This document shows, piece by piece, positions 1 to 64,000 of a stretch of DNA of 64,000 nucleotides. Location of the stretch: positions 567,399 through 631,398 of the forward strand of contig JANQOQ010000008.1 in the NCBI GenBank assembly GCA_028285755.1, in the 5' to 3' direction. Positions within the stretch are counted from its first letter, which is position 1. The number at the start of each line of letters is the position of its first letter. The notes beneath the pieces are model-generated. The model was not told where the DNA came from. It did no database searches and saw nothing but the letters and a program-made list of their open reading frames with translations. This DNA comes from Puniceicoccaceae bacterium. GTDB taxonomy: Bacteria > Verrucomicrobiota > Verrucomicrobiia > Opitutales > JAFGAQ01. The translations under genes and the position numbers were made by a program.

Positions 1-734
1 TTCTCCAAAAGCTCAGACATCAACTTAATTTTATGATCCCTCTGTATGAAGCACACTCGGTGATCGACCTTCTCTGCCGTTTTTACCTGAGGGTCCACTT
101 TCACGATCGTGGGGTGTCGCAGTATCTCCTGGGCCAGTTGGGTAATCTTCTCGGGCAGGGTGGCCGAGAAAAAGATAGACTGCCTTTCCTCTGGCAGCGC
201 TTTTACTACTTTTCGGATATCGTGGATAAAGCCCATATCCAGCATACGGTCTGCTTCATCCAAAACAAAGTATTCGATTTGGCTAAAGTGGACTTTACCC
301 TGGTTGTGTAAATCCAGCAATCTCCCAGGGGTGGCAATTAAGACATCCGCACCCGTTTTTAGAGCTCTGATCTGTTTACCTATTGGAACCCCCCCGTATG
401 CCAGTATATGGTTGAGGTTCAGATACTTTCCGTATGTTTCAAAGCTTTTGGCCACCTGGATTGCCAGTTCGCGCGTCGGTGTCAAAATAAGCGCGCTTAC
501 ATGTCCACTGCTTCGTTCTCTTGAATTCTCAGAAAGCCCCTGCAGGATAGGGATTGCAAACGCAGCCGTTTTGCCCGTGCCTGTCTGTGCAGAACCCAGA
601 AGGTCTCTACCTTCCAAAAGAATGGGGATCGCCTGTTGCTGGATTGGAGAAGGCGTTGTGTATTGCTTCTCTTCCAAAGCATGCTGAATGGGAGTAAGCA
701 AAGGCATATCCCTAAAGGAATTAAATGATCTCAT
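1..734 (-). CDS. rhlE: DEAD-box ATP-dependent RNA helicase (5' part; 3' end outside window)
   Basis: Reading the minus strand from the ATG at 734 gives about 244 residues that run off the left edge. The superfamily 2 helicase motifs appear in order: Q-motif (PSPIQQQAIP), motif I AQTGTGKT, motif Ia PTRELA, motif Ib TPGRLLD, motif II DEAD, motif III SAT, then the start of the second RecA domain. Such proteins unwind short RNA duplexes with ATP in ribosome assembly or mRNA decay. The short N-terminus running directly into the Q-motif and the sequence around it resemble the RhlE subgroup, but the C-terminal tail that would settle this is missing. It is read toward the window edge, with tmRNA behind it on the same strand. 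Confidence 0.93.
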   Translation of the reverse strand, partial: MRSFNSFRDMPLLTPIQHALEEKQYTTPSPIQQQAIPILLEGRDLLGSAQTGTGKTAAFAIPILQGLSENSRERSSGHVSALILTPTRELAIQVAKSFETYGKYLNLNHILAYGGVPIGKQIRALKTGADVLIATPGRLLDLHNQGKVHFSQIEYFVLDEADRMLDMGFIHDIRKVVKALPEERQSIFFSATLPEKITQLAQEILRHPTIVKVDPQVKTAEKVDHRVCFIQRDHKIKLMSELLE

Positions 735-940
735 GTTTTAAAATAGGTTGCGAGCACTTCGATGCTGCGCATGTCGATGAAGTTAGATTGCCTAAAGCAA
801 TCACTCATCGCGGAGATCGATTCAGGAAATCAGCCGCTCACGATGCGGCTAATATACGGTAATTGACCGTTTAAATAATATAGTAAGGCAGATAATCGCT
901 TCTGTATCAATGAAAATGTGAAATTAGGAATTACACCCCT

Positions 941-955
941 AATACGTCACGTATT
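941..955. other. 15-bp perfect palindrome downstream of tmRNA
   Basis: AATACGT, one C, ACGTATT. It lies about 20 bases past the 3' end of the tmRNA gene and overlaps a second inverted repeat (ATTAGG/CCTAAT, about 922-942). It could be part of a transcript end or an operator for the helicase, but there is no T-run to make it a convincing terminator. The rest of 735-974 shows only two short hairpins (826-846 and 855-869). Confidence 0.4.
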
Positions 956-972
956 TCGCGCATCAGCAATAA

Positions 973-1329
<357 letters not shown>

Positions 1330-1555
1330 TGTAAATTTGTGAAAACGATAGATTGAAAAGAATCTCAGAATTTGGGATTTCTTCCAATTCAGTTTTCTCA
1401 TTTGCATTATGCATAAATCCATTCGCAACGATAATTCGAAGCAAATGAATCACTAATAATGCCGATGATTGTTGGCATGTATCGCCTGTGAAAGATCAAT
1501 GTAAATGAGAACGGTAGCAGATGCTCCGTGATTGCGCAATACCGGAGTGTGAGCC

Positions 1556-1762
1556 TTAAGCGTAGGTATTGAGCTGAGTGCCGACTCGCTTGGGTAGCTC
1601 TTCGGGAGTGGTGGTTGTTGTATTAAACAGTTGCTCAACCCGATTTTGTGCCCGCTTGGCCGGAACTTCCTGTTTGGCAGCCGCAATCCCCTTGATCTCC
1701 TCAAGATTCTTTTCAATCTGGGAGGGTCGGAAGTCCGGTGTAATCTGTCCAACAGTGTTCAT
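1556..1762 (-). CDS. Small hypothetical protein (68 aa)
   Basis: I do not recognise this protein. It is hydrophilic, with no signal peptide, membrane segment or Cys pair. Residues 14-45 could form one amphipathic helix rich in Glu, Lys and Gln, followed by a Thr run (NTTTTTP) and a polar tail. There is no clear ribosome binding site before the ATG, but this is common in this window. A second ORF in another frame (1453-1752) overlaps it, and I prefer this one because its composition is that of a normal soluble peptide while the other is Arg/His/Ser-rich. Nothing is within 90 bases on either side, so it seems to be a single-gene unit. It may not be a real gene. Confidence 0.4.
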   Translation of the reverse strand: MNTVGQITPDFRPSQIEKNLEEIKGIAAAKQEVPAKRAQNRVEQLFNTTTTTPEELPKRVGTQLNTYA

Positions 1763-1858
1763 GATTAGTATGATTTATTATAATAAGCACTTTAAGTGGC
1801 TTCCGGTCAATCGGGAAGTGAAAATTTAGTGAAAAATCAGAAACCTTAAAGTTAATGA

Positions 1859-2947
1859 TTAGGTTATTAGCCCTGAGTAAATCTTCAGATTGGCATCTAC
1901 CATGTTCTCTACGGAGAACTCGCTTGTTGCAATTTCGTGGCCACGCTCACCCATGGCAGTGCGTTTTTTGGGATCTTTTATCAAAGTTTTAAGTGCGTTC
2001 TGCAGTGCAGGTACATCACCGGGTGTTACGAGCAATCCATTCTCGCCGTCTTTCACAATTTCGGGGATGCCGCCCACTGCACTGGCAATGATGGGTACTT
2101 TGCAGTAACTGGCCTGGATCAAGGAAATCCCCAGCCCCTCCATCAAAGCGGGATGTGCGAGAATATCCAACTGCGGCATCACTGCCAGCAGATCATCTAT
2201 AAATCCAACGAACTGCACGACATTCTGTAGGCCGAGTTCTGTCGTTTGCTTTTCTAAGTTTTTCAGTTCTGCACCTTTTCCAAAGCACAGAATACGCAGT
2301 TGCGGGTGTTGAGAGATGAGCCCGGCAGCGGCCTCGAATAAAAACCGATGGCCTTTACGAGGTATCAGTTGTGCAGCGAGCCCTACCGTCAATGAATTCT
2401 CAGGTAGACCGAATCGCTTAAGAAAATCTTCACGAGTAATAGCATCGGGTGCTTCTGAAAAATCGTAGGCGCTTCGGGCGAGACGCAGCTTATCCTCTGA
2501 AACTCCTTGGCTGAGCATGACCTGCCGGATACCTTCGGATATAGTGATGATGCGTGAGTAGGGCGCATATTTCCATTTGCAGAGCCAGGGTGGTTCGGGA
2601 TTGTCCACGCGGCGCGAAATCACTGCAGGGATTCCCATTGCTCGGGCTGCTCTGCCGCCCCAGGTATCGGCTCCACGACGACTATGGATGTGGAACAGGT
2701 CGGGCTTATACTCACGCAGAATTTTTTTGAGTTTTCCTGGTATGCTCAGATCCATATCTCCGCCCATTTTGATAGGGTACACGTGGATACCCGTATCTTC
2801 ACAAGCCTTGCGGATCGCGCTGCGGGAATCGCAAACCAATGCGCATTCATGCCCCCTTACATTGAGATGCTTGAGTAAATAGAAGACTTGGAGTGCCCCT
2901 CCGTAGAGGTTTTTACCGGCTTCGATGTGTAAGGTCTTGACGGACAT
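1859..2947 (-). CDS. Glycosyltransferase family 4 (GT-B fold)
   Basis: The 362-residue protein has the two-Rossmann GT-B layout. The N-terminal acceptor domain has a Gly-rich loop (KNLYGGALQVFYLL, about residues 13-26) and an IHSRRGAD segment. The C-terminal nucleotide-sugar domain has GLAAQLIPRKGH (about 191-202) and HPALMEGLGISLIQAS (about 273-288). The usual E-x7-E pair is only half kept, because the second Glu is Gln. It is the last gene of a minus-strand run hisF - GT9 - GT4, so a role in lipopolysaccharide core or another surface glycan is likely. Donor and acceptor cannot be told from sequence. A mobile-looking GxxExxY cassette sits only 6 bases before its ATG and has probably replaced its native upstream region. 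Confidence 0.88.
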   Translation of the reverse strand: MSVKTLHIEAGKNLYGGALQVFYLLKHLNVRGHECALVCDSRSAIRKACEDTGIHVYPIKMGGDMDLSIPGKLKKILREYKPDLFHIHSRRGADTWGGRAARAMGIPAVISRRVDNPEPPWLCKWKYAPYSRIITISEGIRQVMLSQGVSEDKLRLARSAYDFSEAPDAITREDFLKRFGLPENSLTVGLAAQLIPRKGHRFLFEAAAGLISQHPQLRILCFGKGAELKNLEKQTTELGLQNVVQFVGFIDDLLAVMPQLDILAHPALMEGLGISLIQASYCKVPIIASAVGGIPEIVKDGENGLLVTPGDVPALQNALKTLIKDPKKRTAMGERGHEIATSEFSVENMVDANLKIYSGLIT

Positions 2948-2953
2948 TTTCTA

Positions 2954-2980
2954 GACAGGATTTACAGGATCGATAGGATT
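2954..2980. repeat. Left inverted repeat of the GxxExxY cassette (three ACAGGAT-type units)
   Basis: Three successive 9-base units: ACAGGATTT, ACAGGATCG, ATAGGATT(T). The first is preceded by G. This is the inverted counterpart of 3355-3380, with 21 of 26 positions matching. On the coding strand of the cassette it also encodes the Pro/Asn/Val-rich tail (NPIDPVNPV) of the out-of-frame C-terminus. Confidence 0.8.
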
Positions 2981-3030
2981 TTTTTGAAGATACTTGCGTT
3001 TAACTTCCACCTTGGCCTCCGCGAAGTTGA

Positions 3031-3345
3031 TCATAATCCGATATTTGTTTTTGTGGCAGTCAGGTAGTTTACAAGCTGCAGTTCATGAATCGAGGTCAGG
3101 TTCTTAACTGCCTTAAGCTCTACTATTAATTTATCCTCAATAAATAAGTCTGCGATGTATTCACCTACTACAAAGTTATCATAATACACTTGAATAGGGA
3201 ATAGGGATTCTAGATTAAAACCGTGTTTTTTCAGCTCAATTACTAATGCTTTTTCATAAACTGATTCGAGAAAACCAGAGCCGAGATTGTTATACACTGT
3301 ATAAGCGGCACCAATGATTTTCTCGGTTATTTCTTCATATAGCAT
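3031..3345 (-). CDS. GxxExxY protein (PD-(D/E)XK nuclease-like), C-terminus frameshifted
   Basis: The 104-residue product belongs to the GxxExxY family (PDDEXK_3). It has the name-giving GSGFLESVYEKAL (residues 22-34) and the nuclease core ADLFIEDKLIVELKAV with an Asp and E-x-K in the expected spacing. The usual protein is about 125-135 residues. Here the frame stops right after TNIGL. A shift of one base lets it continue as INFAEAKVEVKRK and on to NPIDPVNPV, ending at 2951, exactly what the family has there. So one base has been lost, or there is a sequencing error. The catalytic core is intact, so the short form might still fold. The gene sits between inverted CAGGAT repeats and splits a glycosyltransferase operon. 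No substrate is known to me. Confidence 0.88.
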   Translation of the reverse strand: MLYEEITEKIIGAAYTVYNNLGSGFLESVYEKALVIELKKHGFNLESLFPIQVYYDNFVVGEYIADLFIEDKLIVELKAVKNLTSIHELQLVNYLTATKTNIGL

Positions 3346-3354
3346 CAGGATTGC

Positions 3355-3380
3355 ATCCTGTGAATCCTGTTGATCCTGTC
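3355..3380. repeat. Right inverted repeat of the GxxExxY cassette
   Basis: Three ATCCTGT units in a row (ATCCTGTGA, ATCCTGTTG, ATCCTGTC), the inverted partner of 2954-2980. Just inside it, 3346-3360 forms a small hairpin, CAGGAT-TGC-ATCCTG, that starts one base before the GxxExxY start codon. Confidence 0.8.
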
Positions 3381-3389
3381 AAAAATATA

Positions 3390-4451
3390 CTAAGCGAGGA
3401 GTTTTATTGCCGTTTCGAGGACTTCAGCAGGTGTGATGCTTCGCAGGCAGGTGAAAGCGCCGTTGCAGGTAGGATGGCGACGGCAGGGGGAGCAGTCCAT
3501 CTTGCGATAGATCACCTGGGTCCGCGGAGTTCGGGTATTCAGGTAAGGCACGGTGGAGCCGAAAAGCGCAATCGTAGGTCTTTGCTGCGCTATGGACATA
3601 TGTGTCATCCCGGTATCCATACCAATGCTGAGATCCGCATGACCGATCAACGAGGCCGCATCCGCAATCGAGAGGCAATGCTCTCCCGTCAAATCCATGT
3701 AGCTTTCTGTATTTGAGATAGGTCCGATGATGCGCTTTGCGGAGGCATCATCCTTGGGTCCCCCAAGTATAAGCACTCTTTTGCCGGTCTTTTCATGAAG
3801 TTGGGGTATGAGTGTAGACCAGTAATCTTCAAACCAATGCTTCTGCGGGCGGGTTGTAAAAGGAATTGCTGCGATAAATCCATCCTGCAGTCCATTCAAC
3901 GCCAGAAATGACTCAGTCGTTTTCTGTTGCTCAGGCGAAAATAGCAGCTGCATAGGGAAATTGCCCACTTTTAGTCCTAAGGCCAATGCGAGATCTCGAT
4001 ACTCGGCATTGATATCCATATCATCCAGTCGACGAGGCACGACTTGATGCATCAGATATTGACTCCCTTCTTTTGAACCGAGACCGACGCGATATTTCGC
4101 TCCGCTCGCTTTGGCAACCCATCCGCTCTTGAGGAGCCCCTGCATGTCAATGGCGAGATCAAATTCGTAGTCCTTTAGCTGATTCTTGAATTGATTCCAT
4201 TCACCCAGGAATCGCCCCCATTGATTCGTTTTGCTAAGCTTTCGAAAGCGTTTCTTCGGGAATTCGATAACCTCCTCAATATGGGGGTTATTCTTAATCA
4301 ACCCCACTGATTCTTTTTGAGTTAGCCAGTAGAGTTTCGCATCCGGATAGCGGTCCTTCAACGGTTGAATGAGTGAAGTGGCAAAGACATTATCTCCGAT
4401 TGCACTGAGTCGGATCAGCAAAATACTTTTTGGGCTTTCGGGGAGTGGCAT
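3390..4451 (-). CDS. Glycosyltransferase family 9, ADP-heptose:LPS heptosyltransferase type
   Basis: The 353-residue protein has the GT9 signatures. An N-terminal nucleotide-binding start (ILLIRLSAIGDNVFA) is followed by DLAIDMQGLLKSG and GLGSKEGSQYLM. The C-terminal donor-site block DLSIGMDTGMTHMS is followed by PTIALFGST, and a Cys-containing end (CSPCRRHPTC) is common in this family. Members move a heptose from ADP-heptose to the inner core of lipid A-core on the inner face of the inner membrane. Its ATG is 7 bases from the stop of hisF, so the two are co-transcribed. Whether it is a WaaC-, WaaF- or WaaQ-type enzyme cannot be decided here. Confidence 0.9.
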   Translation of the reverse strand: MPLPESPKSILLIRLSAIGDNVFATSLIQPLKDRYPDAKLYWLTQKESVGLIKNNPHIEEVIEFPKKRFRKLSKTNQWGRFLGEWNQFKNQLKDYEFDLAIDMQGLLKSGWVAKASGAKYRVGLGSKEGSQYLMHQVVPRRLDDMDINAEYRDLALALGLKVGNFPMQLLFSPEQQKTTESFLALNGLQDGFIAAIPFTTRPQKHWFEDYWSTLIPQLHEKTGKRVLILGGPKDDASAKRIIGPISNTESYMDLTGEHCLSIADAASLIGHADLSIGMDTGMTHMSIAQQRPTIALFGSTVPYLNTRTPRTQVIYRKMDCSPCRRHPTCNGAFTCLRSITPAEVLETAIKLLA

Positions 4452-4458
4452 GGCACTA

Positions 4459-5223
4459 TTATGTCATTCTCACAGGTATTCCCGCTTCGGCCAGGTGGGA
4501 CTTCGTTTCAGGTATCGTGTATTCACCAAAGTGAAAAATGGATGCTGCCAGCACCGCATCTGCCTTGCCGATTTGGATGGCGTCCACCATGTGGTCCAGA
4601 TTACCGGCACCGCCTGAAGCTATGACCGGCACTTGCACAGCTTTGCTGATGGCCGCATTAAGTTCGTTATCATAGCCGGCTTTCGTGCCGTCGCAGTCCA
4701 TACTGGTGAGCAGGATCTCTCCGGCCCCCCGACGAACGGCCTCCTTGGCCCATTCGACTGCGTCCCACTCAGTTGGGTTGCGACCCCCGTGGGTGTAGAC
4801 ACGCCATTTGCCGGGCTCCGGTTCACGCTTGGCATCGATGGCGACCACAATACAGGAAGTTCCAAAACGCTCGGAGGCTTGATTTATGAGGTTTGGGTTT
4901 TTGATTGCTGAGGTGTTCAGACTGACTTTATCCGCACCGGAGTGCAGCATGGCGGTGATATCCTCGATGGATCGTAGACCGCCGCCCACCGTTAGCGGCA
5001 TGAAGCACTGGGAGGCCGTGCGCTCGACGACGTCATGCATGATATTGCGCTCATCGCTGGAGGCAGTGATATCCAGGAATACCAACTCATCGGCGCCCTG
5101 CTGTTCATAAGCCTTTGCAATGTCCACCGGGTCTCCGGCATCCCGCAGCTCTTTAAATTTGATACCCTTCACTACGCGCCCGGCAGTCACATCCAGGCAG
5201 GGAATGATCCTTTTTGATAGCAT
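4459..5223 (-). CDS. hisF: Imidazole glycerol phosphate synthase, cyclase subunit
   Basis: This 254-residue (beta/alpha)8 barrel protein is full length. It carries [15 protein letters not shown] with the catalytic Asp near residue 11, [10 protein letters not shown] for phosphate binding, and [10 protein letters not shown] with the second catalytic Asp near 130. [11 protein letters not shown] completes the phosphate site. With HisH it turns PRFAR and glutamine-derived ammonia into IGP and AICAR in histidine synthesis. hisH is not in this window, so the his genes are scattered. It is the first gene of a run that continues into glycosyltransferases 8 bases later. Confidence 0.97.
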
Positions 5224-5345
5224 GCCCCCAGATTAAGATTGAAAATGGGAATTAGAAAACCCTAAACTACCGGTTTGTTCACTTTGGACGATCTTTACGT
5301 TTGCAATCTGTGTGCAAGCATGGTCGTTTAAGTGGTTTATGGAGC

Positions 5346-5420
5346 GGCGCGGTAGCCAAGTGGTAAGGCCGGGCTCTGCAAAAGCCCTATGCGTCGGTTC
5401 GATTCCGACCCGCGCCTCCA
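5346..5420 (+). tRNA. tRNA-Cys (GCA)
   Basis: The acceptor stem GGCGCGG pairs with CCGCGCC, the discriminator base is U (the identity base for Cys), and the 3' CCA is encoded (5418-5420). The anticodon stem GGGCU/AGCCC closes the loop CUGCAAA with anticodon GCA. The T-arm is GUCGGUUCGAUUCCGAC. Confidence 0.97.
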
Positions 5421-5451
5421 GTATTACAGCTTCTTTGCTTTATCCATAATT

Positions 5452-6906
5452 ATGTACAAGAAATTTATCCCTGTTCTCTTGTTTCTGTCATTCGCTGTGA
5501 GCTCATTCTCAGCGGTTGACAACTCTCACATACCCACACCGGTCGAAAGCCCGGAGCAGCCCAATATTCTATGGATCTATATTGAAGATACCAACGCGTG
5601 GATGAGTTGCTACGGGGATGATACGATCACTACTCCAAATATTGACCAGCTTGCCAGTGAGGGTGTGCGTTTTAATCGTGCATATATGACATCCGGTGTT
5701 TGTTCACCTACCCGTTCTGCAATCATTACCGGTATGTATCAGACCTCCATCGGAGCGCATGAGCACTACAGCTCATTCTCGAAGTGGCGGGGCAATATCA
5801 TGGAGCATTGGGAGCCTAATCATATTGGAGTAAAGGCTGTTCCCGAGATTTTTCGTGCAGCAGGCTACTATACATTTAATGAGGGCAAATTTCACTACAA
5901 CTTTGTGTTTGATCCCGATACCTACTACCATCATCACGATAATCGCAATGGATTCAAAGGAGCCGTAGATGGCAGTGAATGGACGGGTCGTAAGCCGGGG
6001 CAGCCCTTCTTTGGGCAGATTCAGTTACTGGGTGGCAAATTCCCGAATCCCAAACACGTGGTTAAGCCCGAAGATGTCGAGGTGCACCCGTATTATCCAG
6101 ATCATCCCATTATTCGTGAGCACACCGCTGAGCATTACAACACGATTCTTGAGCTTGACCGCATTCTAGGAGAAATCGTGGAGGCCCTAAAGCGTGATGG
6201 CATTTACGAAAATACCATTATCTTTTTCTTTTCGGATCATGGCTGTGACCTACCACGCCATAAGCAGTTTATCTACGACGAGGGTATACGTGTGCCCTTT
6301 ATCATGGCCGGACCGAAAGTGCCGGTTGGTGAAGTCAGGGATGACCTCGTGAGCGGGATCGATATCTCAGCAACTTCGCTCACTTTAGCCAATATCAAGG
6401 TTCCCGACAATATGCACGGCATGGATATGTTTGCCGATAGTTTTCACCGGGATTATGTGATCTCGGCCCGGGATCGCTGTGACTTCACGATCGATCGTAT
6501 ACGAGCTGTGACGACCGATCGCTATAAATACATTCGCAACTTCATGACTGACCGGCCTTACATGCAGCCGAACTACCGCAGTGAGTGGCCGATTATGAAG
6601 ATTCTTCAGGATCTTTATGCTCAAGGAGAGTTAAACGAGGTGCAGGCGCATTTCGTCAGGGATTATCGACCTGCTGAAGAATTCTACGACCTCTGGGAAG
6701 ATCCCCATGAGACTCAAAACTTAATCCACTCATACAAACGAGAGCACGCCCAGGCACTTGCGGAACATCGGGATATCCTCAATCGCTGGATTCTGGAAAC
6801 CGATGACAAAGGCCGCTTCCCGGAGACGGACAATGCATTGCGTGCTGTGATTGATCGCTGGGGTGACAATGCTGTTAATCCCGAGTATGATGAGCTGAGA
6901 GACTAG
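5452..6906 (+). CDS. Secreted sulfatase (type I, formylglycine-dependent)
   Basis: The chosen ATG at 5452 gives a 484-residue protein with a clear signal peptide (MYKKFIPVLLFLSFAVSSFSA). The longer frame would start inside the tRNA-Cys and is rejected. The alkaline-phosphatase-superfamily sulfatase core is plain: PNILWIYIEDTNAW near the start, then SGVCSPTRSA, where the Cys of C-x-P-x-R becomes formylglycine (about residue 84). FFFSDHGCDLPRHKQ carries metal and substrate residues. It would act in the periplasm on sulfated sugars or glycans; the substrate is unknown. The first metal motif is ED rather than the common DD. No anaerobic or FGE-type maturase is in this window. It runs tail-to-tail into the next gene with 2 bases between. 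Confidence 0.9.
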   Translation: MYKKFIPVLLFLSFAVSSFSAVDNSHIPTPVESPEQPNILWIYIEDTNAWMSCYGDDTITTPNIDQLASEGVRFNRAYMTSGVCSPTRSAIITGMYQTSIGAHEHYSSFSKWRGNIMEHWEPNHIGVKAVPEIFRAAGYYTFNEGKFHYNFVFDPDTYYHHHDNRNGFKGAVDGSEWTGRKPGQPFFGQIQLLGGKFPNPKHVVKPEDVEVHPYYPDHPIIREHTAEHYNTILELDRILGEIVEALKRDGIYENTIIFFFSDHGCDLPRHKQFIYDEGIRVPFIMAGPKVPVGEVRDDLVSGIDISATSLTLANIKVPDNMHGMDMFADSFHRDYVISARDRCDFTIDRIRAVTTDRYKYIRNFMTDRPYMQPNYRSEWPIMKILQDLYAQGELNEVQAHFVRDYRPAEEFYDLWEDPHETQNLIHSYKREHAQALAEHRDILNRWILETDDKGRFPETDNALRAVIDRWGDNAVNPEYDELRD

Positions 6907-6908
6907 CG

Positions 6909-9215
6909 CTAGGCCGCTTCCATCACTTTTTGGAATTTCTCAACATTGCCGCGTTTACCAGCAATGAGTAGGATATCTCCGCACTGAATGACCTGAGAAG
7001 GGCTCGGGTCTTCCACTTCCTCGGTTTCACGTTTTATCGCAACTACCGTAATGCGGTGTTTTCTTCTTAGTTCGGCTCCGGCGAGTGTATTGCCCTCAAG
7101 CATCGAGCCGGTTGGGATGTAAATGGCCTCCACGCAAAATGCCTGCTCTGCCAGAGTCTCGGTATCGAGGCTTTGAGATTTCAAAATTTTTCGTGCATTT
7201 GCCAGAGCTGCTTCTTTGCCGAGCAAGATCAGGGTATCGCCTGCGAATATGTGTGAGCGTGGGTTTGGATCATACACATACTGATCGCCCCGCTTGATTG
7301 CTATGATGGTAACGTTGGCCTGTTCGCGTAGTTTGAGATCCACGATCTGTTTACCCACGGGATAAGAGTTAGGCTCGATCAGTTCTTCACCCGTCAGCGC
7401 ATGCCACAGGTGCTCCTTTTGAAAGTCGCTGAGGATTTCCTCTCTACGCTGGGCTTCGAGGTCGCGGGTTTCTTCTTTGAGGCTTTCGACAAAGCGATTC
7501 TCAAGCACGCTGTTGATTTTGATCATCTGGCGTGAGAAGATGAACGCCAATGCCGCAATTAATACCCCAAAGAGCAAAAGGGGGATACCGGTCGGTAGGA
7601 AATCAGAAGTCGCACCCAGGAATATATTTCCTACGATAAAGATGAGCACCACCGAGAAAACGTAACTTAGTAAATTACGCAAGTGCCCTGACTTGAGTAG
7701 TTTGTTGTTTTTGTAGATCTGACTGAGTGCGTCTACGATGATTAAGCTGATAGCAGATAAATTGCGCGTGATCGAAAGCACGAACGGGGTGACCAGAATG
7801 GCGCACACGACCCAAACTCCTACCAGCAAGTAGATCTGCAAGGCATCCGGCACGGCACCATTGCGTGCTAAATTGGCTCCGACAAATGCAGCGAATATCA
7901 GACCACAAATAATTAAAAAAGCGGCGATTATCTGCCAGAATGGCCTGCGCATGAGGCGGATGACGATGGACTTGGAGATCAAGGTGCGATAGCCGTTGAG
8001 CAAATCGTGATAAATTCGTCCGATGCTCCGCATCCAGCTGGGTGAACGATCCAGCGTATTATCATAAATCCAGCTGCTTCTGGAACTGATAAGCGGAGTG
8101 GTAATTATGGTGAAGATGGCAACCCCCACTGCGATCGACATCAGGCCCTCGTCGGCAACTCCGGTAGCCAGGGCAAGACTTGCGATAACAAAGCTGAATT
8201 CCCCGATCTGGCTCTTTGCAACCGCAGCCTGAAAGGCGGTCTTGCTGCGTTGTCCACTCAGGAACAGACCCACCCAGCAGCTTGCGGTTTTGCCAACGAC
8301 AACTAACAGGGAAAGGAGTATGATGATCGGCGCTTGCGCGAGCACCACTTCCGGGTTGATGCGCATCCCAATGGTTACAAAGAAAACAGCGCTAAACAGC
8401 TCTTTGAGCGGATTGATCGAATCCTCAATTCTCTCAACCAGTGCTGAGTTTGAAAATAAGCTGCCCGCAAGGAACGCCCCGAGAGCAAGAGAGAGGTGGA
8501 TTTGCTCCGCAATTACTCCGATGCCGAGCACAGATCCCACTGCGAACAAGGTCACCAGCTCAAGGCTACCGATACGGTTGATTGTATTTACGATGCCGGG
8601 CATCAGAATACGTCCAAAATAGAAGATAACGACTACGAACACACTGATTATAAAGATCGTCCAGATTGCGGATGACCACGGTAGTGAACCTGTGACGTCG
8701 ATACCACTGAGCACGACCAGTAGCAAAATCGCGAGTATGTCTTCCAGAATGAGAATACCAATCGCCAGCTGGGCATGCGCATGTTGCATCTGCTTCTGAT
8801 CCTTGAGCACCCGTATCGTGACCATGGAAGAGCTAATTGCCAACAGACTGCCCAGAAAAATACCCGTAGCCTTGTCAAAGCCGAGCAAAGGCGCCGTGAG
8901 GGTACCAATACTCAGCATCAGTATGGTCTGCAATATTAGAGCGATCAGCGAGGAGCCGACGAGGTTTTTAAGCTTCTGCAGGTCAAACTCCATCCCGAGC
9001 GTGAATAGCAGAAACAATACACCTAGTTCACTGAGCTGAAAAAGGCTGTGGGTATCCTGTAATATGTGAAAATCAATGACTTGTGCCCCGAGAGCCAAAC
9101 CTACGCCTACATAACCCAAAATTGCGGGAATCTTCAGGCGGTCACAAATTATCGCGGCACCGGTTGCAGATGCGGCAACAATTCCCAGGTCGGTTAATAA
9201 GTGGCTTTCGGTCAT
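6909..9215 (-). CDS. CPA2-family cation:proton antiporter with tandem TrkA-C domains
   Basis: The 768-residue protein starts with a Na+/H+ exchanger domain of the Kef/CPA2 type (about residues 1-400, about 12 membrane segments; LGYVGVGLALG and LALGAFLAGSLFSNS are typical). A second hydrophobic block with four or five further segments follows (about 425-590). Two TrkA-C (RCK-C) domains come last (about 620-690 and 700-768; TIIAIKRGDQ and TVVAIKRETE start matching strands). There is no TrkA-N nucleotide-binding domain between, so control by NAD(H), as in KefC, is not expected. It probably exchanges K+ or Na+ for protons at the inner membrane. The extra membrane block is unusual and may have come from fusion. 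Confidence 0.88.
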   Translation of the reverse strand: MTESHLLTDLGIVAASATGAAIICDRLKIPAILGYVGVGLALGAQVIDFHILQDTHSLFQLSELGVLFLLFTLGMEFDLQKLKNLVGSSLIALILQTILMLSIGTLTAPLLGFDKATGIFLGSLLAISSSMVTIRVLKDQKQMQHAHAQLAIGILILEDILAILLLVVLSGIDVTGSLPWSSAIWTIFIISVFVVVIFYFGRILMPGIVNTINRIGSLELVTLFAVGSVLGIGVIAEQIHLSLALGAFLAGSLFSNSALVERIEDSINPLKELFSAVFFVTIGMRINPEVVLAQAPIIILLSLLVVVGKTASCWVGLFLSGQRSKTAFQAAVAKSQIGEFSFVIASLALATGVADEGLMSIAVGVAIFTIITTPLISSRSSWIYDNTLDRSPSWMRSIGRIYHDLLNGYRTLISKSIVIRLMRRPFWQIIAAFLIICGLIFAAFVGANLARNGAVPDALQIYLLVGVWVVCAILVTPFVLSITRNLSAISLIIVDALSQIYKNNKLLKSGHLRNLLSYVFSVVLIFIVGNIFLGATSDFLPTGIPLLLFGVLIAALAFIFSRQMIKINSVLENRFVESLKEETRDLEAQRREEILSDFQKEHLWHALTGEELIEPNSYPVGKQIVDLKLREQANVTIIAIKRGDQYVYDPNPRSHIFAGDTLILLGKEAALANARKILKSQSLDTETLAEQAFCVEAIYIPTGSMLEGNTLAGAELRRKHRITVVAIKRETEEVEDPSPSQVIQCGDILLIAGKRGNVEKFQKVMEAA

Positions 9216-9303
9216 GGCAACACTGACGTTTTATAAAGGTCAGATTGTCAGTAAATCCATGCTCAAAAATGGAGTCGCTGCAACTTAAAATCCAAGAAGT
9301 CTG

Positions 9304-9957
9304 TCAATAATGGTATTCCCAGAATTGATCATTATCCGCAATAATTACGCGATCGGGGTTTTGCTCATAGAGATACTTCGAGAAGGTCTGGGGGAGGCAG
9401 ACTTGTGGGGTGGCAACGGTCTGATCCGAATGCTTCTGGAGAAATTTTGAGATGGCCGAGCTACAGAAGGGACCGTCGATATCGGTATCGTAATTCGCCT
9501 TCTCGCCTTTCTTGGGGGGTGTGAGCAAATGAAGCAGCTCTGCGGCAACTTCCGGTCGCAGCTCAAATTCAAAGACTTCTGTTTTCTTGGTGAAGTTGAC
9601 TTCCCTGAAGTAGAGGTAGTCCCGCACCGTTGGTACGGGGTCCACAACGAGATCTTTAACCCGTTTTGCTCGTGGCCCCTTTTTGCCCTCTGTGCCATAA
9701 CCCCCTTCAGGATCCCAGAATGCAGCACCGATTTCCGGATGGTAGACTCTAAGCGCAGTGTGAAGGGGGAATAAACTGCCATACATAATGAATATGTGTA
9801 GTTTGGGAGTCGATCCATCCGCAAGATCATCCGTTGCGATGGGAGTCGTGTTTTCGATCCAGTTAACGGGGATATTGGGTGGAGCATTTCCTACACAGCC
9901 AACGAGCGATATAAGAATGACAGCAATTAGGGGGCCTTGAAAAGATAGTTTGGGCAT
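9304..9957 (-). CDS. Lipoprotein with possible permuted NlpC/P60 (papain-like) fold
   Basis: The 217-residue protein has a signal peptide ending in the lipobox LVGC (Cys about 21), so it should be a membrane-anchored lipoprotein. The mature part has PLHTALRVYHPEIGAAF (about residues 64-80) and, near the C-terminus, GPFCSSAISKFLQ. A His-then-Cys order with a C-S-S/E motif before a helix is what permuted papain-like (YiiX/YebB-type) hydrolases show. This is an inference from motif order only. The gene lies between the antiporter and a TonB receptor on the same strand, with 57 bases to the receptor's stop, so it may be transcribed with the receptor. No function can be named. Confidence 0.6.
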   Translation of the reverse strand: MPKLSFQGPLIAVILISLVGCVGNAPPNIPVNWIENTTPIATDDLADGSTPKLHIFIMYGSLFPLHTALRVYHPEIGAAFWDPEGGYGTEGKKGPRAKRVKDLVVDPVPTVRDYLYFREVNFTKKTEVFEFELRPEVAAELLHLLTPPKKGEKANYDTDIDGPFCSSAISKFLQKHSDQTVATPQVCLPQTFSKYLYEQNPDRVIIADNDQFWEYHY

Positions 9958-10013
9958 GGGGAATCGCTATGGTTATCGAAAAAAATGGCCCTTATGATCA
10001 ACCTTTTTTTGCG

Positions 10014-11846
10014 CTACCAGCGAACGGTAGATTTCAGTGCCCATTGGCTGGCAGTTCCCGGTACCGCAGGAATCTCTTCGAAGTCATCATCCCAAAGGTT
10101 GCTTACAGATGCCTGCACCTCCCACCGCTCGTCTCCGAAGGGAGAATAAACGATTGAGGCGTAAGTAAAGAAGGCCTCATGATCGGTATTCCTGAGTATA
10201 CTGTCTTCCTGCTGGCGATACTCATTATCAATGCGCACGGATAGTTTCGCATTGATGTTATGGGTAAGCGCGAGCGTGATGCGATGATTCGGGAAGTTCA
10301 GTGCATAGAAGCTCGCATCTACATCATCCACACGGTAATCAGCCTCTTTCTCAAGGTAACTGTATCCCATTGCAACGTTTCCGCCATCATAGGCATAGCG
10401 CATGAAGAGCTCCAGGCCGTAGGTATCCAGATCAACTGGATTTGCACGTCGTGCATTCGTCGATGCGAAAGAAAAGGTCCAGTCTGTCAGGTCATTATCG
10501 ATCCGATAGAAGGCAGCAGCCGACAGGGCGAAATTTTCAGTGCTTTTGGTGTATCCGATTTCAAAATTATGGCTGCGTTCGAGCCCCAGGTTCGAATTTC
10601 CGGCAAACAGCCCACTCGGGGCTGAGCCAATGGCGGTGTAGCCAACGACCTGACTGGCTCGGGAATACTCCGCATAAATCTGCTCACGTGAATCGTTCAA
10701 GTAACGGGCAAAACGCAGCGATGGGTTCAGGGTAGCGGCATCCCGATTCGTGTCGTAGACGTTGAGCCCGCCTATAATTTGCCAGTCGTCTTTTTGCCAG
10801 CTGGCCTGAGTTCCCGCATTGTAATAGGTGCGGGACTGGAAGGTTTGTGTGAGGTTCGAAGATTCAATCGAATCAAAGAACAGATCTCCGAAAACGCTGA
10901 GATCCAGATCATCTGAAATTTCAAAATTGATATCTCCGTGAAATGCTGCGACCTCAGTCTGGTGTTGGAAAGGGTTGAATATACCCGGGCGATCCCGGTC
11001 AAATTCGTAATCATCCGTATTTTCGCGGAAGTAGCTGCTCAATGTGAGGGTAGTCCGTTCATCAAGCTCTGCTGAGAATTCGGTAATTATGAGCAGTGTC
11101 TGTATATCTTCGGTTTCCTGCACACCGAAGGGGGTATACATATTCGGCCAGCCGAAAAATTTGTCCTGATATCCTCCAAAGATCAGCCAGTTCCAACGCT
11201 CATCGTTGATCTCTAGACGACCGGATATACGGCTAAATTCATGATCTCCAAATTCGATGACGCCATCACTTTCAGAACGTGCGAGCCCTATATCGAAACC
11301 TACGCTTCGCTCATCGATATCAAACATCCGTGCGAGATAAAGACCCTGTTTGTTAAGCGAGTATTCGCCGTATGCGATATCAATGATGCCTTCATCCGCA
11401 ACCACCGGTTTCCATGAGTAATTAATCGTTCCTGCTGTGGAGTTAAAACCGGACTGGCTGTTTGCAGCGCCCGTTAGTATCTCCGGTGCGGACAGCATAC
11501 GCGTATCAATGGGGAGCTCGGAAACATAATGCCCGGTTTGAGGATCAAAGATACTCAGTGAGCCTACTTTGAAGCCTGTGCCTTCGAATGTGCCACCCCG
11601 GATACTTATATCCGCCTGCGCCTCTGAGAAATTTCGGCTCTGCACATCTGCCTGAGGGTTGAAATTGAGCACCGATACGGGGCTGGCATACGTTACCAGT
11701 GGGGCTTCGTTGGCGATAGTAAAGCCCGTAACCTCAAAAGGTGAGAGCTCGTAAACGTTTTCCTCTGCCAGTATATTGCTAATGACCCCGCCGGAAATTA
11801 GGTGAATTACCAGTATTGAATTCTGAATGAACTTTCTCAAGTGCAT
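10014..11846 (-). CDS. TonB-dependent outer-membrane receptor
   Basis: The 610-residue protein has a signal sequence (about residues 1-27) and a short N-terminal segment VYELSPFEVTG, a motif typical of verrucomicrobial TonB receptors and probably the TonB box region. A plug domain follows (ISIRGGTFEGTGFKVG, about 85-100, then TGAANSQSGFNSTAGTI), then a 22-strand-type barrel with alternating aromatic strands and a terminal Trp (STVRW). The length matches BtuB-like receptors rather than the much larger SusC type. I saw no cobalamin riboswitch upstream. The substrate may be a vitamin, metal chelate or small glycan. Two copies of AATTGTTAACT lie just upstream. Confidence 0.9.
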   Translation of the reverse strand: MHLRKFIQNSILVIHLISGGVISNILAEENVYELSPFEVTGFTIANEAPLVTYASPVSVLNFNPQADVQSRNFSEAQADISIRGGTFEGTGFKVGSLSIFDPQTGHYVSELPIDTRMLSAPEILTGAANSQSGFNSTAGTINYSWKPVVADEGIIDIAYGEYSLNKQGLYLARMFDIDERSVGFDIGLARSESDGVIEFGDHEFSRISGRLEINDERWNWLIFGGYQDKFFGWPNMYTPFGVQETEDIQTLLIITEFSAELDERTTLTLSSYFRENTDDYEFDRDRPGIFNPFQHQTEVAAFHGDINFEISDDLDLSVFGDLFFDSIESSNLTQTFQSRTYYNAGTQASWQKDDWQIIGGLNVYDTNRDAATLNPSLRFARYLNDSREQIYAEYSRASQVVGYTAIGSAPSGLFAGNSNLGLERSHNFEIGYTKSTENFALSAAAFYRIDNDLTDWTFSFASTNARRANPVDLDTYGLELFMRYAYDGGNVAMGYSYLEKEADYRVDDVDASFYALNFPNHRITLALTHNINAKLSVRIDNEYRQQEDSILRNTDHEAFFTYASIVYSPFGDERWEVQASVSNLWDDDFEEIPAVPGTASQWALKSTVRW

Positions 11847-11879
11847 CCCATTCGAGTTAGGTTTAAGTAAGTGAAAGTC

Positions 11880-11912
11880 AATTGTTAACTTAAATTATTT
11901 TAATTGTTAACT
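11880..11912. promoter_or_regulatory. Two direct copies of AATTGTTAACT in a divergent promoter region
   Basis: AATTGTTAACT occurs at 11880-11890 and 11902-11912, 22 bases apart, which is two DNA turns. Each holds the palindrome GTTAAC. They are 34-66 bases before the TonB receptor start and about 80-110 bases before the MATE exporter start on the other side. A repressor or activator site is an inference. Confidence 0.4.
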
Positions 11913-11989
11913 AAATGTGTATTTTTTGCCATTTTGGTTAATTATCTTGTGAAATAAAATCCACGTGGTTTGTTGGAACGCTTACACGC

Positions 11990-13336
11990 ATGAGTAAGCT
12001 GTATACAGAGTCCAAAAAGACGGCCATTCTCGCAGTGCCAATGATCCTTAGCCAGGTCAGTCAGCATCTGGTACAAGTCATTGATGCAGCGATGATTGGG
12101 CGGTTGGGTGCTGTACCGTTGGCGGCTTCGGCATTTGCCGCAAATGTATTTACGATGCCTTTGGTTTTTCTTTTTGGGATCATTGTGGCAATCTCAATAT
12201 TGTCTGCCAATGCCTATGGCAAAAGCGACGAAGCCGGTGCCCAGCGGGTTTTACGGATCGGTCTCATCATTTCTGTGAGCATGAGTATTGTGGCTGCGAT
12301 CTTGATGAGTTTTACCACGCCAATTTTGGATTACATGAAGCAGGAGCAGGCCGTAGCAGACATGGCAAAGCCTTACCTGATCTGGTTGGCATGGTCTACG
12401 CTTCCTATCATGGTTTTTTCTGCGCTTAAAAATTACTCCGAAGCGCATAGTCGTCCCTGGCTGCCACTGGTGGGACTGCTGATCATGCTCGTGAGTAATG
12501 TATTCTTCAATTGGGTGTTCATCTTTGGTAATCTGGGAGCTCCGCGCATGGAGCTCAACGGGGCAGGGCTTGCGACTCTGTTGGCACGATTACTCTCCAT
12601 GGTGTTCATAATTCTGGTGTTTATCTATAGCCCCAACTGGGATTTTAAATGGATAACGGGAGATTGGTTTCGCCTGAAGCGTGAGGAATACCGAAACTAT
12701 CTGAAAATAGCGGTTCCCAGCTCATTTCAGATTACTTTTGAAGTGAGCACATTCGTGTTGGCTGCGTTTATGATGGGTGCAATCGGCTATGTAACGCTGG
12801 CTGCGCACCAGATTGCGATCAATGTGGCTGCGATGACTTTTATGGTGATGCTTGGACTGTCTTTTGCAGTTTCCGTACGAGCCAGTCAATATTATGGGCG
12901 GGGTGATATTGCCATGGTGCGAACCATCGGTTTAGGCGGTTGGCTCATGAGTGCCGCCTTCATGACCGCTACCATGATTTGCATTTTGATAATGCGGGAC
13001 ATAATCCCCCATTGGTTTATCGAAGATGTCGAGGTGATCAAGCTCGCGTCCTTGCTATTGGTGATGGCAGCGATTTTCCAGATTTTTGATGGTATTCAGA
13101 TCGTTATGGTATCCGCACTTCGGGGTATTCACGATGTGGTGGTTCCTACGGTCATGATACTCATTGCCTATTATGTGTTCTGTCTGCCTTTGGGATACTA
13201 TCTGGGCTTTGCAAGAGATCAGGGAGGCCCGGGTATATGGCTGGCACTCGTAATCGGGCTAGCCCTCTCCGCGAGCCTACTGTCTTACCGATTCTTCAGT
13301 AAAACCAAGGCAATTCAGGCGAGCCTTAAGTTTTAG
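11990..13336 (+). CDS. MATE family multidrug efflux transporter
   Basis: The 448-residue protein has twelve membrane segments in the two six-helix halves of the MATE fold. It starts in the typical way: AVPMILSQVSQHLVQVIDAAMIGRLG, then PLAASAFAANVF. The second half begins near residue 240 (KIAVPSSFQITFEVSTF). NorM-type members export cationic compounds in exchange for Na+ or H+ at the inner membrane. It is a single gene. Its last 11 bases overlap the 3' end of gmk on the other strand, so no terminator fits between them. Substrate not predictable. Confidence 0.92.
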   Translation: MSKLYTESKKTAILAVPMILSQVSQHLVQVIDAAMIGRLGAVPLAASAFAANVFTMPLVFLFGIIVAISILSANAYGKSDEAGAQRVLRIGLIISVSMSIVAAILMSFTTPILDYMKQEQAVADMAKPYLIWLAWSTLPIMVFSALKNYSEAHSRPWLPLVGLLIMLVSNVFFNWVFIFGNLGAPRMELNGAGLATLLARLLSMVFIILVFIYSPNWDFKWITGDWFRLKREEYRNYLKIAVPSSFQITFEVSTFVLAAFMMGAIGYVTLAAHQIAINVAAMTFMVMLGLSFAVSVRASQYYGRGDIAMVRTIGLGGWLMSAAFMTATMICILIMRDIIPHWFIEDVEVIKLASLLLVMAAIFQIFDGIQIVMVSALRGIHDVVVPTVMILIAYYVFCLPLGYYLGFARDQGGPGIWLALVIGLALSASLLSYRFFSKTKAIQASLKF

Positions 13337-13946
13337 GTTTGTTTTTGAGGACCTTGTTTTTCTCGGCCAGGTAGATACTGGATATAATCTCAAAATCCTT
13401 TTCGCGAGTCGTAGTCGGTAGCACGTAGTGATAATCGCGCCATTGGCTGAGCTCGATCTTGGCAGTCAGGATGCGGCGTTCGATTTCCTCCTCACTGTCC
13501 TGTTGGCGGGATCGCAGACGTTCGCGAATGATATTAAGCGATTCTGGATAGATGAATACCGTAATCAGGCGTTCTTTGAGAAAATTGTCCTCCTTGGCGT
13601 TTTTACGGAAGGATGCGGCTCCCTGCACATCGATATTCAAGATGATATCGTGGCCGCTTTCCAGTTGGCGGTGCACCTCGGATTTCAGCGTGCCATAGTG
13701 CCGACCGTGGATGAGTGCACATTCGTAGAACTCTTCGTTTTCGATTTTCTCAAGGAAATCACGGTCACTCAGGAAGTAATAATCCTCTCCTTCCACTTCG
13801 CCTTCACGTGGGGTGCGAGTCGTTGCGGTAACAATGCGCTTGAGGTCGTCGTAATTCTCGAGCAGTCGATCACATAAAGTAGTTTTTCCGCTGCCTGCCG
13901 GGCCGGAGATAAGAAGAATGATACCTTTGCGAGGGATAAATGCCAT
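13326..13946 (-). CDS. gmk: Guanylate kinase
   Basis: Guanylate kinase makes GDP from GMP and ATP. The P-loop GPAGSGKT is at about residues 14-21 from the chosen ATG at 13946. The GMP-binding part follows (TATTRTPREGEVEGEDYYFLS with the conserved Arg and Tyr residues), then NIDVQGAASFRK and the lid with RLRSRQQDSEEEIERR. The protein is 206 residues, normal for the family. An ATG seven codons earlier would overlap the upstream gene by 20 bases; the chosen ATG follows its stop after one base. It ends a run miaB - membrane protein - gmk. Confidence 0.95.
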   Translation of the reverse strand: MAFIPRKGIILLISGPAGSGKTTLCDRLLENYDDLKRIVTATTRTPREGEVEGEDYYFLSDRDFLEKIENEEFYECALIHGRHYGTLKSEVHRQLESGHDIILNIDVQGAASFRKNAKEDNFLKERLITVFIYPESLNIIRERLRSRQQDSEEEIERRILTAKIELSQWRDYHYVLPTTTREKDFEIISSIYLAEKNKVLKNKPKT

Positions 13947-13947
13947 G

Positions 13948-14484
13948 CTAATAAGTGAACGCGACACCTACTAAAAGCAATCCATAAATAAAGCAGGATA
14001 TAGCCACTGCCGTTGATCGAATCGTGGAGCCGTATAGCCAGTTTAAGAAGTCTCTCAGGCGATAGGGCAGCGAGCCCAGATACATGCACACCATGATCAT
14101 CAAATATACAAAAGTGACGAGGAAGAGGCGGCTTTGAGGATCTTCCATATAGGCGGCATCCAGCAGCTTATCTGCACTCATTAATAAAAAAGCAGCTAAC
14201 CCGCGCACAGCCAAAAAATCGGGGATGTAGAAGTAGGATAGGAAAGAAACGGCAATAAACCCCAGGATCAGCTTATTCTTATGGTTCCCAAAATCAGCCT
14301 CACCCAAATGCCAGAGCTCAAAAACAAACCATGCGGTTGCCAAACCAAGGAGTATCGCAGCCGCTGAACTGGATCGCGGAAATGCCTTGAATACGCGCTC
14401 GGATTGATTCCGCTGAATCAAGATGGATGAACCCAGGAATGCGAGCACCAGGCCGGTTATTAAAGTCGCTGTGAACAATGTCAT
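13948..14484 (-). CDS. Hypothetical membrane protein (178 aa)
   Basis: I do not recognise the family. There are about six hydrophobic segments (about residues 3-23, 38-60, 70-88, 93-110, 121-140 and 157-177) and short loops, so nearly the whole protein is in the membrane. There are few charged residues in the segments and no Cys pair or other metal motif. It sits tightly between miaB (2 bases) and gmk (1 base), so it is expressed with both, but neither partner tells its role. Confidence 0.8.
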   Translation of the reverse strand: MTLFTATLITGLVLAFLGSSILIQRNQSERVFKAFPRSSSAAAILLGLATAWFVFELWHLGEADFGNHKNKLILGFIAVSFLSYFYIPDFLAVRGLAAFLLMSADKLLDAAYMEDPQSRLFLVTFVYLMIMVCMYLGSLPYRLRDFLNWLYGSTIRSTAVAISCFIYGLLLVGVAFTY

Positions 14485-14486
14485 GG

Positions 14487-15872
14487 TTAAACCGTTAATA
14501 GGGGCTCGTTTTGCTCTACACCTTCGAGCACGAGCTCACCCTTAAGTGTGGTTACGGAGGATTCGAGTATTTTTACCTGTACTAATTCACCGACGAGCCG
14601 TTCTGAAGCCGGAAAAATGACTTTGCGGAATTGAGGGTTGCGCCCCATAAACATATTTTCTCCCTTTCTGGCCGGACCTTCCACCAGTATCTCCTGAGTC
14701 GTGCCCACCAATTTCTGGTTGCTGTGCATGGACTGCTCTTCGAGCACTTTGAGGAGCTCATGGTTTCGGGCTTCTTTTACCTCCTTGGGTATGTCATCTT
14801 CGAGCTCTGCGGCTACGGTTCCTGAGCGCGGGCTGTATTTAAAAATGAAACCCATATTGAAGCCGACTTGCTTGAAAACCTGTGCAGTTTCCTGAAAATC
14901 TTCATCCGTTTCACCCGGATAGCCGACGATGATGTCGGTGGAAAATGCCATATCGGGAGCTGATGCCCTGAGCCCATCTACGATTTTCATATAGCTCTCT
15001 ACCCGGTACGGTCGGTTCATGGCTTTGAGCATGCGGTCGGAACCACTTTGCAGGGGCAAATGCACATAGGGGCTCAGCTTGGGCAGGTATGCGTAGGCAT
15101 CGATCAAGTCCTGTTTGAAACCACGCGGGTGGGGCGAGGTAAAACGAATGCGGTGGAGTCCTTCGATTTCATGCACTCTTTCGATCAATTGCACAAAGGG
15201 ACTCTTCTTATTCTTGAATGGGAGTATATTGCGCCCATAGCTGGTAACGATCTGCCCCAGTAAGGTGACTTCGCGTGTGCCATTGGCAACGAGCTCTTCG
15301 ACCTCTTCCACAATATGTTCGATCGGACGTGAGCGTTCATTGCCTCGGGTTTTGGGGACGATGCAGAAGTTGCAGCGCATATTGCAGCCCTGCATGATCG
15401 ATACGAATGAAGTTACCGACGCATCTTCTTCAATGTGTTCGCGAATGGTGTTTTGCGAGTCTGCCTCTTCCTCAAGATCAACAAGTTTGGCAGGTTGAGG
15501 CCCCTGGCCCTCGAGAGTTTGGATGATGTTATCCAGATGATCGGGTACGCGGTGAAACTTTTGGGTGCCCACGATTAAGTCGAGGTCAGGCAACTTATCG
15601 AGCAGATCGCTGCCCTGGTTTTGCGCCATACATCCCATAATACCCACGATGAAATTAGGGTCCTTCTTTTTGCGATTGGTGAGATAGCCTGCTTTTCCAA
15701 TCGCTTTCTGTTCGGCCTGATCACGTACGGAACATGTATTGAGCAATACGATATCCGCATCATGCTCAGAACCCACAATGGAATACCCCCGGTTCCTAAG
15801 CATGACGGCCACTGCCTCAGAGTCGCGCTCATTCATTTGGCAGCCATAAGTCTTGATGTATACTCGATTCAC
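14487..15872 (-). CDS. miaB: tRNA-2-methylthio-N6-dimethylallyladenosine synthase
   Basis: This radical-SAM methylthiotransferase adds the 2-methylthio group to i6A37 of tRNA. The N-terminal UPF0004 domain has its three cluster Cys in IKTYGCQMNERD, LLNTCSVRDQAE and GIMGCMAQ. The radical-SAM CxxxCxxC is in MQGCNMRCNFCIVPKTRG, and a TRAM domain ends the protein. The open frame extends to 16124, but the extra 84 codons lie mostly in a repeat element and match nothing. I take the GTG at 15872 (VNRVYIKTYGC), giving 461 residues, the family's usual size. Confidence 0.95.
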   Translation of the reverse strand: MNRVYIKTYGCQMNERDSEAVAVMLRNRGYSIVGSEHDADIVLLNTCSVRDQAEQKAIGKAGYLTNRKKKDPNFIVGIMGCMAQNQGSDLLDKLPDLDLIVGTQKFHRVPDHLDNIIQTLEGQGPQPAKLVDLEEEADSQNTIREHIEEDASVTSFVSIMQGCNMRCNFCIVPKTRGNERSRPIEHIVEEVEELVANGTREVTLLGQIVTSYGRNILPFKNKKSPFVQLIERVHEIEGLHRIRFTSPHPRGFKQDLIDAYAYLPKLSPYVHLPLQSGSDRMLKAMNRPYRVESYMKIVDGLRASAPDMAFSTDIIVGYPGETDEDFQETAQVFKQVGFNMGFIFKYSPRSGTVAAELEDDIPKEVKEARNHELLKVLEEQSMHSNQKLVGTTQEILVEGPARKGENMFMGRNPQFRKVIFPASERLVGELVQVKILESSVTTLKGELVLEGVEQNEPLLTV

Positions 15873-15947
15873 AGCTAGGCGATATAGAAAAGTTTTGAAA
15901 TTGAATCTAATGGGTAGACAGGTCAACTCAGAAACCATTCGAATCTT

Positions 15948-16215
15948 AGGGAGTGTTAACGATTTATTAGAGAGAATGATCGAGAAATGCAAAAAAGCAG
16001 TGCGTGGCGCTTGCAGACTCATGGACAAGCGTCCCTGTGTCTGCAAGAAACAGCGGCAACCTTTTTTGCCCGCTCGACCTCCTGAAGGCGGGATAATGCG
16101 CTGCAATAGCGGCGTTAGAGCCAAATAGCAGGGTTTTAACCCAATTATTTGACTCCGCCTTGCTCTTGACGCGCATTACCTCCGTCATTCCACTAAGAAA
16201 TCGTTAATACTCCCT
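15948..16215. mobile_element. Hairpin-rich MITE-like element with terminal inverted repeats (268 bp)
   Basis: The ends are an 18-bp inverted repeat with one mismatch: AGGGAGTGTTAACGATTT at 15948-15965 and its complement at 16198-16215. Similarity goes on inward for about 12 more bases. Inside are two strong hairpins. One has a perfect 9-bp stem CTTGCAGAC/GTCTGCAAG (16010-16018 and 16039-16047) with GGAC/GTCC inside. The other has TAATGCGC/GCGCATTA (16094-16101, 16171-16178), then GAGCCAAATA/TATTTGACTC (16118-16127, 16146-16155) and GGGTT/AACCC. No transposase or convincing protein is coded. It fills most of the gap between miaB and rpmJ. It may be a non-autonomous transposable element or a structured RNA. 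Confidence 0.65.
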
Positions 16216-16257
16216 AGTTCATTTTCTTAGGTTTTGTGCATTTTAAACAACAAAGCG

Positions 16258-16288
16258 TTGACAAGCAGGAGCTGAGGGGTTCTTATAT
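16258..16288 (+). promoter_or_regulatory. Sigma-70-type promoter of rpmJ-rpmE
   Basis: TTGACA at 16258-16263, then TTATAT at 16283-16288 (19-base spacer), or TCTTAT at 16281-16286 with a 17-base spacer. The rpmJ ATG is only about 10 bases past the -10 box, so the transcript would have almost no leader and no Shine-Dalgarno sequence. Confidence 0.6.
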
Positions 16289-16298
16289 TCGTTTTTTT

Positions 16299-16424
16299 AT
16301 GAAAGTAGTATCTTCCATCAAGTCCCTTAAGAACCGACACCCGGACTGTCAGGTCGTGCGTCGTCGTGGACGTCTCTACGTAATCAATAAAACCAACCCT
16401 CGCTTCAAAGCGCGCCAGGGTTAA
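16299..16424 (+). CDS. rpmJ: 50S ribosomal protein bL36 (cysteine-poor type)
   Basis: The ATG at 16299 gives 41 residues starting [18 protein letters not shown] and ending NPRFKARQG. It matches the zinc-free C-minus form of bL36 (like YkgO of E. coli): only one Cys is left of the usual zinc-binding set. bL36 is a small 23S rRNA-binding protein of the large subunit. A frame extended upstream to 16236 is not needed. It forms a pair with the L31 gene 19 bases on, as in the E. coli ykgM-ykgO pair. Confidence 0.95.
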
Positions 16425-16443
16425 TTAGACTTTTTTAGTAACC

Positions 16444-16692
16444 GTGAAAAACGAAGGCCACCCAGACACTTATCCAACCTGCTTCCTGGACGTATCCACT
16501 GGAAAGAAATTTTTAACGCGCTCAACGATGAGTTCCAAGCGTAAGGAGACGATTGACGGGGTTGAGTATGGAGTGATCGTTCAGGATATTACTTCTGACT
16601 CACATCCGGTATTTACCGGTCAGAAGCGATTTGTGGATACTGCCGGTCGGGTTGAAAAGTTTCAAAACAAGTTCAGCCGCCGTCGCCGATAA
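16444..16692 (+). CDS. rpmE2: 50S ribosomal protein bL31, type B (zinc-free)
   Basis: The GTG at 16444 starts an 82-residue protein (VKNEGHPDTYPTCFLDV...). It has the type B features: YGVIVQDITSDSHPVFTGQ and a basic C-terminus (FQNKFSRRRR). It lacks the CxxC of type A L31, so it does not need zinc. It sits at the subunit bridge of the ribosome. It is co-transcribed with rpmJ and followed by a strong terminator. Confidence 0.94.
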   Translation: MKNEGHPDTYPTCFLDVSTGKKFLTRSTMSSKRKETIDGVEYGVIVQDITSDSHPVFTGQKRFVDTAGRVEKFQNKFSRRRR

Positions 16693-16717
16693 ATCATTTT
16701 CCAGATTGGATTTTACG

Positions 16718-16746
16718 AAACCTCCTTGTATTAGGAGGTTTTTTTG
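16718..16746 (+). terminator. Rho-independent terminator of rpmJ-rpmE2
   Basis: Stem AAACCTCCT / AGGAGGTTT (16718-16726 and 16733-16741) with a 6-base loop, followed by a T-run. Confidence 0.9.
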
Positions 16747-16767
16747 TTTTAGCCTCCATGTAGTTAT

Positions 16768-17529
16768 ATGATTCGGGAGCGTCTAGTCCAGGTAGTTTCG
16801 AAAGTTGCGCCCACGCCGGTAGCCTGGTTAACGCTTATCATGGGGCTCTTTGTCCATTGGGTAGCATTCTTTGTCATTACCCTGAAAGTTCCTGAATTCC
16901 GTATTCAAGAACCGGATGAATCGTTTGTCCGTTACCTGGATATGAGTGAGCCCGCAGTTGCGCAGTTCGTATATGAGGCTTCGTTGTTAGCAGATTCCCG
17001 ATCGCTTTTTTTACCTACGCCGCTGAATTATGCCTGGGGGCAACTCGATTCCCGCAAATATTTGGATCAACAGCCTCTGCAGTTGCTGGAGCCGGTTGAG
17101 ATGGCATTGGTGATCGAGCCGGATCAGATTCTCGATCAGCCTTTTGAGGGTGTTGCTGCGATTCAGGCTACCGATTTACTGGATAAGGCCCATTGGAATT
17201 ATTTCGACACCCTGAGCATGTCGGATCGGCAAGTACCGACCCTAACAAGTCGTTTCGCATCATTGGAAGTGCGTGATAAGCAAACCGGACAGTTGATTTT
17301 AAGCAATGTATTGGATGAGCGGGATGCTCAGTTCCCGGAAGGCGTTGAATTTTGGAGACCTGTAAGTTTTGTAGTGATTGCGAATGAGATAGGGATGTTT
17401 GGGGAGCCGCTCCTGATTCGTACTTCCGGCCAACCTCCAGTGGATCAATTTGCAAGGAATTACATCCAGCAACTGGCAAAACGCTGGGTTTTTAAGCGTG
17501 GGTATTACGAGGTCATATTCGGCCCCTGA
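16768..17529 (+). CDS. Hypothetical protein with one N-terminal membrane anchor (253 aa)
   Basis: Not recognised. A single hydrophobic stretch (PVAWLTLIMGLFVHWVAFF, about residues 17-35) follows a short basic N-terminus, so the rest (about 215 residues) should face the periplasm. That part is acidic, with SLFLPTPLNYAWGQLDSR and a late segment VDQFARNYIQQLAKRWVFKRGYYEVIFGP. The layout, one anchor and a periplasmic part ending in a short amphipathic domain, recalls TonB- or TolA-like proteins, but no signature is present. The gene starts 21 bases after the rpmE2 terminator, and its 3' end overlaps the next gene by 17 bases. Confidence 0.7.
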   Translation: MIRERLVQVVSKVAPTPVAWLTLIMGLFVHWVAFFVITLKVPEFRIQEPDESFVRYLDMSEPAVAQFVYEASLLADSRSLFLPTPLNYAWGQLDSRKYLDQQPLQLLEPVEMALVIEPDQILDQPFEGVAAIQATDLLDKAHWNYFDTLSMSDRQVPTLTSRFASLEVRDKQTGQLILSNVLDERDAQFPEGVEFWRPVSFVVIANEIGMFGEPLLIRTSGQPPVDQFARNYIQQLAKRWVFKRGYYEVIFGP

Positions 17530-18409
17530 TTTTGGGGTAGATCCAGATCAAGGCGATTAATATCAGCCCCAGGATCGAAGCATAATTGCGAAAGTAGCTG
17601 TGGTGGATATAGTAATCGTTGATTCGTAAGGCGCCATCCTCCATCAGCTCGCCTTTGAGCGAAATGACAGCCTTGTCCTTAAGCTCCAAATTTTGAGGCA
17701 CAACCGGCTTGGGTAGGGATTGGTTGTGGATCGTGGCAGGATCACCGGGTATATAGTCTGCTCGATCCAACATTATAGTCGAACCTACTCTCGCTTCTGA
17801 ATTTGCCCAGATTGCAAGGTTGAAGTAATTATACTCATAGGGTTTCTGAATAAATAAAAGAGGAAGCGCGAAATAAATCAGAACTAAAATGAGACTGGTG
17901 GCAATGCGTTTTGGGCTAGCAATTAAGAGGCCGGATATTCCCTTCATGATTGGCTTTCTGAAAGTGAGCCAGATGGAGAGTGCTAAACCTACAAGTGTAG
18001 CAATGTAGATAAACAAGCCCTCGGTAGGTATGAGATTCCAGGTATAAGGCTGCCAACTGAATGGGGCTAAAAGAGGCACTCCCTGATCCCATTTGACCTG
18101 TAGTGCATCCAACAGATGGTGTAACATGCAATGGATAGTTAATATCAAAAAAGCGATATTGGGGTTTCGGGCTAAACGTGAGATGGCTAACGCAAGAATT
18201 AAACAGAACAATGGTGCGGATAAAATGGTCATGTAAGCCCGTATCTCATGAATGCTCAGATCCACAGGGAGGGTGAGCAGGACGCGCTGCAATATCCAGG
18301 GGATGTCAGGGATCAAAATACCCAAAGCTACCCAGCGAATGTCTATATACTTGAGCCATGGAACACCGGGTAGTAATTGTAAGCCTAAATGTGCAAGCGT
18401 ATTGGGCAT
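17513..18409 (-). CDS. Membrane-bound metal-dependent hydrolase-like protein (YdjM/DUF457 type)
   Basis: From the ATG at 18409 the product is 298 residues. The start MPNTLAHLGLQ and GILIPDIPWILQR, together with HCMLHHLLDALQVKWDQG, give the pattern of His and Asp residues inside membrane segments seen in the YdjM (LexA-regulated, DUF457) family. About seven membrane segments follow. The enzymatic activity of the family is not established. The open frame could begin 16 codons earlier (18457), where a GAGGA sits directly before the ATG, too close to be ideal. With the chosen start, its ATG shares bases with the ATG of the divergent DUF167 gene. Confidence 0.7.
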   Translation of the reverse strand: MPNTLAHLGLQLLPGVPWLKYIDIRWVALGILIPDIPWILQRVLLTLPVDLSIHEIRAYMTILSAPLFCLILALAISRLARNPNIAFLILTIHCMLHHLLDALQVKWDQGVPLLAPFSWQPYTWNLIPTEGLFIYIATLVGLALSIWLTFRKPIMKGISGLLIASPKRIATSLILVLIYFALPLLFIQKPYEYNYFNLAIWANSEARVGSTIMLDRADYIPGDPATIHNQSLPKPVVPQNLELKDKAVISLKGELMEDGALRINDYYIHHSYFRNYASILGLILIALIWIYPKIRGRI

Positions 18410-18701
18410 GAAATCAAATCCATCATCGGGCAAAATCCTGATTGATCTCAAGATCATTCCTCAAAGTCAGAAAAATCAATTAGTCGACCGGGACTCTCAG
18501 GGACGGCTGAAGGTCAAAATCAATGCAGCTCCTGAAAGGGGGAAGGCAAATGCTGAATTGCTGGAGTATTTGGCTAAAACACTACACATTTCAAAGAGCC
18601 AGATCGCTATCATTCAGGGTGAGACGAGCCGACAAAAACGGATTGAAATCCGAGGTGTGAAAAAAAGTGGGGTGTTGGCAAAATTAGGATTTGAAGAATA
18701 G
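18408..18701 (+). CDS. DUF167 (YggU) family protein
   Basis: The ATG at 18408 gives 97 residues: MKSNPSSGKILIDLKIIPQSQ, then RLKVKINAAPERGKANAELLEYLAKTL and the closing KRIEIRGV. The motif AAPERGKANAEL is the family signature. These are small alpha/beta proteins of unknown function, often encoded near proline-synthesis or YggT genes; neither is here. The open frame reaches back to 18252, but the added residues match nothing and lie inside the neighbouring gene. Confidence 0.88.
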   Translation: MKSNPSSGKILIDLKIIPQSQKNQLVDRDSQGRLKVKINAAPERGKANAELLEYLAKTLHISKSQIAIIQGETSRQKRIEIRGVKKSGVLAKLGFEE

Positions 18702-18736
18702 AAGATTTGGGTTAGTCAGGATTACATCCTAACTTC

Positions 18737-19576
18737 ATGAGTCATTCCGAATTGAAGGAATCTATTGCACGTGCCGTAGACGCAATATCCAGTGCCGAGA
18801 GTATTCTCATCGGCGCGGGAGCAGGGATGGGTGTGGACTCAGGCCTGCCGGATTTCCGCGGTAAGGAAGGTTTCTGGGAGGCTTATCCTGTGTTTAAGGA
18901 GATGGGCTATTCGTTCCATCAAATGGCTAATCCTGCATGGTTTTTGCGGGATCCGTCCCAGGCCTGGGGTTTTTATGGGCATCGCCTGAATCTCTACCGG
19001 GAGACCCAACCACACAAGGGTTTTCAAATCCTGAAGCGTTGGGTGGAAGTTAAGCAGGGCAGTGGCTTTGTATTTACCTCCAATGTGGATGGTCATTTTC
19101 AGGCGGCGGGGTTTTTGGAGGAGCAGGTATATGAATGCCATGGCTCGATTCATTGGCTGCAGTCCTGCCATGATTCACGGGGGGAGGTTTGGAGTGCCGA
19201 GGGTGTGAAAGTCAAAGTAGATAAGCATACGTACCGGGCAAAGGGCAAACTACCGATGAGTCTTTCCGGGCGTAATGTCTGTCGGCCTAATATCCTGATG
19301 TTTGATGATTTTATGTGGAATGGAGAGCGCTATGACCATCAGCGCTCGCGACTGGGGCAATGGCTCAAGAGCCTGCGACGTGGGCGTGCAGTGGTGATTG
19401 AAATCGGTGCCGGAAAATCCGTGCCTACCGTGCGTTTTAATTGTGAGCGTTACGCGGATATCCTCAAATGCCCACTCATTCGTATTAATCCGCGGGATGC
19501 GGACGGGCCCGAGGGCACTATATCCATTACGATGGGTGGCTGCGAAGCTTTGGAAAAAATTGAAGTAGCACTATAA
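18737..19576 (+). CDS. SIR2 family NAD-dependent protein deacylase
   Basis: The 279-residue protein has the sirtuin NAD site GAGAGMGVDSGLPDFRG (about residues 25-41), TSNVDGHFQ, and the catalytic His in ECHGS. Of the usual two Cys pairs that bind zinc, only one Cys of each is left (QSCHDSRGE and NVCRPN), so the zinc ribbon is incomplete. Sirtuins remove acyl groups from lysine with NAD; some bacterial ones are ADP-ribosyltransferases or defence NADases. Here there is no defence partner nearby, and a housekeeping deacylase is the better guess. It follows the DUF167 gene after 35 bases, and its 3' end overlaps valS by 6 bases. Confidence 0.88.
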   Translation: MSHSELKESIARAVDAISSAESILIGAGAGMGVDSGLPDFRGKEGFWEAYPVFKEMGYSFHQMANPAWFLRDPSQAWGFYGHRLNLYRETQPHKGFQILKRWVEVKQGSGFVFTSNVDGHFQAAGFLEEQVYECHGSIHWLQSCHDSRGEVWSAEGVKVKVDKHTYRAKGKLPMSLSGRNVCRPNILMFDDFMWNGERYDHQRSRLGQWLKSLRRGRAVVIEIGAGKSVPTVRFNCERYADILKCPLIRINPRDADGPEGTISITMGGCEALEKIEVAL

Positions 19577-22321
19577 AACTTCAGTTAAGTCATCTTTCAT
19601 CGCAATTAGTTCGTCCCGTTTATTTTCATTTTGCAGTTTTTGAATTTCTGCGCCCTTTACAACCTTTTCTGGTGCTTTATTCCTGAATCCTGGATTATTT
19701 AATTTGCTCTCAATTCCTTTAATATTCTTTTCTACTTTTAAAATTTCCTGATCAATTCTTTCGATTTCCTTGTCTAAATCAAACTGACTACTATTCAGGT
19801 AAAATCTACCTAATGATACAACAAGTGTTTTGGGCCTCATCTCATTGAAATTTGAGCTATAACTCTTAATTACCTCAATTGACTTTAATCCTGTTAAGTT
19901 CTCGATAATTTTTTGGTAGTCCTCAACTATATAACCAAGGTCTCCAGAAGGTATAAAATCAGCAGTAATACTTGTATCTGAATTAAGATTATATCTAGCT
20001 TTTGTGGCTCTTATACTACTTATTATTTCCTTAAGTAAGTCATTAGTTGATCCATCTTGAAATTCTTTAACATTTATACCTTTCTTCTCGAGTATTTTTA
20101 TTAAATCATTCGATTCTTCTGGATAACATTCCGTTATAAATGAGTCCTCATCGCCATACTCCATGAGGTGCCAGAGTTCCTCGCTGATGAATGGGCAGAA
20201 AGGGTGCAGTAGCAGCAGGAACTGACGAATCACGAGATCCTGAATTGCAATACAGGTTTCGCGTTGCTCGGGATTTTGCAGTTTGCTTTTGGATGCCTCA
20301 ACATACCAATCGCAGAAATCGTTCCAGAAAAAGGAGTAGAGCTTTTGTGTGCACTGGGTGAACTGATAATTTCCAATAGACTTTTGGATGGATTCGGTGG
20401 CATCCAGCACGCTCGAGATCATGGCATGATCCACCCGGTCCATCTTCGCTGGGTCGATTCGGCTGATGATAGTTCCTAGGCTGTGATTATTTTTAAAATC
20501 GCCCTGCATTTGGCGGAAGCGGCAGGCATTCCAGATTTTGTTGCAGAAGTTACGCCCCTGCTCGACGGATTCTTCACTAAAGCGGATATCCTGACCAATT
20601 GGGGCTATATTCAATATCGCAAAACGCAGTCCATCGGCTCCGTATTTTGCGATCAGGTCGAGCGGATCTGGAGAATTGCCCAAGCTTTTGGACATCTTGC
20701 GGCCCTGGATATCGCGAATGATGCCGGTAAAGTAAACATCCTTAAAAGGGATGCGGTCTTTAATCTCATCCAGGCTCAGAGTTTTCTTTTCCGGACCCAT
20801 GAATTCGAGCCCTGCCATGATCATGCGGGCAACCCAGAAGAAGATAATGTCCGGCCCGGTGACGAGGGCAGACGTTGGATAGAATGTATGCAGCCCCTGT
20901 TGTTTTTCTGCTTCTGCATCCGGCCAGCCCATGGTAGCGAAGGGCCAGAGCCACGAAGAGGCCCAAGTATCGAGAACGTCATCGTCTTGCTCCCAGTTTT
21001 CGGGGTCTGATGGGCCTTCAAGGCTGATATGCCAATTGTTGGAGTCGGAGCGATCCTTACCCTTCTTATACCAAACGGGAATGCGATGCCCCCACCAGAG
21101 CTGGCGGCTGATGCACCAGTCCTGAATGTTCTCTAGCCAGTGCAGATACGTCTTTTCCCAGCGTTCGGGGTAGAAGCGAATGATGCCCTCGCGGACTGCC
21201 GCCTTCGCCTCCTCGACTTTCGGGTATTTCAAGAACCACTGCTCAGACAGTCTTGGCTCAATCGGCACGTCTGCGCGCTCGGAGTAACCCACATTGTTTT
21301 CGTAGTCTTCACGCTCAATGAGCAACCCCATTTCTTCGAGCATATTGGCGGCGACCTTGCGCGCCTCGAAGCGGTCCATCCCCACGAAGGGATCTCCTGC
21401 AAGCTCGTTCAGGCGGCCATCCGGGTGAAATACGTCGATGACCTCCAGGTTGTGACGCTGCCCGATTTCAAAGTCCAGCATGTCGTGAGCCGGCGTTACT
21501 TTGAGTGCACCCGTACCGAAGTCTTTTTCGACGGCCTTATCCACGATGATGGGGAGCTCGGCCTTGGGGAACGGACGATAGACGTGTTTGCCAATCAGGT
21601 CGGTATAGCGTGGGTCCTCCGGGTGAACGGCTACTGCCGTATCCCCCATGATTGTCTCTGGGCGGGTAGTGGAAATCTCAATAAATGTTCCTGGTTTTTC
21701 GACCACCTCATATTTCATCTTGTAGAGGATCCCCTTTTGGGGCTTCATGATAACCTCTTCATCCGAGAGCGCCGTGAGTGAGGCCGGGCACCAATTCACC
21801 ATGCGTTTACCGCGATAAATATATCCCCGCTCAAAGAGTTTAATAAATGCAGTTAGCACCGCTTTGCTGTAATCGTCATCGAGAGTATGCACGGTGCGGT
21901 CCCAGTCGCAGGAAGCACCGAGGCTTTGCAGTTGTTTCAGGATGATGCCCCCGTGAGTGTCCCGCCACTCGACGACTTTGTTGTAAAAGGCTTCCCTGCC
22001 CAGATCGTAGCGGGTTTTGCCCTCCTTGCGGAGTTCTTTTTCGACGCGCGTTTGAGTTGCGATGCCGGCATGATCCGTACCGGGTAGCCAGAGCGTATTG
22101 AGCCCGCTCTGCCTTGCATTGCGGGTGAGTACATCCTGAATGGTATTATTGAGTACATGGCCCATGGTTAACACACCGGTTACATTCGGCGGTGGGATGA
22201 CTATGGAGTAAGCCTCATTTGAGGATTCCGCCTTACCTTTAAAACAGCCGGAGTCCAGCCACTGCTGATACCAGCGGCTTTCTACATTTTCCGGATTATA
22301 TGCTTTGGATTCTATGGCCAT
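19571..22321 (-). CDS. valS: Valyl-tRNA synthetase
   Basis: This class I synthetase charges tRNA-Val. The 916-residue protein has the HIGH box as TMGHVLNN after PPPNVTG (about residues 43-57). The editing (CP1) domain includes ISTTRPETIMGDTAV. The KMSKS box is GRKMSKSLGN (about 540), followed by the anticodon-binding domain, and the usual C-terminal coiled coil covers about the last 70 residues. The last 195 codons (about 19571-20155) are strikingly AT-rich. By hand count, two sampled 60-base lines there have 27-28% GC, against 47% in a line just beyond. The codon choice changes too. It seems that this end of the gene has a different origin from the rest. The reading frame is intact. Confidence 0.96.
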   Translation of the reverse strand: MAIESKAYNPENVESRWYQQWLDSGCFKGKAESSNEAYSIVIPPPNVTGVLTMGHVLNNTIQDVLTRNARQSGLNTLWLPGTDHAGIATQTRVEKELRKEGKTRYDLGREAFYNKVVEWRDTHGGIILKQLQSLGASCDWDRTVHTLDDDYSKAVLTAFIKLFERGYIYRGKRMVNWCPASLTALSDEEVIMKPQKGILYKMKYEVVEKPGTFIEISTTRPETIMGDTAVAVHPEDPRYTDLIGKHVYRPFPKAELPIIVDKAVEKDFGTGALKVTPAHDMLDFEIGQRHNLEVIDVFHPDGRLNELAGDPFVGMDRFEARKVAANMLEEMGLLIEREDYENNVGYSERADVPIEPRLSEQWFLKYPKVEEAKAAVREGIIRFYPERWEKTYLHWLENIQDWCISRQLWWGHRIPVWYKKGKDRSDSNNWHISLEGPSDPENWEQDDDVLDTWASSWLWPFATMGWPDAEAEKQQGLHTFYPTSALVTGPDIIFFWVARMIMAGLEFMGPEKKTLSLDEIKDRIPFKDVYFTGIIRDIQGRKMSKSLGNSPDPLDLIAKYGADGLRFAILNIAPIGQDIRFSEESVEQGRNFCNKIWNACRFRQMQGDFKNNHSLGTIISRIDPAKMDRVDHAMISSVLDATESIQKSIGNYQFTQCTQKLYSFFWNDFCDWYVEASKSKLQNPEQRETCIAIQDLVIRQFLLLLHPFCPFISEELWHLMEYGDEDSFITECYPEESNDLIKILEKKGINVKEFQDGSTNDLLKEIISSIRATKARYNLNSDTSITADFIPSGDLGYIVEDYQKIIENLTGLKSIEVIKSYSSNFNEMRPKTLVVSLGRFYLNSSQFDLDKEIERIDQEILKVEKNIKGIESKLNNPGFRNKAPEKVVKGAEIQKLQNENKRDELIAMKDDLTEVL

Positions 22322-22424
22322 GTTCAGACACTTTGCTTGGTAATCCTAATAAATTGTCAAAGTTATTTTTAGCAAAGAAGATTGACGCTATTTGGGGTGC
22401 TGGCTCTTACTGAGGGTTTACTTT

Positions 22425-25250
22425 ATGCTAAAGAAGTCCCATTCGCTGTATTTACCGCTACGCAAACGTGCAGAGAAAATAATCCATTATTTACCGAAGG
22501 ATGATAAGGTGGAACGCCTATCCGGCTATAAGGAATTCCTGGCTGTAGAGCGTGAGCGTATAGTAGATTACCATCGCAAAGGTAAATCCGGGCTCTATGT
22601 CGCACATGCGGGTGCAATCATGATGGATGTTTTAATCCAGTGTGTCTTTCGTACGGCTTTGCTGACTTACTCTGAAAAGCACCTTACTTTGCCCTGTGAG
22701 TGTACTTTAGTCGGCCTGGGCGGCTATGGCAGGGGGGAGATCAGCCCTTCGAGTGATATTGATTTTATGTTCCTTTATCCCGACGATGCACCCAAGAAAG
22801 ATACGGAGCAGCTGAAGGAAATCCTAACACACGAATTACTCTACCCGTTGTGGGACCTGGGGCTGAAAGTAGGGCACTCTTCACGGACAATCAAGGAGGC
22901 CATCCAGGAGTCAAAGGCAGACGTGAAATCACGTAACTCGCTGCTGGAAACTCGGCAGATTCTCGGTTCCAAAAAGCTGCTGAATCAATTTAATCGGGAG
23001 TATCGCAAGAGTCTCGATAAGAGTAAGCTGGGCGTTTATCTGGATGAAATGATCGAAGTGCAACTCAAACGTCGTGAGCAATATGGAGGGAGCGTTTTTG
23101 CCGTAGAGCCCAATATCAAGAATGGTGTAGGGGGGCTCAGAGATTATCAGGGTATTTTCTGGATGTCTAACATGCTTTATGGGGATCACCGCCTCGAGAC
23201 GCTCTATGATGATGAGGTCTATCGTAAGCAGGAGCTAAAGACATTTAGGGATGCTTATGATTTTCTGTTACGCATTCGCAACGAGCTCCACATGGTCAGC
23301 CGGAGACCCACAGATGAGCTTACCTTAAAAGTACAGCCCCATATTGCTGAAAGTCTGGGGTATCAGGGCAATGCCCTGAACCTAGTCGAATCCATGATGC
23401 AGGACTATTACATGCACGCGCACAACATCCTGACGATTGCTAAATCCCTGGAAAAGCGACTCACTCTCTACAGTAAGAGTGAGGGCAAAAGTATTATTAG
23501 TCGTTTTTTTAATAAGAATCAGGAAGTTGAGATCGATGGCTTTCGCTTTAGTGAAGGATTGATCGACTACACCAATGAAGCGATTTTTGATGACACCCCC
23601 GAGAAGCTCATAAAGGTTTTTCATTTATCCCAGGTCACGGATGAGAGTTTTAGTGTAAACCTGGAAAGGCTCATCAGGCAAAAGGCAGAGCTACAGGAAC
23701 CGCCCATTTGGAACTCCCCGGGGTTTACTCAGTCTTTTGTAAAAATCTTGAGTAATACGGGACATGTGCACCCTACATTGGACGAAATGTATACGCTCGG
23801 TGTTTTGACCCGGATGATTCCTGAATTTGAAACACTCAAAAACCAAATACGGCATGATCGGCACCTGACGCGTTTTGCCACCGATTTACGGGTGATGGGA
23901 TCGATTAAGAAACTCGATGGTCTTCTGTTAAGTCATCGTAAGGGTTTACTCGATAACTATTTGAATGAAGTCATCGAGAATACGAATCATATCGGAGATA
24001 TTTACTGGATGTTGTTGCTCTATTCGATTGAATTTCCCGAGCCCTCTTACGGTCCTATGGATGAAATTTCGCCTGATTTGCCCGTGGTAAATTCCATTTT
24101 GGACCGATTCGCACTCGAAAAAGAACAAAAAGAACGAATTTTGAATTTTATTTTTCGGCATCGGAATGTGGCACGTTTCTGGCAACAGGCGTTATTTGAA
24201 GATGCACGGTCTATAACTCACTTCCTTGAGCACATTCATGATGTCGATACACTCAATAGTTCATTTTTGTTTTATTACTGCGATACCTGGGGTAAAAATC
24301 CTCAGTATTGGGAAATTCACTCGTTTCCTGAGATTGAACAACTTCATCGTAACCTCTCTTCTTTATTATCTGTTGGAAACGGCGATCCCAGTATTATCCC
24401 CACAGCCGAGGAAAGTCGTATGATGCTACGCTCCGAAATTCAGGCACAGTATCTTGATAATATTCCCGAAGAAGAGATCGACGCGCATTTCCATCTACTG
24501 CCGGATCGATACTTTGCGAGCCGTGTTATGGACGATGTCAGCCTGCATATACGCCTCATCCATGAATTGCTTCATAGTATCAACGCGGCGGATTCGCTCG
24601 GCAGTTTAAAGCCCATCTTAGATTGGAAAGACATTCCTCAGGAGGGGCAATCGATGTTGAATGTAGTTACCTGGGACCGAGCGAGCCTTTTCTATAAATT
24701 AGCGGGTGCAATAAGCTCAGTGGGCTTAAACATCTTAAGGGCACGTGCTATATCACGAACCGACCATATTACGATTGATACTTTCTATGTAACCCATCCT
24801 AAAACAGGGGTAGTTGAAGATGAAGATTTGCGCGGCCAGTTTGAAGAGGCCGTTGAGGCCATTTTAGTAGAGGGTAATCCAAGCGGTCACCGGGTGAGGG
24901 ATCAATATGAGAAGAGTAAATTTGCTCAAGGCTATGAGAAAATTGCGCAATTTGAAATCTCGATGCCGGTTCATGTTGAGGTCAGCCATGATAAAAATTT
25001 GAATCAGATTATCATTGATTATCAGGGTGCAGATCGTATTGGCCTGCTCTATCAAATTTCCAGGCAGATATCTCGTGCAGGGTTTAACATAGACTCAGTC
25101 AGGGTTAATACGCATAATACGATTGCTGCCGGCACCTTTTATTTGGACTTGCCCAAGAAGCAAAAAGAGTCTCAGTCCCACGCAAAGATAGCGGAACTGC
25201 GAGAAAAATTGATTGCTATTCTATCATCAGATTCTTGGCTTGATCTTTGA
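22425..25250 (+). CDS. glnD: GlnD-type PII uridylyltransferase with degenerate HD domain
   Basis: The 941-residue protein has the GlnD layout. A nucleotidyltransferase domain carries GLGGYGRGEISPSSDIDF (about 97-114, intact). A PII-UTase helical region and an HD region (about 470-620) follow, then two ACT domains (about 755-800 and 860-910; DRASLFYKLAGAIS and DRIGLLYQISRQIS). GlnD adds UMP to PII and GlnK when nitrogen is low, and the HD domain removes it when glutamine is high. Here the core ALFHDIAKG of the HD domain is LLLYSIEFP (about 530-538), without the His-Asp pair, so removal of UMP is probably lost. The ATG at 22425, 8 bases after GAGGG, is preferred to a start 11 codons upstream. 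Confidence 0.9.
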   Translation: MLKKSHSLYLPLRKRAEKIIHYLPKDDKVERLSGYKEFLAVERERIVDYHRKGKSGLYVAHAGAIMMDVLIQCVFRTALLTYSEKHLTLPCECTLVGLGGYGRGEISPSSDIDFMFLYPDDAPKKDTEQLKEILTHELLYPLWDLGLKVGHSSRTIKEAIQESKADVKSRNSLLETRQILGSKKLLNQFNREYRKSLDKSKLGVYLDEMIEVQLKRREQYGGSVFAVEPNIKNGVGGLRDYQGIFWMSNMLYGDHRLETLYDDEVYRKQELKTFRDAYDFLLRIRNELHMVSRRPTDELTLKVQPHIAESLGYQGNALNLVESMMQDYYMHAHNILTIAKSLEKRLTLYSKSEGKSIISRFFNKNQEVEIDGFRFSEGLIDYTNEAIFDDTPEKLIKVFHLSQVTDESFSVNLERLIRQKAELQEPPIWNSPGFTQSFVKILSNTGHVHPTLDEMYTLGVLTRMIPEFETLKNQIRHDRHLTRFATDLRVMGSIKKLDGLLLSHRKGLLDNYLNEVIENTNHIGDIYWMLLLYSIEFPEPSYGPMDEISPDLPVVNSILDRFALEKEQKERILNFIFRHRNVARFWQQALFEDARSITHFLEHIHDVDTLNSSFLFYYCDTWGKNPQYWEIHSFPEIEQLHRNLSSLLSVGNGDPSIIPTAEESRMMLRSEIQAQYLDNIPEEEIDAHFHLLPDRYFASRVMDDVSLHIRLIHELLHSINAADSLGSLKPILDWKDIPQEGQSMLNVVTWDRASLFYKLAGAISSVGLNILRARAISRTDHITIDTFYVTHPKTGVVEDEDLRGQFEEAVEAILVEGNPSGHRVRDQYEKSKFAQGYEKIAQFEISMPVHVEVSHDKNLNQIIIDYQGADRIGLLYQISRQISRAGFNIDSVRVNTHNTIAAGTFYLDLPKKQKESQSHAKIAELREKLIAILSSDSWLDL

Positions 25251-26956
25251 TGCAGATCATTGATCGCGAGAAAAAACTGGTAGATTTACTTCATCGACTG
25301 GGAACCATTGCACACGAGACCGATTCCCCGACAGAAGCTTTGCAGCTTTCAATCGATGCGGTGGTCAGGTATTTTGAATCAGGCATCGGTCGGATCAGCA
25401 TCTACAATCCTAACAATGCGCGACTGGAAATTGAGGCGTCGGTGGGGTTACCTGAAGATTCCAGGGAATGGAAATTCCCGCTGGGAGTTGGGTTATGCGG
25501 TTGGGTGTCTCTCTATCAGAGAAACGCCCTCATTGAGGACGTCGCGTTGGATCAGCGCTATTTGAGGATTACCGATTTTATCCAGTCTGCAATAGCGGTG
25601 CCTCTGCTGGATGGGGAAAGTGTATTGGGGTCATTGATTATTGAAGCCTCAGAGGTTGGGTATTTTTCAGAAGAACACCTCAAGGATCTGGAACTGATTG
25701 GCAAAGTTTTAACCCCCTATACGATACGGCTTTGGCAACTTTACAACCTCCGTCGTAAATCGACTCAATACGAGTCGATCGTAGATATGGTTCAGAAGCT
25801 TTCAAATCGTTTTGAGTTATCGGGCCTGTTGGGAGATCTAGCCGTAGAAACCCGAAACATTCTGGGTTGTGAGTACTGTACTTTGTATCTTCTGGATACT
25901 TCGGGAAAAACGTTGCATCTGCAATCCATTGCCGGACCCGAGGGTTTGATGGACTACTCTGAAGAGATTCCTTTGGAGGACAGCTCGATGGGCGCAGCTG
26001 TGATCAATGCCAAAACAGTGGAGGTCATAAACCTCAATAAAACGGAAGAGCACCACCTGCAGAATCTATCGACGCGATCAGAGTTAGTGGGTATGCTTGC
26101 CTGCCCGGTGATTTACGAAAAAAGAACCATAGGTATACTCAATGCCTACACCAGTAAGGCGCATTTATTCTCGAATACTGAAAAGAGAGTATTTCGTGCG
26201 CTGGCAGATGTAGGTGCGATCGCCATAGAGAGCACTCGGTTATACGGGCGCATTATCGAAACGGAGACGAGTTTGCGGGATAGTGAGAGGTTGACTACGC
26301 TGGGGTTGCTTTCTGCGGAAATTGCCCATGAAATCCGCAACCCTCTGACGGTCATTAAGCTCCTAGTGGAGAGTCTTACCCTGGATAACAACCTGGATGA
26401 GGCCAAACTCGCGGATATCCATGTGATCATAGAAAAGATCGATCAGTTAGGAGAGATCGTAAGCCGGGTATTAAATTTTGGAAAGCCCCGTAAGCAGCTT
26501 TTCGCCCATTGGGATTTAAACAAAATCGTTGAGGAATCATTGCAGCTGGTCCGTTACAAGTTGATTCGCAGTAATATCAAATACGCCTTTTACCCCAGTG
26601 ATCATGCACTGCTAATTCATGGCAATCGGGGGCAAATCCAACAGGTGCTGCTCAATCTGATTATCAATGCTGAGGAAGCCATGCAGACGGGCGGCAGTGT
26701 GTTAATCGAAACGGAGCTTGAAACGATTGATGAGGTAACCATGGCCAGCGTTGTTATTCGGGATACAGGTTCGGGTATCGGGGAGAGTATTCAAGGAGAT
26801 ATTTTTGAATCCTTTCTGTCGGATAAGCCTCAAGGTACCGGCCTGGGTCTGGCGATCGCAAAAAGAATCCTAAAGGATCACCGGGGGGACATCGAGCTTA
26901 TGGAAACCTCTGAAAAGGGCACTACTTTTCGCTTTTGGTTACCATTTGCCAGTTAA
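25250..26956 (+). CDS. GAF-domain sensor histidine kinase
   Basis: The protein has 568 residues and no membrane segment. Two GAF domains (about 20-165 and 180-335) are followed by a HisKA domain with the phospho-accepting His in AEIAHEIRNPL (about 360). The HATPase domain has NLIINAEEAM, DTGSGIGE and GTGLGLAIAKRIL. It is a cytoplasmic sensor of a small molecule or redox signal. Its ATG overlaps the stop of glnD in TGATG, so translation is coupled. This hints at a link to nitrogen status, like NtrB, though the sensor part differs. No response regulator gene is next to it. Confidence 0.92.
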   Translation: MQIIDREKKLVDLLHRLGTIAHETDSPTEALQLSIDAVVRYFESGIGRISIYNPNNARLEIEASVGLPEDSREWKFPLGVGLCGWVSLYQRNALIEDVALDQRYLRITDFIQSAIAVPLLDGESVLGSLIIEASEVGYFSEEHLKDLELIGKVLTPYTIRLWQLYNLRRKSTQYESIVDMVQKLSNRFELSGLLGDLAVETRNILGCEYCTLYLLDTSGKTLHLQSIAGPEGLMDYSEEIPLEDSSMGAAVINAKTVEVINLNKTEEHHLQNLSTRSELVGMLACPVIYEKRTIGILNAYTSKAHLFSNTEKRVFRALADVGAIAIESTRLYGRIIETETSLRDSERLTTLGLLSAEIAHEIRNPLTVIKLLVESLTLDNNLDEAKLADIHVIIEKIDQLGEIVSRVLNFGKPRKQLFAHWDLNKIVEESLQLVRYKLIRSNIKYAFYPSDHALLIHGNRGQIQQVLLNLIINAEEAMQTGGSVLIETELETIDEVTMASVVIRDTGSGIGESIQGDIFESFLSDKPQGTGLGLAIAKRILKDHRGDIELMETSEKGTTFRFWLPFAS

Positions 26957-27069
26957 GCGGATTGAGTGAGGAGGTTTAGAACTTTTTTTTGGAATTTATC
27001 TTGATTTATTTTAAGCCGAAGGATTGCTTGTTTTGTAACTTCAAATCCTAACTTTTAAATTACGGAAGC

Positions 27070-28317
27070 ATGACTGAGGCAATTATCATTCTAGGCTTTA
27101 TGTTGGCCTCATACTCTGTGGTAGCGAATGATTCGATTCAAACCCTGGGGACTTTCTTATACTCCAATTCTCACCGGAAATGGTGGATACTGTGGTTATA
27201 CTCCAGCAGTATTATGGTGGCAGTCATGTTTTATGGATGGTATAATTATGCGGGTGATGTGTCCTACGATCGTCTGGATAAAGTATACAGCAAAATGGTA
27301 GATCATGAGCCTGCGGAGGAAGCACTGGCTCAGCTTATTGTAGCTGTCGAAGGCACCGAATTTGAATCGCAGGCAGTGGCTGCCAATGAGCGATTTGCTG
27401 AGCTTTGGGAAGTTTATCTGGGCGATAATACATTGGTTCCCGAGTTCTCAGATACTTACATGCAGGCGTTCGACGCATTGACCGCAATAAAGGCAACCCC
27501 TGGAATTTCTGATGACTTAGCGGACTCAATCGTTATAGTGGAGCAAACCACTCTACCCGCGATTGAACAGATGAAAGGCCATACCGATGTGGGGCAGTTC
27601 ATAAAGTGGTATTACCTGCTACCGCCGATTGTCTTAATTGTGATTACGTATTTCGGTCTGCCGGTCAGTACGTCCTTTTTGATTTTGATAACATTCCAAC
27701 CGGCGGTGATGGGAGATATGCTCACCAAGTCCATTATGGGTTATGGGGTGGCGTTTGTATTTGCCCTGATCGTTTACCTCACAGTCATGCGTTGGTTTGA
27801 GAAGCGCTGGCGAGACTCTGATGATGAAAAGCCCGGTGCGTATTGGGTGTTGCTTCAGTGGTGTTCTACCGCGTTTCTCTGGAGTATGTGGCTGATCCAG
27901 GATATGGCGAATATCTTTGTGTATCTACCCCGACCTTTGCCTCTTTTATGGTTCATAATGGCAGTGGTATGGATGGTCAGTGTTCAGGCGATCATTTACT
28001 ATAGTCGAGGGGGTCGCATCCAAAAGGTGGTTCAACAAAAGACCAATACCCACGATATTCGCTCCGCCACGATAGTGGATCTTATATACGGTATCACCCT
28101 TTTCTATTTCAAAAATATCAGTAATGTGCCCATGAGTACAACCTGGGTATTCATCGGTTTGTTGGCTGGGCGTGAGTTTGGTTTCTCTTTGGCGTATGCG
28201 CGGGATGCGCAAACATTAGGCAAGGCTGCAAAGCTTATGGTTAAGGATATTTCGAAGGTAACCGCAGGGCTTGTGATCAGTATTGGACTCGCTTATCTGG
28301 TGCGCCTGCTGGGGTAA
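27070..28317 (+). CDS. PiT-like inorganic phosphate transporter-type membrane protein
   Basis: The 415-residue protein has about nine membrane segments. Two short repeats recall the PiT (PF01384) signature: SVVANDSIQTLGTFL near residue 16, and NVPMSTTWVFIGLLAG near 355, with a further PVSTSFLILITF in the middle. Between the first two and later membrane segments lies a soluble stretch of about 95 residues (about 70-165, acidic, predicted helical), which is longer than in common PiT proteins. No PhoU-like (DUF47) gene is next to it. A cation- or proton-coupled phosphate or sulfate carrier is likely, but I infer this from short motifs only. Confidence 0.6.
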   Translation: MTEAIIILGFMLASYSVVANDSIQTLGTFLYSNSHRKWWILWLYSSSIMVAVMFYGWYNYAGDVSYDRLDKVYSKMVDHEPAEEALAQLIVAVEGTEFESQAVAANERFAELWEVYLGDNTLVPEFSDTYMQAFDALTAIKATPGISDDLADSIVIVEQTTLPAIEQMKGHTDVGQFIKWYYLLPPIVLIVITYFGLPVSTSFLILITFQPAVMGDMLTKSIMGYGVAFVFALIVYLTVMRWFEKRWRDSDDEKPGAYWVLLQWCSTAFLWSMWLIQDMANIFVYLPRPLPLLWFIMAVVWMVSVQAIIYYSRGGRIQKVVQQKTNTHDIRSATIVDLIYGITLFYFKNISNVPMSTTWVFIGLLAGREFGFSLAYARDAQTLGKAAKLMVKDISKVTAGLVISIGLAYLVRLLG

Positions 28318-28372
28318 GGCTGAATAGAATTGCCTGATGGTTCGTCTTATTGCTAATTAACTATTAGCAAAT

Positions 28373-29503
28373 ATGAAACTTACTACATACATTCTTTTAC
28401 TAACCATTACCTCGCTTTCGGTTTCTGCCCATACCTCCCAGTATGAGAGGAACTTAAAGGATGTCGAAAATCAGGTATTGCAACTCTACGATGAAATATT
28501 AAACCGTGAGCCATTGGCTTATGAGTTTTTGGAGCTACGGAGCTACATGCTTGAGGATAACTGGAGTATCCATGACGCCCGAAGATATTTGCGCGATCAA
28601 CAGCGAAACTCAAATTTTAATGGACGCCCCAATACTCAATATGGTCGCGTTGATGAAGGGATGGCGCGCGAATGGGTCAATGAATCATTTACCCAATATG
28701 TCGGCAGGCGTCCCAATTCCCGTGAACTTGAGGAATATTGTGAGCTCGTCCTGGATGATGGTTATGATTACGAGAGTATCCAACATCGTATAGACTGGGA
28801 GCACAACGGTATGAATGGGCGCTACAGAGGTGCGAACCAAGGTCAGAATTACTACGAATACCAGCGCATTGATCGCATGATAAGTTCAGCCTACAGGGAT
28901 ACCTTTCGTAGTCAGCCCGATCGTGATCAGTTTCGCGACTATCGCCGATCTATCCTAAATGAAGGATGGTCGGAGGCCCAGTTCAAACAGCAACTGAATC
29001 GCGAGCGTGCTCAGATCTGGAGAGATTTACAGGATGCGGTAACCGTCGCTTATGAGGAATTACTTGAGCGCAAACCATCGACGGTTAATCGTGATCGCTA
29101 TGTGGAAGCGATGTTCAATGATCGCTGGTCGAATAAGCAGCTCTATGATGAGATCCGTAAGTCACGAGAATACCAATATGACCGACCCAATCGCATCATT
29201 AAAGCTGCATATCGCAATGTGTTGCTGCGCGAAGTGGACCAGGGCGCGATTGAGCCACTGCGTCAAAGTATCGTGAAACAAAACTGGAAGCTTATCGATG
29301 TAGAGAACAACCTGCGCAAAAGTAAGGAGTATCGCACTGAGACTATCTACAAGATGATCGATATCGCGTATGAAGAAGTGCTCAATCGTGAACCGGATGA
29401 GTATGGCATCAACTACTACAGTAGGCGCCTGCTTGAGGGCTGGACACTCGAAGATATCAAGGAAGACATGCGTAAGAGCGATGAATATCGCGAGAAGAAT
29501 TAA
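28373..29503 (+). CDS. Secreted protein made of DUF4214-type repeats
   Basis: After a signal peptide (MKLTTYILLLTITSLSVSAH) the 376-residue protein consists of about six units of 50-58 residues. Each begins with AYEELLERKP-like sequence (aromatic, then R-x-P/D/V), continues with a Y-x-R/E-x-L helix, then a GW/NW turn before a last helix ending KSKEYR. Examples start near residues 31, 95, 160, 217, 270 and 325. This matches the DUF4214 pattern (LYxxxLxRxPDxxGxxYW), found in surface and calcium-binding adhesins. There is no other domain, Cys or anchor. It follows the PiT-like gene after 55 bases and ends at a bidirectional terminator. Probably periplasmic or exported; function unknown. Confidence 0.72.
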   Translation: MKLTTYILLLTITSLSVSAHTSQYERNLKDVENQVLQLYDEILNREPLAYEFLELRSYMLEDNWSIHDARRYLRDQQRNSNFNGRPNTQYGRVDEGMAREWVNESFTQYVGRRPNSRELEEYCELVLDDGYDYESIQHRIDWEHNGMNGRYRGANQGQNYYEYQRIDRMISSAYRDTFRSQPDRDQFRDYRRSILNEGWSEAQFKQQLNRERAQIWRDLQDAVTVAYEELLERKPSTVNRDRYVEAMFNDRWSNKQLYDEIRKSREYQYDRPNRIIKAAYRNVLLREVDQGAIEPLRQSIVKQNWKLIDVENNLRKSKEYRTETIYKMIDIAYEEVLNREPDEYGINYYSRRLLEGWTLEDIKEDMRKSDEYREKN

Positions 29504-29535
29504 CCCCCAAGTTTAACCCTTTAACGGCTCTTTGG

Positions 29536-29564
29536 AAAAGCTCTCACTATCTGGGAGCTTTTTT
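29536..29564. terminator. Bidirectional terminator between the repeat protein and a sulfatase
   Basis: AAAAGCTC (29536-29543) pairs with GAGCTTTT (29555-29562). T-runs follow on both strands, so it can stop the plus-strand repeat gene and the minus-strand sulfatase. Confidence 0.85.
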
Positions 29565-29579
29565 ACTGTTTTGAGCGAA

Positions 29580-31157
29580 TTATGAATCGGTTTCGGGGAC
29601 CTCGTATTGAGTGCGTAGTTTGTCGAGTTCTGATTTCAGGTCCTTGATTTGATCGCTGTAAGTGGAATTATTGTACTGGTTAATGAGTTCGTTTGGATCT
29701 TTGGAGAGATCGTAAAACTCCCATTCCTCTGAATCGGGTACATCCTGGCCATAAAAGCGAATAAGCTTATGGTATTTGGTCGCCACGCCCTCATGCTTTC
29801 TAACCGAGTGAGCACCCGGATATTCGTAGTAATGATAATAAAGAGATTCTCTCCAGTCCTCGGCTTCTAGACCCTTGAGTAGGGGCTTCAGGCTATCACC
29901 CTGCATGTCCGAGGGAATCTTGACCCCTGCCAATTCCAGAAAAGTGGGCGCAAAGTCGATATTCTGGGTCAAATCTGCGTTTACGCTGCCTTCCTTGATG
30001 TGGTTTGGCCATCTTGCAAGGAGAGGCGCGCGGAAGGAGGGTTCATACATGAACCGTTTATCGAACCAGCCGTTTTCTCCCAAATAGAACCCCTGATCTG
30101 AGCTATAGATAACGATTGTATTGCTATCCAGGTCATGCTCAATAAGCCAATCGAGGATGCGCCCGACACTTTCATCAATGCTCTTGGCAGTTCTGAGATA
30201 GTCTTTGATATATCGTTGGTATTTCCATTCAACCAACTCCTTGCCTTCGAGTTCAGCAGCCAAAAAAGCGCGGTTCTTAGGTCCGTAGACTTCATCCCAG
30301 GCAGCACGTTGTTCTGGATTCATGCGGAAATAAGCACCCCGTTCGCCCCGTGGTAGAAAGTCATTGCCCACATGCTCGCTGTCAAATCGGGAAATGTATT
30401 CCAACGTTTTCACCTTAAGGTCGTTTTGAAAGTTCATGGTTTCGGCAATGGTCATGTTTTGCTTTTGTGCGGCGGCACCCCGATTTTCACTATTATACCA
30501 AAGGGTGTCGGGTATAGCTATATCCTCATCTTCGTAGAGCCTTATGTGGCGTAATGCCGGGCACCAGGTGCGGTGGGTTCCCTTGTGGTGAACCATGAGC
30601 AGGAATGGTTTATCCGCGTCTCTTTCATTTTCGAGCCACTCGACTGATTTATCTGTAATGATATCTGCTACATAGCCTTCATAAACGCGGTTGCCATCTG
30701 CGGTAATGAACTCCGGATTGTAGTAGCTGCCCTGACCCGGGAGTACCTCCCATGCATCGAATCCCTGAGGTGTGCCGCGTAAGTGGATTTTGCCAAACAG
30801 TGCTGTTTGATAACCTACGGTTTGTAGCAGTTTTGGGAAGGTCATTTGATCGTGGTTGAATCCCCCTCCATTAGTTAATTTGCCATGCTTATGGCTAAAT
30901 TTGCCGGTGAGCAACGTGGCTCGACTGGGAGCACATATTGAGTTTTCGACGTAAAAACGATCAAAGCGGATGCCCTCATCCGCCAACCTGTCTATATTCG
31001 GGGTTGGGTCCAGATAGGCTAGGTGCTCTCCGTATGCACCTATCGATTGCTGGGTATGGTCATCACTGAAAATAAACACAATATTGGGTCGATCTGGCTT
31101 TGCGGATAGCGTAGCGAATAGTATGAGCAGAAGGGGAATCGATAAGTAGAACTTCAT
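29580..31157 (-). CDS. Secreted sulfatase (type I, formylglycine-dependent)
   Basis: The 525-residue protein has a signal peptide (MKFYLSIPLLLILFATLSA). The sulfatase signatures are NIVFIFSDDHTQQS (metal DD), ENSICAPSRATLLTG with the formylglycine Cys (about residue 77), FGKIHLRG and SSDQGFYLGENGWFDKR. The C-terminal part (YEYPGAHSVRKHEGVATKYHKLI and DPNELINQYN) is the DUF4976-like end typical of exo-sulfatases on glycans. It would act in the periplasm. It is unlike the sulfatase at 5452 outside the core motifs, so the two are not a recent duplication. No SusC/D pair or glycoside hydrolase is beside it. Confidence 0.93.
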   Translation of the reverse strand: MKFYLSIPLLLILFATLSAKPDRPNIVFIFSDDHTQQSIGAYGEHLAYLDPTPNIDRLADEGIRFDRFYVENSICAPSRATLLTGKFSHKHGKLTNGGGFNHDQMTFPKLLQTVGYQTALFGKIHLRGTPQGFDAWEVLPGQGSYYNPEFITADGNRVYEGYVADIITDKSVEWLENERDADKPFLLMVHHKGTHRTWCPALRHIRLYEDEDIAIPDTLWYNSENRGAAAQKQNMTIAETMNFQNDLKVKTLEYISRFDSEHVGNDFLPRGERGAYFRMNPEQRAAWDEVYGPKNRAFLAAELEGKELVEWKYQRYIKDYLRTAKSIDESVGRILDWLIEHDLDSNTIVIYSSDQGFYLGENGWFDKRFMYEPSFRAPLLARWPNHIKEGSVNADLTQNIDFAPTFLELAGVKIPSDMQGDSLKPLLKGLEAEDWRESLYYHYYEYPGAHSVRKHEGVATKYHKLIRFYGQDVPDSEEWEFYDLSKDPNELINQYNNSTYSDQIKDLKSELDKLRTQYEVPETDS

Positions 31158-31324
31158 AGTGATTTGGATTTTCGATAGTTAACCAACATCCATTAATAGT
31201 GAAAAATCGAATATCGCAACGGGGTATAGTGATTATTTTACCTGGAAATTCGATTGAACCGTTAGAAGTGCCCTATAATAAACATATTGATTATGCGTGA
31301 AAACTGAGTATTTATCTTATCTTT

Positions 31325-32608
31325 ATGTCGGTAAATACTACAGACAATCTTGAAGCATTGGTGGAAGAGCTGGCCCGGTCGGTCAGGCGGGCTTCGCATG
31401 CGCTGGCGATTGCGACCACGGATCAAAAGAATCAGGTATTGGCGAAGATTGCTGAGCTATGTATCGAGCGAAAGGCAGAAATCCAGCGGCAAAATGCGCT
31501 GGATATCCAATATGCACATGAAATAGGGCTGAGCAATGCACTGGTAGACCGTTTGCTTCTGGATGACGGGCGTATTGAAAAAATGGTTCAAGGGATTGAG
31601 CAGGTGACCGCTCTCCCAGATCCCGTTGGTGAAGAAATGGAACGTATGAACCCACCCAGTGGTATGGATATTCGCAAGATCCGCGTGCCTATTGGGGTAG
31701 TGGGTATTATTTATGAATCCCGGCCTAATGTGACTGTGGATTGTGCGGTATTGTGCATCAAGTCAGGAAATGCACCTATCCTCAGAGGGGGTAAAGAGGC
31801 GTTTCATTCCAATAAAATCCTGGTAGAAATTATTTCTCAGGCGCTGGATGAGTGTGGATTTGATCCCAAAACGATTGGGTTTATTCCTACACCGGACCGT
31901 GCGGCGCTCAATGTCATGCTCAAGCTGGACGACTACATCCACTGCATCATCCCACGGGGGGGTGAGGGGCTGATTCGGTTTGTGGCTGAGAATTCTACTA
32001 TACCTGTAATCAAACACTTCACGGGCATATGTAACGTATACATCGATGCAGATGCGGATAAGCAGCGAGCGGTGGATATCAGCGTGAATGCGAAAGCACA
32101 GCGACCCGGAGTTTGTAATGCAGCAGAAAATCTTTTTATCCACGATTCGGTTGTGGGCTCTCATCTGCCACCAATAGCGAAAGCGATGCAGGATGCGGGA
32201 GTCGAGTTGCGGATATCAGAGGAGTTACAATCCACATTGGATCTGCATAAAATTCCATATGTCCTGGCAACGGAGGAGGATTTTTATGAAGAGTATCTGG
32301 ATTATATCATCTCCATAAAGTCAGTTGATTCTGTGGAGAGTGCTATTGATGCGATCAATCAATATGGATCCGCACACAGTGATGCGATTATCACCGAGCA
32401 TGAGAGAAATGCCCGACTTTTCCTGCGGGGGGTGGATTCTGCAACCGTTTATTGGAACGCGAGCACCCGTTTTACGGATGGCTTTGAGTTTGGCCTGGGC
32501 GCGGAAATCGGAATTTCTACGGATCGCTTGCATGCCAGGGGACCCATGGGTTTGAAAGAGCTCTGCACCTATAAATACGTGATCTATGGCAAGGGTGAGA
32601 CGAAGTAA
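31325..32608 (+). CDS. proA: Gamma-glutamyl phosphate reductase
   Basis: This NADPH enzyme turns gamma-glutamyl phosphate into glutamate semialdehyde in proline synthesis. The 427-residue protein has the aldehyde-dehydrogenase fold: IPIGVVGIIYESRPNVT, GGKEAFHSN, IPRGGEGLIRFV and the catalytic Cys in RPGVCNAAENLF. It ends in GPMGLKELCTYKYV, the usual C-terminus. proB is not adjacent. metA follows after 29 bases, so the two amino-acid genes probably share a transcript. Confidence 0.96.
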   Translation: MSVNTTDNLEALVEELARSVRRASHALAIATTDQKNQVLAKIAELCIERKAEIQRQNALDIQYAHEIGLSNALVDRLLLDDGRIEKMVQGIEQVTALPDPVGEEMERMNPPSGMDIRKIRVPIGVVGIIYESRPNVTVDCAVLCIKSGNAPILRGGKEAFHSNKILVEIISQALDECGFDPKTIGFIPTPDRAALNVMLKLDDYIHCIIPRGGEGLIRFVAENSTIPVIKHFTGICNVYIDADADKQRAVDISVNAKAQRPGVCNAAENLFIHDSVVGSHLPPIAKAMQDAGVELRISEELQSTLDLHKIPYVLATEEDFYEEYLDYIISIKSVDSVESAIDAINQYGSAHSDAIITEHERNARLFLRGVDSATVYWNASTRFTDGFEFGLGAEIGISTDRLHARGPMGLKELCTYKYVIYGKGETK

Positions 32609-32637
32609 TTCGTTTTGCAAATAGAGGAGAATTTAAG

Positions 32638-33582
32638 ATGCCACTGATTGTATCTCAAAGTGATGACTTGCCCGCTTATCGGATATTGGAGCAACAGTCG
32701 ATCCCCATAATCCGCCAGTCCCGTGCGGAGCAACAGGATATTCGTCCACTGAATATCGGATTGCTCAATTTGATGCCAACGGCTGCAAAACAGGCGACGG
32801 AGATCCAGTTTCTAAGGTTACTTGGGAATACTCCCCTGCAAATCAATCCATTCCTGATCTACTTTGATAAGCATAAATCCAAATCCGCGTCGGATCATTT
32901 GGATCGATTTTATCGCAAAATGTCGGACGTAAAGGAGATCGGGCTGGATGGTCTAATTATTACGGGCGCGAATCTGGAGCATTATTCTTTCGAGGAAGTT
33001 AAGTATTGGGACGAGTTTAAGGATTTTATCCTGTGGGCGGATGACACTGTGGCCTCGACTATTTACGGATGTTGGGCTTCTCATGCGGGTCTGTATATTT
33101 ATTATGATGTTCCACGGGTGAATCTGGGCAAGAAACGCCTTGGGGTATACCCTCATGTGGTAAATCGGGATGTCCATTCGATACTCACCCAGAATATGGA
33201 CGATATTGTGGATATTCCTTATTCGCGGTGGACGGGTATTCCTGAAGAGACGATTGAAGCCATTGATGATCTGGAGGTGCTGATGTCCAGTGAGGATGCC
33301 GGCATACATTTGATTTCCAGCAAGAACGGAAGGCGTGTGTTTGTGCAGGGCCATCCGGAATACGATCGTGAGACCCTGGCCAATGAATACCGTAGGGATA
33401 TCAAGTCGGGCATAGAAGTTACCCTGCCGGAAAATTACTTTCCGAAAGATGATCCTGATAGCGTTCCGAAATGTACCTGGATTGCGAATGCGCAGGTATT
33501 TTATACGAACTGGATCAACTATATTTACCAGAATACGAACTACGATCCGCTAAAGCCGCTTATGGAGAATGGCTCCCGTTAG
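32638..33582 (+). CDS. metAA: Homoserine O-acyltransferase (MetA family)
   Basis: MetA activates homoserine for methionine synthesis. The 314-residue protein starts MPLIVSQSDDLPAY. The catalytic Cys is in YGCWASHAGLYIYYDVP (about 142), with His and Glu in GHPEYDRETLANEY. In this family, Glu at the position of B. cereus residue 111 goes with acetyl-CoA and Gly with succinyl-CoA. Here the matching stretch is TGANLEHYSFEEV, with Glu114, so an acetyltransferase is expected. A good Shine-Dalgarno (GAGGAGA) is 7 bases before the ATG, one of few in this window. Confidence 0.94.
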   Translation: MPLIVSQSDDLPAYRILEQQSIPIIRQSRAEQQDIRPLNIGLLNLMPTAAKQATEIQFLRLLGNTPLQINPFLIYFDKHKSKSASDHLDRFYRKMSDVKEIGLDGLIITGANLEHYSFEEVKYWDEFKDFILWADDTVASTIYGCWASHAGLYIYYDVPRVNLGKKRLGVYPHVVNRDVHSILTQNMDDIVDIPYSRWTGIPEETIEAIDDLEVLMSSEDAGIHLISSKNGRRVFVQGHPEYDRETLANEYRRDIKSGIEVTLPENYFPKDDPDSVPKCTWIANAQVFYTNWINYIYQNTNYDPLKPLMENGSR

Positions 33583-33706
33583 CCCGTGAAAAACTTGGGA
33601 ACAAATTGTCTATAATTTCTTAGCGAATGTGAATAACTCATATATTAGCATCCGATTTTTCTCGTTTTTACTGATTTAGGATAATATTCCCGACTTATTA
33701 ACAAGT

Positions 33707-34285
33707 ATGATACTGATAATAGACAACTACGATTCGTTCACATATAACATCGTCCAATACATGGGCGAGCTCGGTGCTGAACTCGTTGTTTGGCGTAATG
33801 ATCAGTTTGAGATTCCTCAAATCGCTGAGCTGAATCCTGACGGAATGGTGATTTCTCCGGGTCCATGTAGTCCGAATGAGGCGGGGCTGAGTTTGGCAGT
33901 ACTGGAAAGTTATGCTGCGGAGAAGCCCATATTCGGCATATGCCTGGGGCATCAGTGCATGGGCCAACATTTTGGCGGCAAGGTTATCCATGCGGATCGG
34001 CTTATGCACGGTAAGGTATCGTCCATCAAGCATAATGGTGTGAGTATTTTTGAAGGCGTGGAGAATCCATTTATTGCCACCCGTTACCATTCATTGATTG
34101 TGGAGCGTAGTAGCTTTCCCGACGAACTTGAAATTCTAGCTGAAACGGACGAGGGTGAGATTATGGCCCTGCGCCATAAATCGCTACCGGTATTTGGTGT
34201 TCAGTTTCACCCGGAAAGTTATTCTACGAATGCGGGTAAAACAATATTGAATAACTTCCTCAGGCAGGTGGAGGCCCATAAGTAG
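33707..34285 (+). CDS. trpG: Anthranilate / aminodeoxychorismate synthase glutamine amidotransferase subunit
   Basis: This class I amidotransferase of 192 residues has IDNYDSFTYNIVQY at the start, the nucleophile Cys79 in GICLGHQ, and the His/Glu of the triad in QFHPESY (about 170). It feeds ammonia to TrpE or PabB, or both. No TrpE-type gene is near, so whether it serves tryptophan, folate or both is open. nrdR follows after 5 bases. It should be co-transcribed with nrdR. Confidence 0.9.
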   Translation: MILIIDNYDSFTYNIVQYMGELGAELVVWRNDQFEIPQIAELNPDGMVISPGPCSPNEAGLSLAVLESYAAEKPIFGICLGHQCMGQHFGGKVIHADRLMHGKVSSIKHNGVSIFEGVENPFIATRYHSLIVERSSFPDELEILAETDEGEIMALRHKSLPVFGVQFHPESYSTNAGKTILNNFLRQVEAHK

Positions 34286-34290
34286 TCGCT

Positions 34291-34704
34291 ATGCTTTGTC
34301 CGAATTGCAGTTCGCCGGATACGAAGGTCATTGACTCGCGGACCTCGAAGGATAACCAGTCGATCCGTCGTCGTCGCCAATGCATGAATTGCGGGCATCG
34401 TTTTTCGACCGCTGAGGCGGTCATTCGCGAAGGGATCAATGTGCTCAAGCGGGATGATACGATCGAAGAATTTGACCAGAAAAAGCTGCACCAGAGTGTG
34501 AAACAGGCATTTCATAAGCGGCCGATTGAAAGTGAGCGCATTAGTGTTCTGGTCAACGAGGTCATCCACGAGTTGGAGCGGAAATATGAAATGGAAATAC
34601 CGACGCATGCGATTGCTGAGGGTATCATGAATAAAATCAATTTGATCGATAAAGTGGCATATGTGAGATATGCGAGTGCCTATCGCAAATTCACGGAAGC
34701 CTAG
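34291..34704 (+). CDS. nrdR: Transcriptional repressor NrdR
   Basis: NrdR senses ATP/dATP and represses ribonucleotide reductase genes. The 137-residue protein begins with a zinc ribbon (MLCPNCSS, then CMNCGHRFST). The ATP-cone follows from about residue 49 (VLKRDDTIEEFDQKKL, then AYVRYASAYRKF at the end). Length and layout are normal. I see no NrdR box pair in this window, so its targets lie elsewhere. Confidence 0.96.
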   Translation: MLCPNCSSPDTKVIDSRTSKDNQSIRRRRQCMNCGHRFSTAEAVIREGINVLKRDDTIEEFDQKKLHQSVKQAFHKRPIESERISVLVNEVIHELERKYEMEIPTHAIAEGIMNKINLIDKVAYVRYASAYRKFTEA

Positions 34705-34744
34705 CCATTTACTTATTCACAATCGCGTAAAATCGCTTTACCGC

Positions 34745-34764
34745 AATTGTCAAAACTGACAATT
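34745..34764. promoter_or_regulatory. 20-bp perfect palindrome before a hypothetical gene
   Basis: AATTGTCA, 4 bases, TGACAATT. It ends 7 bases before the ATG at 34772. It has no T-run behind it, so it is more likely an operator or a translation-control hairpin than the terminator of nrdR. Confidence 0.5.
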
Positions 34765-34771
34765 CTAAAGC

Positions 34772-35242
34772 ATGAACCGCGTAACTCCGGCAGAACGCCT
34801 TAGGGCGTTTAACTCGATCTTGACGGCCATTAACCCCAATGACCCGCGTAAGATAAATGAGGTGCAGAAGGCGGTTGATTTTTTTATAGATGAGATTGAG
34901 GCTGAGCTGGAGAGCGTTAGCGATCTTCCTGTATTGGCGAAGGATATTGTATCCATGCATACTGAAAGCGGAGGGGCTTTTGGATTATGCTTTCTTGCAA
35001 TCGGAGCCAGTGAAACGGAACCACTGTGGCTGCGTGCGTCCTTCTTAAAAAAGCTGGAGGAGCTCGAGGGCTTCAATAATGCGACAATTGTGATCTTTGG
35101 GCTCGAGGAAGCTTTTGGTAAAGATGGCAAATACTGGACGCAAAAGCTGAAGGACCGCTTTGAGGAAACCAAGGACTACCTGGACAATCTTGCCGCCAAC
35201 TGGCAGCAAAAGGGTTGTCGCCTCAATATTTTGTATCTCTAA
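34772..35242 (+). CDS. Hypothetical cytoplasmic protein (156 aa)
   Basis: Not recognised. A soluble, acidic, helical protein without signal or membrane segment. It starts MNRVTPAERLRAFNSIL. A middle part, GGAFGLCFLAIGASETEPLWLR, is followed by a long charged helix (ASFLKKLEEL) and a C-terminal coil (KLKDRFEETKDYLDNLAANW). There is no Shine-Dalgarno, but a 20-bp palindrome sits just before the ATG. The HIT gene begins 11 bases after its stop, so it is probably in one unit with HIT and YjbR. Confidence 0.72.
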   Translation: MNRVTPAERLRAFNSILTAINPNDPRKINEVQKAVDFFIDEIEAELESVSDLPVLAKDIVSMHTESGGAFGLCFLAIGASETEPLWLRASFLKKLEELEGFNNATIVIFGLEEAFGKDGKYWTQKLKDRFEETKDYLDNLAANWQQKGCRLNILYL

Positions 35243-35253
35243 TTATAGCTGCT

Positions 35254-35598
35254 ATGAGCGAGAAAAGTATTTTTACTAAGATCATGGAGGGTGAGATACC
35301 CGGGGATATTCAGTATGAGGATGATGATTGCATCGTGCTCAAGGATATCAGCCCCCAGGCGCCTGTGCATTTATTGATTATTCCGCGTAAGCCTCTCGTC
35401 CGCATTGCTGAGATGAGCGAGGCTGATCAGCCACTCATCGGTAAATTACTCTGGATTGCAAAGCAAATGGCTGCGCAATTTGAGCTGGAAGAGGGATTTC
35501 GGATCGTAATTAACAATGGGCCTTTTGGAGGGGAGTCCGTTCCTCACCTGCATGTTCATCTTTTGGGGAAACGTCCTCTAAAATGGCCGCCTGGTTGA
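35254..35598 (+). CDS. HIT family nucleotide hydrolase (HinT type)
   Basis: The ATG at 35254 gives 114 residues (MSEKSIFTKIMEGEIPG...), the normal HinT start. The histidine triad is in VPHLHVHLLG, and the upstream FRIVINNGPFGGESV is typical. HinT-type enzymes split purine phosphoramidates such as AMP-lysine. An extended frame from 35215 lies in the preceding gene. The stop codon overlaps the ATG of the YjbR gene in TGATG. Confidence 0.93.
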   Translation: MSEKSIFTKIMEGEIPGDIQYEDDDCIVLKDISPQAPVHLLIIPRKPLVRIAEMSEADQPLIGKLLWIAKQMAAQFELEEGFRIVINNGPFGGESVPHLHVHLLGKRPLKWPPG

Positions 35599-36020
35599 TG
35601 GATGCTGAAAAATACAGGCAAGTGGTTTTAAGTTTTCCTGAGGTGACTGAGGAGCAACCTTTTGGCCCGGAGGCGACCGTATATAAAACCGCAGGCAAAA
35701 TGTTTGCGCTGATCGGATATGATAATAAGCCGCTTTGGACTAACCTGAAATGTGACCCGAAGAAGGCTGAAGAGCTGCGCGATCAATACGCATGCGTGAA
35801 GCCGGGTTACCATATGAACAAAAAGCATTGGAACACGGTGACGCTCGATGGCAGTGTGCCCGATGAGTTGGTCACCGAGTGGATTAAGCACTCGTTTGAA
35901 TGTGTGCTCAAGGGTTTTCCGAAAGCGAAACGCGAAGCATTACTCAAAGCTCAGCAATCGTCCAGGCCGCTTGATCATACAGATAAAGAGCTGCGGTCGC
36001 AATTGCGCAAAGGCATCTAG
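35598..36020 (+). CDS. MmcQ/YjbR family protein
   Basis: The start is the ATG at 35598, in the TGATG with the HIT stop, giving 140 residues (MDAEKYRQVVLSFPEVTEEQPFGPE). The family pattern is kept: a start with F-P-x-V-T-E, then VYKTAGKMFALIG, LKCDPKKAEELR, VKPGYHMNKKHWNTV and a C-terminal helix. YjbR of E. coli has a double-wing DNA-binding-like fold, but its role is unknown. The 3' end overlaps the next gene by 4 bases. Confidence 0.88.
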   Translation: MDAEKYRQVVLSFPEVTEEQPFGPEATVYKTAGKMFALIGYDNKPLWTNLKCDPKKAEELRDQYACVKPGYHMNKKHWNTVTLDGSVPDELVTEWIKHSFECVLKGFPKAKREALLKAQQSSRPLDHTDKELRSQLRKGI

Positions 36021-37003
36021 GGCTTCAGGATCTCCTCTTGTATGAATTGCAGAATTACTGCCTGCACACGTTCCGTCGTATGCGGCGATAGGATATCTCC
36101 TGCCAGGATGTGATTGTTCTTATCGCTGGAATCTTCAATTGCCACCAAAGATTTAGATTCTGAGCCGAATTGGCCAAATCGCTCTTCTATTTTGGGTGCC
36201 AGTACCGTTGCATCCTGAGTCGAATACAAAATGAGGGACGGGGTATTGATGCCTTCAAAATCAATGCTACGATTCAGATATTCAACCTGAGCCATCATGG
36301 GGAAGAGTGCCTGTATTGGGTAGCGGGTATTTAGGTAGTAAGCGTGTGCTGAGTTCTGAGGTTCCCATTGGCGATGACTGCCAAAAACCAATGGCACTAA
36401 GTAATAACTCCAGGGTTTAGTGAGTAGCATCGTTCTCTGGTCCACCGGGCCGTAATTCGGGCTCATCAGGATCATCCCTGCCAGAGAAGGTTTATTGTTT
36501 TTTAATTCTGCTAGGCCAGTCCCCAGTAATGCTCCATGAGACGTGCCTGCAATGATTACCCGTTTGCCGATGCGCTCACCAATCGCGTAAGCCCGCATAG
36601 TGTCATCCAGCCATGCTTCCTTGCCGACATCACCCAACGGTTCACCATCGGGGGAGCCGCTGCCTGTGTATCGAGTCATGTAGAGATTGGCACCGAGTGA
36701 CTTTGCAATATTCTCCCAGAGGGGATGAACTTCCATCCGGGTAGCTGAGAACCCATGTAAATAAATGATCGAAATATCGGTTTTCTGATTGGGCTCATCT
36801 GCCCAGAGGATGATATTTCCGACATTTTCCTTCAATGGGTGCACTTCATCCTGTTCAGCCAGATATGCTTCGAGATCAGAGGGCAGGGTTACTTCCTTGG
36901 GATTGTAACCTTCGATGATATAGCGCGGGCCTGCGAAATAGACTGCGACGAGCAATACAATTACCAGGATTAAAGTGATGAGCATTTTAAAGAGTATAGC
37001 CAT
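36017..37003 (-). CDS. Membrane-anchored alpha/beta hydrolase
   Basis: The 328-residue protein has an N-terminal membrane anchor (about residues 5-27), then an alpha/beta-hydrolase domain: IIYLHGFSATRME (oxyanion loop), the nucleophile Ser in AGTSHGALLG (about 156), Asp in YSTQDATVLAP and His in NNHILAG. The active site should face the periplasm. The substrate is unknown; a carboxylesterase or lysophospholipase is possible. It ends the minus-strand run mazG - YgjP - SAM hydrolase - this gene (9 bases apart from the previous one). Confidence 0.85.
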   Translation of the reverse strand: MAILFKMLITLILVIVLLVAVYFAGPRYIIEGYNPKEVTLPSDLEAYLAEQDEVHPLKENVGNIILWADEPNQKTDISIIYLHGFSATRMEVHPLWENIAKSLGANLYMTRYTGSGSPDGEPLGDVGKEAWLDDTMRAYAIGERIGKRVIIAGTSHGALLGTGLAELKNNKPSLAGMILMSPNYGPVDQRTMLLTKPWSYYLVPLVFGSHRQWEPQNSAHAYYLNTRYPIQALFPMMAQVEYLNRSIDFEGINTPSLILYSTQDATVLAPKIEERFGQFGSESKSLVAIEDSSDKNNHILAGDILSPHTTERVQAVILQFIQEEILKP

Positions 37004-37012
37004 AATTAGTAA

Positions 37013-37804
37013 TTACTCAGTAACTAATTGAATGCTTATCGTATCACCTACTTGAATATTTAGCAACTTCTGGGCGTTATCGAGATTGATTGCAATTTCA
37101 AGTGTGTTGTTGGAGCCAATGTAGGCGAGGGGTTTGCCTTTGGCAACTTCACTGAAAGTCTTAACGAGTGGGATGGTCATATCCCCCCATTTAACTGTGG
37201 TTTCACCTTGGATGGATAATGACTCAATCGCGCTCTTCGGAAGGTTGCTGATCGCATTCCCATAATGATCGATATATTCGATGACGCCGTGGATTACATT
37301 TCTGTCATTGCGGATGCCCGCGAGTTGAAGCCTTGCGAGGCTTTCAATAAGCTTGCCGATGCTCGAAAACGAGTCTGGATCTTGCAATAACTGCCCGACA
37401 GCGGGCGCGAATATATCCCTGCCATGGAAAGTATGGCTGTCACCTTCAATAATCGTTTCAATGTTTCGGAAACTAGTAGGCGTTTCTGGTTCTTTTTGCA
37501 GGACGTGGCTTAAGAGGCCATTGTTCGGCAGCACGAAATAATGGTTTCCGACCTTTGCTGCCATGGGTTCACGCGTGCTTCCTACGCCTGGATCAACGAC
37601 TATCAGAAAAACGGTTCCTTGAGGGAAATTCTGGTAAGTGGATGCCAACACATAGCTGGTTGCATGGATATTGCCGGGTTGGATGTTGTGAGTGATATCG
37701 ACGATTTGGGCAGAGGGGCACCTTTGAAGGATTTTGCCCTTCATGCTCGCGACGAACCAATCGTCTGAACCAAAATCAGTGAGGATGGCTGCGATCGGTT
37801 GCAT
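37013..37804 (-). CDS. S-adenosyl-L-methionine hydrolase (DUF62 / SAM hydroxide adenosyltransferase)
   Basis: From the ATG at 37804 (3 bases after the previous stop) the product is 263 residues, starting MQPIAAILTDFGSDDWFVASMKG. The family signatures follow: DITHNIQPGNI, VVDPGVGSTREP and TFHGRDIFAPA, and near the end GNAISNLPK. Characterised members split SAM into adenosine and methionine with hydroxide; related enzymes use chloride or fluoride. An open frame 33 codons longer overlaps the previous gene and matches nothing. The fold and active Asp residues suggest hydroxide use. Confidence 0.92.
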   Translation of the reverse strand: MQPIAAILTDFGSDDWFVASMKGKILQRCPSAQIVDITHNIQPGNIHATSYVLASTYQNFPQGTVFLIVVDPGVGSTREPMAAKVGNHYFVLPNNGLLSHVLQKEPETPTSFRNIETIIEGDSHTFHGRDIFAPAVGQLLQDPDSFSSIGKLIESLARLQLAGIRNDRNVIHGVIEYIDHYGNAISNLPKSAIESLSIQGETTVKWGDMTIPLVKTFSEVAKGKPLAYIGSNNTLEIAINLDNAQKLLNIQVGDTISIQLVTE

Positions 37805-37806
37805 GT

Positions 37807-38433
37807 TTATTCCAGTGTAAGGTGGATCAGAGTTTTGCCAATGGTTCTGATGGCTTTGCGATTTTCCTGGCAGTCGGGATCCCAGTTCGACAATAAACCC
37901 CAAAATGCATCGGAGTGATTCAGCTCAACCTTATGAGCCAGCTCATGAAGCAGTATATGATTTTGCAGGGCAAACGGCATCAGGATTAATCGCCAGTTTA
38001 AGGATAAGGTGCCACTGGAGGAGCAGGACCCCCAGCGGGTGCGCTGATCCCGTATCTGGACTTGCGTGATTTCTATTTCCTTCTCTTTGCTAAGCGCTTT
38101 GATGCGAAATGGGAGAGACTCACGGGCAAGTCCTTTTAATTCATCGATTAAGCCGGGTGCCTCGATCTCGAAAAGATCGAGTGATTTTTGCCCAACATGC
38201 CACGGGTAGATATTGGGATTCTGGTGCAAGTAGCTTCGTAAAGTAAGGCCGGGCTCTATCGTATCGACGATTCGCTCCATCCAGGGCCATTTCTGGTTTA
38301 CGAAAGCTTCCGCTTTTTTGCGTGATACGTAATACGGGTAGGTCACCAAAAAGTTGCTTTGTCCACGGTGACTGATGCGGATACTCCGACTTTGGCGGTT
38401 GCGTTTGTATTCTATATTAAGCGCGGGCTTCAA
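37807..38433 (-). CDS. YgjP/SprT-like metallopeptidase-domain protein (DUF45)
   Basis: The 208-residue protein has the zinc motif HELAHKVELNHSDAFWGLL (about residues 147-165), where HExxH and a later His bind the metal. The RTRWGSCSSSGTLSLNWRL before it is the family's second signature. DUF45 proteins look like minigluzincin peptidases; E. coli YgjP has been reported to act on nucleotides, so the activity is not settled. Its start overlaps mazG by 17 bases. Confidence 0.86.
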   Translation of the reverse strand: MKPALNIEYKRNRQSRSIRISHRGQSNFLVTYPYYVSRKKAEAFVNQKWPWMERIVDTIEPGLTLRSYLHQNPNIYPWHVGQKSLDLFEIEAPGLIDELKGLARESLPFRIKALSKEKEIEITQVQIRDQRTRWGSCSSSGTLSLNWRLILMPFALQNHILLHELAHKVELNHSDAFWGLLSNWDPDCQENRKAIRTIGKTLIHLTLE

Positions 38434-39106
38434 CTTTTTGAGAGAGCGTATTTACGAGGTTTTGAGTGGTTGTACGAAGTAACTTCTCGGGATCGATGGA
38501 ACGCAGCCTGCACGCTGCTGAAATTGCAAACAAAGCACTGCCCAGCTCTTCTTCGGTATAGTTTTCCGTGAAATCCTGTATCTTATCCTGGGGCAGGGCG
38601 TCATCCTTTTCCAACTGGGCCTTTTGGATATGTTTAAAGGTTTTCTTGGCATACAAACTCGCGGGGAGCTCAGGGGGTAGGGGTTTAAAAGGTGAGTGTG
38701 CGGGCGTTTGTTTTCCATTCTTAGCTTCGGATGCTTTGATTTCTTCCCAGCGTTTTAATACTTCTCCTGAGTTATCTGCTTTAAATGACTCCTTATCAAA
38801 AACGTGGGGATGCCTGCGGATGAGCTTATCGTTTATTTCGCGGGACACATCCTCAATATTGAAGTTGCCGGATTCAGCGGCGATTTCTGATTGCATGAGC
38901 ACATTCAAAAGGACGTCCCCGAGCTCTTCCTGCATGTGCGGGTAGTCCAGATGATCGATGGCCTCGATCAATTCCGCGCATTCTTCGATCAGGCACTCGG
39001 TGAGACTGGAATGCGTTTGCTCCCGGTCCCAGGGGCAACCCCCGGGCGCTCTTAAAAGGGCTACAGTGTTAACGAGTTTGGCAAATTCTGGATAAGATTC
39101 GGGCAT
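38417..39106 (-). CDS. mazG: Nucleoside triphosphate pyrophosphohydrolase MazG
   Basis: MazG removes pyrophosphate from (deoxy)NTPs, cleaning the pool or lowering ppGpp. The 229-residue protein has the first MazG domain with CPWDREQTHSSLTECLIEEC, then EAIDHLDYPHMQEELGDVLLNVLMQ (metal-binding Glu and Asp). After a linker, the second half has ELGSALFAISAACR, where the E-E-L-G-D of the second domain is reduced. It starts a four-gene minus-strand run, with a small overlap to the YgjP gene. Confidence 0.93.
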   Translation of the reverse strand: MPESYPEFAKLVNTVALLRAPGGCPWDREQTHSSLTECLIEECAELIEAIDHLDYPHMQEELGDVLLNVLMQSEIAAESGNFNIEDVSREINDKLIRRHPHVFDKESFKADNSGEVLKRWEEIKASEAKNGKQTPAHSPFKPLPPELPASLYAKKTFKHIQKAQLEKDDALPQDKIQDFTENYTEEELGSALFAISAACRLRSIDPEKLLRTTTQNLVNTLSQKVEARA

Positions 39107-39259
39107 ATTTTCAGGTTAATGCTTATTTGTTTTTGAGTTTAGAGGATGCACAGAATTTAGCAAGACATCTGCCATATGAATGTTGCAATGTGATTTGATA
39201 CTACCGGTATTGGGTTCGCTTGCTTGACAGAGGCTCAGTCCTTTCGTTTGTGTGAGGGT

Positions 39260-40063
39260 ATGAGTGATCGTTTGGCAGAGATAATGGATTGGAAACGCAG
39301 GGAAATTGAGCCTGTGATACGCCCGATATCCGAGCGAGAGCTTGAGCGTCTTGCCAGACCTCACGAATCGGAACGTTTCTTAATGCAAAAGGCACTCAGA
39401 AGAAACGAAGCGCAGCTTTCGGTGATTTCCGAAATCAAGCGCAGGTCACCGTCAGCAGGGGCTATTGCAGAGAATGCCAGTGCGGTGGAGCAGGCCATCA
39501 AATATGTGAACGGGAATGCGGATGCACTCTCCATCCTCACCGACGAGAAGTATTTTGGAGGGACAATTAAAGATCTCTGGGAGGTTGTGGAGCTATTGCA
39601 ACAGCACCGGCGTAATACGCCCTGCCTGCGAAAGGATTTTATGCTTCACCCTGTTCAGGTGGTTGAGGCGGCAGAGGCGGGTGCAGCAGTGATTCTGATT
39701 ATTGTGAGAGCCCTGGATGATGACCAGATCAAGCGCCTGTATAATGCTGCCAATATCATTGGGCTGGATAGTCTCTTTGAGATTCATGAAGAGCGCGAAC
39801 TTGAAAAAGCGCTTCGGCATGACCCCAAAATCATTGGAGTAAATAACCGGGATTTAAGCCGCTTTACGACCGATCTTGCACATACCGAGCATTTATTACC
39901 GCAAATGCCGGATGACATAATAAAACTCAGTGAAAGCGGTATCTTTGAGCTTGAGGATGCCCTGCGGGCGAAGGACGCGGGTGCGGATGGGGTACTAATT
40001 GGGCAGGCGCTTATGGAGGCGGAAGATCCCGAAGCCTTTATCGAAGCGATTCATGAGCTTTGA
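39260..40063 (+). CDS. trpC: Indole-3-glycerol phosphate synthase
   Basis: This (beta/alpha)8 enzyme closes the indole ring in tryptophan synthesis. From the ATG at 39260 it has 267 residues. Signatures: VISEIKRRSPSAG (catalytic Lys), LRKDFMLHPVQV, VNNRDLSRFTTDL and SESGIF. A TTG 12 codons upstream is open, but the ATG gives the usual N-terminus. Other trp genes are not adjacent (trpG is 5 kb away). The stop overlaps the TTG start of rsmA. Confidence 0.95.
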   Translation: MSDRLAEIMDWKRREIEPVIRPISERELERLARPHESERFLMQKALRRNEAQLSVISEIKRRSPSAGAIAENASAVEQAIKYVNGNADALSILTDEKYFGGTIKDLWEVVELLQQHRRNTPCLRKDFMLHPVQVVEAAEAGAAVILIIVRALDDDQIKRLYNAANIIGLDSLFEIHEERELEKALRHDPKIIGVNNRDLSRFTTDLAHTEHLLPQMPDDIIKLSESGIFELEDALRAKDAGADGVLIGQALMEAEDPEAFIEAIHEL

Positions 40064-40881
40064 AAAAGTCGCAATTACAGACTTTCTTTAAGCAAATCGG
40101 CTTTCGCCCCAGCATGAAGTTGGGGCAGAACTTTTTAATCGAGGGTAGCATCGCCCGAAAGATGGTAGAGCTTGCGAGTGTCAATGTATCGGACACTATT
40201 GTAGAAATCGGGCCCGGTATGGGGATGATTACCCGAGAGATACTTAAAGTATCGTCGAACGTGTCAGTCGTCGAAAAAGACGGACGGTTGTTTGATTATT
40301 TACAATCAAAGTTTTGGAACGAAAGTATGCATATGATCCATGGTGATGCGCTGGATTATCCGTTGGCCAAGGTTAAAGACCCGAATCAAGTGACCGTGAT
40401 TTCGAATCCGCCGTATTCAATCATTGGACCCTGGCTGGCGGCGGTTTTGAAGCTTGGTATTCCTAAGCAGATGATCCTGCTGGTTCAAAAAGAAGTAGGG
40501 GAGCGGTTGTGTGCGGAGTCACGAACCAAGGCGTATGGGGCACTCAGCATTCGTTTGCAGGCGGCCTATGATATCAGCATCGAGCATCGCGTGGCGCCCC
40601 AGTGTTTTTTTCCGGTACCTGAGGTGGATTCAGTCATTATCAATCTTGGTCGCAGAGCAGGTGCTCATCGCTTTGAACCTGTATTTTCGGAGCTCATGCA
40701 AACCCTGTTTACGAAACGTCGCAAGCAAATAGGATCTCATCTGAAAAGTTATGTTTCGGAATTGAATTTTGCCCGATGGTTGCAAATTCTAGGCGAGCAC
40801 AATCTGGATATGACTGCTCGCCCAGAGGAAATTGCGGTGCCTGTATGGATCAGGCTTGATGAGCAAACACGCGCTACTTGA
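40060..40881 (+). CDS. rsmA: 16S rRNA dimethyladenosine transferase
   Basis: RsmA dimethylates two adjacent adenines in helix 45 of 16S rRNA with SAM. The 273-residue protein has LGQNFLIEG, the SAM site [16 protein letters not shown], and the catalytic NPPYSI. The start is a TTG at 40060 that overlaps the trpC stop in TTGA. This leaves the normal 17 or so residues before LGQNF; the first ATG would remove them. Its last 8 bases overlap ugd on the other strand. Confidence 0.95.
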
Positions 40882-42259
40882 TCGCGAGTTTGCCAATACC
40901 GTGTGCTTCGAAACCGATCTTTGTCAGTTCGTTTAGGTCAACGATGTTTCTGCCGTCAAAGATGAATGCCGGCTTGCGCATGGACTCAAATATCTTGGGA
41001 TAGTCGAGCGTCTTAAAGACATCCCACTCGGTCATAATGATGATTGCATCTGCGTCCTTGGCCGCTTCGTAGGGATCTTCACTAATGGTTATGAGCTCAT
41101 TGGGGCTACCGTCTGCATTTACGCGACTTTGACCCAGGTCGCCATAAACCTGATTCGGTGTCACTTTTGGGTCAAAGATGTGCAGGTGTGCGCGCTCCTC
41201 GAGCAGATCGCGGCATACGTAGATCGCTGCCGATTCACGGGTGTCATTGGTATCCTTTTTGAAAGCAAATCCAAATACGGCAATTTTCTTGCGAGTCACC
41301 GTATTGAACATGTTTTTGAGCATCTTGGTCGAGAATCGTTTCTTCTGATAATCGTTCATGGAAACGACTTGCCGCCAATACTCGGCCACTTCCGTAAGCC
41401 CGAAAGATTCGCAAAGGTAGACCAAGTTTAAAATATCCTTTTGGAAGCAGGAACCACCAAATCCCACTGAGCTGCGTAAGAACTTCGGGCCAATCCGGGA
41501 ATCTGTACCGATGGAGTGAGCGACTTCATCGACATTTGCACCCGTTGCTTCGCAGAGAGCCGAGATAGAATTGATGCTGGAGATGCGCTGTGCAAGGAAT
41601 GCATTGGCAGTCAGCTTCGAGAGTTCGGATGACCAGAGATTAGTAGTGAGGATTTTGCTCTGATCAACCCATTGGCCATAGACGGATGCCAGAGTCTTGA
41701 CTGCGGCTTCTCCCTCCGGGGTTTCTTCACCGCCGATGAGCACTCGGTCCGGATCCAACAAATCCTCAACTGCGGTTCCTTCTGCGAGGAATTCAGGGTT
41801 CGAAAGCACTTGGAAGGGTTTATCGAGCTTGCGGGAATCAAATATCTTTTTAAGGGACTCAGCCGTTTTTACAGGAAGTGTGGATTTTTCCACTACTATT
41901 TTTCCGCCGTCACAATTATCAGCAATGCGTCTTGCGCATGCTTCGATGTAAGTAAGGTCTGAGGCGCTGCCTGCACCCACGCCGTAAGTTTTGGTGGGTG
42001 TGTTCACGCAGATAAATATAATGTCGGCTTCACGGATATGCTTGTCGACTTCAGTTGTGAAAAAGAGGTTCTTACCCCGATTCGCCTTAACGATATCATC
42101 CAGGCCTGGCTCGAAAATCGGCAGCTCATCTGAGTTCCACTGGTCGATACGCGCCTGGTTAATATCCACAACATTCATTTCAATGTTTGGGCATTTATGG
42201 GCAATAACGGCCATGGTGGGACCTCCCACATAGCCAGCTCCAATACAACATATTTTCAT
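40874..42259 (-). CDS. ugd: UDP-glucose 6-dehydrogenase
   Basis: The enzyme oxidises UDP-glucose to UDP-glucuronate with two NAD. The 461-residue protein resembles the eukaryotic-type branch, with [20 protein letters not shown] and the inserted [16 protein letters not shown]. The catalytic Cys is in [19 protein letters not shown], and the UDP-binding domain has [19 protein letters not shown]. The product feeds surface polysaccharides. It lies 12 bases behind an aminotransferase gene on the same strand. Confidence 0.95.
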
Positions 42260-42271
42260 GGTTTTTATTTG

Positions 42272-43543
42272 CTAGTAAGTAAATGCAACTTCGGTGAATC
42301 GCTCCAATGCGACCTTTAGGAGGTCATTGTTTAGAGTTCCTATACTCAACCGGATAAAATGATGTGGCTCACCGGATGCAAAACAAAAAGCGCCGGGCAC
42401 GTAAATAACTCCCCGATCTTTACACTCTTTTGAAAAACGTTCTCCGAAATCGGTATTGATCCCGATAGGTGCCTGTAACCACATCAACAAGCCTCCCTTG
42501 GGTTCGCGCCATTTCCATCCCTTGTCTGCAATTTTGGAATTTTCCAACACGGAGAGTGCCCGCAGCGCCTTTTCCTGATAGTGCCGGCCTAGTTCAATGG
42601 TCAGCTTTCCATATTCACCTGACTTGAGGATCTCTTCGATTATTTTTTGATTAAAATTTGCCGTTCCGAAATCCTGATTGCCTTTGGAATAAACGATTTT
42701 GTTGAGCCACTCCCGATGGGAACAGACGCAAAAACCCACTTTGAGGCCGGATGCAAATGGTTTCGTGTAGGTGCCTGTGTAGAGTTTTGGGAAATCTGCG
42801 TACTCGGGGATACTGAGAATACTCGGAGTATCGTCAACGGGTGCATACGCCAGGTCACGGTAGGCAGCATCTTCGATGACCGGCAGTAAAAGTGAGTGTT
42901 TCTTGAGGATTTCAGCCAGACCGGTTTTTTCTTCAAGCCCGATCGAGCGGGAACTCGGATTCGCAAAATAGCCCATGATATAGACGGCCCTTAACTTCTT
43001 CGTCTTACCGGCCTGTCTTAATTCCTCAAGCTGTTGATCCAGTGCAGGCAAATCAATTTCTCCCGCTTCATTTGCCGGCATGCCGATAGGGTTTATTTGC
43101 AATCCCTGTAGCAGAGAGAGCATGACAAAGTAGGTGGGGCTCTCTACCAATATATAGTCCCCGGGATCACATAGCGTTTGCATAGCGATATACAGCGCTT
43201 GTTGGGAACCGTTCGTTATGAGTGTTTGGTCGGGTTGAAATGCTCCCGCTTGCTCACTCGGTTTTTGATTGAGGAAATTGCAGGTTAATCTCCTGAGGTC
43301 CGGTCGGCCCGGGGTTGTTCCATACTGGAGGCTTTCCTTGTTTTGCCTATCCGATAACAGTCGATCTACGGTTTCCCGGACAAGCGCCATGGGTAAAGCA
43401 TCGTTATCGGTGAATCCTGCGGCCAGCGAGAGGATATCCGGCTCTTCAAGGGGTATGCGCATCAGCTCATTGATTGATGGCTCTATTAAAGCTTCCGCAC
43501 TGTCAGAGAATTGTATGGGCACTTCCGTGGATGGTCCGTTCAT
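42272..43543 (-). CDS. PLP-dependent aminotransferase class I/II (2-aminoadipate transaminase type)
   Basis: A fold-type I aminotransferase of 423 residues. ILSLAAGFTDNDALP and YGTTPGRPDLRRLTCNFL are typical of the MocR/LysN-like group without a DNA-binding domain. NGSQQALYIAMQTLCDPGD follows, and the PLP Lys is in YTKPFASGLKVGF (about residue 255). It ends with FIRLSIGTLNNDLL. Such enzymes act on 2-aminoadipate, kynurenine, aromatic or branched amino acids; the substrate is unclear. It is transcribed with ugd. Confidence 0.87.
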   Translation of the reverse strand: MNGPSTEVPIQFSDSAEALIEPSINELMRIPLEEPDILSLAAGFTDNDALPMALVRETVDRLLSDRQNKESLQYGTTPGRPDLRRLTCNFLNQKPSEQAGAFQPDQTLITNGSQQALYIAMQTLCDPGDYILVESPTYFVMLSLLQGLQINPIGMPANEAGEIDLPALDQQLEELRQAGKTKKLRAVYIMGYFANPSSRSIGLEEKTGLAEILKKHSLLLPVIEDAAYRDLAYAPVDDTPSILSIPEYADFPKLYTGTYTKPFASGLKVGFCVCSHREWLNKIVYSKGNQDFGTANFNQKIIEEILKSGEYGKLTIELGRHYQEKALRALSVLENSKIADKGWKWREPKGGLLMWLQAPIGINTDFGERFSKECKDRGVIYVPGAFCFASGEPHHFIRLSIGTLNNDLLKVALERFTEVAFTY

Positions 43544-43646
43544 GAGAACTGCAATATCTTTCTAAAGTTTTGAGTATGGAGGTATCTGGCTGCTATCACA
43601 AACTAAAATCATATCGTTGTGCTTAACACTTGTTTAATCTGTTGGC

Positions 43647-44480
43647 ATGTGGCAATTTCTAGGCTTTGTGCAAGGCAATCAATTTCAGTCTATTTTCTCC
43701 CTCCTCTGGAAAATATTACTATTTGTCATAGTCATATTGCTGGCTGCTTCGTATTTCCTGGCAGATTCTTTATTGTTCAAAGACAACGCTCCCACATATT
43801 CAAAGGCTTATCCCTATTTCAGTATTTCGGATGGGAGGGGCGGAGAGATTGTTTGCCGGTTCATCGGGGTGCCCCGTTCGTCTTATTTAATTATTTACAG
43901 CCACGGGAATGCTGAAGATTTAGGCATTGTAGAGCCTACGCTGCAGAAGTTGGCGAGAGCTGGTTTTTCAGTGATTGGTTATGACTATCCCGGCTATGGG
44001 CACAGCACCGGCAAGGCCGGCCAGGAAAGTGTGAATCGTGCGATCCAGGCGGTGCATCAATATGTTACAGATGTGCTGGGGTTTCAGGATGATCAATTGA
44101 TACTCTATGGCCGCTCTTTGGGGAGCGGGCCTACCGTTAATCTGGCAGAAGCGATTGATGCGCATGGGGTGATACTGGAGGGAGCCTTTAAGTCTGCCTT
44201 CAGTGTGGTTGCTGGTATTAGTTTTTTACCCTGGGACAAGTATCCGAATATCCGGAAAATAGATGATCTAGATGATCCACTGCTCATTTTACATGGTACG
44301 GAAGATCAGGTAGTACCGTATGATCATGGGGTATCCCTATTTGAGAAAGCGAATGGATATAAACTCTATTACTGGGTAGAAGGTGCCGGGCATAATAACC
44401 TGGTGGATTACCTGGGAGATGACTATCAGGCCGTTATTCGTGACTTTGCCCGATTTGCCCAGCGCAGCTATTCTTCGTAA
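43647..44480 (+). CDS. Alpha/beta hydrolase with N-terminal membrane anchor (ABHD17/S33-like)
   Basis: The 277-residue protein has a membrane segment (about residues 15-39), then the hydrolase domain: LIIYSHGNAEDLG (oxyanion), VIGYDYPGYGHSTGKAG, nucleophile Ser in LYGRSLGSGPTVN (about 158), Asp in HGTEDQVVP and His in GAGHNNL. This is the pattern of the BEM46/ABHD17 group. The natural substrate is unknown. Its 3' end overlaps the next gene by 13 bases. Confidence 0.88.
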   Translation: MWQFLGFVQGNQFQSIFSLLWKILLFVIVILLAASYFLADSLLFKDNAPTYSKAYPYFSISDGRGGEIVCRFIGVPRSSYLIIYSHGNAEDLGIVEPTLQKLARAGFSVIGYDYPGYGHSTGKAGQESVNRAIQAVHQYVTDVLGFQDDQLILYGRSLGSGPTVNLAEAIDAHGVILEGAFKSAFSVVAGISFLPWDKYPNIRKIDDLDDPLLILHGTEDQVVPYDHGVSLFEKANGYKLYYWVEGAGHNNLVDYLGDDYQAVIRDFARFAQRSYSS

Positions 44481-45754
44481 ATCCAGTATTGGCGGCTCCA
44501 TTTTTTAAAGTCCGCTGCCTGTTTATCCCAGAGTTTTAAAAAGAGTTCTACGCGTGTGTCTTTACCGCGTGTGCTGATTTCCTGCCACCAGAGCTGTGAA
44601 CCCACGTGTTTATTGTAGAGCAGTGCGCGTCCATCGGTGACCTCTGCATACGGGTTGTCGCCGCTTAGCTCGCAGGCAAGTCGGCTCATATGAAACGAAA
44701 ATGCAGTGGGGTTAAGTTTATTCCAGTCACTCACCTGTACATAAACTCCTTTTACACTCACTCCATTTGAACGTTTAGAGTCCATTACCATAAGCCTCAC
44801 CCCCTCTACGGGAATCTGGGACAAACGTGCTCTGAGCTCGCTGGGCGAAATCTCGGGAAAGCGCAGGAAACGAAAGGGGTATTCGGTGCCGATACCATGG
44901 CTGAATGCATTGATTTCTGCACCCAGGCCTACGATCGCATAGCCCAGCACTGCCGCTAGGGTGGGTATAGCAGGTGAGGTAGGCACCCAGTCCAGGCCGG
45001 TGTCGTTCCAGGTCATATCCCGTTTCCAGCCAAACATGGGAATAATCGTGAGTTTTCCTCTGCGTCGCACTTCCTCTGAGAGTTCTAGCCAACCTTCACT
45101 TTCTTTGGCTGCATAGGCGAGCTCTCCGATGGTGAGACCATGGACGTAGGGCACCGGAAAGGCACCCACGTAGCTGCGAAACTGCTCCTCCATCATGGGG
45201 CCATCCACTTTCAAACCTCCGAGCGGATTGGGCCTGTCCAAGATAACGACTTGCACGCCGTGGGTGAAACAGGCCTGCATAACCAGCCGCATACAGCTCA
45301 CATAAGTGTATGAGCGCGCTCCGATATCCTGGAGATCTATGACCATGGCGTCCAGCCCTCTCAACATCTCTGGCGTGGGGCTACGATACTTGCCATAAAG
45401 TGAAAAGACCGGTAGTCGTGTCTTCGGGTCAATGCGGTCATCAATCGGCTGATTGGCCTTTTCGTCTCCGTAAATGCCGTGTTCGGGCCCAAATAGCTTG
45501 ATGAGATTCACCTCATTGGATTGGTGAAGAATATCAATCGTCGAAATCCCCTGATTGTTTACCCCAGCGGGGTTGGTCAATAAACCGACATTAAGTCCTT
45601 TGATGTGCTTGAAATCCTGACGTTGCAGGACATCAATGCCCAGCAATATCTTAGGCTCCTTGGCGGTAGCCACTTGCGTGATTAGCAATAGGGGTGCAAT
45701 TAAAAGGATGAAGCAAGAAGCTAAAGATCGCAGTTTGCAAAGTGTTTGATTCAT
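44468..45754 (-). CDS. namZ: Exo-beta-N-acetylmuramidase NamZ-like (DUF1343)
   Basis: DUF1343 proteins are now known as NamZ, which releases terminal MurNAc from peptidoglycan fragments. The 428-residue protein has a signal peptide (about residues 1-31), then GLNVGLLTNPAGVNNQGI, FGPEHGIYGDEKAN, VIDLQDIGARSYTYV and LDRPNPLGG, all family signatures. It would act in the periplasm in cell-wall recycling. It follows glxK after 16 bases in a run with RodA upstream. Confidence 0.93.
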   Translation of the reverse strand: MNQTLCKLRSLASCFILLIAPLLLITQVATAKEPKILLGIDVLQRQDFKHIKGLNVGLLTNPAGVNNQGISTIDILHQSNEVNLIKLFGPEHGIYGDEKANQPIDDRIDPKTRLPVFSLYGKYRSPTPEMLRGLDAMVIDLQDIGARSYTYVSCMRLVMQACFTHGVQVVILDRPNPLGGLKVDGPMMEEQFRSYVGAFPVPYVHGLTIGELAYAAKESEGWLELSEEVRRRGKLTIIPMFGWKRDMTWNDTGLDWVPTSPAIPTLAAVLGYAIVGLGAEINAFSHGIGTEYPFRFLRFPEISPSELRARLSQIPVEGVRLMVMDSKRSNGVSVKGVYVQVSDWNKLNPTAFSFHMSRLACELSGDNPYAEVTDGRALLYNKHVGSQLWWQEISTRGKDTRVELFLKLWDKQAADFKKWSRQYWIYEE

Positions 45755-45770
45755 CCCCCCTTAACTAAAT

Positions 45771-46937
45771 CTAATTTGCCAAAATAGTTTCTAAATGATT
45801 CGCTAAATGTTCCTCACCTTTTTGCAGGTTGATTTCAAGTGAAATTTCAGGATTTCCAATGGGAATGGCCTTGAGATTTGGATTTATCTTCAGCAATTTT
45901 GCCTCCACATCGGTATCTACTTTTCCCGCAAAGACCCAGGTCTCTTTACTATATTTAGCTGCCAGCCGGATTATTTCATAGGGGCCTTTGCCAGCAAGGG
46001 AGCTCCTGTCCAACGAGCCTTCACCCGTGATGATTATATCTGCTGATTGTACCTTGCGTTCGAGATCGAGCGTGAGTGCGATGGTATCAAAACCGGGGAC
46101 TATACTGGATTCAAATGCTACGAATAGGCCATAAGGTAAGCCCCCTGCTGCGCCCATTCCCGGAGTATTGAAGTCGATCGATTTGTCACTTGCAGCCAAC
46201 AAACTTTCAGAGGTTCGAAGCATGGCTTCCTGCATATTGGGCAAATCCTCAGGAATCAGTCCTTTCTGGGGTCCGAAGACGGCTGCTGCTCCATTATCAC
46301 CATGCAGCGGGTTATCCACATCGCAGGCAATTTTGACGTTTAGATTCGGGAAATCAGGCAAATGAAAAGTTGCGATTTTATTCCAGTTTACAGGAATTAA
46401 AGGACTGACGATTTCGCCCTCGGAATTGAACGCACGCATGCCCAGGCTTTCCAGCATGCCTACGCCCATGTCGTTGGTTGCGCTGCCCCCCATGCCGAGG
46501 AGTATATGCTGTGCGCCTTCGCCCATGGCATAGCGTATCATATCGCCAACGCCTTGCGTACCATATATCCATGGATTCCTCACTGTATCCCGGATGAGCT
46601 GGTAACCGGAGGACTGCGCCATTTCCAGGATTGCAAGGAGACCCGTTTCTGGTAGCTTCAGAAAATCCCGCAGGTCTTGTGAAAGTCGTTTAAGTGAGAT
46701 GTATCCTATCCATGCATCGCCTTGGGTTAGATCCGGGTAGGTAACCCGGTAGCTGCGCAGACTTCCCCCGACTTGACGGGTAACGATTTCAACAAAGCCT
46801 TCACCCCCATCCGTAATGGGCGCAAGCTCTACTTCGGAACCCGGTCGAGCTGCATCGATTCTATCTTCAACAACAGCACAGGCCTGCTGTGCTGTCATCG
46901 AACCTTTAAACTTATCAAAAGCGATCAGGTAGCGCAT
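45771..46937 (-). CDS. glxK: Glycerate kinase (GlxK family)
   Basis: The 388-residue protein has the type 1 glycerate kinase pattern: YLIAFDKFKGSMTAQQAC, then PITDGGEGFVE, LLGMGGSATNDMGVG, GMGAAGGLPYGL and ITGEGSLDRSSLAGKGP. It phosphorylates glycerate to 2-phosphoglycerate, taking glycerate into glycolysis. Glyoxylate-pathway genes are not adjacent. It lies 15 bases behind the ribonuclease gene. Confidence 0.94.
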   Translation of the reverse strand: MRYLIAFDKFKGSMTAQQACAVVEDRIDAARPGSEVELAPITDGGEGFVEIVTRQVGGSLRSYRVTYPDLTQGDAWIGYISLKRLSQDLRDFLKLPETGLLAILEMAQSSGYQLIRDTVRNPWIYGTQGVGDMIRYAMGEGAQHILLGMGGSATNDMGVGMLESLGMRAFNSEGEIVSPLIPVNWNKIATFHLPDFPNLNVKIACDVDNPLHGDNGAAAVFGPQKGLIPEDLPNMQEAMLRTSESLLAASDKSIDFNTPGMGAAGGLPYGLFVAFESSIVPGFDTIALTLDLERKVQSADIIITGEGSLDRSSLAGKGPYEIIRLAAKYSKETWVFAGKVDTDVEAKLLKINPNLKAIPIGNPEISLEINLQKGEEHLANHLETILAN

Positions 46938-46952
46938 AAAGCTACTTGAATA

Positions 46953-48704
46953 CTACCTGAGCACCTCACCTGTCTTAGCGTTCAGTATACTGAAACGCTC
47001 TATGTGGTAAGATGGGTCCGCCCGGAATATGAGATGAACTCCATTTTCCTCTTCGAATTCAAGTAGAATGTCCTCATCTTCGTTCTTCATACGCTCCAGA
47101 TTCGTGGGGTGCAATAAAACGAGAATTTCCATGGGCTCCTTTTTGGAATCACCGATTTGGCCGATTTGGCGCAAGTGGCGGATTACGCTGCCGAGGCGAC
47201 GTTGGATTTCGACGCTCATGGTGCGGTCAGTCTTCACGATACCCTTGCCTGAACAATAGGGGCAGGAACTATAGATTCCGCTGGAGGTGCTCTCCTGATG
47301 GCGTTGGCGGCTCATTTGCATGATACCGAGCTGGGAAATGGGCACGATGTGAGATTTCGCCTTATCATTTTTCATGCGCTGTTTCATGCGCATGTAGACG
47401 GTATTCCGGTCTTTGCGTTGCTTCATGTCGATGAAGTCAATAATGATCAGACCTCCGATATTGCGCAGACGAATCTGGCGTGCGATTTCATCGGCAGCTT
47501 CCAGATTTGCCTGGAGAATGAAGTCTTTGCCGTCCCGGTTACTGCCTTTATGGCCGCCTGTGTTGACGTCCACGGCAACGAGGGCCTCGGTCTCCTCGAT
47601 CACGATCTCACCTCCTGAAGGCAATGGTACGTTGCGCTGGAATGTCTGTGAAATTTGTTTTTCGATATTGAAGCGCTCAAAGATGGGGATGTCTTCTTTA
47701 AAGAGACTGATCTTGGACTTTGATCGCTGAGAGATGGAACTCACCACCTTTAGCATGGTTTCGTGACTCTTGGGGTTGTCCACAAGCACCCGGTCAATAT
47801 CTTCTGTCAGGAAGTCACGAATGGAGCGCTCGATTAAAGTGGGCTCCTCATAGAGCATGCAGGGCTCTTTGTTATGCTCGATCTTATTTTGGATGATTTC
47901 CCAAGTGCGCAGCAAAATGGCAAGGTCACGCACGAAATAGCGAGCCTTTTTGCCTTCGCCGGCTGTGCGCATAATTACTCCCATTCCCTCTGGGATGGTT
48001 AGGTCCCTTAGGATTTTTTTGAGCCTCGATCGCTCCTGTTTATCCGAGATTTTACGGGAGATTCCGCATTGGCCGGAAAATGGCATTAGCACCAGGAAGC
48101 GGCCGGGTATGGTAATATTGGTCGTAGTGCGGGGTCCCTTGCTACCGATCGAGGCCTTAGTGATCTGCACGATAATGTCAGAGCCTATCGGGTATTTTTT
48201 GGGGATGTCCTTAAGCGTGATTTTTTCCTTATTCTTTTCCTGATCGTCCGAAGTGTTGTTGCGAACAATTTCGATTGAGGAGTCCTTTGCTGCGGGCAGA
48301 ATATCCCAGTAGTGAAGGAATGCGTTTTTATCGGTTCCGATATCCACGAAGGCCGCTTTCAGGCCGGGCTCCAGGTTTTGGATTTTTCCACGAAAAATAG
48401 TGCCGACCATGCGTTGGTCGCCCGCTCTTTCGACTTCGAATTTCTCGAGAATCCCGTTTTTCAGGAGAGCCACTCGCTTCTCGAGGGGCTCGGAATTAAC
48501 AATAAGTTCAGTGAAATCCGCCTTTTTCCCACTCACTCCGCCCAGAACTTTCTGGATGATTGGTTTTTTGCGGGCGCGCTCTTCAGCGGCCTTCTGAATT
48601 TCTTTGATCTGGTAATTGGACTCTGAAGCTTCCTCCTGGGGTTTCCGGAGTGCTTCTTCTTCGAGTTCTATATTTTTGGTTGTTTGGTCTATTTGACTGT
48701 CCAT
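46953..48704 (-). CDS. rng: Ribonuclease E/G family endoribonuclease
   Basis: The 583-residue protein has a charged N-terminal extension of about 65 residues, then an S1 domain (about 85-190: [33 protein letters not shown]), and the catalytic core with [11 protein letters not shown] and [11 protein letters not shown] (metal-binding Asp). The zinc-link CPYCSGKG follows. There is no long C-terminal scaffold as in E. coli RNase E, so this is closer to RNase G or to short RNase E forms. It cuts single-stranded RNA 5' of AU-rich sites in rRNA and mRNA processing. The N-terminal extension is Glu/Lys-rich and may be a coiled coil. Confidence 0.93.
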
Positions 48705-48767
48705 TTTAGGTTTCCGTTATTTACGGAGGAACCTGGCTGCAGCCTGCTATGCGATGTGAATGTAGGA

Positions 48768-50021
48768 TTATGAGGTCATACTGGTTTCACGAAATCGATA
48801 AATACTTTGTTGAATGGCAAGTAGCATAAAACAGCTGAGCAAAAAAGTTCCTCCATGGCTTAAAAAAGGTAGGGGAAGGCCGGTTACAGGCGCGAGGCCC
48901 ATGGTCATCCCTACGTTAACAAAAATGTGTGCAAACAGGGCGGTACTGATCCCGATTGCCAGCATCTGACCGAAGCGGTCATTTGCGAGTTGAGAAATAC
49001 GTATTCCGTTAAAAATGAGCACTGCGAATAACCCGATTATGAGCGTACCCCCCAGAAATCCGGTTTCTTCTGCAATGACTGAAAAAATAAAATCGTTGTG
49101 GGCGCCGCCTTCTGGCAGATACCCGAGTTTGGCGTGGGTGCCATCGTTCCAGCCTTTGCCGGTGGTGCCGCCCGTGCCTATTGAAATGAGTGAATGCCTG
49201 ACATTCCAGGTTACCCCGAGTCCCTGAGGATCGATGCGATCCGGTGCAACAAAAGCCATCAGGCGATTGCGCTGATAATCCTTCAATGGCAACAGCGACT
49301 GGCTCTCATAGCCTCCCTGATTGGTGAGGGCGGTGAGTCCTTCGCGCTGTAGATATTGATCATAACGGTAAAGATCTACTGAAAGCACACTGATCGCCAG
49401 AACAAGCGCAGCACCACAGATCTGAAAAAATCTGCGCGAAAAGCCTGCGCTGTATAGTACGATGGTGGTCATGATCGGTAGTATGAGGGATGATCCCAGG
49501 TCGGGTTGACTAAAAACAATAAATGTAGGGATACCCGTAATTAGTATGACTAATAGAAAGGCCGTTGATGATTCAATAAAAGTTTTGAACTGAAAACGAG
49601 ATAGTATTCTGGCTATCAGGATTAGTGTTGTTAATTTTACAACTTCCGTTGGCTGAAATGTAAAGACTTTTAAGTCTATCCATCGCCGTGCACCATAAAT
49701 TTCAGTGCCCAGCGGGGTTTCCACCAGCAGAAGCAAAGCTATACTTATAATGTATAAATAGTGCGAATATTCAAATAGGAGACGATAATTCATCAGTGCG
49801 ATGATGAAGTAAGCCACACTGCTAACGGCTAACCAACCGATTTGTTTTAGCCATAAATCTCCGCCCGTGTAGTTCTGTGCGGAATAGATAAAGATGATCC
49901 CGGTTGCCGTAAGTAAATACATGCATAGCGGCGAAATCCAGTCATAGCGTTTCCACGGCTCACTGTCCCAATAAAGGCTGATGCCCTGCAAAAAGCGCGA
50001 GAGATATTGGGTGGGATTCAA
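48768..50021 (-). CDS. rodA: Rod-shape-determining peptidoglycan glycosyltransferase
   Basis: This SEDS family protein polymerises glycan strands in the elongasome together with a class B PBP. The 417-residue protein has about ten membrane segments and the signatures FQPTEVVKLTTLILIA, QPDLGSSLILP, AEETGFLGG and GLAPVTGLPLPFLSHGGT. The start is a TTG at 50021, 5 bases after the fabV stop; the frame has no better candidate. mreBCD and mrdA (PBP2) are not seen in this window. Confidence 0.94.
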   Translation of the reverse strand: MNPTQYLSRFLQGISLYWDSEPWKRYDWISPLCMYLLTATGIIFIYSAQNYTGGDLWLKQIGWLAVSSVAYFIIALMNYRLLFEYSHYLYIISIALLLLVETPLGTEIYGARRWIDLKVFTFQPTEVVKLTTLILIARILSRFQFKTFIESSTAFLLVILITGIPTFIVFSQPDLGSSLILPIMTTIVLYSAGFSRRFFQICGAALVLAISVLSVDLYRYDQYLQREGLTALTNQGGYESQSLLPLKDYQRNRLMAFVAPDRIDPQGLGVTWNVRHSLISIGTGGTTGKGWNDGTHAKLGYLPEGGAHNDFIFSVIAEETGFLGGTLIIGLFAVLIFNGIRISQLANDRFGQMLAIGISTALFAHIFVNVGMTMGLAPVTGLPLPFLSHGGTFLLSCFMLLAIQQSIYRFRETSMTS

Positions 50022-50026
50022 TCGAT

Positions 50027-51223
50027 TTATTCAATAAGGTCGGGATCTTCGATGTGGACATCGATATCTGCATCGTAGTCGACATTCTCATACCCGAAAC
50101 CAAATAATTTGAGGAACTCCAGCTTGTAGCGCTCCAGACCGGATAGTTCGTGTAAATTTTCACTATCGATTATAGGCCAGATACGGTTGATCTCTGCCTG
50201 GACTTTTTCACCGAGTTCCAAATCGTCGATACGTACACGCAAGTCATCCGGGATTGCAGGTGGATTCTCGCCATACATGTGCTCGCGGTAGAGGCGATCA
50301 ATCTGTTGCACAATATTCTCATCTACACCCTGCTCCGCCATGACTTTGAGGAGTATAGAATTATACAGCGGAACGACGGGGATCGCAGCACTCGCCTGAG
50401 AGACGACCGCCTTGTTTACACTTATAAATGCATTTCCGTTGATCGCTGCTGTGGATTCATTAATGGCTTTGGCTGCGCGTTCGAGGTCTTCCTTGGCTTT
50501 GCCAATGGTTCCTTTTCTGTAGATTGCCCACGTTACTTCAGGCCCGATGTAGGAGTAGGCCATGGTCTTGAAATTCTCTGCCAGCAGTCCTCGCTCCTTG
50601 AGGTAGTTGATCCATAGCTCCCAATCTTCACCGCCCATGACTTTGATGGTGCCTTCGATTTCCTCGTTTGTGGCGGGTTCGATGGAGGCATCAATCACCG
50701 TTTCCTTGTCTGTATTAATGGATTTGCCGCTGAATGGGCTGCCTATAGGCTTAATGGCGGATTGATACACGGTATCGGAGTCCGGGTCTTTGCGTCGGGG
50801 TGAGGCCAGGCTGTAAACGATCAGGTCCACGCCGCCCCAGTCCTTTTCAATTAAATCGGCGACTTTCTTTTTAATATCGTGTGAAAAAGCATCTCCATTC
50901 ACATTGCGTGCATAATATCCATCCGCAGTTGCAGTTTCTTTAAAGTAACAGGAGTTATACCAACCCGCAGTACCAACGCGCTCTTCCTTGGAAGGCCTTT
51001 CAAAGAAAACACCAATCGTTTGCGCACCCCAAGCATAAGTGGGAACGATGCGTGAAGACAATCCATATCCGGTGGATGCACCTACGACCAAGACACGTTT
51101 CGGTCCGTTGGCAATGGGTCCCTTGGCTTTTACGTAAGCGATTTCCTCCTCAATGTGGGCTTTGCACCCGGCTGGGTGAGTCGTTACACATACAAATCCG
51201 CGAACCTTGGGTTTTATAATCAT
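50027..51223 (-). CDS. fabV: NADH-dependent trans-2-enoyl-(ACP/CoA) reductase
   Basis: FabV does the last reduction step of fatty-acid elongation and is naturally resistant to triclosan in other bacteria. The 398-residue protein has MIIKPKVRGFVCVTTHPAGC, the NADH site VLVVGASTGYGLSSRI, and the active-site YSYIGPEVTWAIYRKGTIGKAK (Tyr-x8-Lys). The length is normal. It leads a minus-strand run that continues to rodA after 5 bases. No other fab gene is near. Confidence 0.96.
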   Translation of the reverse strand: MIIKPKVRGFVCVTTHPAGCKAHIEEEIAYVKAKGPIANGPKRVLVVGASTGYGLSSRIVPTYAWGAQTIGVFFERPSKEERVGTAGWYNSCYFKETATADGYYARNVNGDAFSHDIKKKVADLIEKDWGGVDLIVYSLASPRRKDPDSDTVYQSAIKPIGSPFSGKSINTDKETVIDASIEPATNEEIEGTIKVMGGEDWELWINYLKERGLLAENFKTMAYSYIGPEVTWAIYRKGTIGKAKEDLERAAKAINESTAAINGNAFISVNKAVVSQASAAIPVVPLYNSILLKVMAEQGVDENIVQQIDRLYREHMYGENPPAIPDDLRVRIDDLELGEKVQAEINRIWPIIDSENLHELSGLERYKLEFLKLFGFGYENVDYDADIDVHIEDPDLIE

Positions 51224-51441
51224 AAGTGATATTTTGTTCTATATTACGGGATATATTTATCGCTGTAGATTAAACCAACATGCGATAGTTAACCAAAACC
51301 TTCTTATTCAAACATTGAGAATCCGATGTCTGTCAATCATACAGTGATTACCTCAGCTCCTTGGGTTTCCGCTGTGTTGCCGTAATGTTTAGCCACTTGT
51401 TGGCTTGAATGGGTCACCTGTAAAATCAATGTGTGATGATC

Positions 51442-52176
51442 CTAAATGGATATTGCTTGTTCCTGCAATTGCACTAGCTCCTTGATGCCCTTTTTACCGA
51501 TTGCCAACAGGTTATTGAATTGCTTTTCGGAGTAGGTGGCTTCTTCGCCGGAGCCCTGGATCTCGACAAATTGGCCGCTGCCGGTCATCACGAGATTACA
51601 GTCCACGGATGCGTCCTTATCTTCGTGGTAATTCAAATCTAATACCTCCTCATCGTAAAAAATGCCAACGCTGACTGCCGCCACTGCATCCTTAAAGGGG
51701 TCTTCTTTTATAACCCCATCTTTGATAAGTCGATTAATCGCGATCTTGGTCGCCACATAGGCCCCTGTGATGGATGCGGTGCGCGTACCGCCATCGGCCT
51801 GTAGTACATCGCAGTCAATCCAGATGGTTTTTTCCTGAATTTTGGATAAATCCAAAACGGCTCGCAGCGATCGGCCAATCAGGCGCTGTATTTCGATGCT
51901 GCGCCCGTCCATTTTACCTCGGCTGATATCCCGGTCCTTGCGGTCGAGAGTGCTGTAGGGCAGCATGGAATATTCCGCAGTGAGCCAACCTCCCTTTAGG
52001 CCCTGGGCATGCATCCATTTGGGCAATTTATTTTCTATGGTCGCTGAGCAGATGACCTGAGTATTACCAAATTTGACTAGTGTGGAGCCGGTAGCATGGG
52101 GTGCAATACCGTTTTGAAAATTTACAGATCGCAGTTCATCGTGCTTGCGGCCATCGGGTCGTAAAAAATCGAGCAT
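51442..52176 (-). CDS. rph: Ribonuclease PH
   Basis: This phosphate-dependent 3'-5' exoribonuclease trims tRNA 3' ends. The 244-residue protein has the RNase PH fold: GSTLVKFGNTQVICSATIE, RGKMDGRSIEIQRLIGRSLRAV, WIDCDVLQADGGTRTASITGAY (the phosphate and metal site) and EIQGSGEEATYSE. Length is normal. The 218 bases before it, upstream of fabV, show no gene. Confidence 0.96.
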   Translation of the reverse strand: MLDFLRPDGRKHDELRSVNFQNGIAPHATGSTLVKFGNTQVICSATIENKLPKWMHAQGLKGGWLTAEYSMLPYSTLDRKDRDISRGKMDGRSIEIQRLIGRSLRAVLDLSKIQEKTIWIDCDVLQADGGTRTASITGAYVATKIAINRLIKDGVIKEDPFKDAVAAVSVGIFYDEEVLDLNYHEDKDASVDCNLVMTGSGQFVEIQGSGEEATYSEKQFNNLLAIGKKGIKELVQLQEQAISI

Positions 52177-52265
52177 AATGTTAGGAAGCTATGGATTATG
52201 AGTAGAAAATTAGAATCACCATGGATGGATATGATTATCAAGCTCTAAGCCGAAAAATCTGGAAA

Positions 52266-54473
52266 CTACATAAAGAGGCTTAATCCCTGATAAGTGATGA
52301 CCGCTCCTATCCATGCAAGGGCGGTCATATAAACAAATGAAAAGACAGCCCATCCGGTGTTGGATTCGCTGCGGATGATGGCAAGCGTGGAGCCGCATTG
52401 CTGGCATAGTGCGAAAAAGACCATAATCGCGAAGACTACCGGTATGGTGAAAACCGGTTGGCCCGCCCGCTTGCCTTCCGACCATTCGGATTTGCGGATG
52501 ACATCGCGCAATTGGCTGGATTCTTCATCCACTTCACCTCCCAGACTATATACGACGCCCAAAGTGCTCACGATGAGCTCGCGCGCCGGGAAGCTCGCGA
52601 GAATACCCACGGAGATGCGCCAGTCGAAGCCGGCAGGATCAAACACAGGCTGTACCCATTTACCGAAACGACTGAGGATGCTGTTTTCGAGGTAGGCCTG
52701 GTCGATGGCAAATTGAAGTTCACGTGCCAGATCAGAGCTCTCGTCATCGAGCTGCGCTGTGATTTCACTTTCGATCGCTCCTGCAGCTACTTTTGATTCG
52801 ATGAATGCTTCAGTGGTTTCACCCGCGAGCTCCTTGGGGTGAGGATAATAGAGCAGCGCCCAGATGACGATCGTCATCGCAAAAATGATCGTGCCTGCGC
52901 GCACGACAAACTCCTTTCCCTCCTGAAACATACGCCAGAATAGATTGATTACCTTCGGGCGCTGATAATCCGGCATCTCGATGATAAAAGGTTGTGCAGG
53001 TGCATTGCGTAGCTTGCGATTCAGGAAGAATGCAACCGGTAGGGCTACGACGAGACCGAGTAAATGGATAGCAAATAACGTAACGCCGGCAACAAAGGGA
53101 CCATAACTGGGTTCAATGAGGGCCCCGATCATGAGCACGTAAACGGGTAGCCGTGCCGAGCAACTCATTAACGGTGCAATCAATATGGTGATGAGGCGTG
53201 ATTTTTTATCCTCGATCGTGCGGGTTGCCAGGATACCGGGTATTGCGCAGGCAAAACTGGATAGCAGGGGAACAAAGCTTTTCCCATTCAACCCACTCCA
53301 GCTGAAAATTTTGTCCATGAGGAATGCGGCACGTGCCATGTAGCCGGTTTCTTCCAAGAGTGCGATAAAGAAGAAAAGGATGACGATCTGAGGCAGGAAA
53401 ATTAAAAATGCGCCGACGCCCTCGATCACACCGTTCACTACTAGGCTTTGAACTTGTGGGAAAGCCTCCAGGGAGGAAGCAGCTACGTCCTGGATGTAGG
53501 ATTTGCCGGCGTCTATCGCATCCATGAAAGGGGCTGACCAGGAATAAACCGCCTGGAATACCAGATACATGAATAGGGTAAATACGATGAGGCCCCAAAA
53601 GCGATGGGTCAGAAACTTGTCAATTTTTTCACCCCGTCGATAAGCGCGCACATGGGGGCTATGATCGACATCCTTGAGTACCGTTTTCAGGTGTTCGCTA
53701 TGCTGAATGGCCTCGATCGAGTGGGGGTGATAGCCGAGCGTCCTTAGCGAACTTCGGGCATTTTCGATGGCAGATTTTTGCTTCTGTTCGCTAACACCCT
53801 CTAACTCATCTCCTTTGTAACTATCGAAGATCAAGCGCTGGACTTGTGCTTCATTAGGTTTTGAGTCGGCTGTTTCTAACTCTTCTGTAAATTCATTAAA
53901 AGCTTTTTGGATTCCGGGCTCCCAGGCAATACGCTGCATCAGGGCATTATTTTCTGACGCTGTGGCAATGGCATCTTTTAGATTATCGATACCTTCGCCC
54001 TTGGATGCAATTACGGGAACCACGGGAACTCCGAGGCGCTTTGAGAGCAGCTCGACATCGATATTCTGTTTTCGCTTTACCAGGGAGTCCCAAAAGCTCA
54101 GGGCAATAACCATCGGGATCTTGAGTTCAGCCAGCTGTGAGGCGAGCATGAGATTTCGGTTCAGGTTGGTCGCATCGATTACGCAGACGAGAAGGTCGGG
54201 CGTAGAAGTGGTGGGTATTTTGCCGGTGATGTAATCCAGCATAATACGCTCATCCGGTGCGCTTGCCGAGAGGCTGTAGGTACCGGGCAAATCGGTGATA
54301 TAAGCAGCCGTATCTTTTACAAATACAGTGCCCGTTTTCATGGAAACAGTGATTCCCGGATAGTTGCCGATGCGCTGCCTTAAGCCGGTAAGTGCATTGA
54401 AAAGGGTGCTTTTTCCCGTATTAGGATTGCCCACAAGGGCGATTTGTAGGGGCTTAACAGAATTGCCGGCCAT
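52266..54473 (-). CDS. feoB: Ferrous iron transporter FeoB
   Basis: The ATG at 54473 gives 735 residues; a TTG two codons earlier is also open. The N-terminal G domain has G1 GNPNTGKST, G2 at GNYPGITVS, and G3 DLPGTYS. The usual G4 NxxD reads SFWD (IALSFWDSL), with Ser for Asn. A GDI-like domain follows. About eleven membrane segments include the two Gate regions, with conserved Cys in SSFACAIPGI and CQQCGS. FeoB moves Fe2+ through the inner membrane. The gene follows feoA after 29 bases. Confidence 0.96.
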   Translation of the reverse strand: MAGNSVKPLQIALVGNPNTGKSTLFNALTGLRQRIGNYPGITVSMKTGTVFVKDTAAYITDLPGTYSLSASAPDERIMLDYITGKIPTTSTPDLLVCVIDATNLNRNLMLASQLAELKIPMVIALSFWDSLVKRKQNIDVELLSKRLGVPVVPVIASKGEGIDNLKDAIATASENNALMQRIAWEPGIQKAFNEFTEELETADSKPNEAQVQRLIFDSYKGDELEGVSEQKQKSAIENARSSLRTLGYHPHSIEAIQHSEHLKTVLKDVDHSPHVRAYRRGEKIDKFLTHRFWGLIVFTLFMYLVFQAVYSWSAPFMDAIDAGKSYIQDVAASSLEAFPQVQSLVVNGVIEGVGAFLIFLPQIVILFFFIALLEETGYMARAAFLMDKIFSWSGLNGKSFVPLLSSFACAIPGILATRTIEDKKSRLITILIAPLMSCSARLPVYVLMIGALIEPSYGPFVAGVTLFAIHLLGLVVALPVAFFLNRKLRNAPAQPFIIEMPDYQRPKVINLFWRMFQEGKEFVVRAGTIIFAMTIVIWALLYYPHPKELAGETTEAFIESKVAAGAIESEITAQLDDESSDLARELQFAIDQAYLENSILSRFGKWVQPVFDPAGFDWRISVGILASFPARELIVSTLGVVYSLGGEVDEESSQLRDVIRKSEWSEGKRAGQPVFTIPVVFAIMVFFALCQQCGSTLAIIRSESNTGWAVFSFVYMTALAWIGAVITYQGLSLFM

Positions 54474-54502
54474 AATCAAAGTGGATCGTATTCCAGCCCG
54501 AG

Positions 54503-54742
54503 CTAAGCGGCTTCCACCTCGACGAGCACGGTCTGCGCATCCTGCCTACGCACGGAAAAGTGGGTGCCTTCGACCTCAAATTCTAGCGGGTCTCCCATCG
54601 GGGCTGATTTGACATATCGCACACGCCTCTGAGGTAGAACCCCAAAATTCAGCAGTTTTTGGCATACCGCATTGTCCTGATCCATGGATATGACTTTCGC
54701 GGATTGGCCTTTTTTCAATTGTGCGAGTGTTACTACCTTCAT
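54503..54742 (-). CDS. feoA: Ferrous iron transport protein FeoA
   Basis: The 79-residue SH3-like protein starts MKVVTLAQLKKGQSAKV, then LLNFGVLPQRRVRYVKSAPMGDPLEFEVEG, the usual FeoA core. It interacts with FeoB and is needed for Fe2+ uptake. It comes first in the feoAB unit. A perfect palindrome (54771-54791) lies 28 bases before its ATG. Confidence 0.94.
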   Translation of the reverse strand: MKVVTLAQLKKGQSAKVISMDQDNAVCQKLLNFGVLPQRRVRYVKSAPMGDPLEFEVEGTHFSVRRQDAQTVLVEVEAA

Positions 54743-54770
54743 CTTGACTTGGTAAAAATTTAGATCAAGT

Positions 54771-54791
54771 TATTGAGACAATATCTCAATA
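54771..54791. promoter_or_regulatory. 8-5-8 perfect palindrome in the divergent feo promoter region
   Basis: TATTGAGA (54771-54778), five bases, TCTCAATA (54784-54791). It lies between feoA and the divergent Cys-rich gene, 28 and 62 bases from their ATGs. It is likely the operator of an iron regulator. The arms are not a plain Fur or DtxR consensus. Confidence 0.6.
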
Positions 54792-54853
54792 GCAAGCGAG
54801 ATCATCAATAAAAAACGGCGATTTAAGCGAATACGTTACTTGGCAATTTGGAA

Positions 54854-55015
54854 ATGGCAGACAACTGGATGAGTTTTTTAGATACGGCACTGGTGATTTT
54901 TATCCTATCGGCTGTTATTCTGTATGTTGGGTTTCGGTGGTTCCGGCGAAAAAAAAGCCCTCAAAGGACTTCTTGCAATACCAGTAATTGTGGATGTAAA
55001 AAACCTGTTTCGTAA
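54854..55015 (+). CDS. FeoB-associated Cys-rich membrane protein (53 aa)
   Basis: An ATG at 54854 opens 53 codons that end with TAA at 55013-55015. There is one membrane segment (FLDTALVIFILSAVILYVGF, about residues 8-27), a basic stretch RWFRRKK, and a tail SCNTSNCGCKKPVS with three Cys. This is the layout of the small FeoB-associated proteins (PF12669), usually found next to feoB. Here it is divergent from feoAB, across a shared control region. The tail may bind ferrous iron. Its small size means gene callers may miss it. Confidence 0.75.
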   Translation: MADNWMSFLDTALVIFILSAVILYVGFRWFRRKKSPQRTSCNTSNCGCKKPVS

Positions 55016-55061
55016 TTGTTAATTAAGAGTAAAAAAAAAGCCTTAGGGTACTTACTGTTGT

Positions 55062-55069
55062 GCCGATAG
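55062..55069 (+). promoter_or_regulatory. Sigma-28-like -10 element before the flagellin-like gene
   Basis: GCCGATAG fits the FliA -10 consensus GCCGATAA in 7 of 8 bases. The -35 candidate about 11 bases upstream (near 55043-55050) is poor. The ATG at 55107 is 38 bases on, a normal distance. Confidence 0.5.
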
Positions 55070-55106
55070 TAAGAATTGCCAATAATTTGCTTACGATTGT
55101 TCCGTT

Positions 55107-56669
55107 ATGGCAGGTCTTTCATTACAGGAAATTGCCGATTTTAACAACCCCGCTGCATTTACCCGTAGCAGGACGGTAGCGGCGTCTGCCACGACCAGCC
55201 CTTCATCGATCGATACCTCGACAAATAAGGCGACCCTTAAGACCCAGTCGCTCAATGAGAGTTTTTCATTGGTGTCCGGTATTTCAAATCGCCTGGAGCT
55301 GATCCAGGGTAATTTGCTCACGATGCTGCAGCTGGCGAATGAAGGATTGAGTGTTACCAATCAGACGGATCGCGATGAGATCTTTGGTAAACTGCGCAGT
55401 CTCAGTGGAGGTATTGATGATATCGTGGACGCGACCTTGTTCAGCGGTCAGGCTACCCTGGATGGCAGAACTCTAAATCTCAGCTACACGAGTAATGGCA
55501 CGGTAGATAAACGACTTGAACTCGGAAACTATTATGGGGCCAATGAAGGTGGCCTCGACCTTAGCAGGCAGCCAAGTTATGCAGTGACGGATACCTACTA
55601 TGATTTTTATTCATCATCACGGAATGCGAATTCGGGAATTGTGGGTCTGGATATAACGGAGGCATATGCCAGTCAGGTGCAGAGCACTGAAGTGGAGCTG
55701 GATACCGGTACTTATCAGATTGAAATTAGTTATGAAGGGCCTAACTCTACGGTATCAATATTGAATTCTAACGGAGTGTTACTCAATACGGTTGAGGATG
55801 TGGACTTAAGCGGTTCAGGGCAGGAGCTTGTGGATCTGGGTGTTGGGGCTACGATTTCGGTCGAGAAAGTCCAACTGCTGGATTCTGTGGATAAATATCC
55901 TTATGATACGGTAGGACCTGCAAAGTTTTATGCGAAGCTGGATTATCGCCGTGTGTTCAGGCAGGATTTGGCCCAGGAGGGTTTTAGCCAGGTCACTCAG
56001 GGGAGTGTAAGTACCACCTATAATAAGCGATTAACTGACAGCTCAGGAGGTGCTTTTGAGATCGAATCGGTTGAGCTTGGAGGGGTAAAGCCCGGTCAGG
56101 TAGGCCTGGCGTCCGGGAGTTATTCAGTACGTGTGAATTACAATGGTGCGAATTCATCCATTGAGGTAAAAGACTCTTTGGGGAATTTAAAGTATTTGGA
56201 TCATAAGATCGATTTGAGTGGTAATGATAAGGTCAGTGTGAACACCGGCCTTGGGCTTACGTTTACGATCGATAATGACAATTATGCGAATAGTACCGGT
56301 GAGGTGGTGGCTTTGGTGGATTATCGTGCATCCGAGGTGTCCAATGAGGAATTCGATTTTCGCCAATATGTAACCCGTATCGAGGATGCGCTGGAGTTGG
56401 TGGCAACGGATATTGAAGTCATGGCCAATGTGCAGAATGATATTCTGAATCTGAATAGCCTGCTCAATGGCAGCGGGTTGCAGAGCAGTGGCAGCGGGGC
56501 ATTTGTGGGTCAGCTGATTGGAGGTGCTCTGGATGGAACGACCTCTGCCGCGTTTGCGAGTAATCAAGTAACGCAGGCAGGTGCTGAGATTTTTCAGGCG
56601 ACAGGGAATGCGACTGCAGTGCAGGCGGAAGTGCTGGCTACCCGGGCGGCGAGTGCTCAACTGGCATAG
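55107..56669 (+). CDS. Flagellin-like / hook-filament protein with duplicated middle domain
   Basis: The 520-residue protein has helical ends and a beta-rich middle, like flagellin or FlgL. The N-terminal helix part (FSLVSGISNRLELIQGNLLTMLQLANEGLS, about residues 52-81) fits the D1 pattern. The standard start (MRINTNVSAL-like) is absent. The middle holds two similar modules of about 85 residues: LDTGTYQIEISYEGPNSTVS at about 197 and LASGSYSVRVNYNGANSSIE at about 335. The C-terminal helix (AAFASNQVTQAGAEIFQATG, then Ala-rich) resembles the flagellin end. fliS follows after 8 bases, and a sigma-28-like element precedes. No other flagellar gene is in this window. Confidence 0.7.
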   Translation: MAGLSLQEIADFNNPAAFTRSRTVAASATTSPSSIDTSTNKATLKTQSLNESFSLVSGISNRLELIQGNLLTMLQLANEGLSVTNQTDRDEIFGKLRSLSGGIDDIVDATLFSGQATLDGRTLNLSYTSNGTVDKRLELGNYYGANEGGLDLSRQPSYAVTDTYYDFYSSSRNANSGIVGLDITEAYASQVQSTEVELDTGTYQIEISYEGPNSTVSILNSNGVLLNTVEDVDLSGSGQELVDLGVGATISVEKVQLLDSVDKYPYDTVGPAKFYAKLDYRRVFRQDLAQEGFSQVTQGSVSTTYNKRLTDSSGGAFEIESVELGGVKPGQVGLASGSYSVRVNYNGANSSIEVKDSLGNLKYLDHKIDLSGNDKVSVNTGLGLTFTIDNDNYANSTGEVVALVDYRASEVSNEEFDFRQYVTRIEDALELVATDIEVMANVQNDILNLNSLLNGSGLQSSGSGAFVGQLIGGALDGTTSAAFASNQVTQAGAEIFQATGNATAVQAEVLATRAASAQLA

Positions 56670-56677
56670 GGATAGAT

Positions 56678-56989
56678 ATGCAAACGCAAAAACAGCTCGA
56701 AGCCTACGAATCAAACAATGCTCAATTTAGCTCTGAGCAATCCCTGCTGCTACAGTGTTATGATCGCATTTTGCAATCTGCGTCTAACCATGAGACTGAG
56801 AGCACTGCGCAGACGATTAAATTGCTGAAGGAATCTCTCTCGTTTCGCGAGAATCCCAAGTTGGCACTGCATTTGATGCGCATTTATCGTTATCTGGAAA
56901 ACTGCCTTGAAAAGGATAATTTTCCAGAGGTCTGCCGAATTATCGAGCAGCTGCGCGATTATTGGCACCAGGCATTCCTGCGTGCCTGA
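56678..56989 (+). CDS. fliS: FliS-like flagellin export chaperone
   Basis: The 103-residue, all-helical protein follows the FliS pattern: LLLQCYDRILQSA near residue 24, then HLMRIYRYLENCLEK and IEQLRDYWHQAF at the end. FliS holds the flagellin C-terminus before export. It lies 8 bases after the flagellin-like gene, and this is the strongest support. It ends 6 bases before the convergent msrB stop. Confidence 0.75.
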   Translation: MQTQKQLEAYESNNAQFSSEQSLLLQCYDRILQSASNHETESTAQTIKLLKESLSFRENPKLALHLMRIYRYLENCLEKDNFPEVCRIIEQLRDYWHQAFLRA

Positions 56990-56995
56990 TCGGCC

Positions 56996-57553
56996 TTATT
57001 CGAAAAGGCTTTTAAACTCGCCGTAGCCTTCCGCTTCAAGTTCTTCTTTGGGAATGAAACGTAGTGATGCCGAGTTAATGCAATAGCGCAAACCGGTAGG
57101 ACGCGGTCCGTCCGGGAATACGTGGCCCAGATGCGAATCTGCATGCACGGAGCGCACTTCTGTGCGAACCATACCGTGGCTGGTATCCTTCAGCTCGCGG
57201 ATATGCCCGTCTACGAGGGGTTCGGTAAAGCTGGGCCATCCGGTACCTGAATCAAACTTGTGTGTGGATGAAAACAGTGCCTCGCCGGAAATAATATCGA
57301 CATAGATCCCTTCATCCTTGTTGTTCCAATACGCATTTTGAAAAGGCCTTTCTGTGCCGTTCATACGGGTGATGCGGTATTGTTCCGGAGAAAGGATTTT
57401 ACGAAGCTCGGCATCATCCATCGGGAGCCCGCATGCATCGTTGCAGTGTTCTTTATCTTCAGTGGTGGTTACTTTATTCTTATCCATAGCAAAAGTCAGG
57501 TAGAGCCATCCGAAAACGGCGAGAAAGAGAATTCCAAAGGTTAATTTATTCAT
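56996..57553 (-). CDS. msrB: Peptide-methionine (R)-S-oxide reductase, membrane anchored
   Basis: MsrB repairs the R-form of methionine sulfoxide. The 185-residue protein has an N-terminal membrane or signal segment (about residues 3-22) and then the MsrB core: [53 protein letters not shown] with the catalytic Cys. The two CxxC pairs that bind zinc in many MsrB are missing (VDIIS and SVHADS in their place), so this is the zinc-free form. The anchor suggests it repairs envelope proteins. A loose CNDAC lies before the core. Confidence 0.94.
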
Positions 57554-57622
57554 ACCAATAACAACGAAGCTAAATTGTTTTTTATTCCATAAGAAGTTTT
57601 ATTTTGTGCGAAATAATCCTGT

Positions 57623-59098
57623 TCAATGAGAGCCCTGGATTATGATGCGTCGATAGCTGGTGAGCGGGTGAGTGTCTGAATCACTGACCTCCAAAATAAT
57701 ATGGATTTTCTGCTCATTCAAGTCAGAGGGTAGATTGAATTGTATCTTCGGCTTGTTTGAATCCTTTATGGAAAACTCCTTTTTGTAGGATGAGGCCTCC
57801 GGGTAAGGATACCACTTAAAGTGTAAATCATCGTTATCTGGATCAAAGGATTCAGTAGCATCCAGTACAATCGTTGCGCCATTGTCTGCCTTTATGTTTA
57901 TTATAAGCTCTGTATGATCTTCTAGTACAATGACGGGTTCATGGTTTATATGTTCTGGCTCCTTGATCGAGTAGTTCAGGCGGTTGAGAAAACTCGATGT
58001 GGTTGCATCACTCCAACGCAGAAGATGGTTAAGATCCAATCCACACGTGGTATAATAATTGGGTGGAAAGGGGGAACCCATGGGGCGAAAAAGACTGCCC
58101 CAGCTGCCGTGGGCCGGGTTTTCGGGGTCATTCAGCCCCAGATGGGCACTGATCAAATAGAGGAATGCGGGAGTATCTCCTTCTCCACCGTGATCATAGA
58201 GCGTGGAAAGCGGGCCAAAGCCGTTTACCTCTTTTTCCGAGATGGGCTTTTGCCGACCCCCTCCCGGGCAGCAATAATCCCAGAAATGTCCTGAATCATA
58301 AAGCAGTTGACCCACGATGGACCTTTGCCCCTGAAAGGTGGATTCTACACTGCCCAGATTGCCGCACCCGGTGGCTTGTACCGCATCGAGATCGATAAGA
58401 TAATCAAAGGTGATATCCTGCAGTAAGATGCCGAAGATACGGAGTTTACTCAGTAATTGCGCATAGGATTGAGCCGAATGTTTTTGTCGGTATCGATATA
58501 AGGCCTGAATAAAGGTGATGGGGCCTCCCCACATTTGAACGTAGATCGGGCGATCATCGGGTTTTTCAAAGACGGATAGCAGAAAATCAGAGCCGGGTGA
58601 ATCCTTGGAGATGCCATTGGGCGTATTGCCCTCACCGATCCAGTCATGAAAACTGATATCTCCCCAGGAACTCTCCACTTGCCGGCCCATAATGTTACCA
58701 GAGAATTTCTTTTCATTCGTTAACCATATAATCGGTAATGCTCCGCTTCCCGGATGAGTCACTTTACTCAGTGTATCGGGAGTTGGGTAATCGGAATGGT
58801 GCTTTATAAGCTGAGGATACTCGATCTCATAGGCATTCAGGATATTACTTACTTTTTGCCACGGTCCTTTGCTATCATAATAAAAGTCCGGCAACTGTGG
58901 TGTCACAATAATCGCCTCAGTTTCAAACATGTGTGAATAATAGAGATAGCGAATGAGCGAGTTGCCGTCATCATGAGTCATGTCTGTCATAATGATCGTA
59001 CGAAAGGGAGCGGGTCGTTGGTTGATTTCTGCAGAAGCAATCAGCTGTATTGAAAATACGAGCAAGCATAGGGAGTATAAGTATTTGGGGGTAATCAT
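57623..59098 (-). CDS. Secreted DUF1593 (nucleoside hydrolase-like) protein
   Basis: The 491-residue protein has a signal peptide (about 1-22) and the DUF1593 start RTIIMTDMTHDDGNSLIRYLYYSHMFETEA, which looks like the Asp-rich metal site of nucleoside hydrolases (here THDDGNS). QMWGGPITFIQALYRYR and HGSWGSLFRPM are family-like. A C-terminal Ig-like domain (about 400-490) has SFDPDNDDLHFKWYPYPEAS. Family members are found near glycan-degradation genes; the reaction is unknown to me. Single gene. Confidence 0.83.
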   Translation of the reverse strand: MITPKYLYSLCLLVFSIQLIASAEINQRPAPFRTIIMTDMTHDDGNSLIRYLYYSHMFETEAIIVTPQLPDFYYDSKGPWQKVSNILNAYEIEYPQLIKHHSDYPTPDTLSKVTHPGSGALPIIWLTNEKKFSGNIMGRQVESSWGDISFHDWIGEGNTPNGISKDSPGSDFLLSVFEKPDDRPIYVQMWGGPITFIQALYRYRQKHSAQSYAQLLSKLRIFGILLQDITFDYLIDLDAVQATGCGNLGSVESTFQGQRSIVGQLLYDSGHFWDYCCPGGGRQKPISEKEVNGFGPLSTLYDHGGEGDTPAFLYLISAHLGLNDPENPAHGSWGSLFRPMGSPFPPNYYTTCGLDLNHLLRWSDATTSSFLNRLNYSIKEPEHINHEPVIVLEDHTELIINIKADNGATIVLDATESFDPDNDDLHFKWYPYPEASSYKKEFSIKDSNKPKIQFNLPSDLNEQKIHIILEVSDSDTHPLTSYRRIIIQGSH

Positions 59099-59243
59099 TT
59101 GGTTCCCTTTCTAATTTTTTAAATTATATTTGTCTATAAAGTTAGTAATTATTAAACCTATTTATACGTTTATACCTATAAGTTGTTAATCAACGGGTTG
59201 CTGTTTGACCCATTTTAATGAAGATACTAACCTAATATCTAAT

Positions 59244-60398
59244 ATGATAAACCTAGACCCAAATACTATTGAGTATCCTCCGTTTAGTTTGCACCGTTTG
59301 CTCAAGACGGTCTTTGAGCCGGAAGGAGGAGAAAAAGTAGCCATATTCATCGACTTGGACGATCCGACACAGGTTAAGGATTTTGCGTTCCTCAATGATG
59401 CATCCCTTACGGTTCAGAAATATGCTTACGAGGTATTTCACAAAGCTTTTGAAAGAGGGGAGCTTCATGAGCTTGGCCTCAGTGGTGGAGAAGTCTTCGC
59501 CTATAAAACTACAGGTGGGAGTAATCTGGATCTCCCGGATGAAGGTTATAATACTGCAGGCGAGCAGGTCAGTTTTGAGAAGGATGTATATCCGAATTAT
59601 GACATCATACTCTGTGTGTCGACTTATTCGGCAACTGCGCCCTTAACCGCCCACGCCAAACAATTTGGCTTCAAGGGGGCTACACTGCACGGGTTGAATG
59701 AAGTTATCCTTAATAGTGGCCTGAGCATAGACTACAACCATGTCAGCAGCACCACTGAAGCACTTCGTCTGGGTATGACCAAGGCAGACGCTTTTGAAAT
59801 CGATTTTGTAGTTAAAGAAAAGACATACACGTTGAAGCTGGTCTGTAATGGCCAGGAAGCTCAAAAGAGTCATGGCATCTGCCGCGGTAAGGAGCCGGAT
59901 GTTGCCAATTTGCCGGCAGGAGAAGTGTATTATGTGCCCGAAGGAGCTGAGGGTGACTTTCCCATGCTTTACGAAGATGGTACTCTCGGTATCATGAAAG
60001 TATCCGGTGGGCGCATCCAGCACGTGGAATTGCTAGAGGGAAGTCAGGCCACCATTGAAGAGCACAACGCCAAACTCAAGTCAGACCCGATGACCGGTGA
60101 GCTGGGTGAGTTGGGATTTGGTTCACAAATTTATCCCGTATCCGGTCGTGACATTCAAGATGAAAAGATCCTCGGCACGGTGCATGTGGCAACCGGTCGC
60201 TCAGATCACCTCGGCGGGCACTTGACCCCTGACCTCTTCAATGAGCACCAGAATGCATCCCATGATGATATACTTTTTGCACCGTTTAAGACCAAGCCGA
60301 TCCATGTAGCCCAAGTACGTATGTTCAAGGACGGGCAGGTCACTCCGGTCATTGAGAACTACAAACCGACCAGCTATTTGACTAACTTACTGGATTAG
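59244..60398 (+). CDS. M29-like metallopeptidase / aminopeptidase homologue
   Basis: From the ATG at 59244 (MINLDPNTIEYPPF) the product has 384 residues and no signal peptide. Motifs that recall the M29 family (thermophilic aminopeptidases, and NicX) come in its order: NLPAGEVYYVPEG with a Glu, GELGELGFG with a Glu, GTVHVATGRSDHLGGH with a His, and NASHDDILF with His-Asp. In M29 these residues hold two metal ions. The similarity is seen only in these blocks, so the activity (peptidase or ring-cleaving dioxygenase) is open. The longer frame from 59205 lacks support. Confidence 0.6.
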   Translation: MINLDPNTIEYPPFSLHRLLKTVFEPEGGEKVAIFIDLDDPTQVKDFAFLNDASLTVQKYAYEVFHKAFERGELHELGLSGGEVFAYKTTGGSNLDLPDEGYNTAGEQVSFEKDVYPNYDIILCVSTYSATAPLTAHAKQFGFKGATLHGLNEVILNSGLSIDYNHVSSTTEALRLGMTKADAFEIDFVVKEKTYTLKLVCNGQEAQKSHGICRGKEPDVANLPAGEVYYVPEGAEGDFPMLYEDGTLGIMKVSGGRIQHVELLEGSQATIEEHNAKLKSDPMTGELGELGFGSQIYPVSGRDIQDEKILGTVHVATGRSDHLGGHLTPDLFNEHQNASHDDILFAPFKTKPIHVAQVRMFKDGQVTPVIENYKPTSYLTNLLD

Positions 60399-60425
60399 TC
60401 AGTTCGTCAGAACTTTAAAATACGA

Positions 60426-60459
60426 TGCCTCGCCGGATATATTCGGTGGGGCATTTTTT
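60426..60459. terminator. Terminator between the M29-like gene and the TolB-like gene
   Basis: TGCCTCGCCG / CGGTGGGGCA stem (60426-60435 and 60444-60453, with GU pairs) and a T-run that overlaps the TAA of the convergent gene. It serves mainly the plus strand. Confidence 0.8.
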
Positions 60460-61417
60460 ATTCTTTAACGGGAAAACGAACAAACGCGAAATGCTGACTG
60501 TCGGGTGCCCAACTGTTTACATTGATGGTTCCCTGTCCGCCAAAAAGCTCGATTACATCGGCTTTTTCCGTGCCGTCGGGTCGTACTCTGCGAAGGATGA
60601 CGTTTCTGTTCCGCGGATGGCCCCAAGTGCCTTTTTCATAGCTAAGATATACTATCCACTCTCCGTCCGGGGATATATGGGGAAACCAGTTGACCCGTTC
60701 GTCATGCGTGATTTGTTCGGTTTGTTTAGAGCCTGTAGTAGCTATTCGCCATATTTGGGCAGAGTTGCCTTTGCCTGAGTTATAGTAAATCCATTGCCCA
60801 TCCGGGGAAAATTCGGGGCCATCATCGTAGGCGACGCTATCCGTAATTTGAATTTCCTTTTGGCCATCGACAGAAATCGTGTAAATATCACCCCCTGCCC
60901 AGCGGTTTCCATTAATGGGGTAAGTGCGCGTGTAAACGAGAGTACCTCCGTCCGGCGATATGCCGTGCAACCAATGCCCTAACTGAGCCCCGGGGGCAAC
61001 ATCAGCAGTAATTTGCCTGGGCTCACCCCCCTCAAACGGAACATGATAGATATATCCGGTATGAGCGGGTTTAGCTGAAAAATAAATGTGTTTTCCGTCG
61101 GGAGATATCAAATGGTCGTTATTTGCGCTCTGAATTGAGCCCGTGTTAATCAAAATGGGCTCGCTCTCACCTTTGACCGCCAGTTTCCAAAGTTGACCGT
61201 TGGTATTGAAGACGAGCCATTTCCCGTCACTGGTCCAATTGGGGGCTTCTATCAGGTAAGGTACCTCATAAACGACTTTGAGATCACTGCCGTCTATATT
61301 GATGATGCAAAGCTGGCTGACTTGACCGTCCATCCATCGATTTGAAGCGTTTGCACAAATGCCAAGTATACTAATATGGAAAACTAATAAAACGGGGTAG
61401 AGCAGATTACGTCTCAT
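60458..61417 (-). CDS. Secreted TolB-like beta-propeller protein (PD40 repeats)
   Basis: The 319-residue protein has a signal peptide (about residues 1-23) and at least five PD40-type repeats with the SPDGKHIYF / SPDGGTLVY / SPDGQWIYY / SPDGEWIVY pattern, as in TolB and in the propeller of oligopeptidases. There is no catalytic domain behind the propeller. It likely sits in the periplasm and binds a protein or polymer. No tol or pal gene is near, so it is not the standard TolB (which also has an N-terminal domain). Confidence 0.83.
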   Translation of the reverse strand: MRRNLLYPVLLVFHISILGICANASNRWMDGQVSQLCIINIDGSDLKVVYEVPYLIEAPNWTSDGKWLVFNTNGQLWKLAVKGESEPILINTGSIQSANNDHLISPDGKHIYFSAKPAHTGYIYHVPFEGGEPRQITADVAPGAQLGHWLHGISPDGGTLVYTRTYPINGNRWAGGDIYTISVDGQKEIQITDSVAYDDGPEFSPDGQWIYYNSGKGNSAQIWRIATTGSKQTEQITHDERVNWFPHISPDGEWIVYLSYEKGTWGHPRNRNVILRRVRPDGTEKADVIELFGGQGTINVNSWAPDSQHFAFVRFPVKE

Positions 61418-61469
61418 GCTCGCAAGGATAGTGTTAGGGGGAAAACACGCAAGTCTCCCCGGCCGATAT

Positions 61470-62639
61470 TTATTGGATAACGGTGGGCAGTTTGAAGATC
61501 GGCAGGAACATTGCCATCACGATACCTCCGATGATCACTCCCAGCACAACAATGAGCAGGGGCTCGAGCAGCGAAGTCAGTGCGCTTACGGTGTTCTCGA
61601 TCTCAACGTCGTAAAAGTCGGCGATCTTTACCAGCATACCATCGACGTCCCCGGTTTGTTCGCCGGCCTGGGTCATGTGTTTGATCATGGACGGGAAATA
61701 ACTATTGATCGCGAGCACCTCGGAGATCTGTCCCCCTTGGCTCACATTACGGCTGATTTCCCAGCAGGCGCGCTCGATGTAGGTATTGTTACTTCCTGAT
61801 GATACGATCTCAAGCGCTTGTAGGATGGGCACGCCACTGCGCATCAAGATCGCAAACGTGCGGCAGAATCGCGACAGGCTGACCTTACGGATCAATTCAC
61901 CGAATACGGGCATGCGAATCAGCATCCAGTCTTTCACCAGGCGGCCGCGGGGTGTGCGGAATAGCCGGGTCATCAATTGCCAGAAAACAAACAGCCCGAT
62001 ACCCAGATAGATGAAATTTGCCTGCATGAACTCACTGGTCGACATGAGGATCTGGGTCGGCATCGGCAAATCCGAGCCGAAGCTCGTAAACATTTCTGCG
62101 AAGACTGGTATGACGAAAATAAGCAGGACGTTTACCAACCCGATCGCAAAGAGTATCACGGTTACGGGGTAGGTGAGCGCGCTCTTTACTTTTTTCGCCA
62201 GTTTTACCGATTCCTCAAAGTAGCCGGCCGTTTTTTCCAGAATGTCCGCCAGGTTACCGGAGGCCTCACCGGCCTGAAGCATCGAAATGAAAAGCTTGGG
62301 AAAGGCGTTTTTGAATTTTCCGGCCGCTTCGGAAAATGCAGTACCGCTGGATACATCCACACGTATGTCGCGAATAATGATCTGAAATACGGGGCTCGTG
62401 ACCTGCTCCTGCAAGGCTTCAAGGGCACTTACCAAGGGTAGGCCCGCATGCAACATCGACGACAGTTGCTGGGTAAATACGGCCAAATCCTCCAGCTTAA
62501 CTTTAGCCTTCTTAGCCTTTTTCTCGTACGCCTTTTGCTTCGCCAGTTTCTGGTTATCCCTGAAGTTATTCTTCTTGGGACCCCGCTGGCTTCCCCGGTA
62601 CTGGGTGGATAAATTTCTGGGTGATGAGAGTGACGGCAT
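61470..62639 (-). CDS. Type II secretion / type IV pilus inner-membrane platform protein (PilC/GspF)
   Basis: The 389-residue protein has two GspF domains (about 55-180 and 255-380) in the usual arrangement, with membrane segments near 155-185, 205-225 and 360-385. FTQQLSSMLHAGLPLVSALEAL and FCRTFAILMRSGVPILQALEIV start each half, and MLQAGEASGNL / MTQAGEQTGDV mark the repeats. It forms the platform that couples the ATPase to pilin polymerisation. No other pilus or secretion gene is next to it. An N-terminal basic stretch (residues 1-45) is longer than in most. Confidence 0.92.
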   Translation of the reverse strand: MPSLSSPRNLSTQYRGSQRGPKKNNFRDNQKLAKQKAYEKKAKKAKVKLEDLAVFTQQLSSMLHAGLPLVSALEALQEQVTSPVFQIIIRDIRVDVSSGTAFSEAAGKFKNAFPKLFISMLQAGEASGNLADILEKTAGYFEESVKLAKKVKSALTYPVTVILFAIGLVNVLLIFVIPVFAEMFTSFGSDLPMPTQILMSTSEFMQANFIYLGIGLFVFWQLMTRLFRTPRGRLVKDWMLIRMPVFGELIRKVSLSRFCRTFAILMRSGVPILQALEIVSSGSNNTYIERACWEISRNVSQGGQISEVLAINSYFPSMIKHMTQAGEQTGDVDGMLVKIADFYDVEIENTVSALTSLLEPLLIVVLGVIIGGIVMAMFLPIFKLPTVIQ

Positions 62640-62764
62640 ATAAGCTTAGGTGTTTAACCCTGTAATCGACCAAAAAGGCAAAGGCTCAAATATTCAATCA
62701 AGATAACAGGCAAATGTAAAAAAAGTGCAGTGAGGCTGCAATACTGAATAGCGTCAGTTCATAG

Positions 62765-62797
62765 TTGACACTCCATCGGTACTTGCCTTTTTATCTT
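62765..62797 (+). promoter_or_regulatory. Promoter of tRNA-Gly
   Basis: TTGACA at 62765-62770. A T-rich stretch TTTTTATCTT follows after 17 bases (62788-62797) as a weak -10. The tRNA begins at 62807. Confidence 0.5.
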
Positions 62798-62806
62798 ATC
62801 TTTTAC

Positions 62807-62880
62807 GCGGGTATAGTTTAGTGGTAAAACCTCTGCCTTCCAAGCAGGTGATGTCAGTTCGATTCTGTCTACCCGCACCA
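62807..62880 (+). tRNA. tRNA-Gly (UCC)
   Basis: The acceptor stem GCGGGUA pairs with UACCCGC, the discriminator is A, and CCA is encoded (62878-62880). The anticodon loop CUUCCAA has UCC. The T-arm is GUCAGUUCGAUUCUGUC. Confidence 0.96.
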
Positions 62881-62899
62881 CCTCCAAGCTTTGAATCGA

Positions 62900-63295
62900 T
62901 TATGCCAATGAGCCGGTCTGGGTACCTTCGATGAGTTTTTTGAGTATGCTGAGGTTGATGGGTTTGCTCATGAAGTAGTCCATCCCTGCGGAGTTATAAT
63001 TTTCCTGATCCAGTGGGGAGCTTGAGCCGCTGAGTGCTACGATGCGGGGTTGCTCGCTTTTCGGAAGCAGTTTGCGGATTTTCTCAGCCGCTTCAATGCC
63101 TGTCATGCGTGGCATGTTGTAGTCCATAAAGATGAGGTCGAAGTGGCTTTTGGCTGCCAGTTTGCAAGCTTCTACACCATCTTTCGCCTGATGCGGGGTA
63201 ATTCCTGTCAGCCGCTCAATCATCATTGAAAGAACTTTTAGGATCATGGCATTATCATCTGCCACCAATATTTTCATTCCATCTCGTTTGTTCAC
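62900..63295 (-). CDS. CheY-like response regulator receiver protein
   Basis: The 131-residue protein is a single receiver domain: ILVADDNAMILK (acidic pair), phospho-acceptor Asp58 in DLIFMDYNMPR, VALSGSSSP and the Lys in YFMSKPIN. There is no output domain, so it acts by protein contact, as CheY does, or as a relay. The GTG at 63295 has a strong AAAGGAG 8 bases before it, so I keep it over the ATG six codons later. A palindrome ATTAAC-4-GTTAAT lies at 63314-63329 just upstream. Confidence 0.92.
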   Translation of the reverse strand: MNKRDGMKILVADDNAMILKVLSMMIERLTGITPHQAKDGVEACKLAAKSHFDLIFMDYNMPRMTGIEAAEKIRKLLPKSEQPRIVALSGSSSPLDQENYNSAGMDYFMSKPINLSILKKLIEGTQTGSLA

Positions 63296-63414
63296 TTTCT
63301 GTGCTCCTTTCTTATTAACTTCTGTTAATAGTAAGATTCATTATTGCGTTTAGGTGCCTTGATTATCGGAGCGTTTGAGAGGGCTTTTAGCCGGTGAACG
63401 CAGTTTTGTGTAAA

Positions 63415-63462
63415 AACAAAATAAAAAAGCGGGATAACTCTAAATGAAGAGATATCCCGCTT
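63415..63462 (-). terminator. Terminator of ftsH
   Basis: The 10-bp perfect stem AAGCGGGATA / TATCCCGCTT (63427-63436, 63453-63462) is followed on the minus strand by a T-rich stretch (63415-63427). It lies 21 bases past the ftsH stop. Confidence 0.9.
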
Positions 63463-63483
63463 CTATTAAATCTTGTAGTAGAC

Positions 63484-64000
63484 TTATGCCGGCACAGGCG
63501 AGGGTTCGGGCCCGAGATCTTCCTTATCTTTGGATTCTTCAGCTTTGGGCTCTTTTTCTTCTTCTTCAGCCGGCTCATCGTCTTGCTTGCCTGATTTAAA
63601 GACGGGAGAGCGGATTTCGCCGAATTCCAAAATTTCCTCTACGTGCACTCCATCGAGGGTTTCGTGCTCAAGTAAGGACTCCGCCAGGGTGACCAGCGCA
63701 TCCTTATTTTCCATGATCAGGGATTTGGCACGATCAAACTGGTCCTGGTTGATGTCGTGGATGGCCTGATCGATCTTTTTTGCCGTTTCCTCAGAGAAAT
63801 TCTGATTGCGCGTGATTTCCTTGCCCAGGAAGATGTGGTCCTGATTATCGCCATAGGCAACCATTCCTAGATCACTCATGCCCCAGTCGCATACCATGTG
63901 TCGCGCCATTTCAGTGGCCTGCTTGATATCCATCTGAGCGCCGGTTGAGTATTCGCCAGTGAGGAGTTCTTCGCCGATACGACCTCCCATGGTCACGCAG
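63484..64000 (-). CDS. ftsH: ATP-dependent zinc metalloprotease FtsH (C-terminal part; start outside window)
   Basis: The frame is open to the right edge. It holds the last 171 or so residues of FtsH. TMGGRIGEELLTGEYSTGAQMDIKQATEMARHMVCDWGMS is, split over these stretches, the M41 protease end: GGRIGEEL, then STGAQMDIKQAT with the third zinc ligand Asp. LLEHETLDGVHVEEIL follows. The tail after GEIRSP is very acidic (EEEEKEPKAEESKDKED) and ends EPSPVPA. FtsH degrades membrane and short-lived cytoplasmic proteins, using ATP. Confidence 0.96.
   Translation of the reverse strand, partial: CVTMGGRIGEELLTGEYSTGAQMDIKQATEMARHMVCDWGMSDLGMVAYGDNQDHIFLGKEITRNQNFSEETAKKIDQAIHDINQDQFDRAKSLIMENKDALVTLAESLLEHETLDGVHVEEILEFGEIRSPVFKSGKQDDEPAEEEEKEPKAEESKDKEDLGPEPSPVPA

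Follow-up and report, generated by a model that had tools for sequence, protein, structure and literature searches.

A small nuclease gene bounded on both sides by inverted arrays of short repeats probably represents a widespread, small chromosomal insertion unit, in which the unit's own nuclease is predicted to recognise the ends and to serve further units that lack the gene or carry other cargo. We would give this reading a probability of about 60%. The gene was found in a Puniceicoccaceae bacterium (GCA_028285755.1, contig JANQOQ010000008.1, positions 567,399-631,398), and this 64 kb stretch of DNA is referred to here as the window. The cassette is located between two glycosyltransferase genes and comprises the following features, with their neighbours:

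1859..2947, minus strand: neighbouring glycosyltransferase GT4, whose start codon (2945-2947) adjoins the left array
2951..3034, minus strand: C-terminal continuation of the nuclease in another frame, MINFAEAKVEVKRKYLQKNPIDPVNPV followed by a stop, overlapping the left array (from sequence; compare L074)
2955..2979, plus strand: left array, ACAGGAT TT ACAGGAT CG ATAGGAT, three units with period 9 (from sequence)
3031..3345, minus strand: GxxExxY nuclease gene (PF13366/TIGR04256), 104 aa, with a frameshifted early end (open reading frame and profile match)
3355..3379, minus strand: right array, read on this strand as ACAGGAT CA ACAGGAT TC ACAGGAT, three units with period 9 (from sequence)
3390..4451, minus strand: neighbouring glycosyltransferase GT9 (heptosyltransferase family), whose stop codon (3390-3392) adjoins the right array

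An earlier note on this DNA had described three CAGGAT-type units on each side, inverted and tightly spaced around a single gene, and the sequence bears this out. There are 7 bases from the GT4 start codon to the beginning of the left array and 10 bases from the end of the right array to the GT9 stop codon. On the forward strand the right array reads ATCCTGT-GA-ATCCTGT-TG-ATCCTGT, and the inverted arms match at 21 of 26 positions when the outer G is counted. The cassette class is defined by inverted arrays of like units on either side of a GxxExxY gene, and the window copy has both. Neither ACAGGAT-type arrays (with up to 2 mismatches) nor arrays of the general type described below were detected elsewhere in the 64 kb window, and first-order Markov sequences of like composition gave 0 such arrays in 60 trials. 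Across the 4.25 Mb genome there are just four ACAGGAT arrays with 0-1 mismatch, two of which are the window pair.

The enclosed gene matches PF13366 (E 9.5e-36) and TIGR04256, 'GxxExxY protein' (E 5.8e-35), passing the curated cut-offs of both profiles (123.2 bits vs 22 and 120.2 bits vs 35, respectively). The single gene is therefore present as had been claimed, with one correction: its open reading frame (ORF) is truncated by a frameshift near the C-terminus. The ORF stops at ...TKTNIGL, and the near-invariant C-terminal LINF region is shifted to another frame (3034-2951). Since the complete domain, including the LINF region, is not contained in the ORF, we class it as a frameshifted member of the GxxExxY family. 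The ORF still encodes the catalytic E, D, ExK and QxxxY. The closest relative found, L074 from the same family, is a sister protein that has the LINF region in frame and is also bounded by ACAGGAT arms. Because of the frameshift, the window copy, which has the ACAGGAT type of its subfamily, may have lost activity.

One further GxxExxY gene is present in the same genome, between genes that read from sequence as a histidine kinase and a response regulator. Its inverted arms, TCTCACAAAGGCACTAAGACACAAAGAT on both sides, match at 28 of 28 positions and are unlike ACAGGAT. Two ACAGGAT-type arrays without a gene are also found (L004 and L006). Thus, a single genome contains different unit types as well as gene-less arrays. 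The array in L004 (1499-1526) is situated amid phage-like-looking genes, and the one in L006 (1500-1610) precedes a panB-like gene and has a ...GAT-type array some tens of bases away.

As the earlier note had proposed, the flanks of other GxxExxY genes were compared. PF13366 is carried by 25 of the 52 genomes examined from the family and order, and ~90 copies were scored for the best inverted repeat between their flanks, with windows shifted off the gene as controls. The median score was 22, compared with 10 in shifted windows, and scores of at least 16 were reached by 73 of 87 GxxExxY genes vs 1 of 116 shifted controls. For 80 loci drawn across phyla from the GTDB species collection, including Chloroflexota, Acidobacteriota, Planctomycetota, Cyanobacteriota, Bacteroidota and Pseudomonadota, the medians were 23 and 11, and 62 of 71 loci scored at least 16, compared with 8 of 277 shifted controls. 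In a separate count, periodic 7-mers were present on both sides at 99/170 loci vs 3/575 shifted windows. The arms mostly consist of three units of the form CRCNRAK with a period of 8-11, and the general arm, read from outside to inside, is (A)ACC RC NRAK nn CRCNRAK nn CRCNRAK. Inverted arms are accordingly carried by most GxxExxY genes, and the array-bounded arrangement recurs in more than 10 phyla.

Phage records gave no match and plasmid records 8 of 72,556, which indicates that the units are mainly chromosomal. A scan of IMG/VR returned no relative with the second copy of the own genome as query and one with the A2 alignment. Several GxxExxY genes (L050, L089, L090, L115, L118 and L119) contain stop codons or are shortened, as decaying selfish genes would be.

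A structure model of L194 is confident (pLDDT 95.4) and positions the invariant E, D, ExK and QxxxY (E23, D63, E73xK75 and Q87xxxY91) on a helix-strand-strand-helix core. We take this core, together with the motif E...D...ExK...QxxxY, to be typical of RecB/Cas4 nucleases, and in the model the invariant residues of a RecB/Cas4-type PD-(D/E)XK motif fall on the expected helices and strands. Foldseek gave weak matches, the first to Cas4 SSO0001 and another to Cas4-like ACE1 (E 0.13-0.7, TM 0.39-0.47), and no significant sequence match to GxxExxY was found among solved structures. Although the order of the motif is shared with Cas4/RecB nucleases, GxxExxY proteins differ in that they are ~125 aa long, have no significant sequence or fold match to them, and are not adjacent to cas genes at the loci read. 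PADLOC matches, Cas4-like ones among them, were weak (E 0.002 or worse), and the gene was not classed as a defence system.

The type of repeat unit follows the nuclease. A tree of 99 nucleases requires 7 changes of unit type, where the minimum would be 3 and the shuffled mean is 26.5; a value as low was seen in 0 of 200 shuffles. All but one of the 72 proteins in the AG clade, which spans at least 12 phyla, are paired with ...AG units, and the window gene and L074, which share ACAGGAT arms, form a supported sister pair. Arm similarity increases with protein identity both between genomes (Mantel r 0.36; 0/2000) and across phyla (r 0.20; 7/2000). A later element, L278, departs from this in the final letter of its unit: its units end in AG, although its nuclease resembles the non-AG subfamily. 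Because unconstrained DNA would not stay alike at ~50% protein identity, we infer that the unit is constrained jointly with the nuclease protein. The variation of unit sequences among nuclease subfamilies had not been foreseen in the earlier note.

Arms were also sought apart from the gene, using a pattern that finds nothing when reversed. They occur in 25 of the 52 relatives, and 22 of these 25 have PF13366. In a phylum-wide set of 241 genomes (136 PF13366 carriers and 105 others), which are not independent of one another, at least 3 arms were found in 125/136 carriers vs 16/105 others (odds ratio 63), and the median number of arms per genome was 27.5 with PF13366 vs 0 without. At least 5 arms were nonetheless found in 12 of the 105 PF13366-negative genomes. 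The contrast is also visible within genera: in one (code g78), the genome in which the gene is present (G070) has 25 arms and the other listed genomes have 0-2. Many arms form gene-less inverted pairs, 70-150 bases long and located between genes, and the ratio of gene-less arms to genes reaches 60 to 1 (G010). When gene-less arms were compared by type with the nucleases of their own genome, agreement was modest (rank 20 of 720). The earlier note had counted widespread repeats without the gene as grounds for abandoning its proposal; gene-less arrays are indeed common, but mostly in genomes that carry the gene. Its view that nuclease and repeats go together is supported by this concentration of arrays and by the way in which unit type follows the nuclease tree. 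Separately, a TA-flanked MITE of ~150 bases with an arm-like pair inside is present in ~20 copies in G041 (L203-L209), and since its near-identical arrays are located inside this element, they are uninformative on cassettes.

Genes other than the nuclease are also found between like arms, which the earlier note had not foreseen either. They include a potassium channel gene (L257), small membrane and secreted ORFs (L220 and L221) and perhaps one for AlbA_2 (L270). In L257 (7600-8200, from G041), the 3' end of the gene upstream of a GxxExxY cassette recurs as a 35-base direct copy after the cassette, and next comes a second cassette, whose like arms enclose the ion channel gene. Such cargo would be expected if the cassettes were shifted by another mover (e.g. 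a Y1 transposase) and GxxExxY were merely one frequent passenger among others. We consider this unlikely, however: across phyla, the kind of unit goes with the nuclease subfamily, arms are found mainly where the genome also has a GxxExxY gene, and no other common gene was observed beside the arms.

Matching gene junctions were compared among congeneric genomes, with genes named by reading the flanking sequence. DNA identity among the congeners compared is ~70-97%, and junctions are rarely clean, with the sister site often holding other content. Between metK and ahcY, a 445-base GxxExxY cassette in G266 (L278) corresponds to 32 bases in G023 (L279) and to a period-7 pair without a gene in G041. 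A junction of gatA-gatB type contains a GxxExxY cassette in G041, a gene-less period-7 pair in G266 and another ORF in G023. Before alaS, where the flanks of G035 and G050 are 92-94% identical, the site is occupied by a GxxExxY cassette in G035 and by a PF05635 cassette, with its own inverted arrays, in G050. Between pheS and pheT, G266, G023 and G041 each have a different arm pair, one of which encloses a small membrane ORF. As the same junctions are occupied differently among congeners, these sequence comparisons show, between species, that the divergence of the species compared was followed by gain, loss or exchange of units. This difference and the arms of most GxxExxY genes tested both support the proposal that an insertion unit ends in these repeats. 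An empty site was seen for one other copy (metK-ahcY in G023) and not for the window copy, as GT4 was not found beside GT9 in the four family members examined. The ends showed no constant target site duplication; one 35-base duplication lies beside the L257 cassette.

The arms could instead be operator sites through which GxxExxY or another protein regulates, with the gene-less pairs as its regulon. Their location between genes fits this explanation, as does an annotation in Geobacter metallireducens, where tandem 7/8-mers that occur in pairs, one on each strand, are listed as putative binding sites of global regulators (PMC2700814). The Geobacter sites (classes 1-3, Aklujkar 2009) likewise consist of three to five tandem 7/8-mers paired on opposite strands, and the class 2 consensus TCTCCGTS[Y] is the CACGGAG type here (PMC2700814); they differ in being interpreted as regulator sites, and the main text and figure legends make no link to GxxExxY. 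However, the sites described here are not conserved among congeners, in which the same junctions have different arms, other cassettes or nothing. Genes are enclosed by arms on both sides, and the catalytic nuclease centre is invariant. We rate regulation as slightly less probable than transport by another mover.

In the same genomes, PF05635 genes (four-helix-bundle, 23S IVS protein) have inverted arrays on both sides, with a period of 7. Flank identity at lag 7 is 0.66 vs 0.41, and inverted-repeat scores of at least 16 were reached by 20/28 vs 1/110. These arrays differ from those of GxxExxY genes, which was again unforeseen in the earlier note, and this suggests two parallel element classes, GxxExxY and PF05635. 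The PF05635 loci L223-L252 and L256 (about 970-1520) are outside rRNA and have period-7 inverted arrays like GGGTTCTGGGTT and GGCTAGTGGCTGGTGG.

The geometry of the arms bears on whether they are read as DNA or RNA. Within an element, the two arms have the same spacer length in 90% of cases and 92% unit identity; when the comparison is with other elements of like unit, these values are 40% and 83%. Spacer bases agree between the two arms in just 56% (control 36%). Among arm differences on the sense strand, 235 keep and 271 break G-U wobble pairing, so there is no bias. Since spacer lengths are kept, spacer bases are freer and a wobble bias is absent, the arms are probably read by a protein. 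Intrinsic terminators were also considered and rejected, as A-rich bases rather than T-runs follow the inverted arms (judged by eye).

The least probable alternative is an RNA element like the 23S rRNA intervening sequence (IVS), the arms pairing in the transcript and RNase III removing the stem so that insertion into an operon is tolerated: small ORFs within inverted arms inside operons resemble the IVS, and genes for the IVS protein PF05635 have inverted arrays too, but the missing wobble bias argues against a paired stem, as do spacer bases that diverge far more than the units at conserved spacer lengths, a pattern expected of protein readout. In Coxiella, the 23S rRNA IVS is excised by RNase III (PMC4990558). 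The IVS with its S23 ORF (PF05635) and the window cassette share a small ORF within inverted repeats; they differ in the protein and, for PF05635 arrays, in the period of 7, and the window copy is outside rRNA, between glycosyltransferase genes, with PF13366 as its ORF.

If the cassette is an insertion unit, the nuclease would bind the type of unit that matches it, at either end, and would nick or cut the DNA at the arrays. The cassette would then be copied or moved into intergenic sites, probably helped by host repair. Units that share these ends but have no gene or a different cargo would be served in trans. REP sequences and the RAYT transposase that serves them would work by the same logic, although neither their enzyme nor their repeats are related to those described here. 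In REP/RAYT systems (REPtrons), the gene for a Y1 HUH REP-associated tyrosine transposase lies between inverted short repeats, and gene-less pairs are scattered. Shared with these systems are a chromosomal gene for a DNA-cutting enzyme (here a predicted nuclease) within inverted short repeats, gene-less pairs, and a repeat type matched to the enzyme. In contrast, the GxxExxY enzyme is of the PD-(D/E)XK rather than the Y1 HUH type, its unit is non-palindromic and its arrays are usually three spaced direct 7-mers; PF13366 is the sole gene in the window cassette, with no Y1 HUH gene between the repeats. MITEs and insertion sequences also include short, inverted-ended, gene-less units scattered between genes, but here the ends are arrays of degenerate units that vary in sequence by copy, with no transposase of a known class and no constant target duplication seen.

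No literature linking tandem-unit arrays to GxxExxY was found in a search that missed most subscription papers and all preprints, and an earlier description may therefore exist. A text search of the literature with six array sequences gave no match. The name GxxExxY does occur (e.g. as a passing entry in a domain table), and no treatment of its role was found in the literature search.

We tentatively raise the possibility that these elements constitute a new class of prokaryotic mobile element, present in at least 12 phyla, in which the sole protein would be a Cas4/RecB-like nuclease that reads the end arrays and carries itself into operon junctions, along with gene-less copies and other small genes, alongside the parallel PF05635 class of period 7. 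A great many genomes have annotated GxxExxY proteins, for which no role is known, and the link to the arrays offers a candidate substrate for each subfamily. If the interpretation is true, it would explain common intergenic repeats that were earlier taken as regulator sites and would show a route by which small genes enter operon junctions.
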